Shown here: piece by piece, positions 1 through 64,000 of the stretch
Position numbering within the stretch: position 1 is the first letter of the stretch
Layout: each line of letters starts with the position of its first letter
Source of the DNA: Streptomyces sp. 840.1
Lineage (GTDB): Bacteria > Actinomycetota > Actinomycetes > Streptomycetales > Streptomycetaceae
Assembly: GCF_003751445.1 (NCBI RefSeq)
Contig: NZ_RJUU01000001.1
Location: 4,159,001 to 4,223,000 of the forward strand
DNA: 64,000 nucleotides
Direction: 5' to 3'
Translations under genes and position numbers: made by a program
The notes under the pieces: model-generated
Database searches by the model: none
Told to the model about the DNA's origin: nothing
Seen by the model: only the letters and a program-made list of their open reading frames with translations

Positions 1-2
1 GG

Positions 3-1487
3 GTCATCGCCCTCGCCGTGATCGCCGCCGTGCTGCACATCCCGGTCCGCCGGACGAAGCACACCATCGACTACCTCGGCACCTTCCTCATCGCCTCGGT
101 CGCCACCTGCCTGGTCCTGGTCGCCTCGCTCGGCGGCACCACCTGGCCCTGGGGCTCGGCGCAGATCATCGGCCTCGCCGTGCTCGCCGTGCTGCTGCTG
201 ATCGTCTTCGTGTACGTGGAGCGGCGCGCGGCCGAACCCGTACTGCCGCTGAAGCTGTTCCGGATCAGGACCTTCAGCCTCGTCGCCGTGATCAGCTTCG
301 TCATCGGCTTCGCGATGTTCGGCGCGATGACCTACCTGCCGACCTTCCTCCAGGTGGTGCACTCCATCACGCCGACGATGTCCGGCGTCCACATGCTCCC
401 GATGGTGTTCGGCCTGCTCCTCACCTCGACCGGGTCCGGCCAGATCGTCAGCCGTACCGGCCGCTGGAAGATCTTCCCGATCCTCGGCACCGGCATCACC
501 GCGATCGGCCTGCTGCTCCTGCACCGGCTCACGGAGAACAGCAGCACCCTGGAGATGAGCCTCTACTTCTTCGTCTTCGGCGCGGGACTGGGACTGGTGA
601 TGCAGGTCCTGGTCCTGATCGTGCAGAACGCCGTGAGCTACCAGGACCTCGGCGTCGCCACCTCGGGGGCGACCTTCTTCCGCTCCATCGGCGCCTCGTT
701 CGGCGTCGCCATCTTCGGCACCATCTTCACCAACCGGCTCACCGACAAGCTCGAAGCGGCGCTCTCCGGCCGCACCCTGCCGCCCGGGGTCGACGCGGGC
801 AGCCTGTCCGCCGACCCGCGCGCCATCGGCCAGCTGCCCCCCACGCTCCGGGGACCGGTGATCCACGCGTACTCGACGTCGATCACCGACGTGTTCCTGT
901 ACGCGGCCCCCGTCGTCCTGATCGCCTTCGTCTTCGCCTGGCTGCTCAAGGAGGACAAGCTGCGGGGATCGGTGACCGCCCCCGACCCCAGCGAGACCCT
1001 GGCGTCCAACCCGGTCGAGCGCTCCTCGTACGACGAATGCGCCCGCGCGCTCTCGGTGCTGGCCACCAGGGAGGGGCGCCGGGAGGTCTACGTGAAGATC
1101 ACCGAGAAGGCCGGCCTCGACCTGCTCCCCGCCGCGAGCTGGATGCTGCTGCGTATCAAACGGCACGGCACCGTGGAGCCCGCCCGGCTCGCCGAGATCG
1201 CTCCGGTGCCGCTGCGGGTGATCAGCGAGGCGGGCCGGCAGCTGGAGGAACGCGGGCTGGCCCGCCGGGTCGGCGTGCAGCTGGTGCTCACCGAACCCGG
1301 CGCGGAGGCCGTCGTGAAGCTCTCGCACGCCCGGGAGGAGTCCCTGGCCGAGCTGCTGGGCGACTGGTGGGGCCCCGACCGGCCGACCGACCTGGTCGCC
1401 CTGGTGTCGGAGCTGACCGCCGAGACGAGTGGATCGAGCAAGGAGCGGCCGCACAGCCCCGAGCCGAGGCGCGACCACCAGGCCTGA
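3..1487 (+). CDS. MFS drug-type exporter with C-terminal MarR-like domain (5' truncated)
   Basis: The reading frame is already open at the window edge, so the true start lies upstream and only the C-terminal part of a DHA2 (14-TM, EmrB/QacA-like) proton-driven exporter is present. About seven or eight hydrophobic segments are visible, including one around FSLVAVISFVIGFAMFGAMT and a last one near VFLYAAPVVLIAFVFAWLL. After the final membrane segment comes a cytoplasmic tail of roughly 160 residues. It reads like a MarR winged helix (AASWMLLRIKRHGTVEPA, then a helix-turn-helix and a wing around LEERGLARRVGVQLVLTEPG). Family membership is clear, the substrate is not. The regulator-like tail on an exporter is known in some actinobacterial DHA2 proteins, and its role here is inference. 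Confidence 0.9.
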   Translation, partial: VIALAVIAAVLHIPVRRTKHTIDYLGTFLIASVATCLVLVASLGGTTWPWGSAQIIGLAVLAVLLLIVFVYVERRAAEPVLPLKLFRIRTFSLVAVISFVIGFAMFGAMTYLPTFLQVVHSITPTMSGVHMLPMVFGLLLTSTGSGQIVSRTGRWKIFPILGTGITAIGLLLLHRLTENSSTLEMSLYFFVFGAGLGLVMQVLVLIVQNAVSYQDLGVATSGATFFRSIGASFGVAIFGTIFTNRLTDKLEAALSGRTLPPGVDAGSLSADPRAIGQLPPTLRGPVIHAYSTSITDVFLYAAPVVLIAFVFAWLLKEDKLRGSVTAPDPSETLASNPVERSSYDECARALSVLATREGRREVYVKITEKAGLDLLPAASWMLLRIKRHGTVEPARLAEIAPVPLRVISEAGRQLEERGLARRVGVQLVLTEPGAEAVVKLSHAREESLAELLGDWWGPDRPTDLVALVSELTAETSGSSKERPHSPEPRRDHQA

Positions 1488-1500
1488 GTGCCGGCGCCCG

Positions 1501-1989
1501 TCACACGGTGGCGCCGAGCTCCTTGGCGAACCAGTGCTCGGCGTACTGGCGGTGGTGGAACGCCGGGACCTCCAGATAGCCGTGTTTCGCGTACAGCCCG
1601 CGTGCCTCGACCAGGTCGTTGCGGGTGTCGAGCCGGATCTGCCGGATGCCGAGGGCCCGTGCCCGGCTCTCGACCGCCGCGAGCAGCAGCCCGCCACCGC
1701 CCGTGCCGCGCGCCTGCGGCCGTACGAACACCCGGGTCAGCTCCGCGACCCCGTCGCCCTTCACGAGCAGCCCGGCGCAGGCGGCCGCCCGCCCGCCGAA
1801 GCGGCCCACGACGAACTCACCGGTCGGCGGGACCAGCAGCTCGGCGCCGTCGTCGGTGAGCCCCTCGTCGATCTCGTCGGGGGTCGCGGGCCGCTCCCAG
1901 TAACGGCTGGCGACCTCGTCGTAGTAGTCCCGGCGCAGCAGCGCGGCATCGGGGGAGTCGAAGCGTTCGGGCGTCACGGTCCACGTCAT
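1501..1989 (-). CDS. GNAT family N-acetyltransferase
   Basis: This 162-residue protein has the single-domain GNAT fold. The acetyl-CoA-binding segment is visible as VFVRPQARGTGGGGLLLAAVE (Q/R-x-x-G-x-G/A type pyrophosphate loop), followed by a C-terminal LYAKHGYLEVPAFHHRQYAEHWFAKEL typical of the last strands. The ATG start (MTWTVTPERF) leaves only 45 nt to the divergent serpin gene, so both promoters must share that short gap. The acceptor substrate cannot be told from the sequence. The gene is convergent with the exporter, with 13 nt between stops. Confidence 0.88.
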   Translation of the reverse strand: MTWTVTPERFDSPDAALLRRDYYDEVASRYWERPATPDEIDEGLTDDGAELLVPPTGEFVVGRFGGRAAACAGLLVKGDGVAELTRVFVRPQARGTGGGGLLLAAVESRARALGIRQIRLDTRNDLVEARGLYAKHGYLEVPAFHHRQYAEHWFAKELGATV

Positions 1990-2034
1990 TGGTTCATTCT
2001 GTCTTCCGCACAACCGTGCGGAGAAGCGATTTTG

Positions 2035-3153
2035 GTGCAGGGGGCATCGGTGGCACAGGAGACGGGACCGACGACGGGGGCCGGGGCGGTCCAGCGGCTC
2101 GGCGAGCGGTGGATACGGGAGCTGGCCGGGCCGGGCGGCGGGAGCTTCGTCTGCTCGCCGGCCGGGCTCTGGCTGGCCCTGGCCGTGGTCGCGGCGGGGG
2201 CGCGCGGGGAGACCGCCGACGAACTGCGCGCGGTGCTGGGGGTGGCGGAGCGGCAGGCCGCCGACGCGGTGACGGCCCGGGTGCGCGAGCTGGCGGTCAC
2301 CGACGCGCTGGGGGTGGCGACCCGGGTGTGGACCCGGGTGCCGGTCTACCGGGAGTACCGGGAGGCGCTGCCCGGCATCGGCTTCGGGCCGATGGACACC
2401 ACCGGGGTCGACGCCTGGGTACGGGAGGCCACCGGCGGCCTGATCGAGCGGCTGCCGCTGGACATCAGCGACGAGATGCTGCTGGTGCTCGCCAACGTAC
2501 TGGCGCTGAAGGCGCGGTGGGACGAGCCGTTCGATCCCGAGGAGACCTGCGACCTGCCGTTCACCGACGCGGCCGGGGCGCGGCGCGCGGTGCCGACCAT
2601 GTACACCACACGTGCGCCGTGGGACGGCTGGACGGTGCGTGGCACCCAGGTCGTCGAGCTGCGCTGCCGCACCGAGCGCAGCGGCGGCGCCCCGGCCCGG
2701 GTCCGACTGGTGCTGGGGGCGCCGGGCGCGGGCGCGGCGGACGTACTGCCTGCGGGCTGGGCGCCGCAGGAGCTGCGCACCCCGCTGGAGACGGACGTCC
2801 TGAGTATCGCGGTCCCGCGATTCACCTTGCGTACGAACGTTCAGGTGACCGAGCAGCTGGCGGCGCTCGGGATCCGGGTCGCCACCACTCCCCTCGCGGA
2901 TTTCGGGTGGATCTCGCCCGAGCCGCTGATGATCTCCCAGGTGGTGCAGGAGGCCGTGGTGAAGGTCGCGGAGGAAGGTGTGGAGGCTGCGGCGGTGACC
3001 GTCATCGCCGCGCCGGGGGGCGCGCCGCCCGTGCCGCGGCGCTACCTGCACATCGCCTTCGACCGGCCGTTCGGGATCGTGGTCCTGGACGGCAGCGGCG
3101 AGGTCCCGCTGTTCACGGGCTGGCAGGCGGACATCCCGGCCGAGGAGGACTGA
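2035..3153 (+). CDS. Serpin family serine protease inhibitor
   Basis: About 372 residues, the usual serpin length, with no signal peptide in sight. Diagnostic features are near the C-terminus. The hinge EEGVEAAAVT (about residues 313-322) fits the inhibitory-serpin pattern of small residues at P12-P9, and FDRPFGIVVLD matches the serpin signature. The reactive-centre loop between them (VIAAPGGAPPVPRRY) gives no obvious basic P1 residue. The GTG at 2035 follows GGAGAAG by 9 nt. A second GTG at 2050 is an alternative start (GGGGG just upstream). Inhibitory serpins trap chymotrypsin- or subtilisin-type proteases. An intracellular or unconventionally exported target is inference. Bacterial serpins are uncommon. 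Confidence 0.88.
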   Translation: MQGASVAQETGPTTGAGAVQRLGERWIRELAGPGGGSFVCSPAGLWLALAVVAAGARGETADELRAVLGVAERQAADAVTARVRELAVTDALGVATRVWTRVPVYREYREALPGIGFGPMDTTGVDAWVREATGGLIERLPLDISDEMLLVLANVLALKARWDEPFDPEETCDLPFTDAAGARRAVPTMYTTRAPWDGWTVRGTQVVELRCRTERSGGAPARVRLVLGAPGAGAADVLPAGWAPQELRTPLETDVLSIAVPRFTLRTNVQVTEQLAALGIRVATTPLADFGWISPEPLMISQVVQEAVVKVAEEGVEAAAVTVIAAPGGAPPVPRRYLHIAFDRPFGIVVLDGSGEVPLFTGWQADIPAEED

Positions 3154-3172
3154 GCCCGGCGGTGCCCCGCGC

Positions 3173-4342
3173 TCACCGCAGCGGTGGCGGCGCGAGGACG
3201 GGCGGCGGCGGTGTCACAGGGCGTCGCCGCCGCGCCCGCGCCACCAGCACCGCCGCCGCGACCGCCACCGCCACGGCACCGAGCAGCGTCAGTACCCAGG
3301 CCGGTACGGGCCCCGCGGTCAGCATCTCGTCGCGGTAGTACGTCGTCCGGTACGGGGTGTCGGCGGCCGTCGCCCGCAGGTGGTGGTCGCCGTCGATCAG
3401 CTCGGGCCGGGGGAAGGACTGGCTGATCGCCGTGAGGAACACCGGTTTCCCGCCCGTCAGCCTGTCCAGCACCGGGTGATCGCCGCCGTCCTGCCCGGCG
3501 CCGACCCGTCCCGCGTACGTCACCTGCGGCGCCGGCCCGCCGATCCGGCCGCGCGGCTCCATCCGGTGCGCCGCCAGCACGTAGAGCCCCAGCGACTGCG
3601 GCGTCGTGGCGAGCCGGGACAGCCGCATCGGGTAGACCGGCTCGTCGCTGGCGAAACGCAGCCGCAGTGGGTCGAGCCGGCCGAGCAGCGGGCCGCCCTT
3701 CTCCTGCGGGGCGAGGCGGATCGCCACGTACTCCCACTTCTGCTCGACGTAGGGCCGCAGCGCCGTCGACAGCCGGTCCGGGAGCTCGAAGCCGTTGTCC
3801 GTCAGCCAGCCCTCCAGGGCCGCGGGATCCGTCGCGGTCAGCCGGGCCACGTCGAACGGGCCGAGCCGCTCCCGGCCCACCACGCCGACGGGTGCGGCGG
3901 CCGAGGGGGCGGCGGAGTCCCCGGAGGAGTCGCCCGAGCCGCCGAACGGCCAGTCGTCGGCGTGTGGCCAGAAGTAGTGCCGGGTCTCGCGGACCGGCGC
4001 GGTGAGGGTTTCGAGCTCGGAGAAGAGAGAGGCATCACCCAGCTCGACCGTGGCGCGGTGCGGCACCGGCATGATCCACGCCGCGTCCGGCGCGTTCCCG
4101 CGGACCGTGAGCTGCATCACGATCTGCTCGGCGCCACCCGACCAGCTGACCACGGAGGTCTCCCGCTCGACCGAGACCTGACTGTCCCGGTCCACCACCA
4201 TCGCCCCGCAGCCGCAGGCGTACGCCGGTGCTATCAGCGAGCCGATCTGCAGCGACACCAGCATCATGACCAGTGACAGCGCCCGGACCGCCCACGCACG
4301 CGATCCGGCCCGCACCCCTTGACCCGTCCCCGCCCACCGCAT
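3173..4342 (-). CDS. DUF2330 domain surface protein
   Basis: A 389-residue protein of the DUF2330 family. It has an N-terminal signal sequence (basic MRWAGTGQ start, then WAVRALSLVMMLVSLQIGSLIAPAYA) and then CGCGAMV, the Cys-rich beginning typical of the family. A single C-terminal membrane helix (VPAWVLTLLGAVAVAVAAAVLV) is followed by RARRRRP, so the bulk should be extracytoplasmic. The ATG at 4342 is preceded by GGGGGAGGAG. Function is unknown for the family. The gene is convergent with the serpin gene and divergent from the GT87-PAP2 gene. Confidence 0.85.
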   Translation of the reverse strand: MRWAGTGQGVRAGSRAWAVRALSLVMMLVSLQIGSLIAPAYACGCGAMVVDRDSQVSVERETSVVSWSGGAEQIVMQLTVRGNAPDAAWIMPVPHRATVELGDASLFSELETLTAPVRETRHYFWPHADDWPFGGSGDSSGDSAAPSAAAPVGVVGRERLGPFDVARLTATDPAALEGWLTDNGFELPDRLSTALRPYVEQKWEYVAIRLAPQEKGGPLLGRLDPLRLRFASDEPVYPMRLSRLATTPQSLGLYVLAAHRMEPRGRIGGPAPQVTYAGRVGAGQDGGDHPVLDRLTGGKPVFLTAISQSFPRPELIDGDHHLRATAADTPYRTTYYRDEMLTAGPVPAWVLTLLGAVAVAVAAAVLVARARRRRPVTPPPPVLAPPPLR

Positions 4343-4527
4343 GCCGGCTCCTCCCCCGTAGGCACTGGATACGGGCTCAGACGTGGGGGCGGCCGGGCCG
4401 GTTCCGGCCACCCGGCACCGGTCCGGCCGGACCGCCGAGCATTCTTTCGGACAAAAGCCGGATGACAGTCAGGCGAAGAGGGGGTTGATTGTGTCTACCT
4501 CATAGCGCAATGCGAAGGTTTCACAGC

Positions 4528-6645
4528 ATGCCCGAATCGAGGGCCGGCACAAGACGGCGGGAGGGTCGGCGCAGCGTGGCGAATGCGGAGCACAGTGTGC
4601 GCGGAGATGCGACGACAGAGGCGAGGACCGGGGCGGCCCGGGTGGTTCTCTGGCTGGTTGTGGCCGCGTTGGCCGTACGGCAGATGGCGGTGGTGCTGCG
4701 GCAGCAGCCTGGCGAACGGCTCACCGATCTGGAGACCTGGACCGGTGAGAACGGTGTGCTTCATGTGACGGGCTCGCTGTACGACACCGACCGGTTCACC
4801 GGAACCCCCTTCGCCGGGCTGGTGCTCAAGCCGCTCACCCGGAGCGCCGAACAGAGCCTCGGGGTCGCCTGGACCTTCGGCTCGCTGCTCCTCGTCGCCG
4901 CCCTCGGCGTCATCGTGGCACGCGCCCTGCCGGGCCCGGTCAACCGGCGCACCGCGCTGTTCGCGGCGCCCGTCGCGATCACCCTGCTGATGCTCTCGCT
5001 GCCGGTCCGCAACACCCTCTACCTGGGCCAGACCAGCATCCTGCCGGTCCTCCTGGTGCTCGTCGGCTGCTTCGTGGTCCGCGGGGAGCGCGCCTCGGGC
5101 GTCCTGATCGGCATCGCCGCCGCGCTCCAGCCGACCGTGCTGCTGTTCGCCGCGCTGCTCTGGCTGACCGGCAGACGCCGGGCCGCCCTGACCGGTGGCG
5201 CCGCGTTCGCCGCCTGCACGGCCCTGGCCTGGGCGGCGATGCCGCACGACTCGTGGACGTACTGGGTGCACCACGTCGCCGGGGCCGGCCTCGGCGACCA
5301 GGCCGACAGCCTCGCCAACCAGTCCCTGCACGGCGCGCTGCTCCGGTTCGGTCTTGAGGGCCCGCTGGAGATCGCGCTCTTCCTCGTCCTGGCGGCGGCC
5401 GTCTGCTTCGTCGGTCTGCGCCGCGCCGTTCGGTACGCGCACGACGGCCAGCTGCTGCTCGCCGTGGCCGTCACCGGCTGCGTCGCCGTCGCCGTGTCGC
5501 CGACCGCCTGGCAGCACCAGCTGCTGTGGGTGCTGCTCGCGGTGGTCGGCCGGGTCGGCACGCGCGCCTCGGACCGGATGGTGTGGCCGGCGGTCGTGGT
5601 CCTCGTGATCACGCTGCCCGGCAAGATGCTGCTGCCCAACATCGAGGCGATGTTCCCGGTGCGCGACAACGTGCTGCTGATCGCCGCGCTCGGTGCCGCG
5701 TGCGCCGCCCCGTTCCTGCCGCGCACCTCGCCGTACTGGCAGCAGCCCGTCCCGACCGACTACGCGGCCCCGGTCCCGGCCCGCTGGAGCCGGGTGCCGC
5801 TGGTGCCGTTCTGGCGGCGGGTGCTCAGCCGGCCCAACCTGCTGCTGGAACTCCTGCTGATCAGGGTCGTCTACTCGGCCTACCAGCACGTCAGGCTGGC
5901 CGCGACGGCCGGCCGCGCCACCGCCGAGCACCACGGCCGGCAGATCCACACGGCCGAGCAGTGGCTGCACATCGACATCGAGCACTGGGCCAACCACGCG
6001 GTCGTCAAGGTCGGCTGGCTGCGGGACTTCTTCGACTACTACTACTCGACGTTCCACTTCATCGTGCCGCTGTCGATCCTCGCCGTGCTGTACGTGCGCC
6101 GCCCCGCGGACTACCGCTGGGTCCGCAGTTCCATCGGGTTCGCCACGGTCCTGGCCCTGGTCGGGTTCTGGCTCTACCCGCTGGCCCCGCCGAGGCTGAT
6201 GCCGGGGCTCGGCTTCATCGACACCGTCCACGGCGTCCAGGACTTCGCGAAGCCCGACTACGGCACGCTGACCGGGGTGACCAACCAGTACGCCGCGATG
6301 CCCTCGCTGCACTTCGGCTGGTCGCTGTGGTGCGGTGTGGTGATCGTGATGCTCGCCCCGAAGGCCTGGATGAAGCTCCTCGGGGTGCTGCACCCGCTGT
6401 TCACGGTCTCCGCGATCATCGCGACGGGCAACCACTGGGTGCTCGACGCGGTGGGCGGCGCAGCGGTGGTCGCGCTCGGCTTCGGGCTGACCCACGTGCT
6501 GTCCGGACCGCGCCGGCTCCAGGAGCCCGTGACGGCGGCGAACGCCGGGAGGGCGGGACGGGCCGGGACGACGGAACCGGACCCGGAACGGGAACCGCTC
6601 CCGGAGCCGAAGGTGGACGGCGGGGCGGTGGCCGGCAAGCCGTAG
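4528..6645 (+). CDS. Bifunctional GT87 glycosyltransferase / PAP2-type phosphotransferase
   Basis: A 705-residue polytopic membrane protein made of two modules. The N-terminal ~400 residues look like glycosyltransferase family 87 (DUF2029): many membrane segments and a YLGQTSILPVLLVLVG region, as in polyprenol-phosphate-mannose-dependent mannosyltransferases. The C-terminal module has the PAP2/AUR1-like motifs MPSLHFGW (about residues 591-598) and TGNHWVLDAVGG (about 634-645), with the catalytic histidines of inositol- or lipid-phosphate transferases. A hydrophilic tail follows. I chose ATG 4528 because GAAGG lies 9 nt upstream. TTG 4489 (after GAGGGGG) and ATG 4510 are alternatives. A role in cell-envelope phosphoglycolipid synthesis is likely, but substrates are unknown. 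Confidence 0.85.
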   Translation: MPESRAGTRRREGRRSVANAEHSVRGDATTEARTGAARVVLWLVVAALAVRQMAVVLRQQPGERLTDLETWTGENGVLHVTGSLYDTDRFTGTPFAGLVLKPLTRSAEQSLGVAWTFGSLLLVAALGVIVARALPGPVNRRTALFAAPVAITLLMLSLPVRNTLYLGQTSILPVLLVLVGCFVVRGERASGVLIGIAAALQPTVLLFAALLWLTGRRRAALTGGAAFAACTALAWAAMPHDSWTYWVHHVAGAGLGDQADSLANQSLHGALLRFGLEGPLEIALFLVLAAAVCFVGLRRAVRYAHDGQLLLAVAVTGCVAVAVSPTAWQHQLLWVLLAVVGRVGTRASDRMVWPAVVVLVITLPGKMLLPNIEAMFPVRDNVLLIAALGAACAAPFLPRTSPYWQQPVPTDYAAPVPARWSRVPLVPFWRRVLSRPNLLLELLLIRVVYSAYQHVRLAATAGRATAEHHGRQIHTAEQWLHIDIEHWANHAVVKVGWLRDFFDYYYSTFHFIVPLSILAVLYVRRPADYRWVRSSIGFATVLALVGFWLYPLAPPRLMPGLGFIDTVHGVQDFAKPDYGTLTGVTNQYAAMPSLHFGWSLWCGVVIVMLAPKAWMKLLGVLHPLFTVSAIIATGNHWVLDAVGGAAVVALGFGLTHVLSGPRRLQEPVTAANAGRAGRAGTTEPDPEREPLPEPKVDGGAVAGKP

Positions 6646-6670
6646 CCACCGGCGGCCGCCCGTACCGCAG

Positions 6671-6718
6671 GCCGAAGGGGCGGCGGGGACACGTACACGT
6701 CCCCGCCGCCCCTTCGGC
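6671..6718. terminator. Perfect 20-bp inverted repeat, bidirectional terminator
   Basis: The left arm 6671-6690 and right arm 6699-6718 are exact reverse complements, separated by the 8-nt loop acgtacac. It lies 26 nt after the GT87-PAP2 stop, between convergent genes. There is no U tract, as is common for streptomycete terminators. Confidence 0.85.
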
Positions 6719-6732
6719 AGGTGGATCGTCGC

Positions 6733-6840
6733 GCGAGCTGCATCCGTCCACCGGGCCCGCCCGCCACCGCGAGCTGCATCCGTCCACCCGGCCCGCCCGC
6801 CACCGCGAGCTGCACCCGTCCACCGGGCCCGCCCGCCACT
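6733..6840. repeat. Three tandem copies of a 36-bp unit
   Basis: Units begin at 6733, 6769 and 6805, each starting GCGAGCTG and continuing through CCGTCCACC to CCCGCCCGCCACC. They differ at only a few positions (ccgggcc versus cccggcc, gcatcc versus gcaccc, and the last base). The array sits between the terminator hairpin and the stop of the AEC transporter gene, so it lies in the 3' flank of both convergent genes. The unit is a multiple of three and could be read as protein, but no gene supports that. Confidence 0.9.
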
Positions 6841-6848
6841 CGGACGGC

Positions 6849-7841
6849 TCAGCGGCCCGGCCCCAGGGCCCAGGCGGCGAAGGACAGCGTGAGCATCGAG
6901 ACCACCGTGGAGGCCACCACGGCATTGCGGGCGAGCGCGGTGTCCAGGCCGTACTCCCGGGCGTAGATGAAGGCGTTCTGAGCCGTCGGGAGCGCCGAGC
7001 AGAGCACCACGGCCAGCACCTGGTGGTCCGACAGCCCCAGCAGGGGACCGGCGACGAGGAAGGCGACCAGGGGCTGCGCCAGCGTCTTCAACGCGACCGC
7101 GACCCCGACCTCGGCACGTCCCGAGCCCCGTCCGCCCGCCTCCGGCACCCCTTCGCTCCCGCCTCGGGGGCCGCCGTGCAGCGACAGGCCCAGCGTGACC
7201 AGCGCCGTCGGCACGGCGGCGGCACCCAGCAGGTCGCAGGAGTGGGTGAGGGCGGCCGGCAGCCGCAGCCCGGCGGCGGAGACGGCGACCCCGAGCAGCG
7301 ACGCCATGATGACCGGATTGCGGACCGGCATGGTCAGCATCCGCCGCAGACCGCCGCCGGGACGCCCGCCGCCCGGTCCGCCGGCCGCCCGGGTCCCCGA
7401 GTCCAGCAGGGTCAGGATCACCGGTGAGACCAGCAGCACCTGGAACAGGATGACCTGCGCGACGAACGAGGCGTCACCGAGCACCCGCACCGCCACCGGG
7501 ATGCCGAGGTTGGCGGAGTTGACGTAGCCGGAGGCCATGCTGCTGACCGCCCCGTCGGCCCGCCCGCGGCCGAAGAGCCGCCGGGCCACCACGTACCCCA
7601 GGCCGGACACCAGCGCGGTGGCCGCCCCGAACGCCACCACCGACAGATGGGCGAAGTCGGCGGGCCGGGAACCCGACACCATCCCGAACAGGGCGGCCGG
7701 CATGGCCACATGGAAGACGAACCGGCCGAGTACCGCTTCGGCGTGCACCCCGAGCAGCCTGCTGCGGCCGACCGCGTAACCGGCGGCGGTCAGCAGCCAG
7801 ATGGGCGCGAAGGCGGAGAGCAGGGCATGCATACCCGCCAT
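6849..7841 (-). CDS. AEC family (auxin efflux carrier-like) transporter
   Basis: A roughly 330-residue membrane protein of the AEC superfamily, with about ten hydrophobic segments in the 5+5 arrangement. It opens with the characteristic FAPIWLLTAAGYAVGRSRLLG. It has SGYVNSANLGIPVAVRVLGD in the middle (the conserved N-x-N-x-G motif of the family) and LCSALPTAQNAFIYAREYG in the second half. Bacterial members export or import carboxylates such as malate or malonate, and the substrate here is unknown. ATG 7841 (MAGMHALL) is chosen; ATG 7832 is nearly as good. The gene stands alone, upstream of and on the same strand as nothing closely coupled. Confidence 0.88.
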   Translation of the reverse strand: MAGMHALLSAFAPIWLLTAAGYAVGRSRLLGVHAEAVLGRFVFHVAMPAALFGMVSGSRPADFAHLSVVAFGAATALVSGLGYVVARRLFGRGRADGAVSSMASGYVNSANLGIPVAVRVLGDASFVAQVILFQVLLVSPVILTLLDSGTRAAGGPGGGRPGGGLRRMLTMPVRNPVIMASLLGVAVSAAGLRLPAALTHSCDLLGAAAVPTALVTLGLSLHGGPRGGSEGVPEAGGRGSGRAEVGVAVALKTLAQPLVAFLVAGPLLGLSDHQVLAVVLCSALPTAQNAFIYAREYGLDTALARNAVVASTVVSMLTLSFAAWALGPGR

Positions 7842-7943
7842 GATCCCGTCACGTCCGTCCGGCACCCGTGCGGGGTGCGGACGGACGTTCGGGACGGTCT
7901 GACCGGGCCGTTCGGGGAGGTCGGGGCGCCCGGACCGCTGAGC

Positions 7944-9194
7944 TCAGGCGTTCGTGGTGCTCACCTGGAGCTGCTTGATGCCGTTCAGCCAAGCCGACCG
8001 CAGCCGTCGCGGATCGCCCACCAGGCGCAGGCCGGGCAGCACGTCGGCGATGGCGTTGAAGATCAGGTCGATCTCCATGACGGCGAGGGACTTGCCCAGG
8101 CAGAAGTGCGGACCGCCGCCGCCGAAGCCGAGGTGCGGGTTGGGATCGCGGGTGATGTCGAACTCCTCCGGGCTCTCGAAGACCTCGGGGTCGTTGTTGG
8201 CCGAGGAGTAGAACATCCCGACCCGGTCGCCCTTCTTGATCTGCTGCCCGCCCAGTTCGAGGTCCTGGGTGGCGGTCCGCTGGAAGGAGACCACCGGCGT
8301 GGCCCAGCGGACGATCTCCTCGGCGGTCGTCCCGGGCCGCTCGCGCTTGTACAGCTCCCACTGCTCGGGGTGGGTGAGGAAGGCGTGCATGCCGTGGCTG
8401 ATCGCGTTGCGGGTGGTCTCGTTTCCGGCCACGGCGAGCAGGATGACGAAGAAGCCGAATTCGTCCGAAAGCAGGTTGCCCTCGCCCTCCGCGGCGACCA
8501 GCTGGGAGACGATGTCCTTGGCCGGGCACTCCTTGCGCGCCGCCGCGAGGTTCATCGCGTACGAGACCAGCTCCATGGCCGCCTCGGCGCCGATCTCCTC
8601 GGTGATCGCGTACTCCGGATCGTCGTACGAGGCCATCTTGTTGGACCAGTCGAAGATCCGGCTGCGGTCCTCCTGCGGTACGCCGATCAGCTCGGCGATG
8701 GCCTGGAGCGGCAGTTCGACGGCGATGTTGTTGACGAAGTCGAAGGAGCCGTCGTCGTCCGAGGCGGCCAGCGCCGTCTCGACGATCGAGCGTGCCCGGC
8801 TGCGCAGCGCCTGCTCCAGCGAGCGGACGGCGCGCGGGGTGAAGCCCCGCTGGACGATCTGGCGGACCCGGGTGTGCTCGGGCGGGTCCATGTTCAGCAT
8901 GATCATCTTCTGGACGTCGATCTGCTCGCGGCTGATCGTCTCGTTGAAGCGGATGACCGCGGTGTTGGTGTTCGACGAGAACAGCTCGGGGTGGGTCGAC
9001 ACGTACTTGACGTCCGCGTGCCGGGTGACGGCCCAGTAACCCTCGTCGTCGAAGCCGGAGATGCCGGCGGGCTGGGTGCACCACCAGACCGGCGCGGTCT
9101 CCCGCATCCGGGCGAACTCCGGGTGCGGGATGCGGGATTGGAGCAGATCGGGATCGGTGAAGTCGAACCCTTCGGGCAGATGGGGGCAGGGCAT
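7944..9194 (-). CDS. cyp125: Cytochrome P450, CYP125-like steroid C26/C27 hydroxylase
   Basis: A 416-residue soluble P450. The I-helix AGNETTR lies at about 256-262, the ExxR motif at 293-296, and the haem-binding segment FGGGGPHFCLG has its ligand at Cys365. Beyond the generic P450 motifs it follows M. tuberculosis CYP125A1 closely as I remember it: PPGFDFTDP-like start, MLNMDPPEHTR, RGFTPRAV, ELPLQAIAELIGVPQEDR, DEFGFFVILLAVAGNETTRN, EEIVRWATPV. CYP125 oxidises the terminal carbon of the cholesterol side chain. ATG 9194 has GGAG about 9 nt upstream; a TTG at 9200 is also in frame. It is divergent from the thiolase gene across about 300 nt holding two KstR-type sites. Electrons could come from the ferredoxin at 24858. 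Confidence 0.92.
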   Translation of the reverse strand: MPCPHLPEGFDFTDPDLLQSRIPHPEFARMRETAPVWWCTQPAGISGFDDEGYWAVTRHADVKYVSTHPELFSSNTNTAVIRFNETISREQIDVQKMIMLNMDPPEHTRVRQIVQRGFTPRAVRSLEQALRSRARSIVETALAASDDDGSFDFVNNIAVELPLQAIAELIGVPQEDRSRIFDWSNKMASYDDPEYAITEEIGAEAAMELVSYAMNLAAARKECPAKDIVSQLVAAEGEGNLLSDEFGFFVILLAVAGNETTRNAISHGMHAFLTHPEQWELYKRERPGTTAEEIVRWATPVVSFQRTATQDLELGGQQIKKGDRVGMFYSSANNDPEVFESPEEFDITRDPNPHLGFGGGGPHFCLGKSLAVMEIDLIFNAIADVLPGLRLVGDPRRLRSAWLNGIKQLQVSTTNA

Positions 9195-9265
9195 CGGCAA
9201 CTCCAGGTCGGTCCGAGAGCCGCCCGAGCGATGCCTGACGACCCATCAGAAGTTGCCCGAAAGGT

Positions 9266-9279
9266 AGTAACGAGTTCTA
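9266..9279. promoter_or_regulatory. KstR-type operator candidate, CYP125 side
   Basis: The sequence AGTAACGAGTTCTA fits the mycobacterial KstR consensus TnnAACnnGTTnnA except for the first base. It lies about 70 nt upstream of the CYP125-like start codon, inside a GTAG/CTAC-flanked segment. The identification depends on a KstR-like repressor being encoded at 39745-40356. Confidence 0.5.
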
Positions 9280-9423
9280 CAACTGACAAGGGGTGTGGCC
9301 CGATCTGTTGCGTGAAGCATCCGTGAACCAGGCCGGTTTGTGGTGGGTGCTGGCAGTGAAGCATGGGCAAGGTCCGTGCAAGCCCCTTGCGTACCGGGGG
9401 TAATCCTCATAAGACTGCACGAA

Positions 9424-9445
9424 GAACTAGAACGCGTACTAGTTC
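9424..9445. promoter_or_regulatory. KstR-type operator candidate, thiolase side
   Basis: GAACTAG (9424-9430) and CTAGTTC (9439-9445) form an exact inverted repeat around aacgcgta. Inside it, TAGAACGCGTACTA (9428-9441) fits TnnAACnnGTTnnA with one mismatch. It lies about 50-75 nt before the thiolase start, just downstream of a plausible -10 region, which is where a repressor would act. Confidence 0.6.
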
Positions 9446-9482
9446 CTTCCGTGGGCGCCGGGACGCCTCTGCGGAAGTGTGA

Positions 9483-10676
<1,194 letters not shown>

Positions 10677-10781
10677 CGCCCGGCCGCGCGGGGGCCGGCC
10701 CCCGGCCCGGTGGTGCGGTCAGGTGCACCCCGGTGCGGGGGCGTACGCGGATGTCGGCGGCGCCCCCGGCTGCCTAACTTC

Positions 10782-12080
10782 ATGGTCATGGAAAACAACG
10801 CGAGCAACTCCGCCCGGACGACCGCCGCCCGACGCCTCCTGGCCGCCGCCACCGTGGTGGTCCTCGCCGCACTGGGCACGGTTCCCGCCTCGGCGGCCGG
10901 GCACTCCGGGTCCGGCCGCCAGGCCCCGGCGCGCCACACGCCCGCACCCGCCGCCGCCCACCACGACGAGCGCGGCGGACTCCTCGCCCTCACCCCGGTG
11001 GCCCGCGTCGGCCGGGCGGGCGTCGCGGACTTCCTCGCCACGGCGGGCATGGACACGGCCACCGTCCGGCACGGTGTCCTGGCCTACCGCCTCACCTACC
11101 GCACCGTCACCCCGCAGGGCGCTCCCACCACCGCCACCGGCCTCCTCGTGCTCCCCGAGGGCGGCGCGCACCGGCTGGACCTGGTCTCCGACACCCACGG
11201 CACGATGGTCCACCGCGACTACGCGCCCTCGGTCGGCGAGGACTCCGGCCGCTACGCCTCCTACCTCCAGGCCTCGGCCGGGCGGGCGGTCGCCGCGCCG
11301 GACTACCTGGGGCTCGGCAAGGGACCCGGATTCCACCCGTACATGGACACCCGGTCCGCCGTCACCGCGACGCTCGACATGCTCCGCGCCTCGCGCACCG
11401 CCGCCCGGCGGCTGGGCCGGCCGCTCACCGGCGACGTGTACGCGAGCGGCTTCTCGCAGGGCGGCCAGGTCGCCATGGCGCTCGGCAAGGCCCTTGAGGG
11501 CGGCGCCGACCGGCGCTTCACCCTGCGGGCCCTGGCCCCCGTCTCGGGGCCCTACGACATCGAGCACGCCGAGATGCCCGGCACCTTCGACGGCAGCATC
11601 AACGACACCAGCGCCCTCTTCTACATGACGTACTTCCTCACCGCGCAGAACCGGATCCACCCGCTCTGGAAGGACCCCTCCGAAGCCTTCCGGAAGCCCT
11701 ACGCGGACATCGTCGAGGGCCTCTTCGACTCCGGCCACACGGAGGAGGAGATCTTCATGTCGCTGCCCGGGACGCTGAGGGAACTGCTCACGGACGACTA
11801 CTACGAGGCGATCCGGCACCCGGCCGGCGCCCTGCTCGCCGCCGTCCGCGCACAGGACGGCAACTGCGCCTGGAAGCCGGACGTCCCGGTGCGGCTCTAC
11901 TCCTCGTCGGGCGACACCGACGTACCCATCGCCAACGCCCGCAACTGCGCGGCCGACCTGGCGAAGCGGGGCGTCCGGGCGCCCGTGACCGACCAGGGCC
12001 CGGCCGGCCACAACGAGACGTACCTGAAGTCGGGTCCGCAGATCGTGCGCTGGTTCGACGCCGAGTCGGCCCGGCACTGA
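10782..12080 (+). CDS. Secreted alpha/beta hydrolase (lipase/esterase-like)
   Basis: About 432 residues with a signal peptide (ARRLLAAATVVVLAALGTVPASAA). The mature part is an alpha/beta hydrolase of the secretory-lipase type: VAAPDYLGLGKGPGFHPYMD before the nucleophile elbow, then the elbow GFSQGG with its serine. A later SGDTDVPIANARNCA probably supplies the acid, and GPAGHNETYL near the C-terminus the histidine. It probably hydrolyses extracellular esters; the substrate is unknown. ATG 10782 and ATG 10788 are both possible and neither has a clear ribosome-binding site. The gene follows the thiolase by about 105 nt and is likely a separate unit. Confidence 0.82.
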   Translation: MVMENNASNSARTTAARRLLAAATVVVLAALGTVPASAAGHSGSGRQAPARHTPAPAAAHHDERGGLLALTPVARVGRAGVADFLATAGMDTATVRHGVLAYRLTYRTVTPQGAPTTATGLLVLPEGGAHRLDLVSDTHGTMVHRDYAPSVGEDSGRYASYLQASAGRAVAAPDYLGLGKGPGFHPYMDTRSAVTATLDMLRASRTAARRLGRPLTGDVYASGFSQGGQVAMALGKALEGGADRRFTLRALAPVSGPYDIEHAEMPGTFDGSINDTSALFYMTYFLTAQNRIHPLWKDPSEAFRKPYADIVEGLFDSGHTEEEIFMSLPGTLRELLTDDYYEAIRHPAGALLAAVRAQDGNCAWKPDVPVRLYSSSGDTDVPIANARNCAADLAKRGVRAPVTDQGPAGHNETYLKSGPQIVRWFDAESARH

Positions 12081-12095
12081 TCCCGGGCGCGCACG

Positions 12096-12132
12096 CCGAC
12101 AGCCCCGGCCGCGTTGCGGTCGGGGCTGTCGG
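12096..12132. terminator. Hairpin terminator between convergent genes
   Basis: CCGACAGCCCCG (12096-12107) pairs exactly with CGGGGCTGTCGG (12121-12132) around a 13-nt loop. It lies 15 nt after the esterase stop and 30 nt from the transglycosylase stop, so it can serve both genes. Confidence 0.8.
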
Positions 12133-12161
12133 GTTCACCGGCGGACGGAGTCCGGGCCGGC

Positions 12162-12602
12162 TCAGTACCAGCTGTTGGCCTGCCAGAACGACCAGGCGCC
12201 GCACGGGCTGCCGTAGCGGGAGTTCATGTAGTCCATGCCCCACTTGATCTGGGTGGAGGCGTTGGTCTGCCAGTCGGAGCCGGCGGACGCCATCTTCGAA
12301 CCGGGCAGGGCCTGGACCAGGCCGTAGGCGCCGGAGGAGGCGTTGGTCGCGCTCGGGTTCCAGCCGCTCTCGTGGCTGACGATGTTGCTGAAGCACTGGA
12401 ACTGCGACTCGTCACCGATCATCTGCCTGGCCGTGTCCTGGGCACTGCCGCCGGAGGACGTCGGCGCGGCGGACGGGGCCGCCATGGCTGAGGTCGCGCC
12501 CACGGCCACACCGCCGACGCTCAGGAGGACGGCGGCGCCGGCCATGACGGTCTTGCGACGGGCGTTGCGGGGCTTGGCGACAAGGGTGCTGGCGAACGAC
12601 AC
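12162..12602 (-). CDS. Secreted transglycosylase SLT-like protein
   Basis: A 146-residue exported protein. A signal peptide (MAGAAVLLSVGGVAVGATSAMAAPSA) is followed by a short linker. The compact SLT-type lysozyme-like domain contains the catalytic-glutamate region SNIVSHESGWNPSATNASSGAYGLVQALPGSKM and ends CGAWSFWQANSWY. These small secreted transglycosylases cleave peptidoglycan during growth or germination in actinomycetes. The start is GTG at 12602 with only a weak AGG upstream. The gene is followed by the terminator at 12096-12132. Confidence 0.85.
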   Translation of the reverse strand: MSFASTLVAKPRNARRKTVMAGAAVLLSVGGVAVGATSAMAAPSAAPTSSGGSAQDTARQMIGDESQFQCFSNIVSHESGWNPSATNASSGAYGLVQALPGSKMASAGSDWQTNASTQIKWGMDYMNSRYGSPCGAWSFWQANSWY

Positions 12603-12906
12603 ATTGAACCTAACGTCGGGAACGGATGGGCCGCCTGCCGGTCCGAATCCTGCCTGGCCCGGTGCTCGTTGACCGCTGTCCGTATCCGGTGGACGCTGCG
12701 GTGCTCGGCGACGTCAACCAGTGTTAGCGGCGCCGTTCAGCCACCGCAACGACCCCCGTTACGACCCCGCATCGCACCCAGGACCGAAGGTCCCGAACCA
12801 CCCCAAAACGCTTCATAGCAGGTCGGAGGGGATGCCAGGGAGGCCGCAGCACCTGCGCGACGGCTCCTATTCCGCTTCGTACAGGACCAAGGTCCTGTGG
12901 GTGCCC
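12603..12906. other. Intergenic region, 304 nt, with one hairpin
   Basis: No gene is convincing here. It is the leader of the transglycosylase gene and the trailer of the ECF operon. It contains ACAGGACC-AA-GGTCCTGT (12881-12898), 9 nt past the stop of the ECF S component and a likely terminator for that operon. A smaller GGACC-GAA-GGTCC hairpin lies at 12781-12793. Streptomycete cell-wall hydrolase leaders often carry a c-di-AMP riboswitch, but its conserved blocks are not recognisable here. Confidence 0.6.
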
Positions 12907-13734
12907 TCACTCGCCCGGGACGTCGAATGTGACCTGGGCCTCGAAGTTGGCGCGCCTGGTGGCCCGCCGCAGCGCCTTCAGCAGCGCCGCCCCGACCGTC
13001 AGCGTCAGTACGACGGTGAGCACGGCCCGGCCCAGGTCCCAGCCGGCCGAGGTGGCCGTGCAGTAGGCGAGGAAGCGCACCAGGTTGTCGCCCAGCGGGT
13101 CACCGGGGTGGAAGGAGATTCCCGAACCGAGGCCCGGCACGATGGTCCAGCCGTACAGATTCATGACCGTCCCGTACGCGAACGCCGCCACCGCCCCGTA
13201 GCCCGCCAGCATCAGCAGCTCGGCCCGCCCGCGCAGCCGGTCCGGTGCGGGCAGCAGGCCCGCGCCCATCGTGAACCAGCCCATCGACAGCATCTGGAAC
13301 GGCATCCACGGGCCCACCCCGCCGGTCAGCAGCGCGGACGCGAACATCGTCACCGAGCCGAGCACGAAGCCGAAGCCCGGCCCCAGCACCCGCCCGCTCA
13401 GCACCATCAGGAAGAACATCGGCTCCAGCCCCGCCGTGCCCGCCCCCAGCGGCCGCAGCGCCGCGCCGACCGCGGCCAGCACCCCCAGCATCGCCACCGC
13501 CTTCGCGTCCAGCCCGGCGTCCGCGATCATCGCGACCACCACCCCGACCAGCAGCGGCAGCAGCGCGGCGAACAGCCACGGCGCGTCCTGCGCGTGCGCG
13601 AGACCCGAATCGGCCCCGGCCAGCAGCGGCCAGCCGAAGGCGACCACGCCGATCGCGCTGATCAGCACCAGCGCGGCGACGGCCCGCGGCCCGAGCCGCA
13701 CCGGCCGGGCACCCCGGCCCGTCGTGCCGCTCAC
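12907..13734 (-). CDS. ECF transporter S component (predicted cobalamin-specific)
   Basis: A 275-residue membrane protein with about six or seven helices. It is the substrate-binding (S) subunit of an energy-coupling-factor importer: AAVGAALRPLGAGTAGLEPMFFLMVLSGRVLGPGFGFVLGSVTMF and a second conserved LTGGVGPWMPFQMLSMGWFTMGAGLLP block, as in CbrT/QueT-like S components. It is the last gene of the cobalamin-riboswitch operon. Its GTG overlaps the ATPase stop by 4 nt (GTGA), so translation is coupled. The family does not fix the ligand. Cobalamin or a precursor is inferred from the riboswitch. Confidence 0.85.
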   Translation of the reverse strand: MSGTTGRGARPVRLGPRAVAALVLISAIGVVAFGWPLLAGADSGLAHAQDAPWLFAALLPLLVGVVVAMIADAGLDAKAVAMLGVLAAVGAALRPLGAGTAGLEPMFFLMVLSGRVLGPGFGFVLGSVTMFASALLTGGVGPWMPFQMLSMGWFTMGAGLLPAPDRLRGRAELLMLAGYGAVAAFAYGTVMNLYGWTIVPGLGSGISFHPGDPLGDNLVRFLAYCTATSAGWDLGRAVLTVVLTLTVGAALLKALRRATRRANFEAQVTFDVPGE

Positions 13735-15455
13735 GCGCCACCCCCCAGCGCCGCGCCCACCTGGGACACGGTGAGCCACTCCTGCGGGGCGAGGATCTTC
13801 GAGATCTGCGGGGCGAACGCGGGGGACGACACCACGACCTCCGGGGTCGGCCCGTCCGCCACGACATCGCCGTCGGCCAGGATCACCACCCGGTGCGCCA
13901 GCTCGGCGGCCAGCTCCACGTCATGGGTGGCCAGCACGATCGCGTGGCCCTCGGCCGCCAGTGCGCGCAGCACCCCGACGAGCCGGGCCTTCGCCGCGTA
14001 GTCCAGACCCCGGGTCGGCTCGTCCAGGAGGAGCAGCGGGGGCCGGGCGGTGAGTACGAGGGCGAGGGCCAGGGCGAGGCGCTGGCCCTCGGAGAGATCA
14101 CGGGGGTGGGTGTCGTCCGGTACGCCGGGCAGCAGCTCGGACACCAGGGCCCGGCAGCTGCCCGGCGCGGCGCCCGCGTCGGCGTCCGCCGCCGCGCACT
14201 CGGCGGCGACCGTGTCCGCGTACAGCAGGTCGCGCGGCTCCTGCGGTACGAGGCCGACCCGGCGCACCATCTCGCGCGGCGGCGTGCGGTGCGGGGTCCG
14301 GCCGCCGACCAGGACGCTGCCGGAGGTGGGCTCGACCATGCCCACGAGGGCGGCGAGCAGGGTGGACTTGCCGGCGCCGTTGCGTCCCATGAGCGCGACG
14401 GTCTCGCCGGGCGTGACGGTGAGCGTGACCCGGCGCAGCGCCTCGATCCGGCCGCGCCGCACCCCCAGGCGTTCGATCCGGGTGGTGGCGTCGGTGACCG
14501 GTCCGGGCGCGGCGGTCACCTGCGGGCCGCGCCCGAGGAGCCTGGCCAGGCCGGAGCGCCGGGCGGCGGGGCGGGGCGCGGGGCCCGTCCCGGCCGGCAG
14601 CCGGGGCCCGGCCGTGCCGGAGACCGGTCCGGGCCGCTCGCCCGCCAGCGCCTCGCGCATGCCGGCGGCCCGCCGCCGGGCGTCCCGCACCGAGAGCGGC
14701 AGCGGGTCCCAGCCCGCGAGGCGCCCCAGCGCCACGACCGGCGGGTGCACCGGCGAGAGGGCCATGACATCGGCGGGGGTGCCCATCACGGGGGCGGCGC
14801 CCGGCGCGGGCAGCAGGACGACCTGGTCGGCGTACTGCACGACGCGCTCCAGCCGGTGCTCGGCCATCAGGACCGTCGTGCCCAGGTCGTGGACGAGCCG
14901 CTGGAGCACCGCGAGGACCTCCTCGGCCGCCGCCGGGTCCAGCGCGGACGTCGGCTCGTCCAGGACCAGCACCCGGGGGTGCGGGGTGAGGACGGAGCCG
15001 ATCGCGACCCGCTGCTGCTGGCCGCCGGAGAGCGTGGCGATCGGCCGGTCCCGCAGCCCGGCCAGGCCCAGCAGGTCGAGGGTCTCCTCGACCCGCCGCC
15101 GCATCACGTCCGGGGCCAGGCCCAGCGACTCCATGCCGTACGCCAGCTCGTCCTCGACCGTGTCGGTCACGAAGTGGGAGAGCGGGTCCTGGCCCACCGT
15201 GCCGACCAGATCGGCCAGCTCGCGGGGCTTGTGCGTACGGGTGTCGCGCCCGTCCACGGTGACCCGGCCGGTCAGCCGGCCCCCGGTGAAGTGCGGCACC
15301 AGCCCCGACACGGCACCCAGCAATGTCGACTTGCCGACGCCCGATGGGCCGACGAGCAGCACCAGCTCACCCTCGGGAACGGTCAGGTCGACCCCCGACA
15401 GGGCGGGGCGCCCGGCCCCCTCGTACCGCACCGAAACATCGTCGAACCGGATCAC
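13731..15455 (-). CDS. ECF transporter fused A-A' ATPase
   Basis: A 574-residue protein with two complete ABC ATPase domains in one chain, replacing separate EcfA1/EcfA2. Domain 1 has Walker A GPSGVGKST (36-44), signature LSGGQQQR and Walker B VLVLDEP. Domain 2 has Walker A GRNGAGKST (about 357-365), the variant signature DLSEGQRL and Walker B LLLLDEP. A proline-rich linker of about 60 residues separates them. It energises the T and S subunits. GTG 15455 overlaps the EcfT stop by 4 nt, and its own stop overlaps the next start by 4 nt. A short conserved-looking tail (SSPAFAPQISKILAPQEWLTV) follows domain 2. Confidence 0.92.
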   Translation of the reverse strand: MIRFDDVSVRYEGAGRPALSGVDLTVPEGELVLLVGPSGVGKSTLLGAVSGLVPHFTGGRLTGRVTVDGRDTRTHKPRELADLVGTVGQDPLSHFVTDTVEDELAYGMESLGLAPDVMRRRVEETLDLLGLAGLRDRPIATLSGGQQQRVAIGSVLTPHPRVLVLDEPTSALDPAAAEEVLAVLQRLVHDLGTTVLMAEHRLERVVQYADQVVLLPAPGAAPVMGTPADVMALSPVHPPVVALGRLAGWDPLPLSVRDARRRAAGMREALAGERPGPVSGTAGPRLPAGTGPAPRPAARRSGLARLLGRGPQVTAAPGPVTDATTRIERLGVRRGRIEALRRVTLTVTPGETVALMGRNGAGKSTLLAALVGMVEPTSGSVLVGGRTPHRTPPREMVRRVGLVPQEPRDLLYADTVAAECAAADADAGAAPGSCRALVSELLPGVPDDTHPRDLSEGQRLALALALVLTARPPLLLLDEPTRGLDYAAKARLVGVLRALAAEGHAIVLATHDVELAAELAHRVVILADGDVVADGPTPEVVVSSPAFAPQISKILAPQEWLTVSQVGAALGGGA

Positions 15456-16618
15456 ACCTGCTCCTCGAAGCCTGTGGGGGAAGGCGGGACGGGCGCGACC
15501 AGCGCGGGCAGCAGACCGATCAGCACCGCGGCGGCGGGCCACAGCGGCAGCACCGGTGCGGTCAGCGGTACGACCCCGGGGTGCAGCGCCGCCGGATCCA
15601 CGGCGCCCGCCCGGATCATCGCCACCGCGACCGCCGCACCGGAACCCGCGACCAGCCAGGCCCGTACGCCCCACCGGTCGGGCCGGTAGCGGGTCCGCAC
15701 CGAACGCGCCCCGCCGAGCCGCAGCCCGGCCATCGCCGCCACCAGCCCGGCGATCAGCAGCGGCAGCCCGTACACGGCGCCCTGCGCGGCCAGCAGCCCG
15801 TAGGTGCCGGCGCAGACCCCGAGCAGCCCGCCGAGGGTGAGGACGTTGGTGGTGTGCCGGACGGCGGCGGGCACCTGGGCGGTACGCCCGTAGCCGCGCG
15901 CGTCCATCGATGCGGCCACCGCGACCGACCGTTCCAGCGCGCCCTCCAGGACCGGCAGCCCGATCTGGAGCACGGCCCCGACCCCGCCGGTCGCCCGGCC
16001 CCGAAGCCGCCGGGCGGTGCGCAGCCGCACCACGTCGGCGACCAGGTTCGGCGCGAACGTCATCGCGACGACGACCGCCACCCCGGCCTCGTACAGCGCA
16101 CCGGGCAGCGACTTCAGCAGCCGGGCCGGATTGGCGAGCGAGTTCGCCGCGCCGACGCAGATCAGCAGGGTGGCCAGCTTCGCGCCGTCGTACAGCGCGA
16201 ACAGCAGTTGCTCGGCGGTGACCCGGCCGCCGATCCGCACCCCCTTCGCCCAGTCCGGCAGCGGCACCTCGGGCAGGGTGAACACCACGTGCGTGCCGGG
16301 GATCGGTGAGCCGAGGAAGACCGAGAACAGCAGCCGCACCCCGATGACGAACAGCCCGATCTTGATGAACGCCGCGTAGGAGCGGGCCCAGGGCGCGTCC
16401 GTGCGGCGCGCGGCCACCACGTAACCCGCCACGCCCACCAGCAGGCCGAGCAGCAGCGGATTGGTCGTCCGGGACGCGGCGGTGGCGAGTCCCAGCGCCC
16501 ACAGCCACCAGGCCCCGGCGGGCAGCGCGTTGCTCCGGGTCGCGGCGGGGGCGCGCCAGACCGGGGCCGGGGCGACGGCCGCCGGGGCGCTCCCGGTGCC
16601 GTCCGTCGAGCCGTTCAT
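15452..16618 (-). CDS. ECF transporter transmembrane T component (EcfT/CbiQ-like)
   Basis: A 388-residue membrane protein. Its CbiQ-type coupling motif is visible as VAASMDARGYGR (the Ala-Arg-Gly coupling-helix signature that docks into the ATPases), preceded by RTARRLRG, the other basic coupling segment. It is longer than a usual EcfT (about 260 residues): after the coupling motif there are four or five further hydrophobic segments. The ATG overlaps the preceding stop by 4 nt (ATGA). It is the scaffold linking the fused ATPase and the S component in the same operon. Confidence 0.9.
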   Translation of the reverse strand: MNGSTDGTGSAPAAVAPAPVWRAPAATRSNALPAGAWWLWALGLATAASRTTNPLLLGLLVGVAGYVVAARRTDAPWARSYAAFIKIGLFVIGVRLLFSVFLGSPIPGTHVVFTLPEVPLPDWAKGVRIGGRVTAEQLLFALYDGAKLATLLICVGAANSLANPARLLKSLPGALYEAGVAVVVAMTFAPNLVADVVRLRTARRLRGRATGGVGAVLQIGLPVLEGALERSVAVAASMDARGYGRTAQVPAAVRHTTNVLTLGGLLGVCAGTYGLLAAQGAVYGLPLLIAGLVAAMAGLRLGGARSVRTRYRPDRWGVRAWLVAGSGAAVAVAMIRAGAVDPAALHPGVVPLTAPVLPLWPAAAVLIGLLPALVAPVPPSPTGFEEQV

Positions 16619-17304
16619 CCGCGGCGGCGGCGGGCCTGTGCGACTGCGGCGATGCCGAGCAGGAGGACGGCGCCGACCCCGAACAGCACCCCGGCGGACG
16701 GACCGCCGCCGGAGCCGCCGCTGCGGGCGGCGGCGGAGGAGGCCGACGCGGGTGCGGACGGGTCCGCGGTCGCCCGGCCGCTCTCGGTGCCGGTGGTTCC
16801 CGAGACCTGCTCACCGCAGCCCGCGACCGGATAGCCGGAGATCGCGCACAGCAGCGCGTCACTCCCGTAGCGCAGCGGCTTGGCCACCGATGCGAGGGCC
16901 TCCGCGCTGCTGGCGTCCTTCGGGACCCGCGCGCACGCGGTGCGCAGCGCGGGCGGGGTCTCGCCCTGCGGCGCGTCGGCGGCGGTGCCGGAGTCGATGA
17001 CGAGTGCGATCCGCTTGGCGTTGTCCCGGGCCGGGGTGCCGGCGCAGATCGCCCCGAAGTCGGGGGAGCGGCGCGGCTTCGCCGCGTCCTGCGAGTCGGC
17101 GCTCACGGCGAACCGGAAGCCCTGCACCGAACCGTCGTCCGGCCGGACCAGGGACGGCCCCTGGGTGGCGTACGCCCACCCGCTGCCGGAGCCCTCCCAG
17201 AAGGACCAGTAGCGGTAGCCCGCGGCCTGGGCCGTACCCGTGCCGAGCACGGCCAGGACGGCGCCCAGGACCACCAGCAGCACGGCGGTCCGGCAGCCCC
17301 TCAC
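16615..17304 (-). CDS. SCO2322-like anchored extracellular protein with DUF4430-like start
   Basis: A 229-residue protein. A signal peptide (RTAVLLVVLGAVLAVLGTGTAQAA) is followed by YRYWSFWEGSGSGWAYATQG and a run ending DGSVQGFRF. That layout resembles the YWS..G.W....G...V.DGD...W/F pattern of DUF4430/transcobalamin-like C-terminal domains. The rest holds four or more cysteines, a Ser/Ala/Gly-rich stalk and a C-terminal membrane helix with RRRR. It matches what I recall as the SCO2322 protein family, whose function is not established. The GTG overlaps the upstream stop by 4 nt. A part in surface ligand capture is my inference from the operon and the riboswitch. Confidence 0.75.
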   Translation of the reverse strand: MRGCRTAVLLVVLGAVLAVLGTGTAQAAGYRYWSFWEGSGSGWAYATQGPSLVRPDDGSVQGFRFAVSADSQDAAKPRRSPDFGAICAGTPARDNAKRIALVIDSGTAADAPQGETPPALRTACARVPKDASSAEALASVAKPLRYGSDALLCAISGYPVAGCGEQVSGTTGTESGRATADPSAPASASSAAARSGGSGGGPSAGVLFGVGAVLLLGIAAVAQARRRRG

Positions 17305-18566
17305 AGCTGCTGGTTCTTCCGGCGGCCGCTGATCAGGAAGCCGGCGCCCGCGCCGACGGCGAGGCCGATCCCGACGAACCACCAGACACCGCCGATCCCG
17401 TCCCCGTCGCCGCTGTCCTTCTTCTCCTCGTCCTCGGTGGCGGTCGGCTTCGGCGTCGAAATGGAGGCGGGGGCCGGCCCGGTCGCGTTCAGCCGGGTGA
17501 CGAGGTCGGCGCCGCCGAAGTCGTGCACGTCGGCGCCGGTGGAGTGGGCGGCCATGACCAGCTGGGCATAGGCGGCCGGGCCGCTCTGCTCGGCCCAGGC
17601 GGCGGAGTTCTTCGCCAGCCAGTCGACGGAGGCGGCGGCCTTGTCCTTGTGCCCGGAGGCGGACAGGGCGACGACCGCGTCGGCGGTGTTGCCGAAGTCG
17701 GGCTGCGGGGCGCTGTCCTCGGCCCCCGGCATCGGCGGCTGGTCGAGGTGGCCGGTCTTCGCGAGGGCCCCGGCGAGGTAGTGGGCGCCGTTCTGGGCGG
17801 CCCGCTCCGGCCTGAGCGGGGCGCTGCCCTTCTCGCAGGTGGGCGCCTTGGCCGCGGCGGTGTCGCCGACGACGAGCCCCTTGCCGAGCGCGGCGAGGAC
17901 GCCTGCGGCGGTGGCGTCGGCGTTGGCGACGAGCTTGCCGGCCTTGTCGGGCTGGTAGGCGAAGGCGCCGCCGTCCTTGCCGCCGCAGGGGATGGCGAAG
18001 CCGAGCAGCGCGTTGTAGGGGGTCTTGCCGCCGTGCGTCGTGATGTCCCCGAGCCGCTCGCCGGCGCGGGAGAGGGCGCCGATCACGATCGAGGTGGAGT
18101 TCGCGTCACTGGGCCCGCCGGCGGTGTATCCCCAGCCGCCGTCCTCGTTCTGGACGGACTTCAGCCAGTCGAGCCCGTTGGCGACGAGCTCCTGGTGCTT
18201 GCCGACCTCGTGCAGCGCCTGCACGGCGGCCGCCGTCGCGTTGGTGTCGATCACGGTCTTGGCGTCGCACGGCACGGAGGGGTCGGGGCGGTACGCGGGA
18301 AACGCCCCGCTGTCGCACTGCTGTCCGACCAGCCAGTCCACGGCCTTCGCGGCGGGCATGACGCCCACGGCCCGCTGCGACACGAAGGCCAGTGACTGCC
18401 GCCACACCCCGTCGTACGTCGGGTCCGTCGTGCCGTACAGCCCCGAGGGCAGCGCCGCCGACGGGGAGGGGGACGGTGCGGCGACCGCGGCCGGGGCTGC
18501 GGCTGCGGCCGCGCAGAGCACGGCAGCGGTGGCGGCGAGCGCGGCTGCGCTGCGGCGTACGGTCAT
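17301..18566 (-). CDS. Anchored prenyltransferase/squalene-oxidase-repeat (alpha/alpha toroid) protein
   Basis: A 421-residue exported protein. It has a signal peptide ending near AVAAPSPSPS and then several alpha/alpha-toroid repeats with QW-like cores (AVDWLVGQQCDSGAF, GLDWLKSVQNEDGGWGY, FAIPCGGKDGGAF, SVDWLAKNSAAW). A Thr/Glu/Lys linker follows, then a C-terminal membrane helix and the basic tail SGRRKNQQL. No DxDD or other cyclase catalytic motif is present, so it is probably a binding protein, not an enzyme. It is the first gene after the cobalamin riboswitch. The same fold forms the alpha domain of intrinsic factor/transcobalamin, which together with the context suggests corrinoid binding. 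AGGAGAGG lies 13-20 nt before the ATG. Confidence 0.82.
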   Translation of the reverse strand: MTVRRSAAALAATAAVLCAAAAAAPAAVAAPSPSPSAALPSGLYGTTDPTYDGVWRQSLAFVSQRAVGVMPAAKAVDWLVGQQCDSGAFPAYRPDPSVPCDAKTVIDTNATAAAVQALHEVGKHQELVANGLDWLKSVQNEDGGWGYTAGGPSDANSTSIVIGALSRAGERLGDITTHGGKTPYNALLGFAIPCGGKDGGAFAYQPDKAGKLVANADATAAGVLAALGKGLVVGDTAAAKAPTCEKGSAPLRPERAAQNGAHYLAGALAKTGHLDQPPMPGAEDSAPQPDFGNTADAVVALSASGHKDKAAASVDWLAKNSAAWAEQSGPAAYAQLVMAAHSTGADVHDFGGADLVTRLNATGPAPASISTPKPTATEDEEKKDSGDGDGIGGVWWFVGIGLAVGAGAGFLISGRRKNQQL

Positions 18567-18667
18567 GGCGGGCGGGGCCTCTCCTGCGGGAACCGGGCTC
18601 AGGCGCACTCAGGCACCGGGCTCCGGCTCCGTATACCTCGACGGTGCCGGCCACCGGGGTCCCGATG

Positions 18668-18830
18668 GCACGAGCCGGTCACGACCCGGACAGGGCATTC
18701 CGGCTCCCGCCGGGGGCGGTCACGGGATGGGGTGTCCCCTGCTCGAGCGAAGTCGAGAGCTTGGGGAACGGCCAGTGCCGGATTCGCACCGGCTTCCCCC
18801 TGAACGGGCATGATGACGACTCGCACACTC
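18668..18830 (-). promoter_or_regulatory. Cobalamin riboswitch
   Basis: Read on the minus strand, the leader contains GGGGAAGCCGGTGCGAATCC followed by GGCACTGGCC, the hallmark G-G-G-A-A..GGTG..AATCC..CTG core. About 75 nt further is GGGAGCCGGAATGCCC, a fair match to the B12 box. Boundaries are approximate. Between the core and the B12 box sits an extra hairpin (18734-18769). The stretch to the start codon includes CGGTGGCCGGCACCG (near 18643-18657), a candidate expression-platform hairpin. It should turn down the five-gene ECF operon when cobalamin is plentiful. Confidence 0.82.
18734..18769. repeat. Palindromic hairpin of a type repeated in Streptomyces genomes
   Basis: The minus strand reads GTTCCCC, then GCTCTCGA-cttcgc-TCGAGC, then GGGGAC, giving two stacked stems with a bulged T. 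This CTCTCGACTTCGCTCGAGC core is one I recall as recurring between genes in many Streptomyces genomes. Here it sits in the variable middle of the cobalamin riboswitch. Confidence 0.5.
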
Positions 18831-19344
18831 TACCGGGCGGGCCCGTCGGGAGCCCTGGCCGGGCGGTGGCGCCGGGGGAGAACGCGAGGCGGGGCGGCCG
18901 TACGCCGCCGGGAGGGCAGGGGCGGGGACGAGGCGGGCAGCGCTCTCGTCGTCATGGCGGCCGCCGTCCGCTGCCCCTCGCACTGGGGGCCCTGTGCGCC
19001 TGGTGGCTGCAGCGCCGCTCGGCCCGTCCCGCCGGCACGCGTGACATCGTCCCGGCCCCCGTCGAGGGCAGACACTGCGTACGCGCGGCCATCCGCGCCG
19101 TCCCCTGCCGCGTGTCCGGCTCCGGCCACCTGGTGCCGGGCGGCGGCCGCCCGGCGGCCACCCCGGACCCGGAAGACCGCCGGGCCCGCAGGGCGCTGCC
19201 GGAGACCCTGACCGTGCGGGGTGTGTCCGGGCCGCGGGCCGGCGGCCCGGAGAACAACAGGCGACAGCGGGCCCCTCCGGTGACAAGATCGGCTCAACTC
19301 ACTCATGAAGTGGGTTCGTTGGCCGACCGCCCTTTGGAGATGTC
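18831..19344. other. Gap of about 510 nt with one coding-like frame but no supportable gene
   Basis: No start, ribosome-binding site and homologous product come together here. One plus-strand frame, from about 18965 to 19280, has third positions almost entirely G or C, as a real streptomycete gene would, and reads RPLPLALGALCAWWLQRR and onward. It has no acceptable start codon. It may be the remnant of a small membrane protein gene. The 3' end should contain the promoter of the following ABC importer operon. Confidence 0.4.
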
Positions 19345-20139
19345 GTGTCCGAACGTTCCATGCTGTGCCTTCTGGCCACCGCGACCGCCGTTGCCGTACT
19401 CACGGGCTGCACGAGCACCAAGCCCTCCGCCCCGGGCGGCACAGAGGTGGAGTTGGTGAAGTCCGGCAAGCTCATGACCTGCACCCATCTGCCCTATGAG
19501 CCCTTCCAGATACGCAAGGGCAACGCCATCGTCGGGTTCGACGTGGACCTCGTGGACCTGGTCGCCAAGAAGCTGAAGGTCACCCAGGAGATCGTGGACA
19601 CGCCCTTCGAGGGCATCCAGAGTGGGGAGGACCTCAACACCCGCAAATGCGATCTGGCCGCGGCAGGCATGACGATCACGCCGGTGCGTGCGAAGAACCT
19701 GGACTTCTCCGCCGGCTACTTCGACGCCACGCAGGCCCTGATCGCCAAGAAGGGCTCCTCCCTCACCTCGCTGGCCGCCCTCAAGGGCAAGAAGCTCGGA
19801 GTCCAGCAGGGCACCACCGGAGAGACGTACGCGCAGAAGCACGCGCCGGGGGTGACCGCCGTCCAGTTCGAGGATCTGGCTCTGATGCTCACGGCCGTGA
19901 AGACCGGACAGGTCGACGCCGCGGTGGGCGACAACGGTGTGCTCTTCGAGTACGTACGGAAGAACCCGGATACCGAGGTCACCGCTGAGTTCGACACGGG
20001 CGAGAAGTACGGCATCGGGGTCCGTACCGGAAATGACGCCCTGAGAAAGGAGATCAACTCGGTCATCAGCAAGGCGAAATCCGACGGCAGCTACGACCGC
20101 ATCTACAAGAAGTGGTTCCCCGCCGCTCCCAAGAAGTGA
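19345..20139 (+). CDS. Polar amino-acid ABC transporter substrate-binding lipoprotein
   Basis: A 264-residue lipoprotein (lipobox AVLTGC, Cys22) of the SBP_bac_3 family. The N-terminal lobe has YEPFQIRKGNAIVGFDVDLVDLVAKKL, then AGMTITPVRAKNLDFSAGYFDA, and later GVQQGTTGETYA and VDAAVGDNG, the usual ligand-pocket segments. It binds a polar amino acid or similar solute for the permease and ATPase encoded next. GGAG stands 6 nt before the GTG start. Codon choice here and in the permease is slightly less GC-rich than in neighbouring genes. The ligand is not predictable. Confidence 0.92.
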   Translation: MSERSMLCLLATATAVAVLTGCTSTKPSAPGGTEVELVKSGKLMTCTHLPYEPFQIRKGNAIVGFDVDLVDLVAKKLKVTQEIVDTPFEGIQSGEDLNTRKCDLAAAGMTITPVRAKNLDFSAGYFDATQALIAKKGSSLTSLAALKGKKLGVQQGTTGETYAQKHAPGVTAVQFEDLALMLTAVKTGQVDAAVGDNGVLFEYVRKNPDTEVTAEFDTGEKYGIGVRTGNDALRKEINSVISKAKSDGSYDRIYKKWFPAAPKK

Positions 20140-20153
20140 GGAAGCGCATACCG

Positions 20154-20939
20154 ATGCCGATATCACGCCGACAACGGACCCGCTCCATTCGGGGTGTTCA
20201 GTACGCTGTCCTCGCCGCCGTCCTGCTCGTAGTCGCCCTGGCCGCCGACTGGGGCGAGATCGGGCGGGCGTTCTTCGATGTGGACGTGGCCAAGGCGCAG
20301 TTCCCCGACATCATCACCACCGCTCTCGTCAACACCGTCGTCTATACGCTGCTCGGCTTCAGTTTCGGGCTGGCTGCCGGACTCGTCCTCGCGCTGATGA
20401 GGCTGTCGCACGTACCTCCGTACCGCTGGCTGGCCGTTGCCTATATCGAGTTCTTCCGCGGGGTTCCCACTCTGCTGGTCTTCATCGCCCTCGGATTCGG
20501 CGTCCCGCTCGCCTTCCAGGTGGCGCTCAACCAGTACGTGACCGTGATGCTGGCTCTGGGACTCGTCGGCGCCGCCTACATGGCGGAGACGATTCGGGCC
20601 GGAATCCAGGCGGTCCCCAAGGGGCAGACGGAGGCGGCGCGTTCGCTCGGGATGTCGCAGGGCCGGGCCATGGTGTCCATCATCATTCCGCAGGCCCTGC
20701 GTATCGTTCTGCCCCCGCTCACCAATGAACTGATCCTGCTGACCAAGGACTCGTCCCTGGTGTATCTGCTGGGCCTGTCGCTCTCCCAGTACGAGTTGGC
20801 GAAGTTCGGCCGGGATGCCCTGAACCAGAATCGCAGCCTGACCCCGATCCTCATCGCCGGACTCTGCTATCTGATCATTACCCTGCCGCTCGGCCATCTG
20901 GTCCGGCTGCTCGAAGCGCGTACGGCGAGGGCGAGGTGA
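20154..20939 (+). CDS. Polar amino-acid ABC transporter permease
   Basis: A 261-residue HisM/GlnP-type permease with about five or six membrane helices. The characteristic line [30 protein letters not shown] is followed by [27 protein letters not shown], which holds the EAA loop that docks to the ATPase. ATG 20154 follows GAGGAA, and the gene lies 14 nt after the binding-protein gene. Its stop overlaps the ATPase start by 4 nt (GTGA). Confidence 0.93.
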
Positions 20940-21790
20940 ACGCGATGAAGGACGTTCCTGTGGCGGACGGCGAGGCGGCGTCGAACACACCGGCGATCGA
21001 AGTGCGGGGCCTGCACAAGTCGTTCGGCAGGCTGGAGGTGCTCGCGGGCATCGACTTCACGGTCGGCCGGGGTGAGGTGGTGTGCGTCATCGGCCCGTCC
21101 GGCTCGGGCAAGTCCACGCTGCTGCGCTGTGTGAACCTGCTGGAGGAGCCGACCTCGGGGACGATCACGGTGGCCGGCACCGAAGTCACCGACCCGGATG
21201 TGGACATCGACAGGGTGCGCAGGCGGATCGGCATGGTCTTCCAGTCGTTCAACCTCTTTCCGCATCTCACAGTGCTGGAGAACCTGACGCTTCCGCAGCG
21301 ACGGGTGCTGGGGCGCGACAAGGCAGAGGCGGCCCGGGTCGCCCGCGAACGGCTGGCCCGGGTGGGCCTGACCGACAAGGAGTCCGCCTACCCGGCGCAG
21401 TTGTCCGGCGGCCAGCAGCAGCGGGTGGCCATCGCGCGGGCGCTGGCCATGGACCCGGAGCTGATGCTCTTCGACGAGCCCACCTCCGCCCTCGACCCGG
21501 AACTGGTGGGGGACGTCCTGGCGGTGATGCGCTCACTGGCCGACGAGGGAATGACCATGCTCGTCGTCACCCACGAGATGAGCTTCGCCGAGGAGGTGGC
21601 GGACCGTGTCGTCTTCATGGACGGTGGGGTCATCGTCGAGGAGGGCACCCCGGCGCAAGTGATCGGCGCGCCGGGTCATGTCCGTACCCGGTCCTTCCTC
21701 GCCCGCCTGCTGACCCCGGCCGGCGCGCGCCTGCGTGAGGACGCGGCCGCGGATGCCGAAGGGCCGGGAAGGCGGTCGGGTCCGCTCTGA
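20936..21790 (+). CDS. Polar amino-acid ABC transporter ATP-binding protein
   Basis: A 284-residue GlnQ/HisP-type ATPase: Walker [11 protein letters not shown]-loop [14 protein letters not shown], signature LSGGQQQR, Walker [17 protein letters not shown] and switch THEM. It has a longer than usual C-terminal tail (about 35 residues after the core), rich in Ala, Arg and Gly. GTG 20936 is chosen because it overlaps the permease stop by 4 nt; ATG 20945 is an alternative. It completes a three-gene importer. Confidence 0.93.
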
Positions 21791-22054
21791 GGGCCGCTCG
21801 CGTCGGGGGCCGAGCTCGGTACCGGGATCGCCGTGGCGGACTGAGCCACCAGCCATCCATCGGTCGGGACCGGGACCGGGACCGGGGCCGGGCCCGGGTC
21901 CGCGACGCGTTCCGGGGTGCCCGCGAAGAAGGCCCGCACGGCTGCCAGGAGCCGGTCGACGGCACGGGACGGCGCGGCGTCGTAATGCCCGGCGCGCCGA
22001 ACCTCATGCCGAGGGATTCGCCCCGTCCCGCGCCTGTCGTCGCCCACAGCCGCC
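21791..22054. other. Intergenic 264 nt with GGGACC repeats, possible gene remnant
   Basis: A run of GGGACC/GGGCCC hexamer-like repeats lies at about 21867-21900. One minus-strand frame across the region reads AVDRLLAAVRAFFAGTPERV followed by a Pro-Val repeat and looks partly protein-like. It would run into the ABC ATPase gene on the other strand and has no recognised family. I see no supportable gene. Confidence 0.35.
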
Positions 22055-23095
22055 TCACACGGCGACGAATGTCACCGGCTCGCTCCCTGCCACCGCCTCC
22101 GCGCGCCCCAGCTTCACCAGCCGGCGCACATGCGCCTCGGCCTCCGAGACCGCGATGTTCCGGGAGCCGTAGGGGATCTGCTCCCAGGGCCGGTTCCACT
22201 CCATCCGTTCGGCCAGCTGCCACGGCGTGAGCGGTTCGGCCAGCAGGGACAGCAGGCCGGTGAGGCGCTCCTCGTGGTGGACGAGGAGTTCCTGCACGCG
22301 GCCCGCCGCGTCCGCGAACGCGTGCTGGTGGGCGGGCAGCACCTCCGCGACCCCCAGGGCTTCGATCCGCTCCAGGGAGGCGAGGTAGTCCCCGAGCGGG
22401 TCGGTCTCCGTCGCGCTGTCCGGGTCCTCGTAGAGGCCGACGTGCGGGCTGATGCCGGGGAGCAGGTGGTCGCCGGAGAAGAGCCGGCCGCGGCCGGGCA
22501 GATTGGCCGGGTGGTCCTCCTCCAGGTGCAGGCAGACATGGCCCGGGGTGTGGCCCGGGGTCCAGATCGCGCGCAGCCGGCGGCCCGCCAGGTCGAGGAG
22601 CTCGCCGGGCACGATCTCCCGGTCCGGGAGCGCGGCCCGCAGACCGGGCAGGGTGCGCATCCGGCCGCCCTTCTCGCGGGCGGCCAGGAGCGGGGCGATG
22701 TGGTCCTCGGGGGCGCCGACCGTCGCCAGTTTCGCCGCGAGGTACGACAGCCAGGTGCCCGGCTCGGACTCCCGGGTCCGGCGGACGATCGCCGTGTCGG
22801 CGGCGTGCATCGCGATCCAGGCCCCGGACGCCTCGCGCACCTGCCCCGACAGGCCGTGGTGGTCGGGGTGGTGGTGGGTGATGACCACACCGTGGATGTC
22901 GGCGATGTCCACGCCGACCGCCGTGAGCCCGGCCGTCAGGGTCTCCCAGGCCTCGGGGTCGTCCCAGCCGGTGTCGATCAGGACCGGACCCCGGCCGGTG
23001 TCCAGGACATGGACCAGCGTGTGGCCCAACGGGTTGTCCGGGATCGGGACTTTGATGCTGTGGACGCCACCACCGTGGTTCATCACCTGCGTCAT
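22055..23095 (-). CDS. MBL-fold metallo-hydrolase with C-terminal winged-helix domain
   Basis: A 346-residue metallo-beta-lactamase-fold hydrolase. The zinc motif is VITHHHPDHHG (H-x-H-x-D-H), with TPGHTPGHVC, FSGDHLLPGI and the late histidine PAHQHAF. The last ~90 residues form a small winged-helix domain (LTPWQLAERMEW...VRRLVKLGRAEAV), as in the lactonase/LACTB2-like group. The substrate could be a thioester or lactone. ATG 23095 has GGGGAG upstream. It is divergent from the aldehyde dehydrogenase gene and shares about 300 nt containing KstR-like sites, so co-regulation with lipid catabolism is possible. Confidence 0.88.
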   Translation of the reverse strand: MTQVMNHGGGVHSIKVPIPDNPLGHTLVHVLDTGRGPVLIDTGWDDPEAWETLTAGLTAVGVDIADIHGVVITHHHPDHHGLSGQVREASGAWIAMHAADTAIVRRTRESEPGTWLSYLAAKLATVGAPEDHIAPLLAAREKGGRMRTLPGLRAALPDREIVPGELLDLAGRRLRAIWTPGHTPGHVCLHLEEDHPANLPGRGRLFSGDHLLPGISPHVGLYEDPDSATETDPLGDYLASLERIEALGVAEVLPAHQHAFADAAGRVQELLVHHEERLTGLLSLLAEPLTPWQLAERMEWNRPWEQIPYGSRNIAVSEAEAHVRRLVKLGRAEAVAGSEPVTFVAV

Positions 23096-23164
23096 GGACT
23101 CCCCAATCTCCGCGGCCTCGGCGGCGTGCTGGTCCCGGCCACGACGCGCCGCGTCCACTGTAAC

Positions 23165-23178
23165 GAGAACTTGTTCCA
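23165..23178. promoter_or_regulatory. KstR-type operator candidate, MBL-fold side
   Basis: GAGAACTTGTTCCA fits TnnAACnnGTTnnA except for the first base, with exact GAAC/GTTC half-sites. It lies 70 nt upstream of the MBL-fold start codon in the divergent intergenic region. Confidence 0.5.
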
Positions 23179-23244
23179 GTGGTAGCCCCGGTCGACCATC
23201 TGGTCGGGACGGCCGGTCGTGTCCCGGCCGTGGACTCCTGGAAC

Positions 23245-23262
23245 TGGAACTGGTATCAGTTC
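23245..23262. promoter_or_regulatory. Palindromic TetR/KstR-type operator candidate, ALDH side
   Basis: GAACTG-GTAT-CAGTTC (23247-23262) is a perfect inverted repeat, and TGGAACTGGTATCA (23245-23258) fits TnnAACnnGTTnnA with one mismatch. That is the same GTT-to-GTA departure seen at 9428-9441. It lies about 135 nt before the aldehyde dehydrogenase start. Confidence 0.6.
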
Positions 23263-23394
23263 TGACATGGAGTCAGATCGAACTCGGCCGCATGTCCGAT
23301 GTGTGTCGGATGTACCTCGGGTGCACGTCGGGCACCGCACGCACAGTTCAGTCAACGAGTCGGGTCACGTGCCGCGTCGCGGGAGGCAGCAGCC

Positions 23395-24858
23395 ATGAGC
23401 GAGCTTGTCGAACACGGAAAACTGTTCATCGGCGGGGAGTTGGTCGATCCGCTGGGGCGGGAAGTCATCGAGGTCATCTCCCCGCACACCGAGCAGGTCA
23501 TCGGCCGCGTGCCGCACGCCGCCGAGGGGGACGTGGACCGGGCCGTCGCCGCCGCCCGCCGGGCGTTCGACGAGGGGCCGTGGCCCCGGATGACACTGGA
23601 CGAGCGGATCGCCGTCGTCACGCGGATCAAGGACGCGTTCGCCGTGCGGTACGAGGAGATCGCCCGCGTCATCAGCTCGGAGAACGGCACCCCGTACAGC
23701 TCCAGTGTCATGGTGCAGGCCCTCGCCGCGATGATGGTGTGGGACGCGGCGATCACCGTCGCCCGCACCTTCCCCTACGAGGAGCGCAGGGACGGGGCGC
23801 TCGGGCCGCTGCTGGTGCGCCGCGAGCCCGTCGGGGTGGTCGCGGCCGTCGTGCCGTGGAACGTGCCGCAGTTCACCGCTGCCGCCAAACTCGCGCCCGC
23901 GCTGCTCGCCGGGTGCTCGGCCGTCCTGAAGGTGTCGCCCGAATCACCGCTCGACGCCTACATCCTGGCGGAGATCGCCGCCGAGTCCGGGCTGCCCGAA
24001 GGCGTGCTGTCGATCCTGCCCGCCGACCGCGAGGTCAGCGAGTACCTGGTCGGGCACCCGGGCGTGGACAAGGTCTCCTTCACCGGGTCCGTCGCCGCCG
24101 GACGGCGCGTCATGGAGGTCGCATCCCGCAACCTCACCCGCGTCACCCTGGAACTGGGCGGGAAGTCGGCCGCCGTGATCCTCCCCGACGCCGATCTGGA
24201 GACCGCCGTCGCGGGCATCGTGCCCTTCGCCTGGATGATCAACGGGCAGGCCTGCGTGGCCCAGACCCGGATCCTGGTGCCGCGCTCCCGGTACGAGGAG
24301 ACCGCCGAGGCCTTCGCCGCCGCCGCAGGCGCGCTCAAGGTCGGCGACCCGCTCGACCCGGCCACCGAACTCGGCCCGCTCGTCGCGCGGCGCCAGCAGC
24401 AGCGCTCCCTCGACTACATCCGGATCGGCCAGGAGGAGGGCGCCAAGATCCTCACCGGCGGCGGGCGCCCGGCCTCCCAGGAGCGCGGCTGGTACGTCGA
24501 GCCGACGCTCTTCGGGGACGTCGACAACTCCATGCGCATCGCCCGCGAGGAGATCTTCGGCCCGGTCATCTGCCTGCTGCCGTACGGCGACGAGGACGAG
24601 GCCGTGAAGATCGCCAACGACTCCGAGTACGGGCTCAGCGGCAGCGTCTGGACCGCCGACACCGAACGCGGCATCGACATCGCCCGCCGGGTCAGGACCG
24701 GCACGTACAGCGTGAACACCTTCAGCCTCGACATGCTCGGGCCGTTCGGCGGCTACAAGAACTCCGGTGTGGGCAGGGAGTTCGGACCCGAGGGGTACGG
24801 GGAGTACTTCGAGCACAAGATGATCCATCTGCCCGCCGGATACGGGGGAGCGGCCTGA
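23395..24858 (+). CDS. Aldehyde dehydrogenase family protein
   Basis: A 487-residue NAD(P)-dependent aldehyde dehydrogenase. It has the Rossmann-type PWNVPQFTAAAKLAPALLAGC, the general-base region VTLELGGKSAAV (Glu), the nucleophile Cys in NGQACVAQTRI, and EEIFGPV and PFGGYKNSGVGREFGPEG near the end. It resembles the Rv0223c-type ALDHs of mycobacteria. GGGAGG precedes the ATG. Its stop overlaps the ferredoxin start (TGATG). An aldehyde from P450-driven side-chain oxidation is a reasonable but unproven substrate. Confidence 0.92.
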   Translation: MSELVEHGKLFIGGELVDPLGREVIEVISPHTEQVIGRVPHAAEGDVDRAVAAARRAFDEGPWPRMTLDERIAVVTRIKDAFAVRYEEIARVISSENGTPYSSSVMVQALAAMMVWDAAITVARTFPYEERRDGALGPLLVRREPVGVVAAVVPWNVPQFTAAAKLAPALLAGCSAVLKVSPESPLDAYILAEIAAESGLPEGVLSILPADREVSEYLVGHPGVDKVSFTGSVAAGRRVMEVASRNLTRVTLELGGKSAAVILPDADLETAVAGIVPFAWMINGQACVAQTRILVPRSRYEETAEAFAAAAGALKVGDPLDPATELGPLVARRQQQRSLDYIRIGQEEGAKILTGGGRPASQERGWYVEPTLFGDVDNSMRIAREEIFGPVICLLPYGDEDEAVKIANDSEYGLSGSVWTADTERGIDIARRVRTGTYSVNTFSLDMLGPFGGYKNSGVGREFGPEGYGEYFEHKMIHLPAGYGGAA

Positions 24859-25091
24859 TGGGGGACCGCTGGAGCGTCGAGGTCGACCGGGGCGTGTGCA
24901 TCGGGTCGGGGATGTGCGTCAACCACGCACCGGACGGCTTCCGGCTGGACTCCGCCCGGCAGTCCCATCCCGTCGACCCGGAGACCGACGCCAACGAGCG
25001 GGTCCTCGCGGCCGCCGAGGGGTGCCCGGTCGAGGCGATCACGGTGGCCCTGGCCGACTCGGGGGAGGTCGTGTTCCCGCCGGAGGACTGA
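24858..25091 (+). CDS. [3Fe-4S]-type P450 ferredoxin
   Basis: A 77-residue ferredoxin with Cys in CIGSGMC (C-x5-C) and GCPVEAI. This is the arrangement of the small actinobacterial 3Fe-4S ferredoxins, in which the second cluster cysteine is replaced (G-x-G-M-C). Such ferredoxins feed electrons to cytochromes P450. No P450 is next to it. The CYP125-like enzyme 16 kb away is the only P450 in the window and shares operator-like sites. It is translationally coupled to the aldehyde dehydrogenase by a 1-nt overlap. Confidence 0.9.
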   Translation: MGDRWSVEVDRGVCIGSGMCVNHAPDGFRLDSARQSHPVDPETDANERVLAAAEGCPVEAITVALADSGEVVFPPED

Positions 25092-25120
25092 GAGCCCTTC
25101 CGTGAGCCCCGCCACCCGCT

Positions 25121-25144
25121 CGGGGTGTGGCCTGCCACACCCCG
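25121..25144 (+). terminator. Hairpin terminator after the ferredoxin
   Basis: CGGGGTGTGG (25121-25130) pairs with CCACACCCCG (25135-25144) around the tetraloop cctg, 30 nt past the ferredoxin stop. Confidence 0.8.
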
Positions 25145-25199
25145 GGCGGATGGCGGACCGCAGTGACCCGGCGGGGGGCGCCGCGACAGAGTCACCAGC

Positions 25200-26081
25200 A
25201 TGTCCACAACGACACCACCCACCACCCGGCCCGGACCGTCCCGCACCGCGGGTGTACCCGTCCGCACGGCCACCGTGCTCACCGCTCTCGCCGTGGCCCT
25301 CGGCACCGCCTTCGTGCTCGCCCCCGCTCCGGTCGCCGGGAGCCTGTCCGGCGGCGGCTACGACGGCCGGCGCGGGCTCGAGGACCACCTCTCCGCCTCC
25401 TTCGCCGACTACTGGGCGGCCGGTGAGCGGGGCTTTCCCCCGGGCCTGAGGCACGCCGTCGACTACTGGTCGCGCTATCACCTGGTCAAGGCCGTGGTCG
25501 CCGCGGTCCTGCTCGCCGTGCTCCTCGCGCTCGGCGTGCTGCTCCGCAAGGCGTACCTGCGCGCCGGCGGGCTCACCGCCGGGAGGCGGGCCGCCCTCGC
25601 GTCCGCCGGGGCGGTCGTCACGGCGCTCGCGCTGTTCTCGCTGGCGCTGGTGATGGCGAACGTCCAGGGGACGCTGGCGCCCTTCTCCTCGCTGCTGTCG
25701 ATGCTGCCGCTGCACGCGCCGCACGGGGAGCTCGCCGGCACGATCGCCGGGATCACGGAGCAACTGGCCGGATACCCGGACGCCGGCGGCGCCACCTCGC
25801 CTCCAGTCGAGGTGATGGTCAGCGACTTCGGGCGTTACCACGCCGTGCAGGCCGCGGCCGCCACGGCGGTGGCGCTCACCGCCGCCGCGATGAGCGCGGT
25901 GTCGTGGCGGCGGTTCGCCGCGGCAGCGGCCCGCGACCGGTGGACCAGGCGCGTGCTCCGGTCGTCCGGCCTGCTCCGGGCCCTGCTGGCGGCAGCCGTC
26001 GCCGTGATCGCCGTGGCGAACACGGCGACCGCGGCCGACCCGGCCCCCGCGCTCCTGGCCTTCTTCGAAGGCGGCTGGTGA
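25200..26081 (+). CDS. Uncharacterised membrane protein
   Basis: 293 residues that I do not recognise as a named family. The predicted layout is an N-terminal membrane segment after a Thr/Pro-rich start (TVLTALAVALGTAFVLAPAPVAG) and an outside loop with GLEDHLSASFADYWAAGE. Two central helices follow (VKAVVAAVLLAVLLALGVLL; LASAGAVVTALALFSLALVMANV), then a second loop containing HGELAGTIAGITEQLAGYP, and two more C-terminal helices. The ATG has no strong ribosome-binding site. It is convergent with the response regulator gene, with only 10 nt between stops. Confidence 0.7.
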   Translation: MSTTTPPTTRPGPSRTAGVPVRTATVLTALAVALGTAFVLAPAPVAGSLSGGGYDGRRGLEDHLSASFADYWAAGERGFPPGLRHAVDYWSRYHLVKAVVAAVLLAVLLALGVLLRKAYLRAGGLTAGRRAALASAGAVVTALALFSLALVMANVQGTLAPFSSLLSMLPLHAPHGELAGTIAGITEQLAGYPDAGGATSPPVEVMVSDFGRYHAVQAAAATAVALTAAAMSAVSWRRFAAAAARDRWTRRVLRSSGLLRALLAAAVAVIAVANTATAADPAPALLAFFEGGW

Positions 26082-26091
26082 GGGGAGGCCC

Positions 26092-26799
26092 TCAGCCGTT
26101 GAGGTGGGCGAGGACGGCGAGCACCCGGCGGTGCCGCGTGTCGTCGGGCGGCAGGCCGAGCTTCGCGAAGACGTTGCCGATGTGCTTCTCCACCGCGCTG
26201 CCGGAGAGCACCATGCGCCGGGCGATGGCCGTATTGGAATGCCCCTCGGCCATCAGCGCCAGCAACTGCCTCTCGCGCGCGGTCAGCTTCTCCAGCGGGT
26301 CGTCCCGCCGCTGCCGGGCCAGCAGCTGGGCGACGACCTGCGGATCGAGCACCGTCGCGCCCCCGGCGACGCGGACCAGGGCGTCCAGGAACTCCTCGAC
26401 CTTGGCGACCCGGTCCTTCAGCAGGTAGCCGACCGCGCCGGCCCCGTCCGCGAGCAGATCGGCGGCGTAGGACACCTCCACGTACTGGCTGAGCACCAGC
26501 ACAGGGGCGCCGGGCAGCCGGCTGCGGGCGGTGGCCGCCGCCCGCAGTCCCTCGTCCGTGTGCGTCGGCGGCATCCGCACATCGACGACCGACACGTCCG
26601 GGCGGTGCGCGAGCACCGCCTCGACCAGGGCGGGGCCGTCACCGACCGCCGCCACCACCTGGTGACCGTCCTCCGAGAGCAGCCGGACCAGCCCCTCGCG
26701 CAGCAGCACCGCGTCATCCGCGACGACGATCCGCAGCGGCTCCCGGAAGGCGGGGACCACCGGTGCTCCCGGCGCCGCGCCGTCGCCCATCAGGGACAT
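26092..26799 (-). CDS. NarL/LuxR-family response regulator
   Basis: A 235-residue response regulator. The receiver domain has the acidic pocket VVADDA, phospho-acceptor Asp in DVSVVDVRMP, and the conserved Lys in GYLLKDRV. A C-terminal LuxR helix-turn-helix follows (LTARERQLLALMAEGHSNTAIARRMVLSGSAVEKHIGNVFAKLGL). It starts inside the 3' end of the upstream sensor-kinase gene (10-nt overlap), so the two form one operon. The regulated genes are unknown. Confidence 0.93.
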   Translation of the reverse strand: MSLMGDGAAPGAPVVPAFREPLRIVVADDAVLLREGLVRLLSEDGHQVVAAVGDGPALVEAVLAHRPDVSVVDVRMPPTHTDEGLRAAATARSRLPGAPVLVLSQYVEVSYAADLLADGAGAVGYLLKDRVAKVEEFLDALVRVAGGATVLDPQVVAQLLARQRRDDPLEKLTARERQLLALMAEGHSNTAIARRMVLSGSAVEKHIGNVFAKLGLPPDDTRHRRVLAVLAHLNG

Positions 26800-28127
26800 G
26801 GCAGCTCAGCCGTGACCGTCGTCGGGCCGCCCTCGGGACTGTCCACCCGCAGCCGGCCGCCGACCGCCCGTGCCCGGTCGGCCAGACCCCACAGCCCGTG
26901 CCCCTCGGCCGGCGCGGCACCGCCCACGCCGTCGTCCGTCACCCAGACCCGCAGGATCCCCCCGGTGTGGCGCAGCCCGACCGTGCACCGGCGGGCGTGG
27001 CTGTGCTTGGCCGCGTTCGTCAGCGCCTCGGCGACCACGAAGTACGCGGCCGTCTCGACGCCGGGCTCCAGCCGTCCGCTCAGGGGCGCGGCGTCGAGCC
27101 CGGCGGGGACGACGCTGCGCGCGGCCAGGGCGCGCAGCGCCTCCCGGAGCCCCCGGTCGGTGAGGACGGGCGGGGCGATGCCCCGGGACAGGGCCCGCAG
27201 TTCGTCCAGGGCCTCCTGGGTCCGCAGGACCGCGTCCGCGAGTGCGGCCCTGACCAGTTCCGGCCTGCGGTCGAAGTGGTGCTGGGCGCGGCCCAGTTCC
27301 ATCGCCAGCCGGACCAGCTGCTGCTGGGGCCCGTCGTGGATGTCGCGCTCCAGCCGCCGCAGCGCGGCGGTCTCCGCCGTCACCGCGGCGACGGCCTGCG
27401 CGCGGGCGGTGTCGCGCTCCTGCTCGAGTCCGCTGATCCGGCGGTGCAGCGCCGACATGTTCGACAGGAGCGCCTGCCCGAGACCGGCCTGGGCGGCGAC
27501 GCACACCCGGGTCACCAGCGGCAGGGCCGCCAGCACCAGCACGCCGACCGAGAGGGCGAACGCGATCCGCCCGGACGGTGACGTCAGGCCCAGGCTCAGC
27601 GCGACATGGGACCGGTCGCTGCCCGCGTACAGGGTCATGGGCCGCAGCGAGCCGGGCGCGACCTCGTTGCGCAGCGGGTACGTGAGGGTCGCGAGGCCCA
27701 CGAACCACCACAGTGCCGTCACCACCCAGGTGACCAGCACGACGGGGAGCACCAGCACCGCGTGCGCCAGGTCGAGCCACAGCTCCGGGTCGGCCGCGCC
27801 GCCCGTCTCCTTCGACCCCGGCCGCCGGCCCGCACCGCGCGCCCCGCCGGTCCGGGCCCGTACCGCGCCGATCCGCCACCACTCCAGATCGCCGGGCCAC
27901 CGGGCCAGTGCCAGGGCGCGGGCCGTGCCGGGCGACCCGCCCGGCACCAGCGAACCGGCCGTCGCGGCGCACAGGCCGCCGGCCACCAGCAGCAGACCGG
28001 CGGCCGCGCTCAGCGGCGCGGTGAGGAGATAGAGGGATTCCACGAGCGTGCGACGCCCGGCGCGGACAGCGGGGCCGGCGCCCGGCCGCCACCGGCCCGC
28101 GACCACGGAGGGCAGCGACTCAGCCAT
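26790..28127 (-). CDS. Sensor histidine kinase (HisKA_3 type)
   Basis: A 445-residue kinase. The N-terminal half is a four-helix membrane sensor domain (SLYLLTAPLSAAAGLLLVAGG..., VLPVVLVTWVVTALWWFVG...). A short coiled segment precedes the phospho-acceptor helix RRLERDIHDGPQQQLVRLAMELG with its His. The HATPase domain has NAAKHSHA, DDGVGGA and GHGLWGLADRARAVGG. It phosphorylates the overlapping response regulator. ATG 28127 (MAESLPSVV) is chosen because everything upstream in frame is low-complexity and unlike the family. The signal is unknown. Confidence 0.92.
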   Translation of the reverse strand: MAESLPSVVAGRWRPGAGPAVRAGRRTLVESLYLLTAPLSAAAGLLLVAGGLCAATAGSLVPGGSPGTARALALARWPGDLEWWRIGAVRARTGGARGAGRRPGSKETGGAADPELWLDLAHAVLVLPVVLVTWVVTALWWFVGLATLTYPLRNEVAPGSLRPMTLYAGSDRSHVALSLGLTSPSGRIAFALSVGVLVLAALPLVTRVCVAAQAGLGQALLSNMSALHRRISGLEQERDTARAQAVAAVTAETAALRRLERDIHDGPQQQLVRLAMELGRAQHHFDRRPELVRAALADAVLRTQEALDELRALSRGIAPPVLTDRGLREALRALAARSVVPAGLDAAPLSGRLEPGVETAAYFVVAEALTNAAKHSHARRCTVGLRHTGGILRVWVTDDGVGGAAPAEGHGLWGLADRARAVGGRLRVDSPEGGPTTVTAELPCP

Positions 28128-28186
28128 GACCTCAGCATAAGCGCGCAGGCCGGCGGCGCTCCGGCACGGCGGCCCGGCGCGGGGCC

Positions 28187-30163
28187 TCAGCGGTCCGGGG
28201 CTGCCGACAGCAGGTGCAGGCGCAGCGCCAGCTGGAGCTCCAGCGCGCGGTCCGGCTCGTTCCAGTCCCGTCCCAGCAGCACCTGTATCCGGTCCAGCCG
28301 CTGCACCACCGTGTTGACGTGTACGTGCAGCTCGTCCTTGGCCCGGATCAGGCTGCCGCCCGCGCCGAAGTACGCGCCCAGCGTCCGCACCAGGTGGGTG
28401 CCGCGCTGTGCGTCGTACTCCAGCAGCGGCCCGAGCGCCGCCGAGACGAAGCCGCCGACGTCCTGCCCGTTGCCCAGCACCACGCCCAGGAAGCCCAGTT
28501 CGTCCACGCACGCGCCCTCACCCGTGCGCCCCAGCACCCGCATCGCCCGCAGACAGCGCGCCGCCTCCGCGTAGGCGGCGGCCAGCCCCCGCGCGCCCCT
28601 GGCCGGGCCCGCGGCGGCGACGGTGACCGGCGTCTGGGCCAGCTGCCCGAGCTGGGCCGCCGCCGAGCGGGCCACGGCCCCGGCCGCCGGGCCGGAGCCG
28701 CCCGCCTCGATCAACAGCACCACCGCGCCCGCGTGTTCGGCGCTCACCCCGTGGATCTCCCCGCCGAACAGATAGCGCGTCGCGGCCGGGGCCAGCCGCT
28801 CCCGGGCGGCGGTCTCCGCGACCAGCAGCAGCTGCGGGCGGTCCAGGTCGATGCCGAGACGGCGGCCGCGCTCGACGAGGCCGGCCGGGTCGCGGCCGGT
28901 GTCCGTCAGCAGGTCGGCGATCAGTTCGCCCCGGATGCGGTTCTCGGTCTCGGCCACCGTGCGCCGCAGCAGCAGGAGCAGCCCGGTGACCACCGCCGAC
29001 CGCTCGAACAGCCGGCGGTCGGAGTCGTCGAGGTGCCGGCCGCGGTGCAGCACCAGACCGGCGAGCAGCTCCTGTCCGGCGAGCACCGCGCAGACCACCC
29101 GCCCGTCGCGGTGCACCGCACGCGCCCCGGTGCGGGACTCCTCGGCCGCCTCCGCCAGCCAGCCGGCGTCCATGCTGTCGGCGGCGAAGCCCGTACCGTC
29201 CGGGCGGACCGCGGCCAGCGGGCGGCCGCCCGGGTCGTGGATGGTCAGGGGGGAGTCGAGGAGTCCGGCGACGGCCGCCGCCACGTCCCTGACGTCCCGG
29301 CCGCGCAGCACCAGGTCCGTCAGCCGGTCGTGCGACTCCTCCGCCCGCCGCATGGCCGCCGAGTGCGCCCGTACCGAGGCGTTGGCCTCGGCCAGCTCCG
29401 CGTTCGCCCCGGCCAGTTCGGCGAGGGCGGAGGTGGTGTCGGCCAGGGCGCGGGCGGTGTCGATGGCGATCGCGGCGTGCGCGGCCAGCGAGCACAGCAG
29501 GGCGACCTCGTCGGGGCTGAAGACCCGGGGTGCCCGGTCGGCCGCGAAGAGCACGCCGATCACCTTGCCGGCGCCCCCTCGGCTGGAGCCGAGCAGCAGC
29601 GGCACGCCCAGGATGGCGACCAGGCCCTCGTCCAGCACCCCGGCATTGATGTTGCGGGTGTGGCGGAAGCGCTCGTCGGTGCGGTAGTCCGGGGTCGCGT
29701 ACGGGCTCGCCGTCTGCGCCACGAGACCGCCGAGGCCCTCGCCGAGTTCGAGGCGCAGCCGCTGGAAGAGCAGCGACACCGACCCGTCGGTCACCCGCAT
29801 GTAGGTGTCGCCCGCCTCCTCGTCCGGGAGGGTCAGGTAGGCCGTGTCCGTCCCCAGCAGCATCCTGGCCCGCCGCACGATCGCCTTCAGCACGTCGTCC
29901 AGATCGCGGGAGGCCGCCAGGTCGCCCGCCGTGTCGAAGAGCGCGGTGAGCTGGAGCTCGCGCCGCCGGTGCTGGCGCAGGGCGCCCCTGATCCGCAGCG
30001 CGGTGGCCGTGGCCCGCTCCACCTCGGCCAGCTCGCCCGCCGGCACCCCGTCGGCCCGCGCCGTCGCCAGGACCGCGCCCAGCGCCTCGGCGGGTGCGTC
30101 GTCGCTCAGCAGGTCGAACAGGTGCCTCAGATGGGGTGCGGCGGAGGGGGGCGGTTCAGACAT
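28187..30163 (-). CDS. GAF-domain PucR-type transcriptional regulator
   Basis: A 658-residue protein. An N-terminal helical segment is followed by a GAF domain (about 75-240, ELQLTALFDTAGDLAASRDLDDVLKAIVRRARMLLGTDTAYLTL). A coiled stretch (LAELAGANAELAEANASVRA) leads to a central region of the CdaR/PucR type. The C-terminal PucR helix-turn-helix is LVRTLGAYFGAGGSLIRAKDELHVHVNTVVQRLDRI. Its gene lies 33 nt upstream of the 3-hydroxybutyrate dehydrogenase start on the same strand order (the dehydrogenase is encoded first). A role in controlling hydroxybutyrate use is inferred from that neighbourhood only. Confidence 0.88.
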   Translation of the reverse strand: MSEPPPSAAPHLRHLFDLLSDDAPAEALGAVLATARADGVPAGELAEVERATATALRIRGALRQHRRRELQLTALFDTAGDLAASRDLDDVLKAIVRRARMLLGTDTAYLTLPDEEAGDTYMRVTDGSVSLLFQRLRLELGEGLGGLVAQTASPYATPDYRTDERFRHTRNINAGVLDEGLVAILGVPLLLGSSRGGAGKVIGVLFAADRAPRVFSPDEVALLCSLAAHAAIAIDTARALADTTSALAELAGANAELAEANASVRAHSAAMRRAEESHDRLTDLVLRGRDVRDVAAAVAGLLDSPLTIHDPGGRPLAAVRPDGTGFAADSMDAGWLAEAAEESRTGARAVHRDGRVVCAVLAGQELLAGLVLHRGRHLDDSDRRLFERSAVVTGLLLLLRRTVAETENRIRGELIADLLTDTGRDPAGLVERGRRLGIDLDRPQLLLVAETAARERLAPAATRYLFGGEIHGVSAEHAGAVVLLIEAGGSGPAAGAVARSAAAQLGQLAQTPVTVAAAGPARGARGLAAAYAEAARCLRAMRVLGRTGEGACVDELGFLGVVLGNGQDVGGFVSAALGPLLEYDAQRGTHLVRTLGAYFGAGGSLIRAKDELHVHVNTVVQRLDRIQVLLGRDWNEPDRALELQLALRLHLLSAAPDR

Positions 30164-30196
30164 GGCGGCCGTTCGTAGACAGGGGGGCGGGAGGGC

Positions 30197-31018
30197 TCAG
30201 TTGGCGGTCCAGCCGCCGTCCATGGAGAGCGAGGTGCCGGTGATGTGGCCGGTACGCGGACCGCACAGCCACAGGACGGCCTCGGCGACATCCGCCGGCT
30301 CGATCAGCCGCTTGATCGCGCTGCGCTCCAGCATCACCCGCCCCACCACCTCCTCCTCCGAGATGCCGTGGTTGCGGGCCTGGTCCGCGATCTGGTCCTC
30401 CACCAGGGGGGTGCGTACGTAGCCGGGGCAGACGCAGTTGCTCGTCACCCCGTGCTCCGCCGCTTCGAGCGCCACCACCTTGCTCAGCCCCTCCAGTGCG
30501 TGCTTGGCCGTCACATAGGCCGACTTGTACGGGCTGGCGCGCAGCCCGTGCACCGACGAGATGTTGACCACGCGCCCCCAGCCGCGTTCGTACATGCCCG
30601 GCAGGGTCCGGCGCAAGATGCGGAACGGGGTTTCCACCATCACGCGCTGGATCAGCGCGAAGCGCTCCGGCGGGAACGCGTGGACGGGGGCGACGTGCTG
30701 GAGCCCCGCGTTGTTGACCACCACGTCCGCGTCGGCCGGCAGCGTGTCGACGACCGAGGGGTCGGCCAGGTCCACCACCCAGGCCGTCCCGCCGATCTCC
30801 GCGGCCAGGCTCCTGGCCGCCTCACCGGCCTTGTCCACCACGTGCACATGGGCGCCGGCCGCCGCGAGCGCCAGCGCACAGGCCCGTCCGATCCCGCTCG
30901 CCGCACCGGTCACCAGCGCGGTCCGCCCGGCCTGCGGGGGTGCCGGGGGCGCCTGCGCCGGTCCGCCGCCGGGGGAGGGCGCGGAGGGTTCGTGATCGGG
31001 TCTGCGGGAAGTCTCCAT
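30197..31018 (-). CDS. bdhA: 3-hydroxybutyrate dehydrogenase (SDR family)
   Basis: A 273-residue short-chain dehydrogenase, oxidising 3-hydroxybutyrate to acetoacetate with NAD. It has the cofactor loop TGAASGIG (37-44), NNAG, and the catalytic Ser in NISSVHG with Tyr168/Lys172 in YVTAK. The C-terminal third (CPGYVRTPLVEDQIADQA...EEVVGRVMLERSAIKRLIEPADVAEAVLWL) is strongly of the D-beta-hydroxybutyrate dehydrogenase subgroup. An unusual Pro-rich N-terminal extension of about 30 residues precedes the Rossmann fold; the true start may be further in. It precedes the GAF/PucR regulator gene in the same direction and lies near the secreted PHB depolymerase. Confidence 0.88.
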   Translation of the reverse strand: METSRRPDHEPSAPSPGGGPAQAPPAPPQAGRTALVTGAASGIGRACALALAAAGAHVHVVDKAGEAARSLAAEIGGTAWVVDLADPSVVDTLPADADVVVNNAGLQHVAPVHAFPPERFALIQRVMVETPFRILRRTLPGMYERGWGRVVNISSVHGLRASPYKSAYVTAKHALEGLSKVVALEAAEHGVTSNCVCPGYVRTPLVEDQIADQARNHGISEEEVVGRVMLERSAIKRLIEPADVAEAVLWLCGPRTGHITGTSLSMDGGWTAN

Positions 31019-31127
31019 GGCCGTCACCGTAGGTACGCGGCGGCCCTTGTCACACGGGGTCGGTGCACACACCCTCCCGCCCCGGCATGGTGGCGGCGTA
31101 CATGGTGCGTGGACCGGCCGGGGGCCG

Positions 31128-32117
31128 TCAGTGCGCGGCGTCGAGCACCGCCCGCTGCTCCGGGGTCAGCTCCAGGTCCACCGCCGCCAGGCTCTCGTCC
31201 AGCAGCGCGACCGACGAGGCGCCGACCAGCGGGACGACCGGCACCTCGCCGCCGATGAGCCAGGCCAGCACCACCTGGTTGGGGGTGGCCCCGGTCTCCT
31301 CGGCCACCGCCCGCAGCGCCGCCTGCCGGGCGGGCGTGCCCGGGTGGTCGAACTCCGGTCCCAGCGGCCGGTCCGCCCGGCCGTACGCGCCGTTGAGCAG
31401 CGGTGAGTAGGCGACCGGGACCAGGGCCGGTTCCTGGCGGAGGTAGCTCAGCAGATCGCCCGTCAGCACCCCCTCCTGGCCGTCGGGGGAGCGCGGGCTC
31501 GGCTGGTCCGTGCGCTGCCGCAGATAGCTGTGGTGGTACTGGAGGACCTCGTACCCGGGCAGACCGGCGGCCGCCGCGAGCGCCCGCGCCCGCTCGACCT
31601 GCCACGCCCAGTGGTTGCTCACGCCCAGCAGCCCGACGGTGCCCTCCGCGACCAGCTCCGCGAACGCCCCGACGGTCTCCTCGGGCGGCACGCCGCGGTC
31701 CTGCACATGGGCGTAGAGCAGGCCCAGCTTCTCCACCCCGAGGTTCTCCCGGCTCCGCTCGGCCGACTCCCGGACGGCCTTTGCGGACAGGCCCTCGATA
31801 TCGCGGGTGAACCCGGTGCCCGGGGCGTTCGGACGCGCCCCCAGCTTGGTCGCGATGACGATCCCGTCGGTGGCCGTGCCCCGGCTGCGGCGCCAGCGGC
31901 CCAGCAGCCGCTCGCTCTCGCCGCCCCGGGTGCCGTCGACCCAGAACGCGTAGTTGTTGGACGTGTCGACGAAGGTGCCGCCGGCCTCGGCGTACCGGTC
32001 GAGGATCGCGAACGAGGCCGCCTCGTCGGTGAGCGTGCCCATCCGCATGGCACCGAGGCTGAGCACGCTCACCTCGCGACGGGTCTTCGGACCGGTGCCG
32101 ACGGTGCGGTAGCGCAT
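31128..32117 (-). CDS. Aldo/keto reductase
   Basis: A 329-residue (beta/alpha)8 NADPH-dependent reductase. Family marks: LSLGAMRMGTLTDE at the start, the catalytic Asp/Tyr region GGTFVDTSNNYAFW, Lys in VIATKLGARP, His in GLLYAHVQDR, and VPLVGASSVALLDE in the cofactor-binding C-terminal part. The substrate is unknown. GGGAAGGG precedes ATG 32117. It is transcribed in the same direction as the hydroxybutyrate dehydrogenase but is separated from it by about 110 nt, so it may be a separate unit. Confidence 0.88.
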   Translation of the reverse strand: MRYRTVGTGPKTRREVSVLSLGAMRMGTLTDEAASFAILDRYAEAGGTFVDTSNNYAFWVDGTRGGESERLLGRWRRSRGTATDGIVIATKLGARPNAPGTGFTRDIEGLSAKAVRESAERSRENLGVEKLGLLYAHVQDRGVPPEETVGAFAELVAEGTVGLLGVSNHWAWQVERARALAAAAGLPGYEVLQYHHSYLRQRTDQPSPRSPDGQEGVLTGDLLSYLRQEPALVPVAYSPLLNGAYGRADRPLGPEFDHPGTPARQAALRAVAEETGATPNQVVLAWLIGGEVPVVPLVGASSVALLDESLAAVDLELTPEQRAVLDAAH

Positions 32118-32338
32118 GCGGGTCCCTTCCCCAGCAGCCCGTTGCCGTACGGGCGTCGGGCGGCAGTCTGCGTGCTGGAGCGCACTCGATGTCAACCCGT
32201 CCGGCCCGCCGCGCAAGGGCGGCGGCGCACACAGCCGGGGCCCGGGAGTGGCCGCCGGTCCCATGGGCGCGGGCGGGCGCTGCTCGTAGGTTCCGGCAGC
32301 AGCCCGTACCCCCGCACGTACCGACCAGGGAGGCACCC

Positions 32339-33814
32339 GTGCGCCCACCGATCCTGAGACGTCTCTTCCGCCGCGCCGCGTCCACGGCCGTCCTCGGCCT
32401 GCTCGCGGCCACGCTGAGCACCACGGCCGCCCAGCCGGCCGCCGCGGCCGGGGGCCTCCAGCAGGTCACCGGCTTCGGCTCCAACCCCGGCAACCTCCAG
32501 ATGTACGAGTACACGCCGGCCGGTCTCCCCGCGAACGCGCCCCTGGTCGTCGCCCTGCACGGCTGTACGCAGACGGCCGACGCGTACTACGCCGACTCCG
32601 GCTGGGCGGAGCTGGCCGACCGGTGGGGCTTCGACGTCGTCTTCCCGCAGACCACGGCCGCGAACAACGCGCTCTCCTGCTTCGGCTGGTTCGACCCGGC
32701 CGAGGACAGCCGGGGCAAGGGCGAGGCCGCCTCGGTCGTGCAGATGGTGGAGAAGGCGAAGCAGAGCCGGGGCTCGGACGCCGGCCGGGTGTACGTCACC
32801 GGTCTCTCGGCGGGCGGCGGCATGACCGCGGACCTGCTGGCCGCCTACCCGGACGTGTTCGCGGGCGGCTCGGTGGCCTCGGGGCTGCCCGCGCAGTGCG
32901 CGACGAGCCAGGCGGCGGCCTCCGGCTGCCAGACCGGGCCGCAGAAGCTCAGCCCCGCCCAGTGGGGCGACAAGGTCCGCGCCGCCTATCCCGGCTACAG
33001 CGGCCCCCGGCCCCGGGTGGCGATCTGGCAGGGCACCTCGGACTACACCGTGTACCCGGCCAACGCCACGGCCCTGCGCGACCAGTGGACGGACGTCTGG
33101 GGCATCGGCCAGACCCCGTCCGCCACCGACACCCTCCCCGGCAGCACCACGCGCAGCGTCTACAACGACTCGGCGGGCCGGCCGGCCGTGGAGACGTACA
33201 CCGTCTCCGGCATGGGCCACGGCCTTGCGGTGAGCCCCGGTTCGGGGGCCGAGCAGTGCGGGAGGACGGCCGCGTACTTCCTGAACGCGATCTGCTCCTC
33301 GTACTACACGGGCGTCTTCTGGGGACTGGACGGCGGCACCCCGGGCGGGGGCGACGACGGGCTGCCGGCCCCGGCCGGCGTGACCGTCACCGGCACCACC
33401 GGCACCACCGCCTCCCTGTCCTGGAACGCGGTCGGGGGAGCCGCCTCCTACGCGCTCTACCGCGACGGGACCAAGGTCGCCTCGCCGGCCGGCACGACCC
33501 ACACGGACACCGGCCTCACCGCCGGGACCGCCTACCGCTACACCGTGGCGGCCGTGGACTCCGGGGGCACGGCGGGCACCGCATCGGCGCAGGTGACGGC
33601 GACCACCACCGGCGGCAGCGCACCCGCCCGGTGCTGGACGGCCACCAACTACGCGCAGGTGGCCGCGGGCCGGGCCCGCACCACCGGCGGGTACGTCTAC
33701 GCCAACGGCTCCGGGGCGAACATGGGCCTGTACAACGTCTTCGTCACCCACACGCTCAAGGAGTCGCCCGCGGGGTACTTCGTGATCGCGGACAGCGGCT
33801 GCACCGCGGGCTGA
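32339..33814 (+). CDS. Secreted PHB depolymerase-type esterase with FN3 domain
   Basis: 491 residues. After the signal peptide (VLGLLAATLSTTAAQPAAAA) comes an alpha/beta-hydrolase catalytic domain of the poly(3-hydroxybutyrate) depolymerase/feruloyl-esterase group: oxyanion region VALHGCTQTA, lipase box GLSAG (Ser157), an SDYTVYP acid region and a GMGHG histidine region. A fibronectin type III domain follows (about 340-430, APAGVTVTGTTGTTASLSWNAV). The end is a short Cys-bounded domain (ARCWTATNYAQ...ADSGCTAG). GGGAGG precedes GTG 32339. It may degrade extracellular polyester to hydroxybutyrate for the nearby dehydrogenase. Confidence 0.85.
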   Translation: MRPPILRRLFRRAASTAVLGLLAATLSTTAAQPAAAAGGLQQVTGFGSNPGNLQMYEYTPAGLPANAPLVVALHGCTQTADAYYADSGWAELADRWGFDVVFPQTTAANNALSCFGWFDPAEDSRGKGEAASVVQMVEKAKQSRGSDAGRVYVTGLSAGGGMTADLLAAYPDVFAGGSVASGLPAQCATSQAAASGCQTGPQKLSPAQWGDKVRAAYPGYSGPRPRVAIWQGTSDYTVYPANATALRDQWTDVWGIGQTPSATDTLPGSTTRSVYNDSAGRPAVETYTVSGMGHGLAVSPGSGAEQCGRTAAYFLNAICSSYYTGVFWGLDGGTPGGGDDGLPAPAGVTVTGTTGTTASLSWNAVGGAASYALYRDGTKVASPAGTTHTDTGLTAGTAYRYTVAAVDSGGTAGTASAQVTATTTGGSAPARCWTATNYAQVAAGRARTTGGYVYANGSGANMGLYNVFVTHTLKESPAGYFVIADSGCTAG

Positions 33815-33866
33815 CACGTGCGGTGGGCGGGGCCCGGCCGGCAACCGCCGGGCTCCGCACGCCTGT

Positions 33867-34751
33867 TCAGGCCCGCGCGTACGCCACCAGCCGGTCCGCG
33901 ATGTCGCGCGCGCCCGCCTCGCCGGTGAGCACCGTGTAGTGGTTCACGTCCCCCGCCGCCACCGGCGTCAGCCGGGTCCCGGCGAGATCCGCCGCCGCGA
34001 GGCGCTCCTCGTCGTACAGGCCCTGCTCCTCGTCCATCAGGCCGCGCGCCGCCCACAGCAGCGTCGCCCCGACGGGCAGCTTCCGTACCGCCGAGAGCAC
34101 CTCCTCGTCGAAGAGGCCGACGCCGTCCGTGCGGACCGCCTCGATCCGGCACGACGAGCGCAGGGCCGGTTCCGCGCCCGTCAGGTCGCGCTGGATGTAG
34201 GCGTCCACCTCGTCCGACCAGGCGCCCGCGAACGCCGGGTGCGCCCGCCAGAAGGCCCGGTAGGCGGCCCGGTCCGCGAACGTCATCGACAGCCGGTCCA
34301 TCGCCGGGCCGATCACCGCCGTCATCAGCTCGTCCGGCGACAGGTGCGTGGGCGCCGGGAAGCCGATGCCGCCGTCGACGAGCAGCAGCGGACCGAAGCG
34401 CTCCGGGTGGCGCACCGAGGCGAGCGCCGCGACGAACGCCCCCATCGAGTGGCCCGCCAGCACCACCCGGTCCGCGCCCAGCGCCTCGGTCAGGGCCGCG
34501 GTGTCGTCGGCGTGGGCGGCGATGCCGTACGGGCCGGGCAGCCCCGAACTCCCCGCCCTGCCGCGCAGGTCCGGGGCGACCAGGGTGACGCGACCGGCCA
34601 GCTGCCGGGCCACCGTGCCCCAGGAGAGCGCGTTGGCCGTGATGCCGTGCAGGGCGACCACCACCGGCGCGTCCGGCCCGGCGGCCGGCCAGCGCACGGC
34701 CGCCAGTTCGCCCCCGGTGACGGGGACCTTGATCTCTTCGTACGGAATCAC
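33867..34751 (-). CDS. Alpha/beta hydrolase, coupled to the Liv importer
   Basis: A 294-residue cytoplasmic alpha/beta hydrolase: oxyanion HGITAN, nucleophile elbow VLAGHSMGA with Ser, acid region near LLWAARGLMDEEQ and the late His in GDVNHYTVL. GTG 34751 overlaps the LivM-like stop by 4 nt and GGAAGGAG lies 11 nt upstream, so it is the last gene of the importer operon. That tight coupling suggests it acts on the imported compound, an ester, amide or lactone. This is inference; the substrate is unknown. Confidence 0.88.
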   Translation of the reverse strand: MIPYEEIKVPVTGGELAAVRWPAAGPDAPVVVALHGITANALSWGTVARQLAGRVTLVAPDLRGRAGSSGLPGPYGIAAHADDTAALTEALGADRVVLAGHSMGAFVAALASVRHPERFGPLLLVDGGIGFPAPTHLSPDELMTAVIGPAMDRLSMTFADRAAYRAFWRAHPAFAGAWSDEVDAYIQRDLTGAEPALRSSCRIEAVRTDGVGLFDEEVLSAVRKLPVGATLLWAARGLMDEEQGLYDEERLAAADLAGTRLTPVAAGDVNHYTVLTGEAGARDIADRLVAYARA

Positions 34752-35899
34752 GGGTTTCCGTTCTCCTTCCGGGGCGGGGTGCGGGGCGGGATCTCCTCGG
34801 CGGGCCCGCGCCGGCGCGACGCGGCGAGCCTGGAGGGCAGTCGGGCGAGCCCGCCGGGCAGCAGGCGTACCACGGCCACGAACAGTACGCCCAGCAGGAA
34901 CAGCGGCTGGGAGAGCGGGATTCGGAGCACCGCCGGGAGACCGGCCACCGCGCCCGAACCGGCCAGGTCGCCGAGCCGGTGGTCGGCCCAGGTGTAGAGG
35001 ATGCCGCCGGCCATCGGGCCCCAGCGGGTCCCGGAGCCGCCCAGCACCACCATCACCAGCAGCGAGAGCGTGAAGTCGGACGTGGTCGTCTGCGGGGTGG
35101 AGCCGCCGGTCAGCAGCAGGTGCACGATGCCGCCGAGCGCGGCGAGAGCGCCCGCGAGGACGAAGGCCGTCAGCTTGAACCCGTACGGCTTCAGCCCCAG
35201 CACCTCGACCCGGCGCTCGTTCTCCCTGATGCCCTCCCAGACACGCCCGGTGGGGGAGCGGACCGCCCAGTGGACGACGCCCAGGGTGAGGACGAGGTAG
35301 GCGAGCGCGATCCAGTACAGGTTCGCCGTGTTGTCGATGCCGACGAGCCAGGAGGGCAGCAGGCCGGCCGGTGCCGCCCGGCCCTCCTCGCCGCCGGTGA
35401 TGCCGCCCGGGTTGCGGGAGACCAGGATCGAGCCCGCCTGGGCGAAGGCCAGCGTCACCATGGAGAAGCCGATGCCGGTGACGCGCAGGCTCACCGAGCC
35501 CAGGACGAGGGCCAGCGCGATCCCGAAGCAGAGCCCGAGGAGCGCGGCGGCCGCGAAGGGGAGCCCCGCCTCCAGCAGGAACACGTTGGTGGCGTAGCTG
35601 CCCGCCGCGAAGTACAGGGCGTGGCCGAAGGAGAGCAGTCCGGTGCGCCCGAGCAGCAGGTCGTAGCCGGTGGCCAGGGCACCGAACAGCAGGCAGGTGG
35701 CGATGAGTTGCAGGCTTCCTGCGCTGCCGAGCGGCCCGTCCAGCAGGCCCGGTACGGGTACGGCGCTGTAGGGCGCGACGACCAGGAGGAGCAGGACGGC
35801 GGCGGGCCACCAGCGCAGCAGCCGGGGCGGGCCCGGGGGCGCGGGGGCGGCCGGGGAGCGGCCGTCGGTGCGGTCCGGTGTCTCGATGGCGGTGCTCAC
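34748..35899 (-). CDS. livM: Branched-chain amino acid-type ABC transporter permease (LivM-like)
   Basis: A 383-residue LivM-type permease with about ten helices. It has TGYDLLLGRTGLLSFGHALYFAAGSY near the first third, the family's conserved region, and RVWEGIRENERRVEVLGLKPYGFKLTAFVLAGALAALGG in the middle (coupling loop). A basic, Pro-rich tail follows. GTG 35899 overlaps the LivH stop by 4 nt. The substrate class is branched-chain amino acid, amide or other carboxylate. Confidence 0.92.
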   Translation of the reverse strand: MSTAIETPDRTDGRSPAAPAPPGPPRLLRWWPAAVLLLLVVAPYSAVPVPGLLDGPLGSAGSLQLIATCLLFGALATGYDLLLGRTGLLSFGHALYFAAGSYATNVFLLEAGLPFAAAALLGLCFGIALALVLGSVSLRVTGIGFSMVTLAFAQAGSILVSRNPGGITGGEEGRAAPAGLLPSWLVGIDNTANLYWIALAYLVLTLGVVHWAVRSPTGRVWEGIRENERRVEVLGLKPYGFKLTAFVLAGALAALGGIVHLLLTGGSTPQTTTSDFTLSLLVMVVLGGSGTRWGPMAGGILYTWADHRLGDLAGSGAVAGLPAVLRIPLSQPLFLLGVLFVAVVRLLPGGLARLPSRLAASRRRGPAEEIPPRTPPRKENGNP

Positions 35900-36783
35900 G
35901 CGAGCCTCCCCGTCAGTCCGCGCGGGCGGATCAGCAGCAGCGCGGCGAGCAGGACGACGACCGCCAGGTCGCCGAATCCCGCCGCGGTGTAGTAGTTGGC
36001 GAACTGCTGGACCAGGCCGATGACCACGGACGCCGCGGCGGCGCCGGTCACCGAGCCCATGCCGCCGGTGACCACCACGACGAACGCGAAGATCAGCAGC
36101 GAGGTGCCCTGGCGGGGGTCGACCGAGCCGAAGTACAGCCCGCCGAGCGCCCCGCCCAGCGCGGCGGCGCAGCCCCCGATCGCGAAGACGAGGGTGAATG
36201 CCCTGCGGACGTCGATGCCGAGCGCGGTGACCATCGCCCGGTCCTCGACCCCGGCCCGTACGACGAGGCCGTGCCGGGTCCGGCCCAGGAAGAGGCGCAG
36301 CGCCACCAGGACCACGACCGCCGCCGCCACCAGGACGAGCCGGTTGACCGGGACCTGCGCGCCCAGCAGCCCGAAGGTGCCGGACAGCGCCTCGGGCCCG
36401 GGGAAGGTCCGGGCGTCCGCGCCCCAGATCCCGGACAGCAGCGCGGGGACCGCGAGCCCCACCCCGACGGTGGCGAGCACCTGCTCGCGCGGCCGGGTGT
36501 AGAGGGGCCGGACGACGGCGAGTTCCAGGAGCACGGCGGCCGCGGTGCCCACCGCCGTGCCGAACAGCACCGCGAGGACGAAGCCGGCCCCGCCGGGGCC
36601 CGCGCCGGGCAGGTTCCCGGACGCCGCCCACCAGGTGCCGTACGCGCCGATGGAGAGCAGCGCGCCGTGCGCGAAGTTGAGCACGTCCATCAGGCCGAAG
36701 ATCAGCGAGAGTCCGGACGCGATGAGGAAGTAGAGGGCTCCCAGACCGAGTCCGGTCATGGTGAGCAGCACGATGGTGGACAT
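35896..36783 (-). CDS. livH: Branched-chain amino acid-type ABC transporter permease (LivH-like)
   Basis: A 295-residue LivH-type permease: IASGLSLIFGLMDVLNFAHGALLSIGAYG at the N-terminus and RAGVEDRAMVTALGIDVRRAFTLVFAIGGCAAALGG as the coupling segment. The ATG overlaps the LivF stop by one base (TGATG). Confidence 0.92.
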   Translation of the reverse strand: MSTIVLLTMTGLGLGALYFLIASGLSLIFGLMDVLNFAHGALLSIGAYGTWWAASGNLPGAGPGGAGFVLAVLFGTAVGTAAAVLLELAVVRPLYTRPREQVLATVGVGLAVPALLSGIWGADARTFPGPEALSGTFGLLGAQVPVNRLVLVAAAVVVLVALRLFLGRTRHGLVVRAGVEDRAMVTALGIDVRRAFTLVFAIGGCAAALGGALGGLYFGSVDPRQGTSLLIFAFVVVVTGGMGSVTGAAAASVVIGLVQQFANYYTAAGFGDLAVVVLLAALLLIRPRGLTGRLA

Positions 36784-37529
36784 CAGGAATCCGCCTCCAT
36801 GAAGGGTGCTCCGGTGGCCGGGCCGTGTCCCACGCCGAGCAGCCGGCGGGCCGCCTCCGCGTCGCCGAGCAGCTCGACGGCCGGGCCCCGGTGGACGGTA
36901 CGGCCGTCGGCCAGCACCACGCAGTGCCCGGCGAGCCGGCGTACCACGGCGAGGTTCTGCTCCACGAGCAGCACCGGCACCGCCTCGGCGGCCCGCTCCA
37001 GCACCCGCGCCACCTCGGTGACCACCTTCGGCGCGAGGCCCTTGGTCGGCTCGTCCGCGATGATCAGCCGGTTGGCGTTGAGCAGGGTGCGGCCGATGGC
37101 GACCATCTGCTGCTGGCCGCCGGACAGCGTCCCGGCCAACTGCCTTGCTCGCTGCTTGAGTTCGGGGAAGAGTTCATGGACAAGGGGGTAGTCGGGCTCA
37201 CCCGCGCCGCGCCGTTCGGCCAGCCGCAGGTTCTCCGCCACGCTCAGCCCGGCGAAGACCCCCCGGTCCTCCGGGGCGTAGCCCACGCCCCGCCGCACCA
37301 CGGCGTGGGTGGGCAGTGCCACGGTCTCCTCGCCGTCCAGCCGGACGCTGCCGGTGCGCGGGACGAGGCCCATGACGCCCCGGACGGTGGTGGTCTTCCC
37401 GGCGCCGTTGCGGCCCAGCAGCGCGGTCACGCCGTGGGCGGCGGCGTCCAGGGCGACGCCGTGCAGGATGTGCCTGCCGCCGATCAGGACCCGCAGGTCC
37501 CGTACGTCGAGCAGGGGCGGCTCGCTCAC
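36783..37529 (-). CDS. livF: Branched-chain amino acid-type ABC transporter ATPase (LivF-like)
   Basis: A 248-residue ATPase: Walker A GRNGAGKTT, signature LSGGQQQM, Walker B LIIADEPTKGLAPKVV and the LivF-typical VLLVEQNLAVVRRLAG. GTG 37529 overlaps the LivG stop by 4 nt. Confidence 0.93.
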   Translation of the reverse strand: MSEPPLLDVRDLRVLIGGRHILHGVALDAAAHGVTALLGRNGAGKTTTVRGVMGLVPRTGSVRLDGEETVALPTHAVVRRGVGYAPEDRGVFAGLSVAENLRLAERRGAGEPDYPLVHELFPELKQRARQLAGTLSGGQQQMVAIGRTLLNANRLIIADEPTKGLAPKVVTEVARVLERAAEAVPVLLVEQNLAVVRRLAGHCVVLADGRTVHRGPAVELLGDAEAARRLLGVGHGPATGAPFMEADS

Positions 37530-38326
37530 AACCCCTCCCCGAGGTAGGCCTGTTGGACGGTGCTGTCGGCGGTGACGGCCTCCGGGGTGTCCAGGGCCAG
37601 CAGCCGCCCGTGGTGCATCACCGCGAGCCGGTCGGCCAGACCGAGGAGCACGTCCATGTGGTGCTCGACCATCAGGACGGTGCGCCCCTCCTCCCGGTGC
37701 AGGGTGCGGATCAGTTCGGTGAGCGCGGGGACCTCCTCGGCGCTCACCCCGGCCATCGGCTCGTCGAGCAGCATCAGCCGGGGCTCGCCGACCAGCAGCA
37801 CGGCCAGCTCCAGCTTCCGCTTCTCGCCGTGCGACAGTTCGGCGGCGGTGGCCCCGGCCCGGTGGCCGAGACCGGTGCGCTCCAGTACGCCGGTCACCTC
37901 GGCGGTGAACGGGTCGGCGCGCCGCCAGAACCGGTACGAGCCGCCCCGGGCGGCCTGCGCGGCCAGCCGGACGTGGCCGGCCACCGTCATCGCGGGCCAG
38001 AGGCTGGACGTCTGGAACGTCCGGCCGATGCCGCGCCGGGCGCGGACGTGCGCGGGCCGGTCGGTCAGGTCGGCGCCGTCCAGCGTGACCGTGCCCGAGG
38101 TCGGCATGACGAGTCCGCTGATCAGGTTGAACAGGGAGGTCTTTCCGGCCCCGTTGGGGCCGATGAAGGCGAGGAACTCGCCCTCGCGGACGTCGAGCGT
38201 GATGTCCTTCAGGATCGTCGCGCCACCGACGCTCCAGCCCAGCCCGTCGAGGCGGAGCACGGGACCGGTGGAGTCCGCGGCGTCCGCCCGGCCGTCCCGC
38301 CGGCCGAGGGGGTGCGGTGCGGTCAT
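37526..38326 (-). CDS. livG: Branched-chain amino acid-type ABC transporter ATPase (LivG-like)
   Basis: A 266-residue ATPase: Walker A GPNGAGKTS, GIGRTFQTSSLWPAMTV, a divergent signature ELSHGEKRKLELA and Walker B LMLLDEPMAGVSAEE. Both signature and Walker B forms are typical of LivG/UrtD-like proteins. It begins 3 nt after the binding-protein stop. Confidence 0.92.
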   Translation of the reverse strand: MTAPHPLGRRDGRADAADSTGPVLRLDGLGWSVGGATILKDITLDVREGEFLAFIGPNGAGKTSLFNLISGLVMPTSGTVTLDGADLTDRPAHVRARRGIGRTFQTSSLWPAMTVAGHVRLAAQAARGGSYRFWRRADPFTAEVTGVLERTGLGHRAGATAAELSHGEKRKLELAVLLVGEPRLMLLDEPMAGVSAEEVPALTELIRTLHREEGRTVLMVEHHMDVLLGLADRLAVMHHGRLLALDTPEAVTADSTVQQAYLGEGL

Positions 38327-38329
38327 GGT

Positions 38330-39610
38330 TCAGCCCGCCGAGGGCTTCACCGGCGGCGCCACGGCGTCCATCGGCTCGGTGTCCAGCAGCTCCGGCTTCG
38401 CGGCGGCGCCCTTGCCGGTCAGCCGGGCCACGAACATCGGCTGCACCAGGGCGTGGTCCTCGGCCCGGACCTGCTCCCTGCCCTTCACCCCGTCGAAGGT
38501 CCAGCCCTCCAGCGCCTTCGCCATCGCGGCCGGGTCGGTGGCGCTGCCCCCGGCCACGGCGCGCACGACCATCTGGGCCGCGGTGAAGCCGTCCGGGGTG
38601 AACAGGTCGGGGGTGCCGCCGGCCTTCCGCACCGAGCCGAGCATCGCCTTCTCCACCGCGTTGCCGCCGCCCGCGCCCGGGAAGTAGTGCGCCAGGAACG
38701 ACACCTTGGCCCCGGCCGCCCCGAACACCGGGTACGAGGCGGTCCCGGCCAGCCCGGTGACGACCTTGCCCGCGCCCAGCACACCCTGCTGGTCCAGCGC
38801 GGTCCACAGGGCCGGCGCGGTGGAGCCGGCCCAGGCCACGAAGACCAGATCCGGCCCGCCCGCCTTGACCTGCCGGGCGAACGGCGTCAGGTCCGTCGCG
38901 CTGGGCGGCGCCAGCACGGAGCCCACCTTCGCGCCCTTCGCGCCGAGCACCGCCTCGACCGCGGCGACGTTCGCCTGGCCGAAGGTGGAGTCCTGGGCGA
39001 GCACGGTGACCTTCTTGTCCTCGGCGTCCCCGAGCATCGCGCCCGCCGTGAGGATGTCCTGGTAGGACTGGCGGCCCGAGCGGAAGGTGTAGTCGTTGAT
39101 GCCGGTCACCGCGTCGGTGGCGGCCGGCCCGCTGATGTACAGCACCTTGTTCTGGGCGGCGAGCGGCGCCATCTGGAGGGCGACGCCGGAGTCGGTGGTG
39201 CCGGCCAGCACCTTGTAGCCCTTGCCGATCAGGTTCTTCGCCGCCGAGACGGCCTTGCCGGGGTCGCCCGCGTCGTCCTGCTCGGTGACCTCGATGCGGT
39301 GGCCCGCGACCTCGCCGGTGCCCTTGGTGGCGTAGTCCAGGCCGGCCATGAAGCCGTCCCGGTACTGCTTGCCGTAGTCCGCGAGCAGCCCGGTCCGCGA
39401 GTAGACCAGGCCCACCTTCACACTCGACGCGCCGCCGGACTTCCCGGCCCCGGCGTCCTCGCTGCCCGCCTTCCCGGCGGCGCTGCACCCGGTCAGCAGC
39501 AGGCCGGCGGCGGCCAGTGCGGCGACGGCCGGCAGGGCTGCGGGGCGGGCGGTGCGGGTGGCCCCGCCGGTTGTGCGGGCTCTGCTCGTACCGCTGGCTC
39601 TGCGACGCAT
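38330..39610 (-). CDS. livK: Branched-chain amino acid-type ABC substrate-binding lipoprotein (LivK-like)
   Basis: A 426-residue lipoprotein (lipobox LLLTGC after AALPAVAALAAAGL) of the Peripla_BP_6 family. It begins KVGLVYSRTGLLADYGKQYRDGFMAGLDYATKG and has GKAVSAAKNLIGKGYKVLAGTTDSGVALQMAPLAA, the usual lobe-1 segments. GAGGAG stands upstream of ATG 39610. It is the first of six same-strand, mostly overlapping genes (K-G-F-H-M-hydrolase). The kstR-like gene lies 134 nt upstream on the same strand. The ligand cannot be inferred. Confidence 0.9.
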   Translation of the reverse strand: MRRRASGTSRARTTGGATRTARPAALPAVAALAAAGLLLTGCSAAGKAGSEDAGAGKSGGASSVKVGLVYSRTGLLADYGKQYRDGFMAGLDYATKGTGEVAGHRIEVTEQDDAGDPGKAVSAAKNLIGKGYKVLAGTTDSGVALQMAPLAAQNKVLYISGPAATDAVTGINDYTFRSGRQSYQDILTAGAMLGDAEDKKVTVLAQDSTFGQANVAAVEAVLGAKGAKVGSVLAPPSATDLTPFARQVKAGGPDLVFVAWAGSTAPALWTALDQQGVLGAGKVVTGLAGTASYPVFGAAGAKVSFLAHYFPGAGGGNAVEKAMLGSVRKAGGTPDLFTPDGFTAAQMVVRAVAGGSATDPAAMAKALEGWTFDGVKGREQVRAEDHALVQPMFVARLTGKGAAAKPELLDTEPMDAVAPPVKPSAG

Positions 39611-39744
39611 GGTGACCGGCTCCTCGGCGTGTTCCTGTGATGTCGCCGAACCGTATGAACACCGTGCCGTCGTCGATATGGTGCAGGGCACCTCACCTGA
39701 CCGGCGATGCGTGTGGGCGCCGCACATGGGCGGCGCCCGGCCGC

Positions 39745-40356
39745 TCAGCGGCCCTGATCCGGCGCTGTCACGTCGATCAGCCGGCACACCGTCTCGATGT
39801 CTATCTTCACCTGTGCGATCGACGCCCGGCCGGACAGCCAGGTGATCAGCGCCGAGTGCCAGGTGTGCTCGATCACCCGGACGGCCGAGAGCTGCTCGGG
39901 CGTCGGGTGCTCAAGGCCCATCGAGTCCAGGATGATCGCCGTCGTGAGCCGCGAGACGGTGTCCACCTCGGGGCTCACGCTGCGGTCCGCGAAGGTCAGC
40001 GCGCGCACCATCGCGTCCGCCAGATGCGGTTCCCGCTGGAGCGCGCGGAACGCCCGCATCAGGGTGTCGGCGACCCGGTCCGCGGCGTCGGCCCCGGCGG
40101 GGGGACGTTTGCGCAGCGTGCCGTGCATGTGCTGGAGCTGGTCCTGCATGGTGGCGACCAGCAGGTGGACCTTGGACGGGAAGTAGCGGTACAGGGTGCC
40201 CAGGGCGACCCCGGCGGCCTCCGCCACCTCGCGCATCTGGACGGCCTCGAAACCGCCCCTGCTGGCGAGCTGCGCACTGGCGTGCAGGATGCGGCGGCGG
40301 CGGGCCTCCTGGCGTTCCGTCAGGGGCGGCGATGCCGGTCTGGCTTCCGCTGTCAT
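39745..40356 (-). CDS. kstR: KstR-like TetR-family repressor
   Basis: A 203-residue TetR regulator. Its DNA-binding region (about 20-68: RRRRILHASAQLASRGGFEAVQMREV...GVALGTLYRYFPSKVHLLVATM) matches, as I remember it, KstR of M. tuberculosis nearly residue for residue (RKRILDATMAIASKGGYEAVQMRAV...VAVGTLYRYFPSKVHLLVSAL). The rest also follows (ALTFADRSVSPEVD, ARVI/VRVI..W..LLAWLxxRAS). KstR represses cholesterol catabolism genes and is released by a steroid-CoA. A perfect KstR-type operator lies 163 nt upstream, consistent with autoregulation. ATG 40365 is an alternative start. Confidence 0.85.
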   Translation of the reverse strand: MTAEARPASPPLTERQEARRRRILHASAQLASRGGFEAVQMREVAEAAGVALGTLYRYFPSKVHLLVATMQDQLQHMHGTLRKRPPAGADAADRVADTLMRAFRALQREPHLADAMVRALTFADRSVSPEVDTVSRLTTAIILDSMGLEHPTPEQLSAVRVIEHTWHSALITWLSGRASIAQVKIDIETVCRLIDVTAPDQGR

Positions 40357-40518
40357 GTGTCCCATCCCCGTGGCTTCTGTCCGCGACCGCGAGGACGCGA
40401 AGGCCGGTCCGGCGGCGCACAGCATGCCAGGGTGTGTGCCGTGGCGCGAATCACCTGATCCGGCCGTTGCACCGTCGCTACCTGCCGGTAGATTCGTAGC
40501 TTGTTGAACGATCCGGTC

Positions 40519-40532
40519 TATAACTTGTTCTA
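40519..40532. promoter_or_regulatory. Perfect-match KstR operator
   Basis: TATAACTTGTTCTA matches TnnAACnnGTTnnA at every fixed position. It sits between the KstR-like gene and the divergent glycosyltransferase operon, 55 nt before the latter's start. Confidence 0.75.
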
Positions 40533-40586
40533 GATTAGCGTGAGCGGTTACGCTCCGGCGAACACGCAGTGAGAAGGGGGCCGAGT

Positions 40587-41927
40587 GTGACCGCTGAGGC
40601 CATAGAGTCGGGCCCCCGCACGGGCGTCGGTACGTCGGACACGGAGGCAGGCACCGAAGGCGACCGGCCGTTGCGCATCGCACTCCTCACCTACAAGGGC
40701 AACCCCTTCTGCGGCGGCCAGGGCGTCTACGTGCGCCACCTCGCACGCGAGCTCGCCCGCCTCGGGCACAGCGTCGAGGTGATCGGCGCCCAGCCCTACC
40801 CCGTGCTCGACGAGGGCGTCCCGCTCACCGAGCTGCCGAGCCTGGACCTCTACCGGCAGCCCGACCCGTTCCGCACCCCGAAGCGGGGCGAGTACCGGGA
40901 CTGGATCGACGCCGCCGAGGTCGCCACCATGTGGACCGGCGGATTCCCCGAACCGCTCACCTTCAGCCTGCGCGCCAGACGCCATCTCGTCGCCAGGAGC
41001 GGCGAGTTCGACGTCATCCACGACAACCAGACGCTCGGCTACGGGCTCCTCGCCGATCTCGGCGCCCCCCTCGTCACCACGATCCACCACCCCATCACCG
41101 TCGATCGCAAGCTCGACCTGGACGCCGCCCCGACCCGCCGCCGCCGCGCCTCCGTGCGCCGCTGGTACGCCTTCACTCGGATGCAGAAGCGGGTCGCGCG
41201 CAGGCTGCCGTCCGTGCTCACCGTCTCCGGCTCCTCCAAGCAGGAGATCGTCGAGCACCTCGGCGTGGAGCCCGGCCGCGTCCACGTCGTGCACATCGGC
41301 GCCGACACCGACCTGTGGTCGCCCGATCCCGCCGTCCCCGAGGTCGAGGGCCGGATCGTCACCACCTCCAGCGCCGACGTCCCGCTCAAGGGCCTCGTCC
41401 ACCTCGTCGAGGCGCTCGCCAAGCTCCGTACCGAGAACCCCGAGGCGCACCTCGTGGTCGTCGGCCGGCGGGCCGAGGACGGACCCGTCGCGCAGGCCAT
41501 CGAACGTCACGGACTCGGGGACGCGGTCGAGTTCGTCAAGGGCATCAGCGACGCCGAACTCGTCGACCTGGTGCGCGGCGCCCAGATCGCCTGCGTCCCC
41601 TCGCTGTACGAGGGCTTCTCGCTGCCCGCCGCCGAGGCCATGGCCACCGGCACCCCGCTCGTCGCGACCACCGGCGGCGCGATCCCCGAGGTCGCCGGCC
41701 CGGACGGCGAGACCTGTCTGGCGGTCCCGCCCGCCGACGCCGGGGCGCTGGCCGACGCGCTCGGCCGGCTGCTCCGCGATCCCGCGCTGCGCGAGCGGCT
41801 CGGGGCGGCGGGCCGCGCCCGGGTCCTCGCCCGGTTCACCTGGAAGCAGGCGGCGATCGGCACCGCCGCGCTCTACCGTGAGGCCATCGCCGCCCGCGCC
41901 GCCGCCGGGCCCGACGGCCGCCGCTGA
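40587..41927 (+). CDS. Glycosyltransferase family 4
   Basis: A 446-residue GT-B glycosyltransferase. The N-terminal acceptor domain has KGNPFCGGQGVYVRHLARELARLGHSVEVIG, and the C-terminal nucleotide-sugar domain has VPLKGLVHLVEAL and the E-x7-E motif region SLYEGFSLPAAEAMATGTPLVATTGGAIPEV. GTG 40587 is chosen (AAGGGGG about 9 nt upstream); GTG 40569 is also in frame. It is followed by a methyltransferase 57 nt later and an alpha/alpha-barrel gene, apparently one unit. The sugar and acceptor are unknown. The KstR operator just upstream suggests lipid-linked control. Confidence 0.9.
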   Translation: MTAEAIESGPRTGVGTSDTEAGTEGDRPLRIALLTYKGNPFCGGQGVYVRHLARELARLGHSVEVIGAQPYPVLDEGVPLTELPSLDLYRQPDPFRTPKRGEYRDWIDAAEVATMWTGGFPEPLTFSLRARRHLVARSGEFDVIHDNQTLGYGLLADLGAPLVTTIHHPITVDRKLDLDAAPTRRRRASVRRWYAFTRMQKRVARRLPSVLTVSGSSKQEIVEHLGVEPGRVHVVHIGADTDLWSPDPAVPEVEGRIVTTSSADVPLKGLVHLVEALAKLRTENPEAHLVVVGRRAEDGPVAQAIERHGLGDAVEFVKGISDAELVDLVRGAQIACVPSLYEGFSLPAAEAMATGTPLVATTGGAIPEVAGPDGETCLAVPPADAGALADALGRLLRDPALRERLGAAGRARVLARFTWKQAAIGTAALYREAIAARAAAGPDGRR

Positions 41928-41984
41928 CTCCGCACGCCCCCGCGTCCCGCCCCCTTCGAACCCCGACCGCGAAAGCAGGCATTC

Positions 41985-42761
41985 GTGCTGACCGTGGATT
42001 TCACCCGCTTCCCGCTCGCCGCAGGTGACCGAGTGCTCGACCTGGGGTGCGGCGCCGGACGCCACGCCTTCGAGTGCTACCGGCGCGGCGCCCAGGTGGT
42101 GGCACTCGACCAGAACGGCGAGGAGATCCGCGAGGTCGCGAAGTGGTTCGCCGCGATGAAGGAGGAGGGCGAGGCCCCGGAGGGCGCCACCGCCACCGCG
42201 ATGGAGGGCGACGCGCTCAACCTGCCGTTCCCCGACGAGTCCTTCGACGTCGTGATCATCTCCGAGGTGATGGAGCACATCCCCGACGACAAGGGCGTCC
42301 TCGCCGAGATGGTCCGGGTGCTCAGGCCCGGCGGACGGATCGCCGTCACGGTGCCGCGCTACGGACCCGAGAAGGTCTGCTGGACCCTCTCCGACGCCTA
42401 CCACGAGGTCGAGGGCGGCCACATCCGCATCTACAAGGCCGACGAGCTGCTCGGCAAGATGCGCGGCGCCGGCCTCAAGCCGTACGGCACCCACCACGCC
42501 CACGCACTGCACTCGCCCTACTGGTGGCTCAAGTGCGCCTTCGGTGTCGACAACGACAAGGCACTGCCGGTGCGGGCGTACCACAAGCTGCTGGTCTGGG
42601 ACATCATGAAGAAGCCGATGGCGACCAGGGTCGCGGAGCAACTGCTCAACCCGGTCGTCGGCAAGAGCTTCGTCGCCTACGCGACCAAGCCGCACCTGCC
42701 CGCCACCGCGGCCACCGACGCCCCGGCGCAGGCCGACGACGCCGCCGGGGCCGGGGCGTGA
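41985..42761 (+). CDS. Class I SAM-dependent methyltransferase
   Basis: 258 residues with motif I VLDLGCGAGRHAFE, acidic loop VVALDQN, MEGDALNLPFPDESFDVVIISEVMEHI and VRVLRPGGRIAVTVP: a UbiE/Methyltransf_11 type fold. A later part (GGHIRIYKADELLGKMRGAGLKPYG...YWWLKCAFG) is shared with sugar- or lipid-modifying enzymes. It starts at GTG 41985 and its stop overlaps the next gene by 4 nt. The substrate is unknown. Confidence 0.88.
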   Translation: MLTVDFTRFPLAAGDRVLDLGCGAGRHAFECYRRGAQVVALDQNGEEIREVAKWFAAMKEEGEAPEGATATAMEGDALNLPFPDESFDVVIISEVMEHIPDDKGVLAEMVRVLRPGGRIAVTVPRYGPEKVCWTLSDAYHEVEGGHIRIYKADELLGKMRGAGLKPYGTHHAHALHSPYWWLKCAFGVDNDKALPVRAYHKLLVWDIMKKPMATRVAEQLLNPVVGKSFVAYATKPHLPATAATDAPAQADDAAGAGA

Positions 42762-43831
42762 CACTTCCCGAGCGCACCGAACACCTCGTGCTGCCCGGAG
42801 TACTCACCGCCGGGCAGGCCACCGAAACCGTCGCCGCGCTGCTCGCCGTGCAGTGCGAGGACGGCGCCCTGCCCTGGTTCCGGGGGCACCACCTCGACCC
42901 GTGGGACCACACCGAGGCCGCCATGGCGCTGGACGCCGCCGGTGAGCACGAGGCCGCGGAACGCGCCTACGAGTGGCTGGCCCGGCACCAGAACGACGAC
43001 GGCTCCTGGTACGCCGCCTACCACGACGGCGATCCGTCCAGGCCCACCGACCGGGGCCTGGAGACCAACTTCTGCGCCTACGTGGCCGTCGGCGTCTGGC
43101 ACCACTACCTGGCCACCGGCGACGACGCCTTCGTCGACCGGATGTGGCCGACCGTCTTCGCCGCCGTCGAGTTCGTGCTGCGGCTCCAGCAGCCCGGCGG
43201 CCAGATCGGCTGGAAGCAGGAGGCCGACGGCACCCCGGTGACGGACGCGCTGCTGACCGGCTCCTCCTCCATCCACCAGGCGCTGCGCTGCGCGCTGGCC
43301 ATCGCGGAAAGCCGCGAGGAGCCGCAGCCCGACTGGGAGTTGGCGACCGGCGCACTCGCCCACGCGATCCGCAGCCACCCGGAACGCTTCCTGGACAAGA
43401 GCCACTACTCGATGGACTGGTACTACCCGGTCCTCGGCGGCGCGCTCGACGGCCCGGCGGCCACCCGGCGGATCGAGGAGGGCTGGGACCGCTTCGTCGT
43501 CCCGGACCTCGGCGTGCGCTGCGTGCTGCCCAACCCCTGGGTGACGGGCGGCGAGAGCTGCGAACTCGCCCTGGCACTCTGGGTGATGGGCGAGTCCGAC
43601 CGGGCCCTGGAGATCCTGCAGTCCATCCAGCACCTGCGGGCCGGGGACGGGATGTACTGGACGGGGTACGTCTTCGAGGGCAACCGGGCGTTCTGGCCCG
43701 AGGAACGCACCGCCTGGACCGCCGGTTCGCTGCTGCTTGCGGTGGCCGCGCTCGGTGGGGACGAGGCGACCACCGCGGTCTTCAGCGGGGAGCGGCTGCC
43801 GAAGGGGCTGGAGCCGGACTGCTGCGGCTGA
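42758..43831 (+). CDS. Prenyltransferase-like alpha/alpha-barrel protein
   Basis: 357 residues of the six-hairpin (alpha/alpha) type: repeated W-rich helices such as CEDGALPWFRGHHLDPWDHTEAAMALDAAGE, AYEWLARHQNDDGSWYAAYHDGD and QQPGGQIGWKQEADG. Annotation pipelines usually call such proteins prenyltransferase or terpene cyclase-like, but no DxDD or zinc ligands are apparent. A glycoside-processing role fits equally well next to a glycosyltransferase. The GTG overlaps the methyltransferase stop (GTGA). Confidence 0.75.
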   Translation: MTLPERTEHLVLPGVLTAGQATETVAALLAVQCEDGALPWFRGHHLDPWDHTEAAMALDAAGEHEAAERAYEWLARHQNDDGSWYAAYHDGDPSRPTDRGLETNFCAYVAVGVWHHYLATGDDAFVDRMWPTVFAAVEFVLRLQQPGGQIGWKQEADGTPVTDALLTGSSSIHQALRCALAIAESREEPQPDWELATGALAHAIRSHPERFLDKSHYSMDWYYPVLGGALDGPAATRRIEEGWDRFVVPDLGVRCVLPNPWVTGGESCELALALWVMGESDRALEILQSIQHLRAGDGMYWTGYVFEGNRAFWPEERTAWTAGSLLLAVAALGGDEATTAVFSGERLPKGLEPDCCG

Positions 43832-43844
43832 GCGGCAGACCGGC

Positions 43845-44135
43845 TCAGCGGCGGATGCGGCCCGCGACGGCGTGCCCGATGAACAGGTACACGACGGCCG
43901 CGAGGCCGTAGCCGGCGACGACCCTGGCCCAGGCCTCGTCGAAGGTGAACAGGTCGTACGACCAGCCGGCGAGCCAGCGGGCGGTGTGCCGTACGAACTC
44001 GACCAGGCCGTTGTCCGGGTTGGCATCGAGCAGGTACATCAGGATCCACAGGATGATGATGAAAGCCATGATGTCCGCCACCACGGCTATGACACGTGCT
44101 GCGGTGCTGCTTCCGTTGCCTCTTGAGTACGACAT
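43845..44135 (-). CDS. Small two-helix membrane protein
   Basis: 96 residues. One helix lies at about 14-36 (RVIAVVADIMAFIIILWILMYLL) and a second at about 71-91 (RVVAGYGLAAVVYLFIGHAV), with a middle segment NGLVEFVRHTARWLAGWSYDLF. It is widespread in streptomycetes as an uncharacterised protein. The ATG at 44135 has no strong ribosome-binding site. It is convergent with the alpha/alpha-barrel gene. Confidence 0.75.
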   Translation of the reverse strand: MSYSRGNGSSTAARVIAVVADIMAFIIILWILMYLLDANPDNGLVEFVRHTARWLAGWSYDLFTFDEAWARVVAGYGLAAVVYLFIGHAVAGRIRR

Positions 44136-44276
44136 GGACTGCGGATTGCCGCTTTCCGTTGAGTGAAACCCGGACGGCGTACCCCGGTGGCGGGCCGTCC
44201 GGGCCGGCGCCAGCCTTGCGGGGGAGTGCCGGGCCCCGGCGCCCCGTCGTGATGTGCCCGGCCAGGGAGGCCCGCC

Positions 44277-44828
44277 GTGCCCCGTTCCGTACCGCTCCGC
44301 CGTCTGCTCACGGCGCTGCTGCTGTGCTGCGCCGTCACGATGGGCACCACCGCGTGCGGCGGCGACGACAGCACGACGAGCAGCAGTTCGGCGTCGCCCT
44401 CCGGCACGTCCTCCGCCCAGGCCCAGAAGTACGCCAAGACGCGGTTCGTCGCCAACGCGGGGCTCGCCGCGGGCGCCACCTACCAGTGGGTCGTCAAGCC
44501 GTACCGGGCCGGCAAGTTCAAGAAGGGCGCCGACGGGCGGACCTTCGCGCTCGTCAAGGCCGGACTCGCGGGCGGCTTCGCCTACAACAGGCTCAAGGCC
44601 GCCACCGAGAACGCCAAGGGCGACCCGCTGCTCGCGAAGGCCGTGGCACCGCTGACCGCCGGCATCGCCTCGCTCAAGGGCCTCGCCACCAAACTCCGCA
44701 AGGGCGAGGCGGGCGCGGGCGACATCGGCGCCTTCGAGAGCGTCATCAGCGGCATCAAGGACGCCGGGAAGAGCGCGGGCGCCGAGGTGAAGGACAAGGT
44801 CCCCTCCACGTCGCAGCTCGGCGGATAA
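44277..44828 (+). CDS. Putative lipoprotein of unknown function
   Basis: 183 residues with a lipoprotein signal (TALLLCCAVTMGTTAC, Cys27) and then a Ser/Thr linker. The rest is a mostly helical domain rich in Ala, Gly and Lys (FVANAGLAAGATYQWVVKPYRAGKFKKGADGR...). GGGAGG precedes GTG 44277. I do not recognise a characterised family. The gene stands alone. Confidence 0.75.
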   Translation: MPRSVPLRRLLTALLLCCAVTMGTTACGGDDSTTSSSSASPSGTSSAQAQKYAKTRFVANAGLAAGATYQWVVKPYRAGKFKKGADGRTFALVKAGLAGGFAYNRLKAATENAKGDPLLAKAVAPLTAGIASLKGLATKLRKGEAGAGDIGAFESVISGIKDAGKSAGAEVKDKVPSTSQLGG

Positions 44829-44870
44829 AGGCCGGGAACGGCGCTCGGGGCAGCCCTTAGGCTGCGGGGC

Positions 44871-45650
44871 ATGAGCCAACTCACGCATAAGCGCTACTGC
44901 GACGAAATCGTTCTGAGGACCGACGCGTTGAGGGCCGCTGTGGCCGACGGCGACCTCGACGCGACCGTACCGACCTGCCCCGAGTGGACGCTGCGCGACC
45001 TCGCCGTCCACGTCGGCGGCGCCCACCGCTGGGTCGGTGAGATCGTGCGCACCCGGGCCACCGAGGAGGTCCCGAACGAGCGGGTGCCGCACTTCACCCC
45101 CGAGGGCGAAGACCCCGCCGTGCTGGACGCCTGGCTGGCCCAGGGGGCGGCGCAGACCGCCGGGGCACTGCGTGAGGCGGGGCCGGACCTGCCGGTCTGG
45201 TCCTGGTCCTGGGACCACAGCGCCGGGTTCTGGGCGCGGCGCGTGGCGATCGAGACCGTCGTGCACCAGGCGGACGCCGCCCTGACCGCGAAGGTGCCCT
45301 ACGCGATGGCGCCCGATCTGGCGGCGGACACCATCGACGAATGGCTGGACATCGTCGCCTTCTCCGCCTCCTCGGGATACGACCCGGAGGCGGCCGAGCT
45401 GCGCGGCGCCGGGCGCTCCATCCACCTGCACGCCACCGACGCCCCCGGCGCCGAGTGGCTGATCGAGTTCGGTGAGGACGGCTTCACCTGGCGCCGCGCG
45501 CACGACAGGGCGACCGTGGCGCTGCGGGGCCCGCTCACCGACCTGATGCTGGTCTTCAACCGCCGCCTCGCCCCGGACAGCGACCGCGTCGAGGTCCTGG
45601 GCGACGCGGAGCTGCTGGACTTCTGGCTGGCGCGCTCCTCCTTCGGCTGA
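44871..45650 (+). CDS. Maleylpyruvate isomerase family mycothiol-dependent enzyme
   Basis: A 259-residue protein of the DinB/MDMPI fold: CPEWTLRDLAVHVGGAHRWVGEIV carries the first metal-binding His, and RRVAIETVVHQADA the later Glu/His. A C-terminal MDMPI domain follows (RSIHLHATDAPGAEWLIEFGEDGFTW...RGPLTDLMLVFNRRL). Characterised relatives use mycothiol as cofactor for isomerisation or S-transfer. The substrate is unknown here. Confidence 0.85.
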   Translation: MSQLTHKRYCDEIVLRTDALRAAVADGDLDATVPTCPEWTLRDLAVHVGGAHRWVGEIVRTRATEEVPNERVPHFTPEGEDPAVLDAWLAQGAAQTAGALREAGPDLPVWSWSWDHSAGFWARRVAIETVVHQADAALTAKVPYAMAPDLAADTIDEWLDIVAFSASSGYDPEAAELRGAGRSIHLHATDAPGAEWLIEFGEDGFTWRRAHDRATVALRGPLTDLMLVFNRRLAPDSDRVEVLGDAELLDFWLARSSFG

Positions 45651-45736
45651 CCGGACGGACTCCGGCCGGTGTGCGGGCCGGGCCGCACTGCGCCAAGCTG
45701 AAACGGCAGCCCGTCCCGTCCGGCGAGGAGGTGGCG

Positions 45737-46804
45737 ATGGACCCGGTCCGGGCCCTGGAACGGATCGCCTTCCTGCTGGAGCGCGGCAGCGCGGACACCT
45801 ACCGCGTCCAGGCCTTCCGCACGGCCGCCCGCACCGTCGCCGCCATGGCCGACGGGGAGGCCGTCCAGCGGGTCACGAACGGCTCGCTGGAGCGGGTCAA
45901 GGGCATCGGCCCCAGGACCGCGCAGGTGATCAGGGAGGCGGTGGCCGGCGAGGTACCCGGCTACCTGGAGCGGCTGGAGACCGAGACCGAGGAGAGCGGA
46001 CCGCTCGCCGAGGGCGGTGAGCGGCTGCTCGCACTGCTGCGCGGCGACTGCCATCTGCACTCCGACTGGTCGGACGGCGGCAGCCCGATCGAGGAGATGG
46101 GCCGCACGGCGGCGGCGCTCGGCCACGACTGGGCGGTGCTCACCGACCACTCCCCCCGGCTGACCGTGGCCAACGGTCTCTCGCCCGAGCGGCTGCGCCG
46201 GCAACTGGACGAGGTGGCCGCGCTCAACGAGCGCTGGGCGCCCTTCAGACTGCTCACCGGCATCGAGTGCGACATCAACCCGGACGGCTCCCTCGACCAG
46301 GAGGACGAGCTGCTGGCGCGCCTGGACCTGGTGGTCGTCTCCGTCCACTCCAAGCTGCGGATGGACCCCGGACCGATGACCCGGCGCCTCCTCGCGGCCG
46401 TCCGCCACCCGAGGGCGAACGTCCTCGGCCACTGCACGGGCCGGCTGCTCACCGGCCGGGGCCGCCCGGAGTCGCGGTTCGACGCGGACGAGGTCTTCGC
46501 CGCCTGCGCGGAGGCGGGCACGGCGGTCGAGATCAACAGCAGACCCGAGCGCCTCGACCCGCCCCGCCGGCTGCTGCGCCGGGCCGTCGGGGCGGGCGCC
46601 CTGTTCGCCCTCGACACCGACGCGCACGCGCCCGGCCAGCTGGACTGGCAGATCCACGGCTGCGCCCGCGCCGAGGAGTGCGAGGTCCCCGCGGAACGCG
46701 TCGTCACGACGTGGACGGCGGACGAGCTGCTGGCCTGGACGGGCGCGGGCACTGTCCCGGACCGCGCCCGGGGACGTCAGAACGGGACAGAAGACGGACA
46801 GTAG
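45737..46804 (+). CDS. HhH-PHP domain protein (PolX C-terminal-like)
   Basis: A 355-residue protein. The N-terminal ~85 residues have the PolX-type 8-kDa helix-hairpin-helix layout (VKGIGPRTA at 54-62). From about 100 on there is a PHP metal-dependent phosphoesterase with the first metal motif CHLHSDWSDG (105-114), then LTDHSPRL, SVHSKLRM, LGHCTGR and DTDAHAP. The polymerase palm of true PolX is absent, so it is likely a nuclease or phosphatase in DNA repair or nucleotide metabolism. GGCGAGGAGG precedes ATG 45737. Confidence 0.85.
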   Translation: MDPVRALERIAFLLERGSADTYRVQAFRTAARTVAAMADGEAVQRVTNGSLERVKGIGPRTAQVIREAVAGEVPGYLERLETETEESGPLAEGGERLLALLRGDCHLHSDWSDGGSPIEEMGRTAAALGHDWAVLTDHSPRLTVANGLSPERLRRQLDEVAALNERWAPFRLLTGIECDINPDGSLDQEDELLARLDLVVVSVHSKLRMDPGPMTRRLLAAVRHPRANVLGHCTGRLLTGRGRPESRFDADEVFAACAEAGTAVEINSRPERLDPPRRLLRRAVGAGALFALDTDAHAPGQLDWQIHGCARAEECEVPAERVVTTWTADELLAWTGAGTVPDRARGRQNGTEDGQ

Positions 46805-46862
46805 AACCGAGACGCCCGCACGGGCCGTCTCGCCGGAAGCACGAGCGAGAGGAAAGCGCATC

Positions 46863-47429
46863 ATGACCGACAAGCCCCTGAACGGACACCGCGTGCTGGT
46901 CCTCGTCACCAACTACGGAGTCGAGCAGGACGAGTTGCTGGTGCCGCTCCGGCGGCTGCGGGACGACGGGGCCGAGGTCACCGTCGCGGCCGCGTCCGCC
47001 GAGCCCGTACAGACCCTGGTGGGTGACAAGGACCTGGGTGAGAGCGTCGCCCCGGACACCACGTTCGACCTGGTGGACCCGGGCGACCGCCAGCTCCTGC
47101 TGATTCCCGGCGGCACCCTGAACGCCGACCAGCTGCGCCTCGACGACAAGGCCCTCGCCATCGTCAGGGCCTTCGCCGCCTCGGGCCGCCCGATCGCGGC
47201 CATCTGCCACGGCCCCTGGGCCCTGGTGGAGGCCGACCTGGTCCGGGGCAGGACCCTCACGTCGTACCCCTCGCTGCGGACCGACATCCGCAACGCCGGC
47301 GCAGCGTCCTGGGTCGACGAGCCCGTCGTCAGTGACAGCGAGGGCGGCGGCACCCTGGTCACCTCCCGGACGCCCAAGGACCTCGACGCCTTCCTCGACG
47401 CGATCGGCAAGGCCCTCGTGGGCTCCTGA
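46863..47429 (+). CDS. DJ-1/PfpI family (type 1 glutamine amidotransferase-like) protein
   Basis: 188 residues with the PfpI fold: Glu in GVEQDEL, the nucleophile elbow AICHGPWAL (Cys115, His116) and IPGG before it. Relatives act as protease, chaperone, deglycase or glyoxalase III-like proteins against carbonyl stress. It follows the PHP gene by 58 nt and precedes a formaldehyde-dehydrogenase-like gene. That pairing would suit carbonyl detoxification, but it is only suggestive. Confidence 0.87.
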   Translation: MTDKPLNGHRVLVLVTNYGVEQDELLVPLRRLRDDGAEVTVAAASAEPVQTLVGDKDLGESVAPDTTFDLVDPGDRQLLLIPGGTLNADQLRLDDKALAIVRAFAASGRPIAAICHGPWALVEADLVRGRTLTSYPSLRTDIRNAGAASWVDEPVVSDSEGGGTLVTSRTPKDLDAFLDAIGKALVGS

Positions 47430-47569
47430 GCCCCGCGGGGCGTCAGGGAGCCCGGCCCGCTGCGCGGGGAGCCCGTTGCGCGCATGGTGGAGAGGGGACA
47501 TTTGTCCGGCGCTCCGGGCCGCCACCCCGCCCGGGGCGCCGCACTCCGATGGAGAGGGCGGTGAGCTGT

Positions 47570-48700
47570 GTGAAAGCACTCGTCTACCAAGGACCCCGCG
47601 ACGTCGCGGTCGTCGAGGTCCCCGACGCGGGGATCGAACGTCCGACGGACGCGCTGGTGAAAGTCACGTCCACCAATATCTGCGGCTCCGACCTGCATAT
47701 GTACGAGGGCCGGACCACGATGGAGACCGGGCGGACGCTCGGCCACGAGAACCTCGGGGAAGTGATCGAGACCGGGAGCGGGGTCGACCGGGTGAAGGTC
47801 GGCGACCGGGTCTGCCTGCCCTTCAACGTCGGGTGCGGATTCTGCGCCAACTGTGAGCGCGGCTTCACCGGTTTCTGCCTCTCGGTCGACTCCGACACAC
47901 CCGGTGGTGCCTACGGTTTCGCCGCCATGGGGACCTACGCGGGCGGCCAGGCCGAGTACCTGCGCGTGCCGTGGGCCGACTTCAACTGCCTGGTCCTGCC
48001 CGAGGACGCCGAGGAGAAGGAGAACGACTACGTGATGCTGGCGGACATCTTCCCGACCGGCTACCACGCCACGGAACTGGCCGATGTGTCACCGGGCGAA
48101 TCCGTGGTGGTCTACGGAGGCGGCCCCGTCGGCCTGATGGCGGCGTACTCCGCCCGGCTGCGCGGCGCGAGCCAGGTCCTGGTCGTGGACCGGCAGCCCG
48201 ACCGGCTGCGACTGGCCGAGGAGGCCGGCGCCGTCGCGGTCGACGACTCCGGGGGCGACCACGTGGACCGGATCCTGGAACTGACCGGGGGCGGCGCCGA
48301 CAAGGGCTGCGAGTGCGTCGGCTACCAGGCACACGACCCGCAGGGCGAGGAGAGGCCCGAGGCGACCATGAACGACCTGGTGGCCTCCGTGCGGGCGACC
48401 GGGGCCATCGGCGTCGTGGGCGTGTTCCTCCCGCAGGACGACGGCGCTCCCAACGACCTCGCGCAGGAGGGCAAACTGCCCTTCGACTTCGGTCAGTTCT
48501 GGTTCAAGGGCCAGCGCATCGGCACCGGCCAGGCCAACGTGAAGGCGTACAACCGCCGGCTCGGCCGGCTCATCCGGCACGGGAGGGCGAAGCCGTCGCT
48601 CATCGTCTCGCACGAACTGCCCCTGGACGAGGCGCCGTCCGCCTACCGCCACTTCGACGACCGCGATGACGGTTGGACGAAGGTCGTACTCAAGCCCTGA
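47570..48700 (+). CDS. Zinc alcohol dehydrogenase, glutathione-independent formaldehyde dehydrogenase-like
   Basis: A 376-residue MDR enzyme. Catalytic zinc ligands are Cys38 (NICGSDLHMYEGR) and His59/Glu60 (LGHENLGEV). The structural zinc loop is Cys89, Cys92, Cys95 and Cys103 (NVGCGFCANCERGFTGFC). The NAD site is VVYGGGPVGLMAA with VLVVDRQPDRL. The insertion around YGFAAMGTYAGGQAEYLRVPWADFNCLVLP and the EDAEEKENDYVMLADIFPTGYH segment is typical of the FdhA group. GTG 47570 is chosen; an ATG 21 nt earlier would span the likely ribosome-binding region. Confidence 0.87.
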   Translation: MKALVYQGPRDVAVVEVPDAGIERPTDALVKVTSTNICGSDLHMYEGRTTMETGRTLGHENLGEVIETGSGVDRVKVGDRVCLPFNVGCGFCANCERGFTGFCLSVDSDTPGGAYGFAAMGTYAGGQAEYLRVPWADFNCLVLPEDAEEKENDYVMLADIFPTGYHATELADVSPGESVVVYGGGPVGLMAAYSARLRGASQVLVVDRQPDRLRLAEEAGAVAVDDSGGDHVDRILELTGGGADKGCECVGYQAHDPQGEERPEATMNDLVASVRATGAIGVVGVFLPQDDGAPNDLAQEGKLPFDFGQFWFKGQRIGTGQANVKAYNRRLGRLIRHGRAKPSLIVSHELPLDEAPSAYRHFDDRDDGWTKVVLKP

Positions 48701-48715
48701 GCGCGTCCAGACCCG

Positions 48716-49378
48716 TCAGTCACGCCCCCGCAGGTCCGCGACGATGTCCTTGTCCAGTGCCGCGCGTACCAGCGCCGCCGCGAGGACCGCGGGCCCGTGG
48801 CGGCCCGCAGGGTGGGCCCGCTCCGCCAGCCGGACCAGTTCCTCCGGTGCGCTGGGCAGCCCCAGCCGCTCCGCGCCCTGCAGCGCCTTCTTGTCGAGGA
48901 ACGGGGCTGTCTCGGGCCACACCGCCTGCGCCTCGCGCAGGAAGATGTCCGCGCCGGCCGGCCCCATGCCCGGTGTCCGGCGCAGCCCGGCGCGCAGGGC
49001 GCCGAGATCGCCGTCGGCGGAGCGGCGAAGGCGCCGCAGGTCGCCGCCGTACTCGTCGAGCAGCAGCCCGGCGCCCTCGCCGAGCTGGTCCGCGGTCCTC
49101 TCGTCGTAGCGGCGGTAGCCCCCCTTCCCGAGGGCGTCCACGCGCTGCTGCCACGTGCTGTCGAGCATGCGGCGCGGGGTGCGCATGCCGTCAAAGAAGA
49201 GCGCCTCAGCGGCGGCCACGGCGACCGAGGCCCTGATCCGGGCGCTCAGGAGGTGACTGAGCACCAGCAGCTGGTACAGGGGCTGCGGGGTGTCGCGCAG
49301 CCGGATGCCCGCCTCGGCGGCGTACGTCGTGCCGTGCTCGGTGAGCAGGGCCTCCATGGTTCCACGGCTGTCCGTCAC
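48716..49378 (-). CDS. Endonuclease III-like HhH-GPD family protein
   Basis: 220 residues with the all-helical DNA-glycosylase-like layout: QPLYQLLVLSHLLSARIRASVAVAAAEALF at the N-terminus, the hairpin LRRTPGMGPAGADIFLREAQ and a later VRAALDKDI. The canonical Lys/Asp pair and the 4Fe-4S cluster of Nth are not evident, so catalysis is doubtful. GGAAGGGG precedes GTG 49378. It is convergent with the dehydrogenase gene. Confidence 0.7.
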   Translation of the reverse strand: MTDSRGTMEALLTEHGTTYAAEAGIRLRDTPQPLYQLLVLSHLLSARIRASVAVAAAEALFFDGMRTPRRMLDSTWQQRVDALGKGGYRRYDERTADQLGEGAGLLLDEYGGDLRRLRRSADGDLGALRAGLRRTPGMGPAGADIFLREAQAVWPETAPFLDKKALQGAERLGLPSAPEELVRLAERAHPAGRHGPAVLAAALVRAALDKDIVADLRGRD

Positions 49379-49426
49379 CAGTGGTCCCCTTCCGATGTCG
49401 GGTGGCCCCCCACGTGCGGGCCCGGG

Positions 49427-49900
49427 TCACTCGCGGTGGCGTGCCCAGGCCGGAAGTACGAACCAGCAGACGCAGAACCAGATCACCATGGCGCCGACGA
49501 GCCACAGCGCGAGTGAGTTGTGCAGCGCCACGCGCAGAATCAGCAGCAGCGCCAGGGCCATGGTGCAGAGCAGGAGCCCGAGGCCCAGCAGGGTGAGCCG
49601 GGAGGCCCACTTCACCGTCCAGGGCTTCAGCCGGCGGCCCGCGAGCAGGCGGTGCAGCGAGACCGGCCCGATGAGGGCGCCGGTCGTGGCCGCGCCGAAC
49701 ATGACCGTGACCACGTAGATGTTGCGGTCGGTCGCGGACAGGTCCGTGAAGCGCTGCTGGAACACGACGGTGAGCAGGAATCCGAAGAGGATCTGCACAC
49801 CGGTCTGAGCCACCCGCAGCTCCTGGAGCAGATCCGTCCAGTTGCGGTCGGCCCGCTCCTCCTCGGTCTCCTGGCGCCCGTGCGCGTTGTCGCCCGGCAC
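49427..49900 (-). CDS. DUF6328 family membrane protein
   Basis: 157 residues: a hydrophilic N-terminus (EERADRNWTDLLQELRVAQTGVQILFGFLLTVVFQQRF) typical of the family, then four membrane helices. Function is unknown. GTG 49900 follows the VOC gene stop by 7 nt, so the two are probably co-transcribed. Confidence 0.82.
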   Translation of the reverse strand: MPGDNAHGRQETEEERADRNWTDLLQELRVAQTGVQILFGFLLTVVFQQRFTDLSATDRNIYVVTVMFGAATTGALIGPVSLHRLLAGRRLKPWTVKWASRLTLLGLGLLLCTMALALLLILRVALHNSLALWLVGAMVIWFCVCWFVLPAWARHRE

Positions 49901-49907
49901 AGCGGAT

Positions 49908-50279
49908 CTACCGCCGGCACAGGCAGAAGGGATGTCCGACCGGGTCCGCGAAGACGCGGAAGCCGCGCTCACCGCCCCGGTCGTCCAGATCCAGTGCCGT
50001 GGCGCCCAGCGCGAGCACCCGCTCCTGGGCCGCTTCCATGTCGTCGACCTCGAAGTCCAGGTGCGCCTGCTGGGAGTTGTCATCGGCGCGGGGCCAGTCC
50101 GGCGCCCGGTACCCGGGTGCACGCTGGAAGGCGAGCCGCGTGCCACCGGGCAGGTACAGGTCGTACCAGTCCTCCGTGTAGCGCTTCACCTCGCCCCCGA
50201 GCACATCCGCGTAGAAGCGGGCCAGCGGTTCCGGCTCCGGGCAGTCCAGAGCCACCAGGCTGAACGTGGCGACAGCCAT
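49908..50279 (-). CDS. VOC family protein (glyoxalase/bleomycin-resistance fold)
   Basis: 123 residues in two beta-alpha-beta3 modules: LVALDCPEPEPLARFYADVLGGEV, then HLDFEVDDMEAAQERVLALGATALD and RVFADPVGHPFCLC. This is a single-domain VOC protein of the type often annotated as glyoxalase-like, with unknown substrate. CAGGAGG precedes ATG 50279. Confidence 0.88.
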   Translation of the reverse strand: MAVATFSLVALDCPEPEPLARFYADVLGGEVKRYTEDWYDLYLPGGTRLAFQRAPGYRAPDWPRADDNSQQAHLDFEVDDMEAAQERVLALGATALDLDDRGGERGFRVFADPVGHPFCLCRR

Positions 50280-50317
50280 CGCGTCCTCCTGAACATCGGT
50301 ACACAGGGACAGGAACA

Positions 50318-50327
50318 GAACACGTTC
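50318..50327. promoter_or_regulatory. GAAC-AC-GTTC palindrome upstream of the VOC gene
   Basis: GAACACGTTC equals the core of mycobacterial KstR sites, but the outer T and A of the consensus are both replaced by C. It lies 39 nt from the VOC gene start. A KstR link is doubtful; another TetR regulator is equally possible. Confidence 0.3.
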
Positions 50328-50462
50328 CCTCCATGTCCAAGCTAAACCGCGGTCCTGCGGCCGACACCTCGGCACCAGGGCGTGAGAAGTGCGCCGCCGG
50401 GGGTACTGGGCGATGGTTGCAGTGTGACGTGCGTATGTCGCGCAGTGGTGAGAGGTGAGTCG

Positions 50463-51158
50463 ATGCTCGGATTCCTCGGTCTGCTCGGTACCTACGACCG
50501 CACCGGCCGGATGATGGTGCCGAGGGGCGTCTACGCGCCCCAGGAGGACACCCTTCTGCTGCGTGAGGCGCTCGCCCGGGAAACCGTCCACGCCGGGACG
50601 ACGGTCCTGGACGTCGGGACGGGGTCGGGTTTCCTCGCTCTCGCCGCGGCCCGGCGGGGCGCGCGCGTCACCGCCGTGGACCGCACCCGCCGCGCGGTTC
50701 TGGCCACCCGCCTGAACGCGGCGCTCGCCGGGGTACGGGCCGAAGCGGTCCGGGGCGACCTGCTGGCCCCGGCGGCCGGCAGGCGGTTCGACCTCATCCT
50801 CAGCAATCCGCCCTACGTGCCCGCGCCGGACCCGGCCCTTCCCCGCCGGGGCTCAAGCCGGGCATGGGACGCCGGGAACAACGGCCGCCTGGTCATCGAC
50901 CGGCTGTGCGCCGGAGCCGCCGGAGTGCTCAGGCCCGGCGGGGCGCTGCTGCTGGTTCACTCCGCCCTGTGCGGGGTAACCGAGACGCTGGACCGGCTGG
51001 GGCAGGCGGGCCTGCCCGCCGAGGTGACCGACCGCCGGTCCGTGCCCTTCGGGCCCGTGCTGGCGGAGCGGCGGCAGTGGCTGCTGGACCGTGGCCTGGT
51101 CGGACCCGGTGACGACAAGGAAGAGCTGGTGATCATCCGTGCCGAACGCAGCGAGTGA
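50463..51158 (+). CDS. HemK2/PrmC-like methyltransferase
   Basis: A 231-residue SAM methyltransferase with motif I LDVGTGSGF (49-57), TAVDRTRRAV and the amide/nucleic-acid-binding catalytic motif NPPY (115-118). The short N-terminus (YAPQEDTLLLREAL) is that of the HemK2/Mtq2 group, which methylates glutamine in translation factors or tRNA-related targets. GAGAGGTGA precedes ATG 50463. The following CDGSH gene overlaps its end by 20 nt. Confidence 0.85.
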   Translation: MLGFLGLLGTYDRTGRMMVPRGVYAPQEDTLLLREALARETVHAGTTVLDVGTGSGFLALAAARRGARVTAVDRTRRAVLATRLNAALAGVRAEAVRGDLLAPAAGRRFDLILSNPPYVPAPDPALPRRGSSRAWDAGNNGRLVIDRLCAGAAGVLRPGGALLLVHSALCGVTETLDRLGQAGLPAEVTDRRSVPFGPVLAERRQWLLDRGLVGPGDDKEELVIIRAERSE

Positions 51159-51432
51159 CCGGCCCAGGCGAGTGACGCCGACCCGGGAGGGGCCGGTGCT
51201 GCTCGAAGGCCCGGTCGAGGTGACCCTCGACGACGGGAGCACGGTGACCTCGGACCGGTTCACCGTGGCCCTGTGCGTCTGCCGGCGCAGCCGCACCTAC
51301 CCCTGGTGCGACACCAGCCACCGGCGCAGAGCCGGCGCCCGCGCGGACCGCGAACCGCGCACCGCAAGCCGGCCGGGGCCGGACGGCGAGCGGACGGGAC
51401 ACCGGGGCCCCGGTGAGGAGCCCGGCACGTGA
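51139..51432 (+). CDS. CDGSH iron-sulfur domain protein
   Basis: 97 residues with one CDGSH motif: Cys46, Cys48, Cys57 and His61 in CVCRRSRTYPWCDTSH, which bind a labile 2Fe-2S cluster. The domain is preceded by GPVEVTLDDGSTVTSDRF, the usual small beta segment. GTG 51139 is kept as the longest sensible start. GTG 51196 has the better ribosome-binding site (GGGAGGGG, 5 nt) and may be the real one. The stop overlaps the diiron gene start (GTGA). Confidence 0.88.
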   Translation: MPNAASDRPRRVTPTREGPVLLEGPVEVTLDDGSTVTSDRFTVALCVCRRSRTYPWCDTSHRRRAGARADREPRTASRPGPDGERTGHRGPGEEPGT

Positions 51433-52457
51433 CCACTGCGGAAAACGCGTCCGCCCACCGGCCGGGGCCGATTCTCCCGGCAGGCCGTGGAGAGCTCAGC
51501 CACGCGGTCCTGCGCACGCTGCGCACCCGCCCCGGCGGCGAGCACACCCTGCCCTCGGGCCGGGCGGTCGACGGGGCCGATCCGTACGGCGAGGACCTGC
51601 ACCTGGCGCTCTACGTCTGTTACGAGCTGCACTACCGCGGGTTCCAGGGCGCCGACCCCGGCTGGGAGTGGAATCCGGAACTCCTCGGGCTCCGGGCGGG
51701 CCTGGAACGCCGCTTCCTGGACGCGCTGCGCACCGACACCGGGGCCGCACCGCGCAGCGTGGACGAGGCGTTCGCCGGGATCCTCGTCGAACCGGCGGAC
51801 GGCAAGGGCCTGTCCCACTTCCTCCGGGACGAGGGCGAGCTGTGGCAGCTGCGGGAGTACGCCGCGCAGCGGTCGCTCTACCACCTCAAGGAGGCCGACC
51901 CGCATGCGTGGGTGATTCCCCGGCTGCGGGGCCGTGCCAAGGCAGGCATGGTCGCGGTGGAGTTCGACGAGTTCGGCGCCGGCGCGGCCGACCGGATGCA
52001 TTCCAGGCTCTTCGCGGACCTGATGACGGACCTGGGCCTGGACACGACGTACGGCCGCTACGTGGACGTGGCGGCGGCGGAGATGCTGGCGAGTGTCAAC
52101 CTGATGTCGCTCTTCGGCCTGCACCGGGCGCTCCGGGGCGCCCTGGTAGGCCATTTCGCCGCGGTCGAGGTCACGTCGTCCCCGGCCTCCCGGCGGCTGG
52201 CGGAGGCGATGCGGAGGGCGGACGCGGGCGCGGCGGCGGTGCACTTCTACGCCGAGCACGTGGAGGCCGACGCCGTCCACGAGCAGGTGGTCCGCCGCGA
52301 GGTCGTCGGTGGTCTGCTGGAGGACGAACCCTGGCTGGAGGCGGACGTGGCCTTCGGCATCGAGGCGACGAACCTGCTGGACGCGCGGCTGGGCGGCATG
52401 ACGCTCTCCGCCTGGCGCCGGGGCCGCTCCAGCCTGCGCGTCCCGCAAGGGAGTTGA
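51429..52457 (+). CDS. Iron-containing redox enzyme, haem-oxygenase-like diiron (HDO) family
   Basis: 342 residues of the all-helical HDO type. Likely metal ligands are Glu178/Glu181 in VAVEFDEFG and the cluster HFYAEHVEADAVHE (272-285: His, Glu, His, Asp, His), which resembles the E-H-D-H set of HDOs such as UndA and SznF. It starts at GTG 51429, overlapping the CDGSH stop by 4 nt. The pairing implies that the 2Fe-2S protein delivers electrons or iron to the oxygenase. The reaction is unknown. Confidence 0.85.
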   Translation: MTTAENASAHRPGPILPAGRGELSHAVLRTLRTRPGGEHTLPSGRAVDGADPYGEDLHLALYVCYELHYRGFQGADPGWEWNPELLGLRAGLERRFLDALRTDTGAAPRSVDEAFAGILVEPADGKGLSHFLRDEGELWQLREYAAQRSLYHLKEADPHAWVIPRLRGRAKAGMVAVEFDEFGAGAADRMHSRLFADLMTDLGLDTTYGRYVDVAAAEMLASVNLMSLFGLHRALRGALVGHFAAVEVTSSPASRRLAEAMRRADAGAAAVHFYAEHVEADAVHEQVVRREVVGGLLEDEPWLEADVAFGIEATNLLDARLGGMTLSAWRRGRSSLRVPQGS

Positions 52458-52556
52458 CCGCCCGCCGGGCTGGTGCGGACGTTGCTGGTGAGGAAGCATG
52501 GGTACGCGCGGTACGGGGGTCGCCCGCGCGGCCGATGTACGACCTGAAGAGGACCG

Positions 52557-53357
52557 ATGACTGACGAGCAGGGCACCCGGACGCCGGTGGACGGGATCGA
52601 CACGGGCACGCCGCATTCGGCGCGGGTGTGGAACTACTGGCTGGGCGGCAAGGACAACTACGAGGTGGACCGCCGCCTCGGGGCGACGATGGCGGAGCTG
52701 TACCCGCAGATCATCGACATAGCGCGCGCCTCCCGGGCGTTCCAGGCGCGAGCGGTGCGCTATCTGGCCGCCGAGGCGGGGGTGCGGCAGTTCCTGGATC
52801 TGGGCACCGGCCTCCCGACGGCGAACGCGACGCACGAGGTCGCCCAGGACGTCGATCCGGCCGCCCGCATCGTGTACGTGGACAACGACCCGATCGTCCT
52901 GGCACACGCGCGCGCCCTGCTGACCAGCCGGCCCGAAGGGGCGACGGACTATGTGCACGCGGATCTGACGGACGCGAAGACGGTGCTGCGGGAGGCCGCC
53001 CGGACACTGGACCTCGACAAGCCGGTGGCCGTGATGCTGCTCTCGACGCTGGGCCACGTCGCGGACTCGGGCGAGGCCGCGGCGCTGCTCCGCGGCTACC
53101 TGGACGCGCTGCCCGCGGGCAGCCATCTGATGCTGTGCGACACCATCGGGACTCCGGAGACCGAGGCCGGTTCCGAGGAGTACGCCAGTGGCGGTGCCGT
53201 GCCGTACATCTCGCGCCCCAGGGAGGCCGTGGCATCCTTCGCGGACGGACTCGACCTGGTGGAGCCGGGCTTCGGCTCGATCAGCCTGTGGCGCCCCGAT
53301 GAGCCCGTCGCCGGTGAGCCGGTCGACCAGTGGGGATTCGTGGCCGCCAAGCGGTAG
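52557..53357 (+). CDS. SAM-dependent methyltransferase, DUF574/Methyltransf_19 family
   Basis: 266 residues of the actinobacterial DUF574 family, recognised by TPHSARVWNYWLGGKDNYEVDR at the start, FLDLGTGLPT as motif I, VYVDNDPIVLAHARALL and VAVMLLSTLGHV. The substrate is unknown. Streptomycetes carry many paralogues. AAGAGG precedes the ATG. It is convergent with the LLM oxidoreductase gene. Confidence 0.9.
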   Translation: MTDEQGTRTPVDGIDTGTPHSARVWNYWLGGKDNYEVDRRLGATMAELYPQIIDIARASRAFQARAVRYLAAEAGVRQFLDLGTGLPTANATHEVAQDVDPAARIVYVDNDPIVLAHARALLTSRPEGATDYVHADLTDAKTVLREAARTLDLDKPVAVMLLSTLGHVADSGEAAALLRGYLDALPAGSHLMLCDTIGTPETEAGSEEYASGGAVPYISRPREAVASFADGLDLVEPGFGSISLWRPDEPVAGEPVDQWGFVAAKR

Positions 53358-53387
53358 GGGCGAGGCGGGGTCCGGCTCAGGAGGCGG

Positions 53388-54398
53388 TTACTGGTTGAGC
53401 TCCGCCAGCACCCGCAGGGTGTGCGGGTCCGGGGCGGTCACCAGGAGGTCGGTGACAGGGCCCTTGCGCCACAACTCAAGCCGTTCCGCGATCCGTTCGC
53501 GGGGGCCGACCAGTGAGATCTCGTCGGCGAACGCGTCCGGGACGGCCAGTACCGCCTCCTGCTTGCGGCCCTGGAGGAACAGTTCCTGGACGTGCCTCGC
53601 CTCCTCCTCGAACCCCATCCGCGCCATCAGATCCGCGTGGAAGTTGCGGGCGGCGGCGCCCATGCCGCCGATGTAGAAGCCGAGCATCGCCTTCACCGGG
53701 AGCAGCCCCTCCGCGACGTCGTCGCAGACCTGGGCGCGGGCCATCGGCGCGATCATGAACCCGTCGCGGAGGCCGGTGAGGGAGGCCTCGTACACATCGG
53801 TGCGCAGCGGCGACCAGTACAGCGGCAGCCAGCCGTCCGCGATCCCGGTGGTCTGCGCGATGTTCTTCGGGCCCTCCGCGCCGAGCAGCACCGGAAGCCC
53901 GGCCCGCAGCGGATGGGTGATCGGCTTGAGCGGTTTGCCGAGCCCGGTGGCGTCCGGGCCGTTGTACGGGTGCGGGTGGAAGCGGCCGTCCAGCTCGACC
54001 GGTCCCTCGCGGCGCAGCACCTGACGCACCACGTCCACGTACTCGCGGGTCGCGGTCAGCGGGCTGCGGGGGAACGGCCGTCCGTACCAGCCCTCGACGA
54101 CCTGTGGTCCGGAGAGCCCGAGGCCGAGCATCATCCGGCCGCCGGAGAGGTGGTCCAGGGTCAGGGCGTGCATCGCGGTCGCGGTAGGGGTGCGGGCCGC
54201 CATCTGAGCGATGGCGGTGCCGAGGCGGATGCGGGAGGTGTGGGCGGCGATCCAGGTGAGCGGGGTGAAGGCGTCCGACCCCCAGGCCTCAGCCGTCCAC
54301 ACCGAGGAGTAGCCGAGGTCCTCGGCCTGTCGGGCGAGGTCGAGGTGGGCCGGGTTCGGGCCGCGGCCCCAGTATCCGAGAGCGAGTCCGAGCCGCAT
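53388..54398 (-). CDS. LLM-class F420-dependent oxidoreductase, Rv3520c-like
   Basis: A 336-residue luciferase-like TIM-barrel enzyme. Conserved lines are GLALGYWGRGPNP, VWTAEAWGSDAFTPLTWIA, LGLGLSGPQVVEGWYGRPF and ITHPLRAGLPVLLGAEGPKN. These follow Rv3520c of M. tuberculosis, as remembered, very closely, and Rv3520c is a KstR-regulon member there. It should use reduced F420 on a lipid-like substrate. GGGAGG precedes ATG 54398. An inverted repeat at 54418-54434 overlaps the probable transcription start. It differs from the KstR sites. Confidence 0.88.
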   Translation of the reverse strand: MRLGLALGYWGRGPNPAHLDLARQAEDLGYSSVWTAEAWGSDAFTPLTWIAAHTSRIRLGTAIAQMAARTPTATAMHALTLDHLSGGRMMLGLGLSGPQVVEGWYGRPFPRSPLTATREYVDVVRQVLRREGPVELDGRFHPHPYNGPDATGLGKPLKPITHPLRAGLPVLLGAEGPKNIAQTTGIADGWLPLYWSPLRTDVYEASLTGLRDGFMIAPMARAQVCDDVAEGLLPVKAMLGFYIGGMGAAARNFHADLMARMGFEEEARHVQELFLQGRKQEAVLAVPDAFADEISLVGPRERIAERLELWRKGPVTDLLVTAPDPHTLRVLAELNQ

Positions 54399-54417
54399 TC
54401 CGCTGCCTCCCAGCATT

Positions 54418-54434
54418 TCTGACGCTGCATCAGA
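54418..54434. promoter_or_regulatory. Inverted repeat over the LLM gene promoter
   Basis: TCTGA-CGCTGCA-TCAGA is an exact 5-bp inverted repeat just downstream (minus strand) of TATATC, a plausible -10. It lies about 20-36 nt before the start codon, where a repressor would block initiation. The regulator is unknown. Confidence 0.5.
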
Positions 54435-54449
54435 TATAGCCGGAGGGTA

Positions 54450-54493
54450 CGACAGCGGCCCCCCGCCCGGAAGGGGGCGGGGGGCCGCTGTCG
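54450..54493 (-). terminator. Perfect 19-bp hairpin terminator
   Basis: Arms 54450-54468 and 54475-54493 are exactly complementary around a 6-nt loop. It lies 20 nt past the stop of the DUF5336-type gene and insulates the LLM promoter. Confidence 0.88.
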
Positions 54494-54512
54494 ATGGTGC
54501 GTGTGCCGGTGA

Positions 54513-55355
54513 TCAGCCGCGCTGGATGCCCGTGGTGTCCTGGAGCACGCCACGACGGCCGTCCTGGGTCTGGGCGATGAGGCCCGGACCGCGCTGCTCG
54601 ACCGCGAGGTACCAGGTACCCGGAGCCAGTTCGGCGATCGGCGTCGGCGAACCGTCCTCGCCGTACAGCGGACGGGCCACCGGAACCGCGAACCAGAACG
54701 GGGTGAAGTCACCGGCCGGCGCGGCGTCGGCCGCCGGGGCCTGCTGGGCCGGCGCCGCCTGCTGCGGCTCGGGCTGACCGGGCTGACCGGGGTGACCGGG
54801 CTGCGGGGCGCCGTACGGCTGCGGCTGGCCCGGCTGCTGGCCGCCGAAGGACGGCTGCTGCGCGCCCGGGTAGCCGTAACCCTGGCCGGGCTGCGGCTGA
54901 CCGCCGTACGGCGGGTGCACGGCCTGCGGCTTCGGGGCGCCCGTGAGCGGGGCCTTCAGCGCCGGAAGCAGCGGCGACGCGACCGCGCCGCCGGCCAGCA
55001 CCAGAGCGGCGATCAGGCCGAGGATCAGACCGGCGCCGGCGTCGATCTGACCGAGGTCGATGATCGTCCAGAACAGGTTCCACGCGGTGAACACCGTTGC
55101 GGCCACGCCGAACTGGGCCAGGTCCAGGCCGGCGACCTTGCGCGGCTGGGGCTGCGAGCGGGAGAGCACGATCAGCGCGGCACCGGCCACCCCGACCAGG
55201 TAGACACCGATCGCATTGCCCAGCGAATCCCAGGAGTTCGGTGCGTCGATGTCGGAGTTCCCGTAGGAGAAGTAGTCGAGGAAAGAGGCGATGAACAGCA
55301 CGACCGCTGCTCCGATCACCACGCCATCGCCTCGAGTGAGGGAGCGGATATTCAC
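54513..55355 (-). CDS. DUF5336 (34 kDa antigen-like) membrane protein
   Basis: 280 residues. Four N-terminal helices (GVVIGAAVVLFIASFLDYF; IGVYLVGVAGAALIVL; FGVAATVFTAWNLFW; ILGLIAALVLAGGAV) are followed by a Pro/Gln/Gly-rich low-complexity stretch (about 145-215). A short folded end (FAVPVARPLYGEDGSP...GTWYLAVEQRGPGLIAQTQDGRRGVL) resembles a surface or SH3-like domain. The N-terminal part is of the mycobacterial 34-kDa antigen type. AAGGA precedes GTG 55355. Function is unknown. Confidence 0.8.
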   Translation of the reverse strand: MNIRSLTRGDGVVIGAAVVLFIASFLDYFSYGNSDIDAPNSWDSLGNAIGVYLVGVAGAALIVLSRSQPQPRKVAGLDLAQFGVAATVFTAWNLFWTIIDLGQIDAGAGLILGLIAALVLAGGAVASPLLPALKAPLTGAPKPQAVHPPYGGQPQPGQGYGYPGAQQPSFGGQQPGQPQPYGAPQPGHPGQPGQPEPQQAAPAQQAPAADAAPAGDFTPFWFAVPVARPLYGEDGSPTPIAELAPGTWYLAVEQRGPGLIAQTQDGRRGVLQDTTGIQRG

Positions 55356-55542
55356 GTGAAGGTCCTTAGTGGGTCGTCTCGTCGGGGCGGTCGTCGCTGC
55401 CACCGGTACGGCGGGCACGGCGCGAAGCTCGGGGGCGGCTCCCCATCGTACGGATGAATCTATCGTCTGCCCGAGCGGGTTGTGCCCCCCGTCCGGACGT
55501 TGGTCGGGCATCCTCCCGAATTCATCGCAGAACCACCTCTTA

Positions 55543-56478
55543 CTACCCGTTGAGGTAGCTGCTGATGCCGTCGGCGATGCCCTGAGCCGCCTTCTGGCGC
55601 CAGCCCGCACTGGTGAGCAGGGCCGCGTCCTTCGGATCACGCATATTGCCGCATTCGATGAAGACTTTGGGCACGGTAGACAAATTAAGTCCACCCAGAT
55701 CCTTGCGGGTGTCCAGTCCGGTATTGCCGCCGATGTAATTGGAAGGCGCACTTCCGGTAGTGCGGACGAAGAGTCCGGCGATACGCGTACCGAGATCGCG
55801 CGACGGGCCGACGATCTCCGTGGTGTCCGCGATGCCGCTGCGCACCGGTGCGGGAAGAATCACATGGAAGCCTCGGTTGCCGGCCGCCGAGCCGTCCGCG
55901 TGGACCGAGACGACCGCGTCGGCCCCGGCCTTGTTGCCGATCCGGGCCCGTTCGTCCACGCAGGGGCCGAACGCCCGGTCGTTGTCGTGGCTCAGCACCA
56001 CCTTCGCGCCCTGCGCCCGCAGCAGTGTGCGCATCCGGTGCGCCACGTCGAGGGTGAACTCGGCTTCTGCGTAACCGGAGTTGGTGGAGGTCCCGGTGGT
56101 GTCGCACTCCTTGTGCGTGGTGCCGATGTCCACCTGCCGGGCGATCTCGGCGGTGTGCAGGTGGTTGCGCGGGTTGTGCCCGGGGTCGATCACGACCGTC
56201 TTGCCCGCCAGCGGCCCGGACGGGCCCTTTGCCGCCGAAGCCGACGCGGCGGGCCGGTGCTTTGCCGGAGCCGGGCTGCTGCGCACCGGCGACGGGGAGG
56301 CCGGGACCGGCGAGGAGGCCGTCGCCGCGGACGGCGAGCCGGCGGCCGCACCGGGCCGGGCCTGCGCGGTGTCGCCGGCGCCGCAGCCGGCCGCGCCCAG
56401 ACACATGACGGTCAGCGTCGCGGCGGCGAACAGGGCCGGGCGGCGCGGGGTGGGGGGAACGCTCTCGTCGTCACGCAC
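55543..56478 (-). CDS. N-acetylmuramoyl-L-alanine amidase (Amidase_3), lipoprotein
   Basis: A 311-residue protein with a lipoprotein-like signal (TLTVMCLGAAGC) and an Ala/Ser/Pro linker. The zinc amidase domain opens with VVIDPGHNP, followed by the zinc glutamate region around AEAEFTLDVAHRM, the His in VVSVHADGSAAG and the catalytic Glu in FIECGNM. It cuts the amide between MurNAc and the stem peptide. The insertion CDTTGTSTNSGY between the first ligands is typical of the streptomycete form. GTG 56478 is the start. Confidence 0.9.
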   Translation of the reverse strand: MRDDESVPPTPRRPALFAAATLTVMCLGAAGCGAGDTAQARPGAAAGSPSAATASSPVPASPSPVRSSPAPAKHRPAASASAAKGPSGPLAGKTVVIDPGHNPRNHLHTAEIARQVDIGTTHKECDTTGTSTNSGYAEAEFTLDVAHRMRTLLRAQGAKVVLSHDNDRAFGPCVDERARIGNKAGADAVVSVHADGSAAGNRGFHVILPAPVRSGIADTTEIVGPSRDLGTRIAGLFVRTTGSAPSNYIGGNTGLDTRKDLGGLNLSTVPKVFIECGNMRDPKDAALLTSAGWRQKAAQGIADGISSYLNG

Positions 56479-56546
56479 CCGGCGATGCTATCCGGCGCCC
56501 CGTCCGGCGTCCGGCGGCCCGGCGGCCTCCCCGGCGGGGGCCGCTG

Positions 56547-57191
56547 TCAGATCCCAGGCCCGGTCCGCCGCAGGACGCGCAGCGAGTCGGTGACCGAGAC
56601 CTCGGTGAACGCCCCGGAGGCCAGCGCCCGCAGATAGATCCGGTAGGGGGCCTGGCCGCCGTGCGCCGGGTCGGGGAACACGTCGTGGATCACCAGCAGC
56701 CCGCCGTCGGCCACATGCGGGGCCCAGCCCTCGTAGTCGCCGTTCGCGTGCTCGTCGGTGTGGCCGCCGTCGATGAAGACCAGGCCGAGCGGCCCGCCCC
56801 AGACGGCGGCGACCTGCGGGGAGCGCCCCACCAGCGCCACCACGTGCTCCTCCAGACCGGCCGCGTGCAGTGTCCGGCGGAAGGTGGGCAGGGTGTCCAT
56901 CCGGCCGACCTCCGGGTCCACCACGGTCGGATCGTGGTACTCCCAGCCGGGCTGCTGTTCCTCGCTGCCCCGGTGGTGGTCGACGGTGAGGGCCGTGGTC
57001 CCCGCGGCGCGGGCGGCGTCCGCGAGCAGGATGGTGGAGCGCCCGCAGTACGTGCCCACTTCAAGGAGCGGCAGCCCGAGCGCGGCGGCCTCGGCGGCGG
57101 CCGCGTACAGGGCCAGCCCCTCCACTACCGGCATGAAGCCCTTAGCGGCCTGGAACGCGGCAAGAATCTCCGGCTTGGGCTCGGCGGCCAC
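56547..57191 (-). CDS. Class I SAM methyltransferase (Methyltransf_24-like)
   Basis: 214 residues: LLEVGTYCGRSTILLADAARAAGT as motif I with the CalS10/O-methyltransferase-like GxYxGRS form, LTVDHHRGSEEQQPGW, and GLVFIDGGHTDEHANGDYEGWAPHVADGGLLVIHDVF with the metal-dependent D-G-x-H. The substrate is unknown. GGAGGAAC precedes GTG 57191. It lies 68 nt from the amidase gene. Confidence 0.87.
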   Translation of the reverse strand: MAAEPKPEILAAFQAAKGFMPVVEGLALYAAAAEAAALGLPLLEVGTYCGRSTILLADAARAAGTTALTVDHHRGSEEQQPGWEYHDPTVVDPEVGRMDTLPTFRRTLHAAGLEEHVVALVGRSPQVAAVWGGPLGLVFIDGGHTDEHANGDYEGWAPHVADGGLLVIHDVFPDPAHGGQAPYRIYLRALASGAFTEVSVTDSLRVLRRTGPGI

Positions 57192-57326
57192 GGGGTTCCT
57201 CCAGTTGGGGCGGGATACGGGGACGGGGCATGTCAACGGCGCCCCATCGTGCCGCACGCCCGCGCAGCCGGTGCGCGCGGGGGCTCACCGCGGGGGCGGC
57301 GTGCCCCCGCGGCCACGTCCGCCGGC

Positions 57327-58952
57327 TCAGCCGGTGAAGGTCAGCGAGACGGGGCGGGAGGCGTTCCCGCAGGCGTCGACCGCGACAGCCTCCGCCCGGT
57401 AGCGGTGGCCCGCCACCGCGTCCGGGACCGGGATGTCCAGGGCGTTGGGGCGCGGCATGAAGTAGTAGTCGGACAGCACCTTGGAGGAGAGGACCTTCGC
57501 GCCGGTCACCGTGTCCGTGACGTCGACCCGGTAGTGGTGGACCAGCTGGTCGTCCACGGCCTGCGCGACCCGCAGCGCCGTGCCGCCCCCGGTGAGGCGC
57601 ACCTGTGTGAGCGGCCTGCGGGTGGTGAACTGCGGGGCCACCGTGTTGCGACGGGCGGCGGTGTAGCGGAAGTTGTCCTTGATCTGCTGGTTCGTGCTGC
57701 CCTTCAGGCGTACGGTCCAGCCCGGACCGGCCAGTGTGCCGGCGCTCGCGTACGGCGGCTGCCAGCTCGCCGACCACTGGCCGCCGGTGTAGATGTCGTG
57801 CTTGTCGGCGGCCATGTTGATCCGGTCGATCTCGGTGCGGTCCTTGTAGACCTCGACGAAGAGCGCCTGCGCGGTCGGCGCCTCGAAGCGGTCCGCGAGC
57901 CCGTTGTCCGTCACCATCTGATAGCCGTGGTCGACCTCCACGTACGACATCGAGCCGTCGTTGACGGAGGTGAAGTCGCGCTGGTGCACGGACCGGTCGT
58001 CGTTGACGTTGAGGTGCGAGTGGCCGGAGAAGAGGATCGCCTGCGGGAAGGCGCTCAGGTCTGCGGCCAGCCCCGGATTGCTGGCCTGCTGGCCGTCCAT
58101 CGTGGTGCCGGCCGTGGGCCGGTGGCCCTGGACCAGGACCGGCTTGCGGGAGGCTGCCGGCCCGGTGGTGAGCGCGGCCAGCCGGTTCTTCAGCCAGGTG
58201 CGCTGCGCGGCGTCGCCGTCGTAGGTCTCGGTGTTCACCGTGAGCAGGTGGACGCCCTTGACGTCGGACTCGTAGTAGCCGCCGCCCGAGTCGGGGAACC
58301 AGGCCTTCGGGTAGCCGGCCCGGATCATGGCGAGGCTGTCGTCGTGGTTGCCGTTGGACAGCAGCACCTGGGTGCCGGTCATGCCCTTGCGCTTCAGGTT
58401 CGCCTGGAAGATGTCCGAGACGATCCGGTGGTCGGGGCCCTTGCCGTCGCCGTTGTCGTTGATCATGTCGCCGTTCGACAGGATCGCGTCCGGGTGCGGG
58501 AAGACCGAGCCGATGGTGTCGAAGAAGCTCTCGTACTTCTTGTCGTTGTGCTCGTGGTCGCCGACATGGACGTCCGACATGACGACGAGGCGGGCGAGCG
58601 GCTTCTCCTTCGTCCTGATCAGGTAGCCGTACGCGACGGCCACACTGGCCCGGCCGCCCCGGAAGGCGACGGCCGTCACGTTGGTGTCCTCGGTGATCCG
58701 CAGCGGCCGGCCGGGGGAGTAGGCCCGGCTCGCCCGGGTCGGGGTCGTACCGTCCAGCGTGTAGCGGACGGTGTCGCCGCGCCCGGCGCGGAACGTCAGG
58801 GCCACCGTGTGGTCGTACCGTCCGCCGGGGACGCTGACACCGGGTGCGGCCGGCGGGGCGGAGTGCGGCCGGGCCTGGGCGGCGGCCGGGACGACGGCCG
58901 GGGCGGCGAGCGCCAGGGCGGCCGAGGCGATCACGAGCGGGGTGAGTCTCAC
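57327..58952 (-). CDS. Secreted metallophosphoesterase with chitobiase-type N-domain
   Basis: 541 residues with a signal peptide (LVIASAALALAAPAVVPAAAQA). A small beta domain of the chitobiase/beta-hexosaminidase C-terminal type follows (YTLDGTTPTRASRAYSPGRPLRITEDTNVTAVAF). The calcineurin-like phosphoesterase core has VMSDVHVGD, NGDMINDNGDG, SNGNHDDS, VLVQGHRP and FSGHSHL. A C-terminal beta-rich domain ends VDACGNASRPVSLTFTG. It probably hydrolyses extracellular phosphoesters. AAGGA precedes GTG 58952. Confidence 0.9.
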   Translation of the reverse strand: MRLTPLVIASAALALAAPAVVPAAAQARPHSAPPAAPGVSVPGGRYDHTVALTFRAGRGDTVRYTLDGTTPTRASRAYSPGRPLRITEDTNVTAVAFRGGRASVAVAYGYLIRTKEKPLARLVVMSDVHVGDHEHNDKKYESFFDTIGSVFPHPDAILSNGDMINDNGDGKGPDHRIVSDIFQANLKRKGMTGTQVLLSNGNHDDSLAMIRAGYPKAWFPDSGGGYYESDVKGVHLLTVNTETYDGDAAQRTWLKNRLAALTTGPAASRKPVLVQGHRPTAGTTMDGQQASNPGLAADLSAFPQAILFSGHSHLNVNDDRSVHQRDFTSVNDGSMSYVEVDHGYQMVTDNGLADRFEAPTAQALFVEVYKDRTEIDRINMAADKHDIYTGGQWSASWQPPYASAGTLAGPGWTVRLKGSTNQQIKDNFRYTAARRNTVAPQFTTRRPLTQVRLTGGGTALRVAQAVDDQLVHHYRVDVTDTVTGAKVLSSKVLSDYYFMPRPNALDIPVPDAVAGHRYRAEAVAVDACGNASRPVSLTFTG

Positions 58953-59111
58953 GGGGGGTTCCTTGTCTGCGCGACGGCGTGACGGTGTGATAACAGAGCG
59001 GTAACCGGTCTGAACCATCGACGTTAGGCAGCGCGGACCAGCCGGAGGGGTGAGCCGGACGGCCTTCCGGTGAAGCGCCCGTGAATGTCCGTGGTGCGGC
59101 CCCGCCGCACG

Positions 59112-59150
59112 CCGTACGCCCCCGCCGAAGGAGTCGGCGGGGGCGTACGG
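59112..59150. terminator. Perfect 17-bp hairpin terminator
   Basis: CCGTACGCCCCCGCCGA (59112-59128) pairs fully with 59134-59150 around the loop aggag. It lies 52 nt past the M20 peptidase stop, upstream of the metallophosphoesterase gene. Confidence 0.85.
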
Positions 59151-59202
59151 GAGGGGTGAGCCCGGGTCGGGGCGGGCCCCTGGCAGGGCTGTGACGCAGC
59201 GG

Positions 59203-60522
59203 TCAGCAGCTCTGCCAGAGTCGGGTCATGACGCGGACGCCGAAGCGCAGTCCCTCCAGCGGGACGCGCTCGTCCACGCCGTGGAAGAGGCGGCCGTAGT
59301 CCAGGTCGTGCGGGAGCTTCAGGCCCTTGAAGCCGAAGCAGCGGATGCCCAGGTGGGTGAAGGCCTTGGCGTCCGTACCGCCGGGGTTGCAGTACGGCAC
59401 CGGGTGGCCGTCCGGGTCCTCGGCGCGCACCGCGTCGCACATGGCGTCGACGAGCGGGCCGTCGAACGTGGTCTCCATCGCGATGTCGTGGTTGACCCAC
59501 TCGCGGCTGATCGAGGGGAGCAGCAGCCGGTCGATCGTGTCGATCAGCTCCTGCTCGTGGCCGGGCAGGAAGCGGCCGTCGACGCGGGCGGTGGCCTTGC
59601 CGGGGATGACGTTGGTCTGGTAGCCGGCGTTGAACATGGTGGGGTTCGCGGAGTTGCGGAGCACCACCTGCATGAAGTCGGAGACCGGGCCGAGCTTCGC
59701 GAGGCTGCCCTCGATGTCGTTCTCGTCGAACTCGACGCCGTAGAGGCGGGCGGCCTCTTCGAGCAGGGCGCGGACCGGTTCGATCAGCCGGACCGGGAAG
59801 GTCTCGCGGCCGATCCGGGTCAGCGACTCCGCGAGGTCGGTGACCGCGTTCTCGTCGTTGGGGGACGAGCCGTGGCCGGCCCGGCCGGTGGCGGTGAGCT
59901 CCATCCAGGCCATGCCGCGCTGGGCGTTCTCGATCGGGTACAGGCGCCGGGTGTCGTCGATGGCGAAGGAGAACCCGCCGCCCTCGCCGATCGCCTCGGT
60001 GACCCCGGCGAACAGCTCCGGGCGGTGCTCGACCAGCCAGTGGGCGCCGAACTTGCCGCCCGCCTCCTCGTCCGCGAGGAAGGCCAGGACCAGGTCGCGC
60101 GAGGGCTTGGTGCCGGTGCGGGCGAAGTGCCGGGCGGTGGCCAGCATGACGGCCACCGTGTCCTTCATGTCGATCGCGCCCCGGCCCCACAGGTAGCCGT
60201 CCCGGATCTCGCCGGAGAACGGCGGCACCTGCCACTCGGAGGCGTCGGCGGGGACCACGTCCAGATGGCCGTGGACCATCAGGGCGCCCCGCTCCGGGTC
60301 GCTGCCGGCGATCCTGGCGATGACGCTGGCCCGGCCCGGCGCGGACTCGATGAGCTCCGATTCGATGCCCACCTCCGCGAGGCGGCCCATCACCCATTCG
60401 GCACTCGCGCGCTCGTCGCTGGTGGGGTTGGAGGTGTCGAACCTGATCAGTTCGGCGCAGAGGTCGACGACCTCGGCCTGGGCCTCGTCGGAGGCCGGGA
60501 CCAGGGGTGCGGTGGTGCTCAT
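59203..60522 (-). CDS. M20/M25/M40 family metallopeptidase
   Basis: 439 residues with the co-catalytic zinc motifs VHGHLDVVPA, WGRGAIDMKD (bridging Asp), LADEEAGGKFGAHWL (Glu-Glu) and the late His in HGVDERVP. A dimerisation domain is inserted in the middle (RAGHGSSPNDENAV...). The family removes N-terminal or acyl groups from small peptides and amino acids. Its ATG overlaps the permease stop by 4 nt, the third gene of an operon. A dipeptide or N-acyl amino acid substrate is inferred. Confidence 0.92.
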   Translation of the reverse strand: MSTTAPLVPASDEAQAEVVDLCAELIRFDTSNPTSDERASAEWVMGRLAEVGIESELIESAPGRASVIARIAGSDPERGALMVHGHLDVVPADASEWQVPPFSGEIRDGYLWGRGAIDMKDTVAVMLATARHFARTGTKPSRDLVLAFLADEEAGGKFGAHWLVEHRPELFAGVTEAIGEGGGFSFAIDDTRRLYPIENAQRGMAWMELTATGRAGHGSSPNDENAVTDLAESLTRIGRETFPVRLIEPVRALLEEAARLYGVEFDENDIEGSLAKLGPVSDFMQVVLRNSANPTMFNAGYQTNVIPGKATARVDGRFLPGHEQELIDTIDRLLLPSISREWVNHDIAMETTFDGPLVDAMCDAVRAEDPDGHPVPYCNPGGTDAKAFTHLGIRCFGFKGLKLPHDLDYGRLFHGVDERVPLEGLRFGVRVMTRLWQSC

Positions 60523-61910
60523 GCTGCTCCCACGGAGGTGGTGGTGCGGGCGTCGGGGACAGCGCTGTCCTCGTCGTCCTGGGTGGTGGAGGTGCCGTAC
60601 GGCTTCACCCAGCCCAGCAGGCCGAGTACGCAGTACAGGACGAAGGCGGTGGCCAGCGAGTTCAGGGCCGGTATGCCGCCGTCGTAGAACTTGCCGACGC
60701 AGAAGGCGACGATCCAGATGACGATGGACATCGGCACCCAGGTCGGGGAGGTCGCCGGCAGGGTCTCGGCCTCGCGGGTCTCGTCCAGCGGCTTGCGCAT
60801 CTTCTTCACGACCCAGTACTCGGCCACGATGATGCCGCCGATCGGCGGGATGGCGACGCCGAGGATCGTGAGGAACTCGGTGAAGTGGGTCATGATCCCG
60901 ACCGCGGACAGGAGCGTGCCCGCGATGCCCAGGACGATGGTGACGGCGCCTCGGTGGATCCGCTTGCCGAAGACGACCTGGAAGAAGTTGACGACGCCGA
61001 GCGAGGAGCCGTACAGGTTCCAGTCGTTGATCTTCGCCGTGGACATCAGGACCACGATGACGCCGAAGGCGCCGGAGGTGGAGAGCACGATGTGCGAGAC
61101 CTCGTTGCTCTTGACCAGGTGGCCCAGGAGCACGCCGGTCAGGCCGACGATGTACTCGGAGAGGATCATCGAGGACGCGCTCTGCAGGAAGACGTGCGAG
61201 CCCTTGCGGTTGTAGCGGGTCATCTCGGGGGAGACGATCGCGCCCGTCATGTAGCCGCCCGCGATGGCGGTGGCGGCGACGGCCAGCGGGATCGTGTCGC
61301 CGGGCGGCGGCGAGTGGACCAGGTCGCTGAAGGAGTGGTCGTTCAGGGTGCGGATGACGGAGAAGGCGACCATGGCGAAGAAGAGCGGGGTGACGATCTT
61401 CGCGAAGTTGGCCATGTACTTGAAGCCGAAGATCACCAGGGCGGTGATGGCTATGCCGGCCAGCACGCACCACATCCAGGACGGTCCGCCGACCAGCTCC
61501 GAGACGCTGTTGCCGAAGATCGTGTTCTGGACGCCGAACCAGCCGACCAGGCTGACCGCGATGACGAAGCTGACCAGCGCGGAGCCGTTGCGGCCGAAGC
61601 CCACCCAGCGGGTCAGCATCGGGGTCGCGAGACCCTCGCGCATACCGGCCAGGCCGATCGCGAAGATCACGATCTCCAGGATCACCGCGCCGAGCGTGAA
61701 GGCGAGGAAGGCGTTGCCGAAGGTCATGCCGACGCCGATGGTGGCGCCCAGCGTGAACTGCGAGATCGAACCGGACTGGGCCAGCCACTGGAGCAGCATG
61801 GACCAGAAGCCGAACCGCTTGTCGCGCGGGACGCGCGAGAGCGAGTAGTCGTCGCTGCCGATGCTCTTGGTCTCGTGGACCGGGGCGTCGGCCTGCGGGG
61901 CGGCAGCCAT
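60519..61910 (-). CDS. NCS1-type cytosine/purine permease family transporter
   Basis: 463 residues, about 12 helices. The N-terminal DKRFGFWSMLLQWLAQSGSISQFTLGATIG is the NCS1 signature region of the CodB/PurP-like group. GYMTGAIVSPEMTRYNRKG and GVAIPPIGGIIVAEYWVVKK are later family lines. Known relatives carry nucleobases, allantoin or hydantoins. It is placed between DUF1177 and a peptidase gene, overlapping both (TGATG and ATGA), so an unusual amide or peptide-like substrate is possible. Confidence 0.9.
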   Translation of the reverse strand: MAAAPQADAPVHETKSIGSDDYSLSRVPRDKRFGFWSMLLQWLAQSGSISQFTLGATIGVGMTFGNAFLAFTLGAVILEIVIFAIGLAGMREGLATPMLTRWVGFGRNGSALVSFVIAVSLVGWFGVQNTIFGNSVSELVGGPSWMWCVLAGIAITALVIFGFKYMANFAKIVTPLFFAMVAFSVIRTLNDHSFSDLVHSPPPGDTIPLAVAATAIAGGYMTGAIVSPEMTRYNRKGSHVFLQSASSMILSEYIVGLTGVLLGHLVKSNEVSHIVLSTSGAFGVIVVLMSTAKINDWNLYGSSLGVVNFFQVVFGKRIHRGAVTIVLGIAGTLLSAVGIMTHFTEFLTILGVAIPPIGGIIVAEYWVVKKMRKPLDETREAETLPATSPTWVPMSIVIWIVAFCVGKFYDGGIPALNSLATAFVLYCVLGLLGWVKPYGTSTTQDDEDSAVPDARTTTSVGAA

Positions 61911-62863
61911 CAGGACTCCTGGGGTGTGCGGCCGAAGGTCTGCAGGTGGGACAGCGACCCGTAGCGGTTGACGAGGTTGTCGAACTCCACCGCGTCGTGG
62001 AAGTCCAGGTGGCCCGCGCCGAAGGCCTTGGCGACCTCGACGGCGTAGCGGGCGGCGGAGGCGATGTCGCTCTCGTGACTCGCGCCCGTCTGGCAGCCCG
62101 GCACCGCGGCGGCCGAGGTGACCGCCAGACCGACCACGGGAGCGGCCGTGGCGGTGGAGGGCTGGAGGATCGAATTGATGTGGTGTGCCCCATTACCGTA
62201 CGGCGTGATGTCCTGTGTGGTCACGGGGTACGTGACCAACGGCTCACCGGTCACCACGGCCAGCAGCTCACCGAGCTGCTCGCTGACCCGGAGCACCCAG
62301 CCCTCCTTGACGGTGGGCGACAGGGCGAGGCCCTTGTGGTTGATGATGCGGTTGCCCTTGGTCGTGTCGACGGAGAGCACGGCCTCCATGGCGTCGCTCA
62401 CCTCGTGGCGGTTCATGGTGGCGATGTCCACGGGCGAGCCCATGAACGGCACCGGGTCGTGCGGCTCGGTCGGCGCGTCCGGGCAGATGTGGGTGGCGAC
62501 GATCACATCGCCGGGCAGCACGTCGCCGCGGCGGCGCATGTCGAGCAGCTTCGCGGCGGTGGCGACGGCACAGACGGCCCCGTCGGCGTCGGAGACCAGC
62601 CCGGTCATCTCCGGCCGGGCGCCGATGCCGCCGAGCCGGCCGACCACACCGAGGGTGCGGGCGGTGCCCCCGGCCGTGCGGCCCCGGGAGCCGGGGATGC
62701 GGACCATCACGAAGTCGGTCGAGCCCCGCTCGCCGGCGACCGTGGTGACCTCCGCCGACGAGCCCTCGGCACCGGCCACGGAGTCGAGGTACTCGACGAC
62801 CGTCTTGCCGTTGGCCTGCGGGTCGTCGAGGAGGTCGACGATGTCCAGTACGTACTTCAGCAT
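61910..62863 (-). CDS. DUF1177 domain-containing protein
   Basis: 317 residues of DUF1177, a family without a known reaction. Conserved-looking lines include DDPQANGKTVVEYLDSVAG, MTGLVSDADGAVCAVATAAKLLDM, VATHICPDAPTEPHDPVPFMGSPV and HESDIASAARYAVEVAKAFGAGHLDF. The His/Asp/Glu-rich THICPDAPTEPHDPVPF suggests a metal site, so it could be a hydrolase; this is inference. AGAAAGG precedes ATG 62863. It is the first gene of the operon with the NCS1 permease and M20 peptidase. Confidence 0.85.
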   Translation of the reverse strand: MLKYVLDIVDLLDDPQANGKTVVEYLDSVAGAEGSSAEVTTVAGERGSTDFVMVRIPGSRGRTAGGTARTLGVVGRLGGIGARPEMTGLVSDADGAVCAVATAAKLLDMRRRGDVLPGDVIVATHICPDAPTEPHDPVPFMGSPVDIATMNRHEVSDAMEAVLSVDTTKGNRIINHKGLALSPTVKEGWVLRVSEQLGELLAVVTGEPLVTYPVTTQDITPYGNGAHHINSILQPSTATAAPVVGLAVTSAAAVPGCQTGASHESDIASAARYAVEVAKAFGAGHLDFHDAVEFDNLVNRYGSLSHLQTFGRTPQES

Positions 62864-62960
62864 GGGGGGCCTTTCTCGCGCATCCATCACACCCGTCCGG
62901 CGCCCGGCAGGGAGTGGGACGCCGGACGGGGTGCTGAGAGCAGATTCGGGATCGGATAGC

Positions 62961-62972
62961 GTTGAGCGCAAC
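62961..62972. promoter_or_regulatory. Candidate IclR operator
   Basis: GTTG-AGCG-CAAC is an inverted repeat midway in the 152-nt gap between the divergent DUF1177 operon and the IclR gene, a usual site for local IclR control. Confidence 0.35.
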
Positions 62973-63015
62973 CATTTCCCGTTATCTGCAACTCAGGTCT
63001 GAATGGTGAGATCAC

Positions 63016-63837
63016 ATGGCGGACTTCGATCTGGACCGGCGCACCCCCGCCGGGGCCCTGCAAACCGTCGACCGGGCGCTCCTCGTGCTGCTCGCGTTCG
63101 AGCGGACCAGACCCGACTGGGGTGTCACCGAAGTCGCGGAGGAGTTCGGCTGGGACACCTCGGTGGCCCAGCGGCTGCTCGCCACCCTCGCGGGGCGCGG
63201 CTTCCTGGTCTCCGACCCGGCCACCCGGCGCTACCGTATCGGCCCCGCCGTGCTGCGCCTGGGCAGGCTCTGGGAGCGCTCGGGCTCGCTGGAGCTGCTC
63301 GCCGGACCCGTCCTGGAGGAGCTGCGCCGGGTCACCGGGGACACCGTGCTGTTCTGCCTGCCGGACAGCTTCCACATGCGGTGCGTGGCCGCCGAGGAGG
63401 GCGAGACCGGGCCGCTGCGCTACTACCCGCTGGTCGGTGAGCTCTACCCGGCGCACGCCGGGGCGACCAGCAAGTCCTACTACGCCTATCTGCCGGACGA
63501 GCAGCGCCACCGGCTGTTCCGGGGCCGCCCGATGGCCCGGTTCACCGACCGGACGGTGACCGATCCGGACCTGCTGGAGGCGGAGCTGCTGAAGGTGCGC
63601 GCCCAGGGGTACGCCTGGACGGTCGGGGAGTACGACACGGGAATCGCGACGCTGGCCGTACCGGTCTTCCTGGGACGCGAACCGTACGGCAGCCTCAGTC
63701 TGGGCGGCGCGGAGGAACGGTTCGAGGGGGCGCCGGAGAACCGGCTCGAAGCCCTGCGGAAGGCGGCCGAAATGCTGGAGCGGCGCCTCACCCATCCGCC
63801 GCAGCGTCCGAAGCCCCGGTCCCGCCGCACCGGCTGA
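63016..63837 (+). CDS. IclR-family transcriptional regulator
   Basis: 273 residues. The N-terminal winged helix is TPAGALQTVDRALLVLLAFE...GVTEVAEEFGWDTSVAQRLLATLAGRGFLV. The C-terminal IclR effector domain has LEELRRVTGDTVLFCLP, LYPAHAGATSKSYYAYL and GIATLAVPVF. It is divergent from the DUF1177-permease-peptidase operon and 92 nt upstream of pepE, so it probably controls one or both according to a small ligand. Confidence 0.92.
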   Translation: MADFDLDRRTPAGALQTVDRALLVLLAFERTRPDWGVTEVAEEFGWDTSVAQRLLATLAGRGFLVSDPATRRYRIGPAVLRLGRLWERSGSLELLAGPVLEELRRVTGDTVLFCLPDSFHMRCVAAEEGETGPLRYYPLVGELYPAHAGATSKSYYAYLPDEQRHRLFRGRPMARFTDRTVTDPDLLEAELLKVRAQGYAWTVGEYDTGIATLAVPVFLGREPYGSLSLGGAEERFEGAPENRLEALRKAAEMLERRLTHPPQRPKPRSRRTG

Positions 63838-63929
63838 ACCGTGAACACCCGCTCCGTCCGGGCGACCTGACCACCAGTCACCCGTACCGCCCGCACGACC
63901 TGACCCGAAGAGAACCCAAGAGGAACCCC

Positions 63930-64000
63930 GTGAATCTGCTCCTGCTCTCCAACTCGACCCAGTACGGCTGCGGTTACCTGGAACACGCCCTCGACACCGT
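63930..64000 (+). CDS. pepE: Dipeptidase PepE (alpha-aspartyl dipeptidase, peptidase S51), truncated by window end
   Basis: Only the first 23 codons are present: MNLLLLSNSTQYGCGYLEHA and onward. They match the start of E. coli PepE (MELLLLSNSTLPG..WLEHA, as remembered). AAGAGGAAC precedes GTG 63930. PepE cleaves dipeptides with N-terminal aspartate. Its place beside an M20 peptidase operon and an IclR regulator points to small-peptide catabolism. Confidence 0.82.
   Translation, partial: MNLLLLSNSTQYGCGYLEHALDT

Follow-up and report, generated by a model that had tools for sequence, protein, structure and literature searches.

Transcobalamin, haptocorrin and intrinsic factor, the animal cobalamin carriers, consist of an alpha/alpha toroid and a beta-grasp domain; a passage of PMC4350170 notes DUF4430 in the carriers of fish. 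Bacterial surface proteins combining a toroid with an SLBB domain, and associated with CbiO and CbiQ, were predicted to scavenge B12 or its precursors, and their transfer to animals was proposed (Burroughs et al. 2007, PMC1796856). In the relevant passages of that paper the toroid lies on either side of SLBB; in the clade the genes lie in operons with CbiO/CbiQ, frequently together with one for a second extracellular SLBB protein, and the clade belongs to low-GC Gram-positives, planctomycetes and some euryarchaea, usually without B12 synthesis. ECF-CbrT of Lactobacillus delbrueckii is a studied ECF cobalamin importer, and the excerpted description of it (PMC5997447) names no surface carrier.

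The locus described here lies in a 64,000-nt stretch of Streptomyces DNA (the window). It has the ECF module in common with ECF-CbrT, and is predicted to serve the same vitamin. It differs from the clade of Burroughs et al. in being actinobacterial, in dividing its domains, which are permuted, between two genes, and in having both a cobalamin riboswitch and an S component of its own (neither 'permut' nor 'Streptomyces' occurs in the text of PMC1796856), and from the animal carriers in having two anchored bacterial proteins, each apparently permuted, one of which (SCO2322) has no direct PDB match. The two surface proteins are members of the NCBIfam families SCO2321_fam and SCO2322_fam, whose entries give no function; nor does the Pfam entry PF28005, which is the precomputed label on close relatives of both. 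The initial annotation knew of no experimental description of such a system. None of the SCO2321/SCO2322 operon appeared among the literature matches listed, but the general idea had been predicted computationally in 2007, as the consulted part of PMC1796856 makes clear.

Five open reading frames on the minus strand encode, in order, a SCO2321-family toroid protein (18566-17301), a SCO2322-family protein (17304-16615), the ECF transmembrane component T (16618-15452), fused ECF ATPases A-A' (15455-13731) and the ECF substrate-binding component S (13734-12907). As had been claimed, the genes are chained by 4-nt overlaps (GTGA or ATGA), at all four junctions. The CbiQ-like T matches PF02361 with E 1.5e-4 and 22 bits (Pfam cut-off 25); A-A' contains two ABC_tran stretches and matches the cbiO model TIGR01166 at 259.7 bits, above the cut-off of 211.8; S matches PF12822, the ECF substrate-specific component, with E 9e-6 and 26.3 bits (cut-off 30.7), its sole Pfam match up to E 1. 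T, two ATPases and S are thus all present within one operon. T and S fall slightly under their Pfam cut-offs, yet T, A-A' and S adjoin the SCO2322 match in 20/20 stretches examined, a subset of the places with a SCO2322_fam match, and the proposal of a full ECF importer stands. A profile of the S component matched no S component in the PDB, CbrT included (the best match, to a different protein, has E 1.8). The operon with its five genes is real and conserved.

Among 296 genomes of the phylum, 44 had a match to the SCO2322_fam model, 10 of them above the cut-off, at 49 places among the matches listed. A scan with an alignment of S recovered at least 561 relatives among at least 594 candidate stretches, from which 80 loci were kept; most belong to Actinomycetota, three records are from Chloroflexota and two carry the label Acidobacteria. 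Twenty-six loci in which T was missing or started less than 2.5 kb from the start of the stretch were set aside, which left 54 evaluable. With cut-offs of 50 bits (unpermuted) or 100 bits (permuted) for the beta domain and 60 or 100 bits for the toroid, a beta-domain gene is found in 51 evaluable loci (37 unpermuted, 14 permuted) and a toroid in 37; in four of the 54 the two share one open frame. No beta domain was called in three (L076, L082, L095), by a cut-off that misses some: L048, which shares its genome record length with L076, has a readable beta domain. One same-genus genome (G171) has permuted and unpermuted copies of the operon (L041, L042).

Gene 1 belongs to SCO2321_fam (NF053823, 584.2 bits against a curated cut-off of 300) and matches SQHop_cyclase_C at 31.7 bits, above the cut-off of 26.1, which bears out its first description as an alpha/alpha-toroid protein. 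Its anchor was read by eye, from a C-terminal hydrophobic segment and basic tail that follow a signal-like N-terminus. A match to SCO2321 is found in 60 of 61 same-genus genomes (E 0.001), a count that includes a weak fragment in G308 and a split match in G331; the single genome without a match, G344, is 82% complete. Pfam Cobalamin_bind (PF01122) is absent from SCO2321; among the 25 unpermuted toroids two have a match, the better at E 2e-4.

Gene 2 belongs to SCO2322_fam (NF040672, 224.6 bits against a curated cut-off of 85) and likewise has, by eye, a signal-like N-terminus and a hydrophobic C-terminal segment followed by a basic tail. The C-terminus (16615-16701, minus strand) resembles a GPS-CTERM sorting signal at 20.9 bits, under the cut-off of 28; similar sub-threshold scores occur in 3/8 relatives. 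The initial annotation saw a likeness to DUF4430 at the N-terminus; this did not hold, Pfam DUF4430 matching neither SCO2322 nor nine relatives nor 25 unpermuted relatives. For the structural comparison that it proposed, the AlphaFold model of SCO2322 has block means of pLDDT of 87-98 over residues 31-160; an order-dependent search of the PDB gave no match, and the order of strands and helix in the model is permuted.

The likeness to transcobalamin is instead carried by fused relatives. The AlphaFold model of one of these, the Euzebya-type L034, has a pLDDT of 91.9. Its first 13 Foldseek matches in the PDB (E 2.2e-10 to 5.0e-8) are without exception structures of transcobalamin or haptocorrin, the next fold following at 2.4e-5; the 13 matches span 416-466 columns, that is, the toroid-beta two-domain fold in one chain. 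They have TM 0.38-0.47 and rmsd 21-24, so the orientation of the domains differs. The beta domain of transcobalamin alone (5no0) stands at rank 46 (E 1.8e-3, TMt 0.64). Since the best matches of the fused relative are the animal carriers, the idea of a split transcobalamin-like system beside an importer is, on modelled structures and through relatives, well supported. Cobalamin riboswitches upstream in relatives also speak for this part of the initial annotation. In the three Euzebya-type loci (L033, L034, L045) a single chain carries the toroid, one or two beta domains and CWB2 cell-wall repeats, and is adjoined by a second, separate beta-domain protein and by ECF genes. In P0156 the beta domain precedes the toroid, the reverse of the order in transcobalamin; this arrangement was already noted for Bacillus in a passage of PMC1796856.

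What relates the window proteins to these relatives appears to be a double circular permutation, which the earlier reading overlooked. The linear SCO2322 model matches unpermuted relatives as two halves with their order swapped, and a doubled model covers both halves in one match in L031 (68.9 bits), L032 (58.7) and L050 (51.3), where shuffles reach 5.1 bits; the gain is small in other relatives and nil in several (L035, L037, L048, L049, P0149), where half 2 alone is recognised. In the models, the beta domain of the fused relative runs b1 b2 H b3 b4 b5 b6 b7, and SCO2322 runs b5 b6 b7, a short extra helix, then b1 b2 H b3 b4. Half 2 (YRYWSFW ... GFRF, residues about 28-85, 17050-17223, minus strand) accordingly precedes half 1 (KRIALVID ... 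GYPVAGCG, residues about 93-168, 16801-17028), with approximate borders from the permutation test and the model. The whole SCO2322 ectodomain, in permuted order, corresponds in these models to the transcobalamin-resembling beta domain of the fused relative.

The toroid behaves in the same way. A model built without SCO2321 matches it at 103.1 bits over model positions 123-288 (part 2, residues 44-226, 17889-18437, minus strand), then at 45.2 bits over positions 10-112 (part 1, residues 250-362, 17481-17819). Doubling this model yields a single match of 148.5 bits, in which one turn takes up 291 of the 301 positions. Shuffled sequences score no more than 5.8 bits, and the gain in five unpermuted controls does not exceed 1 bit. 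Among the evaluable loci with both partners, both are permuted in eight, neither in 29, and one only in none (Fisher p 2.6e-8, with related loci treated as independent). A toroid is called permuted or unpermuted in this count by whichever model scored, its order having been checked by the doubled model in 8/8 permuted and 5/29 unpermuted loci; in L093 the second part contributes only 2 to 5 bits. A 46-row tree of S and T needs two changes for the permuted form and rejects a single clade, so that this form may have been gained once, with later loss or exchange, or twice. Tandem beta domains and tandem toroids occur in relatives and are plausible intermediates toward permutation. Both SCO2321 and SCO2322 are, as judged from their sequences, circular permutants of relatives, and this double permutation looks like a new element of the system.

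Upstream of the operon lies the homologue of a cobalamin riboswitch, whose aptamer core (18690-18812, minus strand; GGGGGAAGCCGGTGCGAATCCGGCACTG from 18800, 3' box AGCCGGAATGCCCTG from 18705) aligns closely with intact same-genus homologues. Its CGCAAC core is interrupted: a palindromic repeat (18736-18766, minus strand), of which the genome holds one further exact copy and four places in all with at most two mismatches, stands in place of CGCAAC. This insert, too, is a feature overlooked in the earlier reading. The hairpin of the 51-nt stretch has -15.1 kcal/mol (z -1.09), so its energy is not unusual. At gathering thresholds Rfam reports no riboswitch anywhere in the window; RF00174 scores 17.8 bits (E 0.034) at 18799-18730, below its gathering score of 31.5. 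The cobalamin riboswitch claimed for this position is borne out by alignment as a homologue, but it is sub-gathering and its core is broken. The same genome has seven other cobalamin riboswitch matches above cut-off; in S. coelicolor, putative B12 riboswitches precede eight further genes or clusters, according to an excerpt of PMC4991794 citing Borovok 2006.

The relatives are more regular. Of 50 same-genus upstream stretches, in sets of 30 and 20, 47 contain the core pattern; among the other three, L157 and L177 can be recognised by eye as riboswitches and L178 cannot. By eye, a palindrome-like insert stands at the CGCAAC spot in 10 of these 50 stretches, that of the window among them. Six of 20 same-genus loci reach the RF00174 gathering score. 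Rfam was run on 28 of 100 wider loci (L037 and L052 being one contig), and in 16 of the 28 a cobalamin-clan riboswitch at gathering lies upstream on the operon strand (about 1 kb off in L039), AdoCbl (L075, L077) and AdoCbl-II (L096) types included. In the evaluable set the core pattern is found at 43 of 54 loci, against a background, over all 1.35 Mb, of 51 matches on one strand and 12 on the other. In one wider locus (L110, 10854-11608) the operon is followed by an additional beta-domain gene that has its own cobalamin riboswitch. Control of the operon family by cobalamin is, on this comparative evidence, well supported; control of the window copy is doubtful, because its RF00174 match is sub-gathering and its core is interrupted.

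These observations suggest a mechanism in which SCO2321 and SCO2322 would stand outside the membrane, held by their C-terminal anchors. Toroid and beta-grasp domain would together act as a transcobalamin-like clamp, hold a corrinoid between them and hand it to the S component of the complete ECF importer (T, A-A', S), with expression normally limited by the cobalamin riboswitch; ligand, two-protein clamp and hand-over are the conjectural parts of this scheme. Relative to the single-chain toroid-beta proteins, the clamp would be divided between two genes, with a circular permutation in each half. That the operon is a dedicated corrinoid (B12) uptake system of this kind, a split and permuted clamp passing its ligand to S, is in our judgement probable. 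A more specific proposition, that a clamp homologous to transcobalamin was divided into two anchored and evolutionarily matched proteins whose new termini permit separate anchoring, so that the same corrinoid pocket is rebuilt over S, has about an even chance of being right.

Some observations speak against SCO2321 and SCO2322 being an obligatory pair. SCO2322 and the ECF genes occur in genomes with no toroid nearby, and in seven of seven of these SCO2321 went undetected by the same query that found it in 60 of 61 same-genus genomes; the unpermuted-toroid profile, applied to six of the seven, gave no match in four of them and weak partial matches in the other two. The examined stretch is toroid-less in six permuted and eight unpermuted evaluable loci, and the unpermuted-toroid profile gave nothing in 5/10 genomes and partial stretches only in three more. 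It could be, then, that SCO2322 (and S) handles the ligand alone, the toroid being accessory or otherwise employed. We think this unlikely: the two partners are tied together by their co-permutation, with no mixed locus, and by single chains that fuse them and whose model is transcobalamin-like. Alternatively, the clamp might bind not cobalamin but a corrinoid analogue or precursor, such as cobinamide or a variant in the lower ligand. ECF-CbrT takes cobinamide besides cobalamin, in the excerpted account of PMC5997447, and streptomycetes make cobalamin (according to a part of PMC4991794), which renders salvage of incomplete corrinoids plausible. We nevertheless think this reading unlikely, the best folds of the fused relative being animal cobalamin carriers, several of them solved with cobalamin bound.

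Two further explanations do away with the corrinoid altogether. T and A-A' resemble CbiQ and CbiO, whose names derive from cobalt transport, and the transporter might import cobalt or another metal with the surface proteins unrelated to transport; this is very improbable given the single Pfam match of S, to the ECF substrate-specific component, and the co-occurrence of cobalamin riboswitches with transcobalamin-like domains across the operon family. In sequence searches of Pfam and the PDB the toroid matches squalene-hopene cyclases best, and for the toroid of the fused relative VIA puts drimenyl diphosphate synthase at the top, from which SCO2321 might be taken for a secreted terpene-cyclase-like enzyme. 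We give this hardly any credence. The catalytic motif of class II terpene cyclases, DxDD, is missing from SCO2321 and from all of 25 related toroids, as is the TED motif CGEQ, and the signal-like N-terminus (by eye) and the operon context argue against a cyclase.

The corrinoid clamp thus remains the preferred reading. Its general idea has been known since the prediction of 2007; the form with both halves permuted looks new. It would give a testable function to two families that have had none, SCO2321 and SCO2322, and would link them to the origin of the animal B12 carriers. It may also be an instance of circular permutation affecting the two members of a presumed binding pair together.
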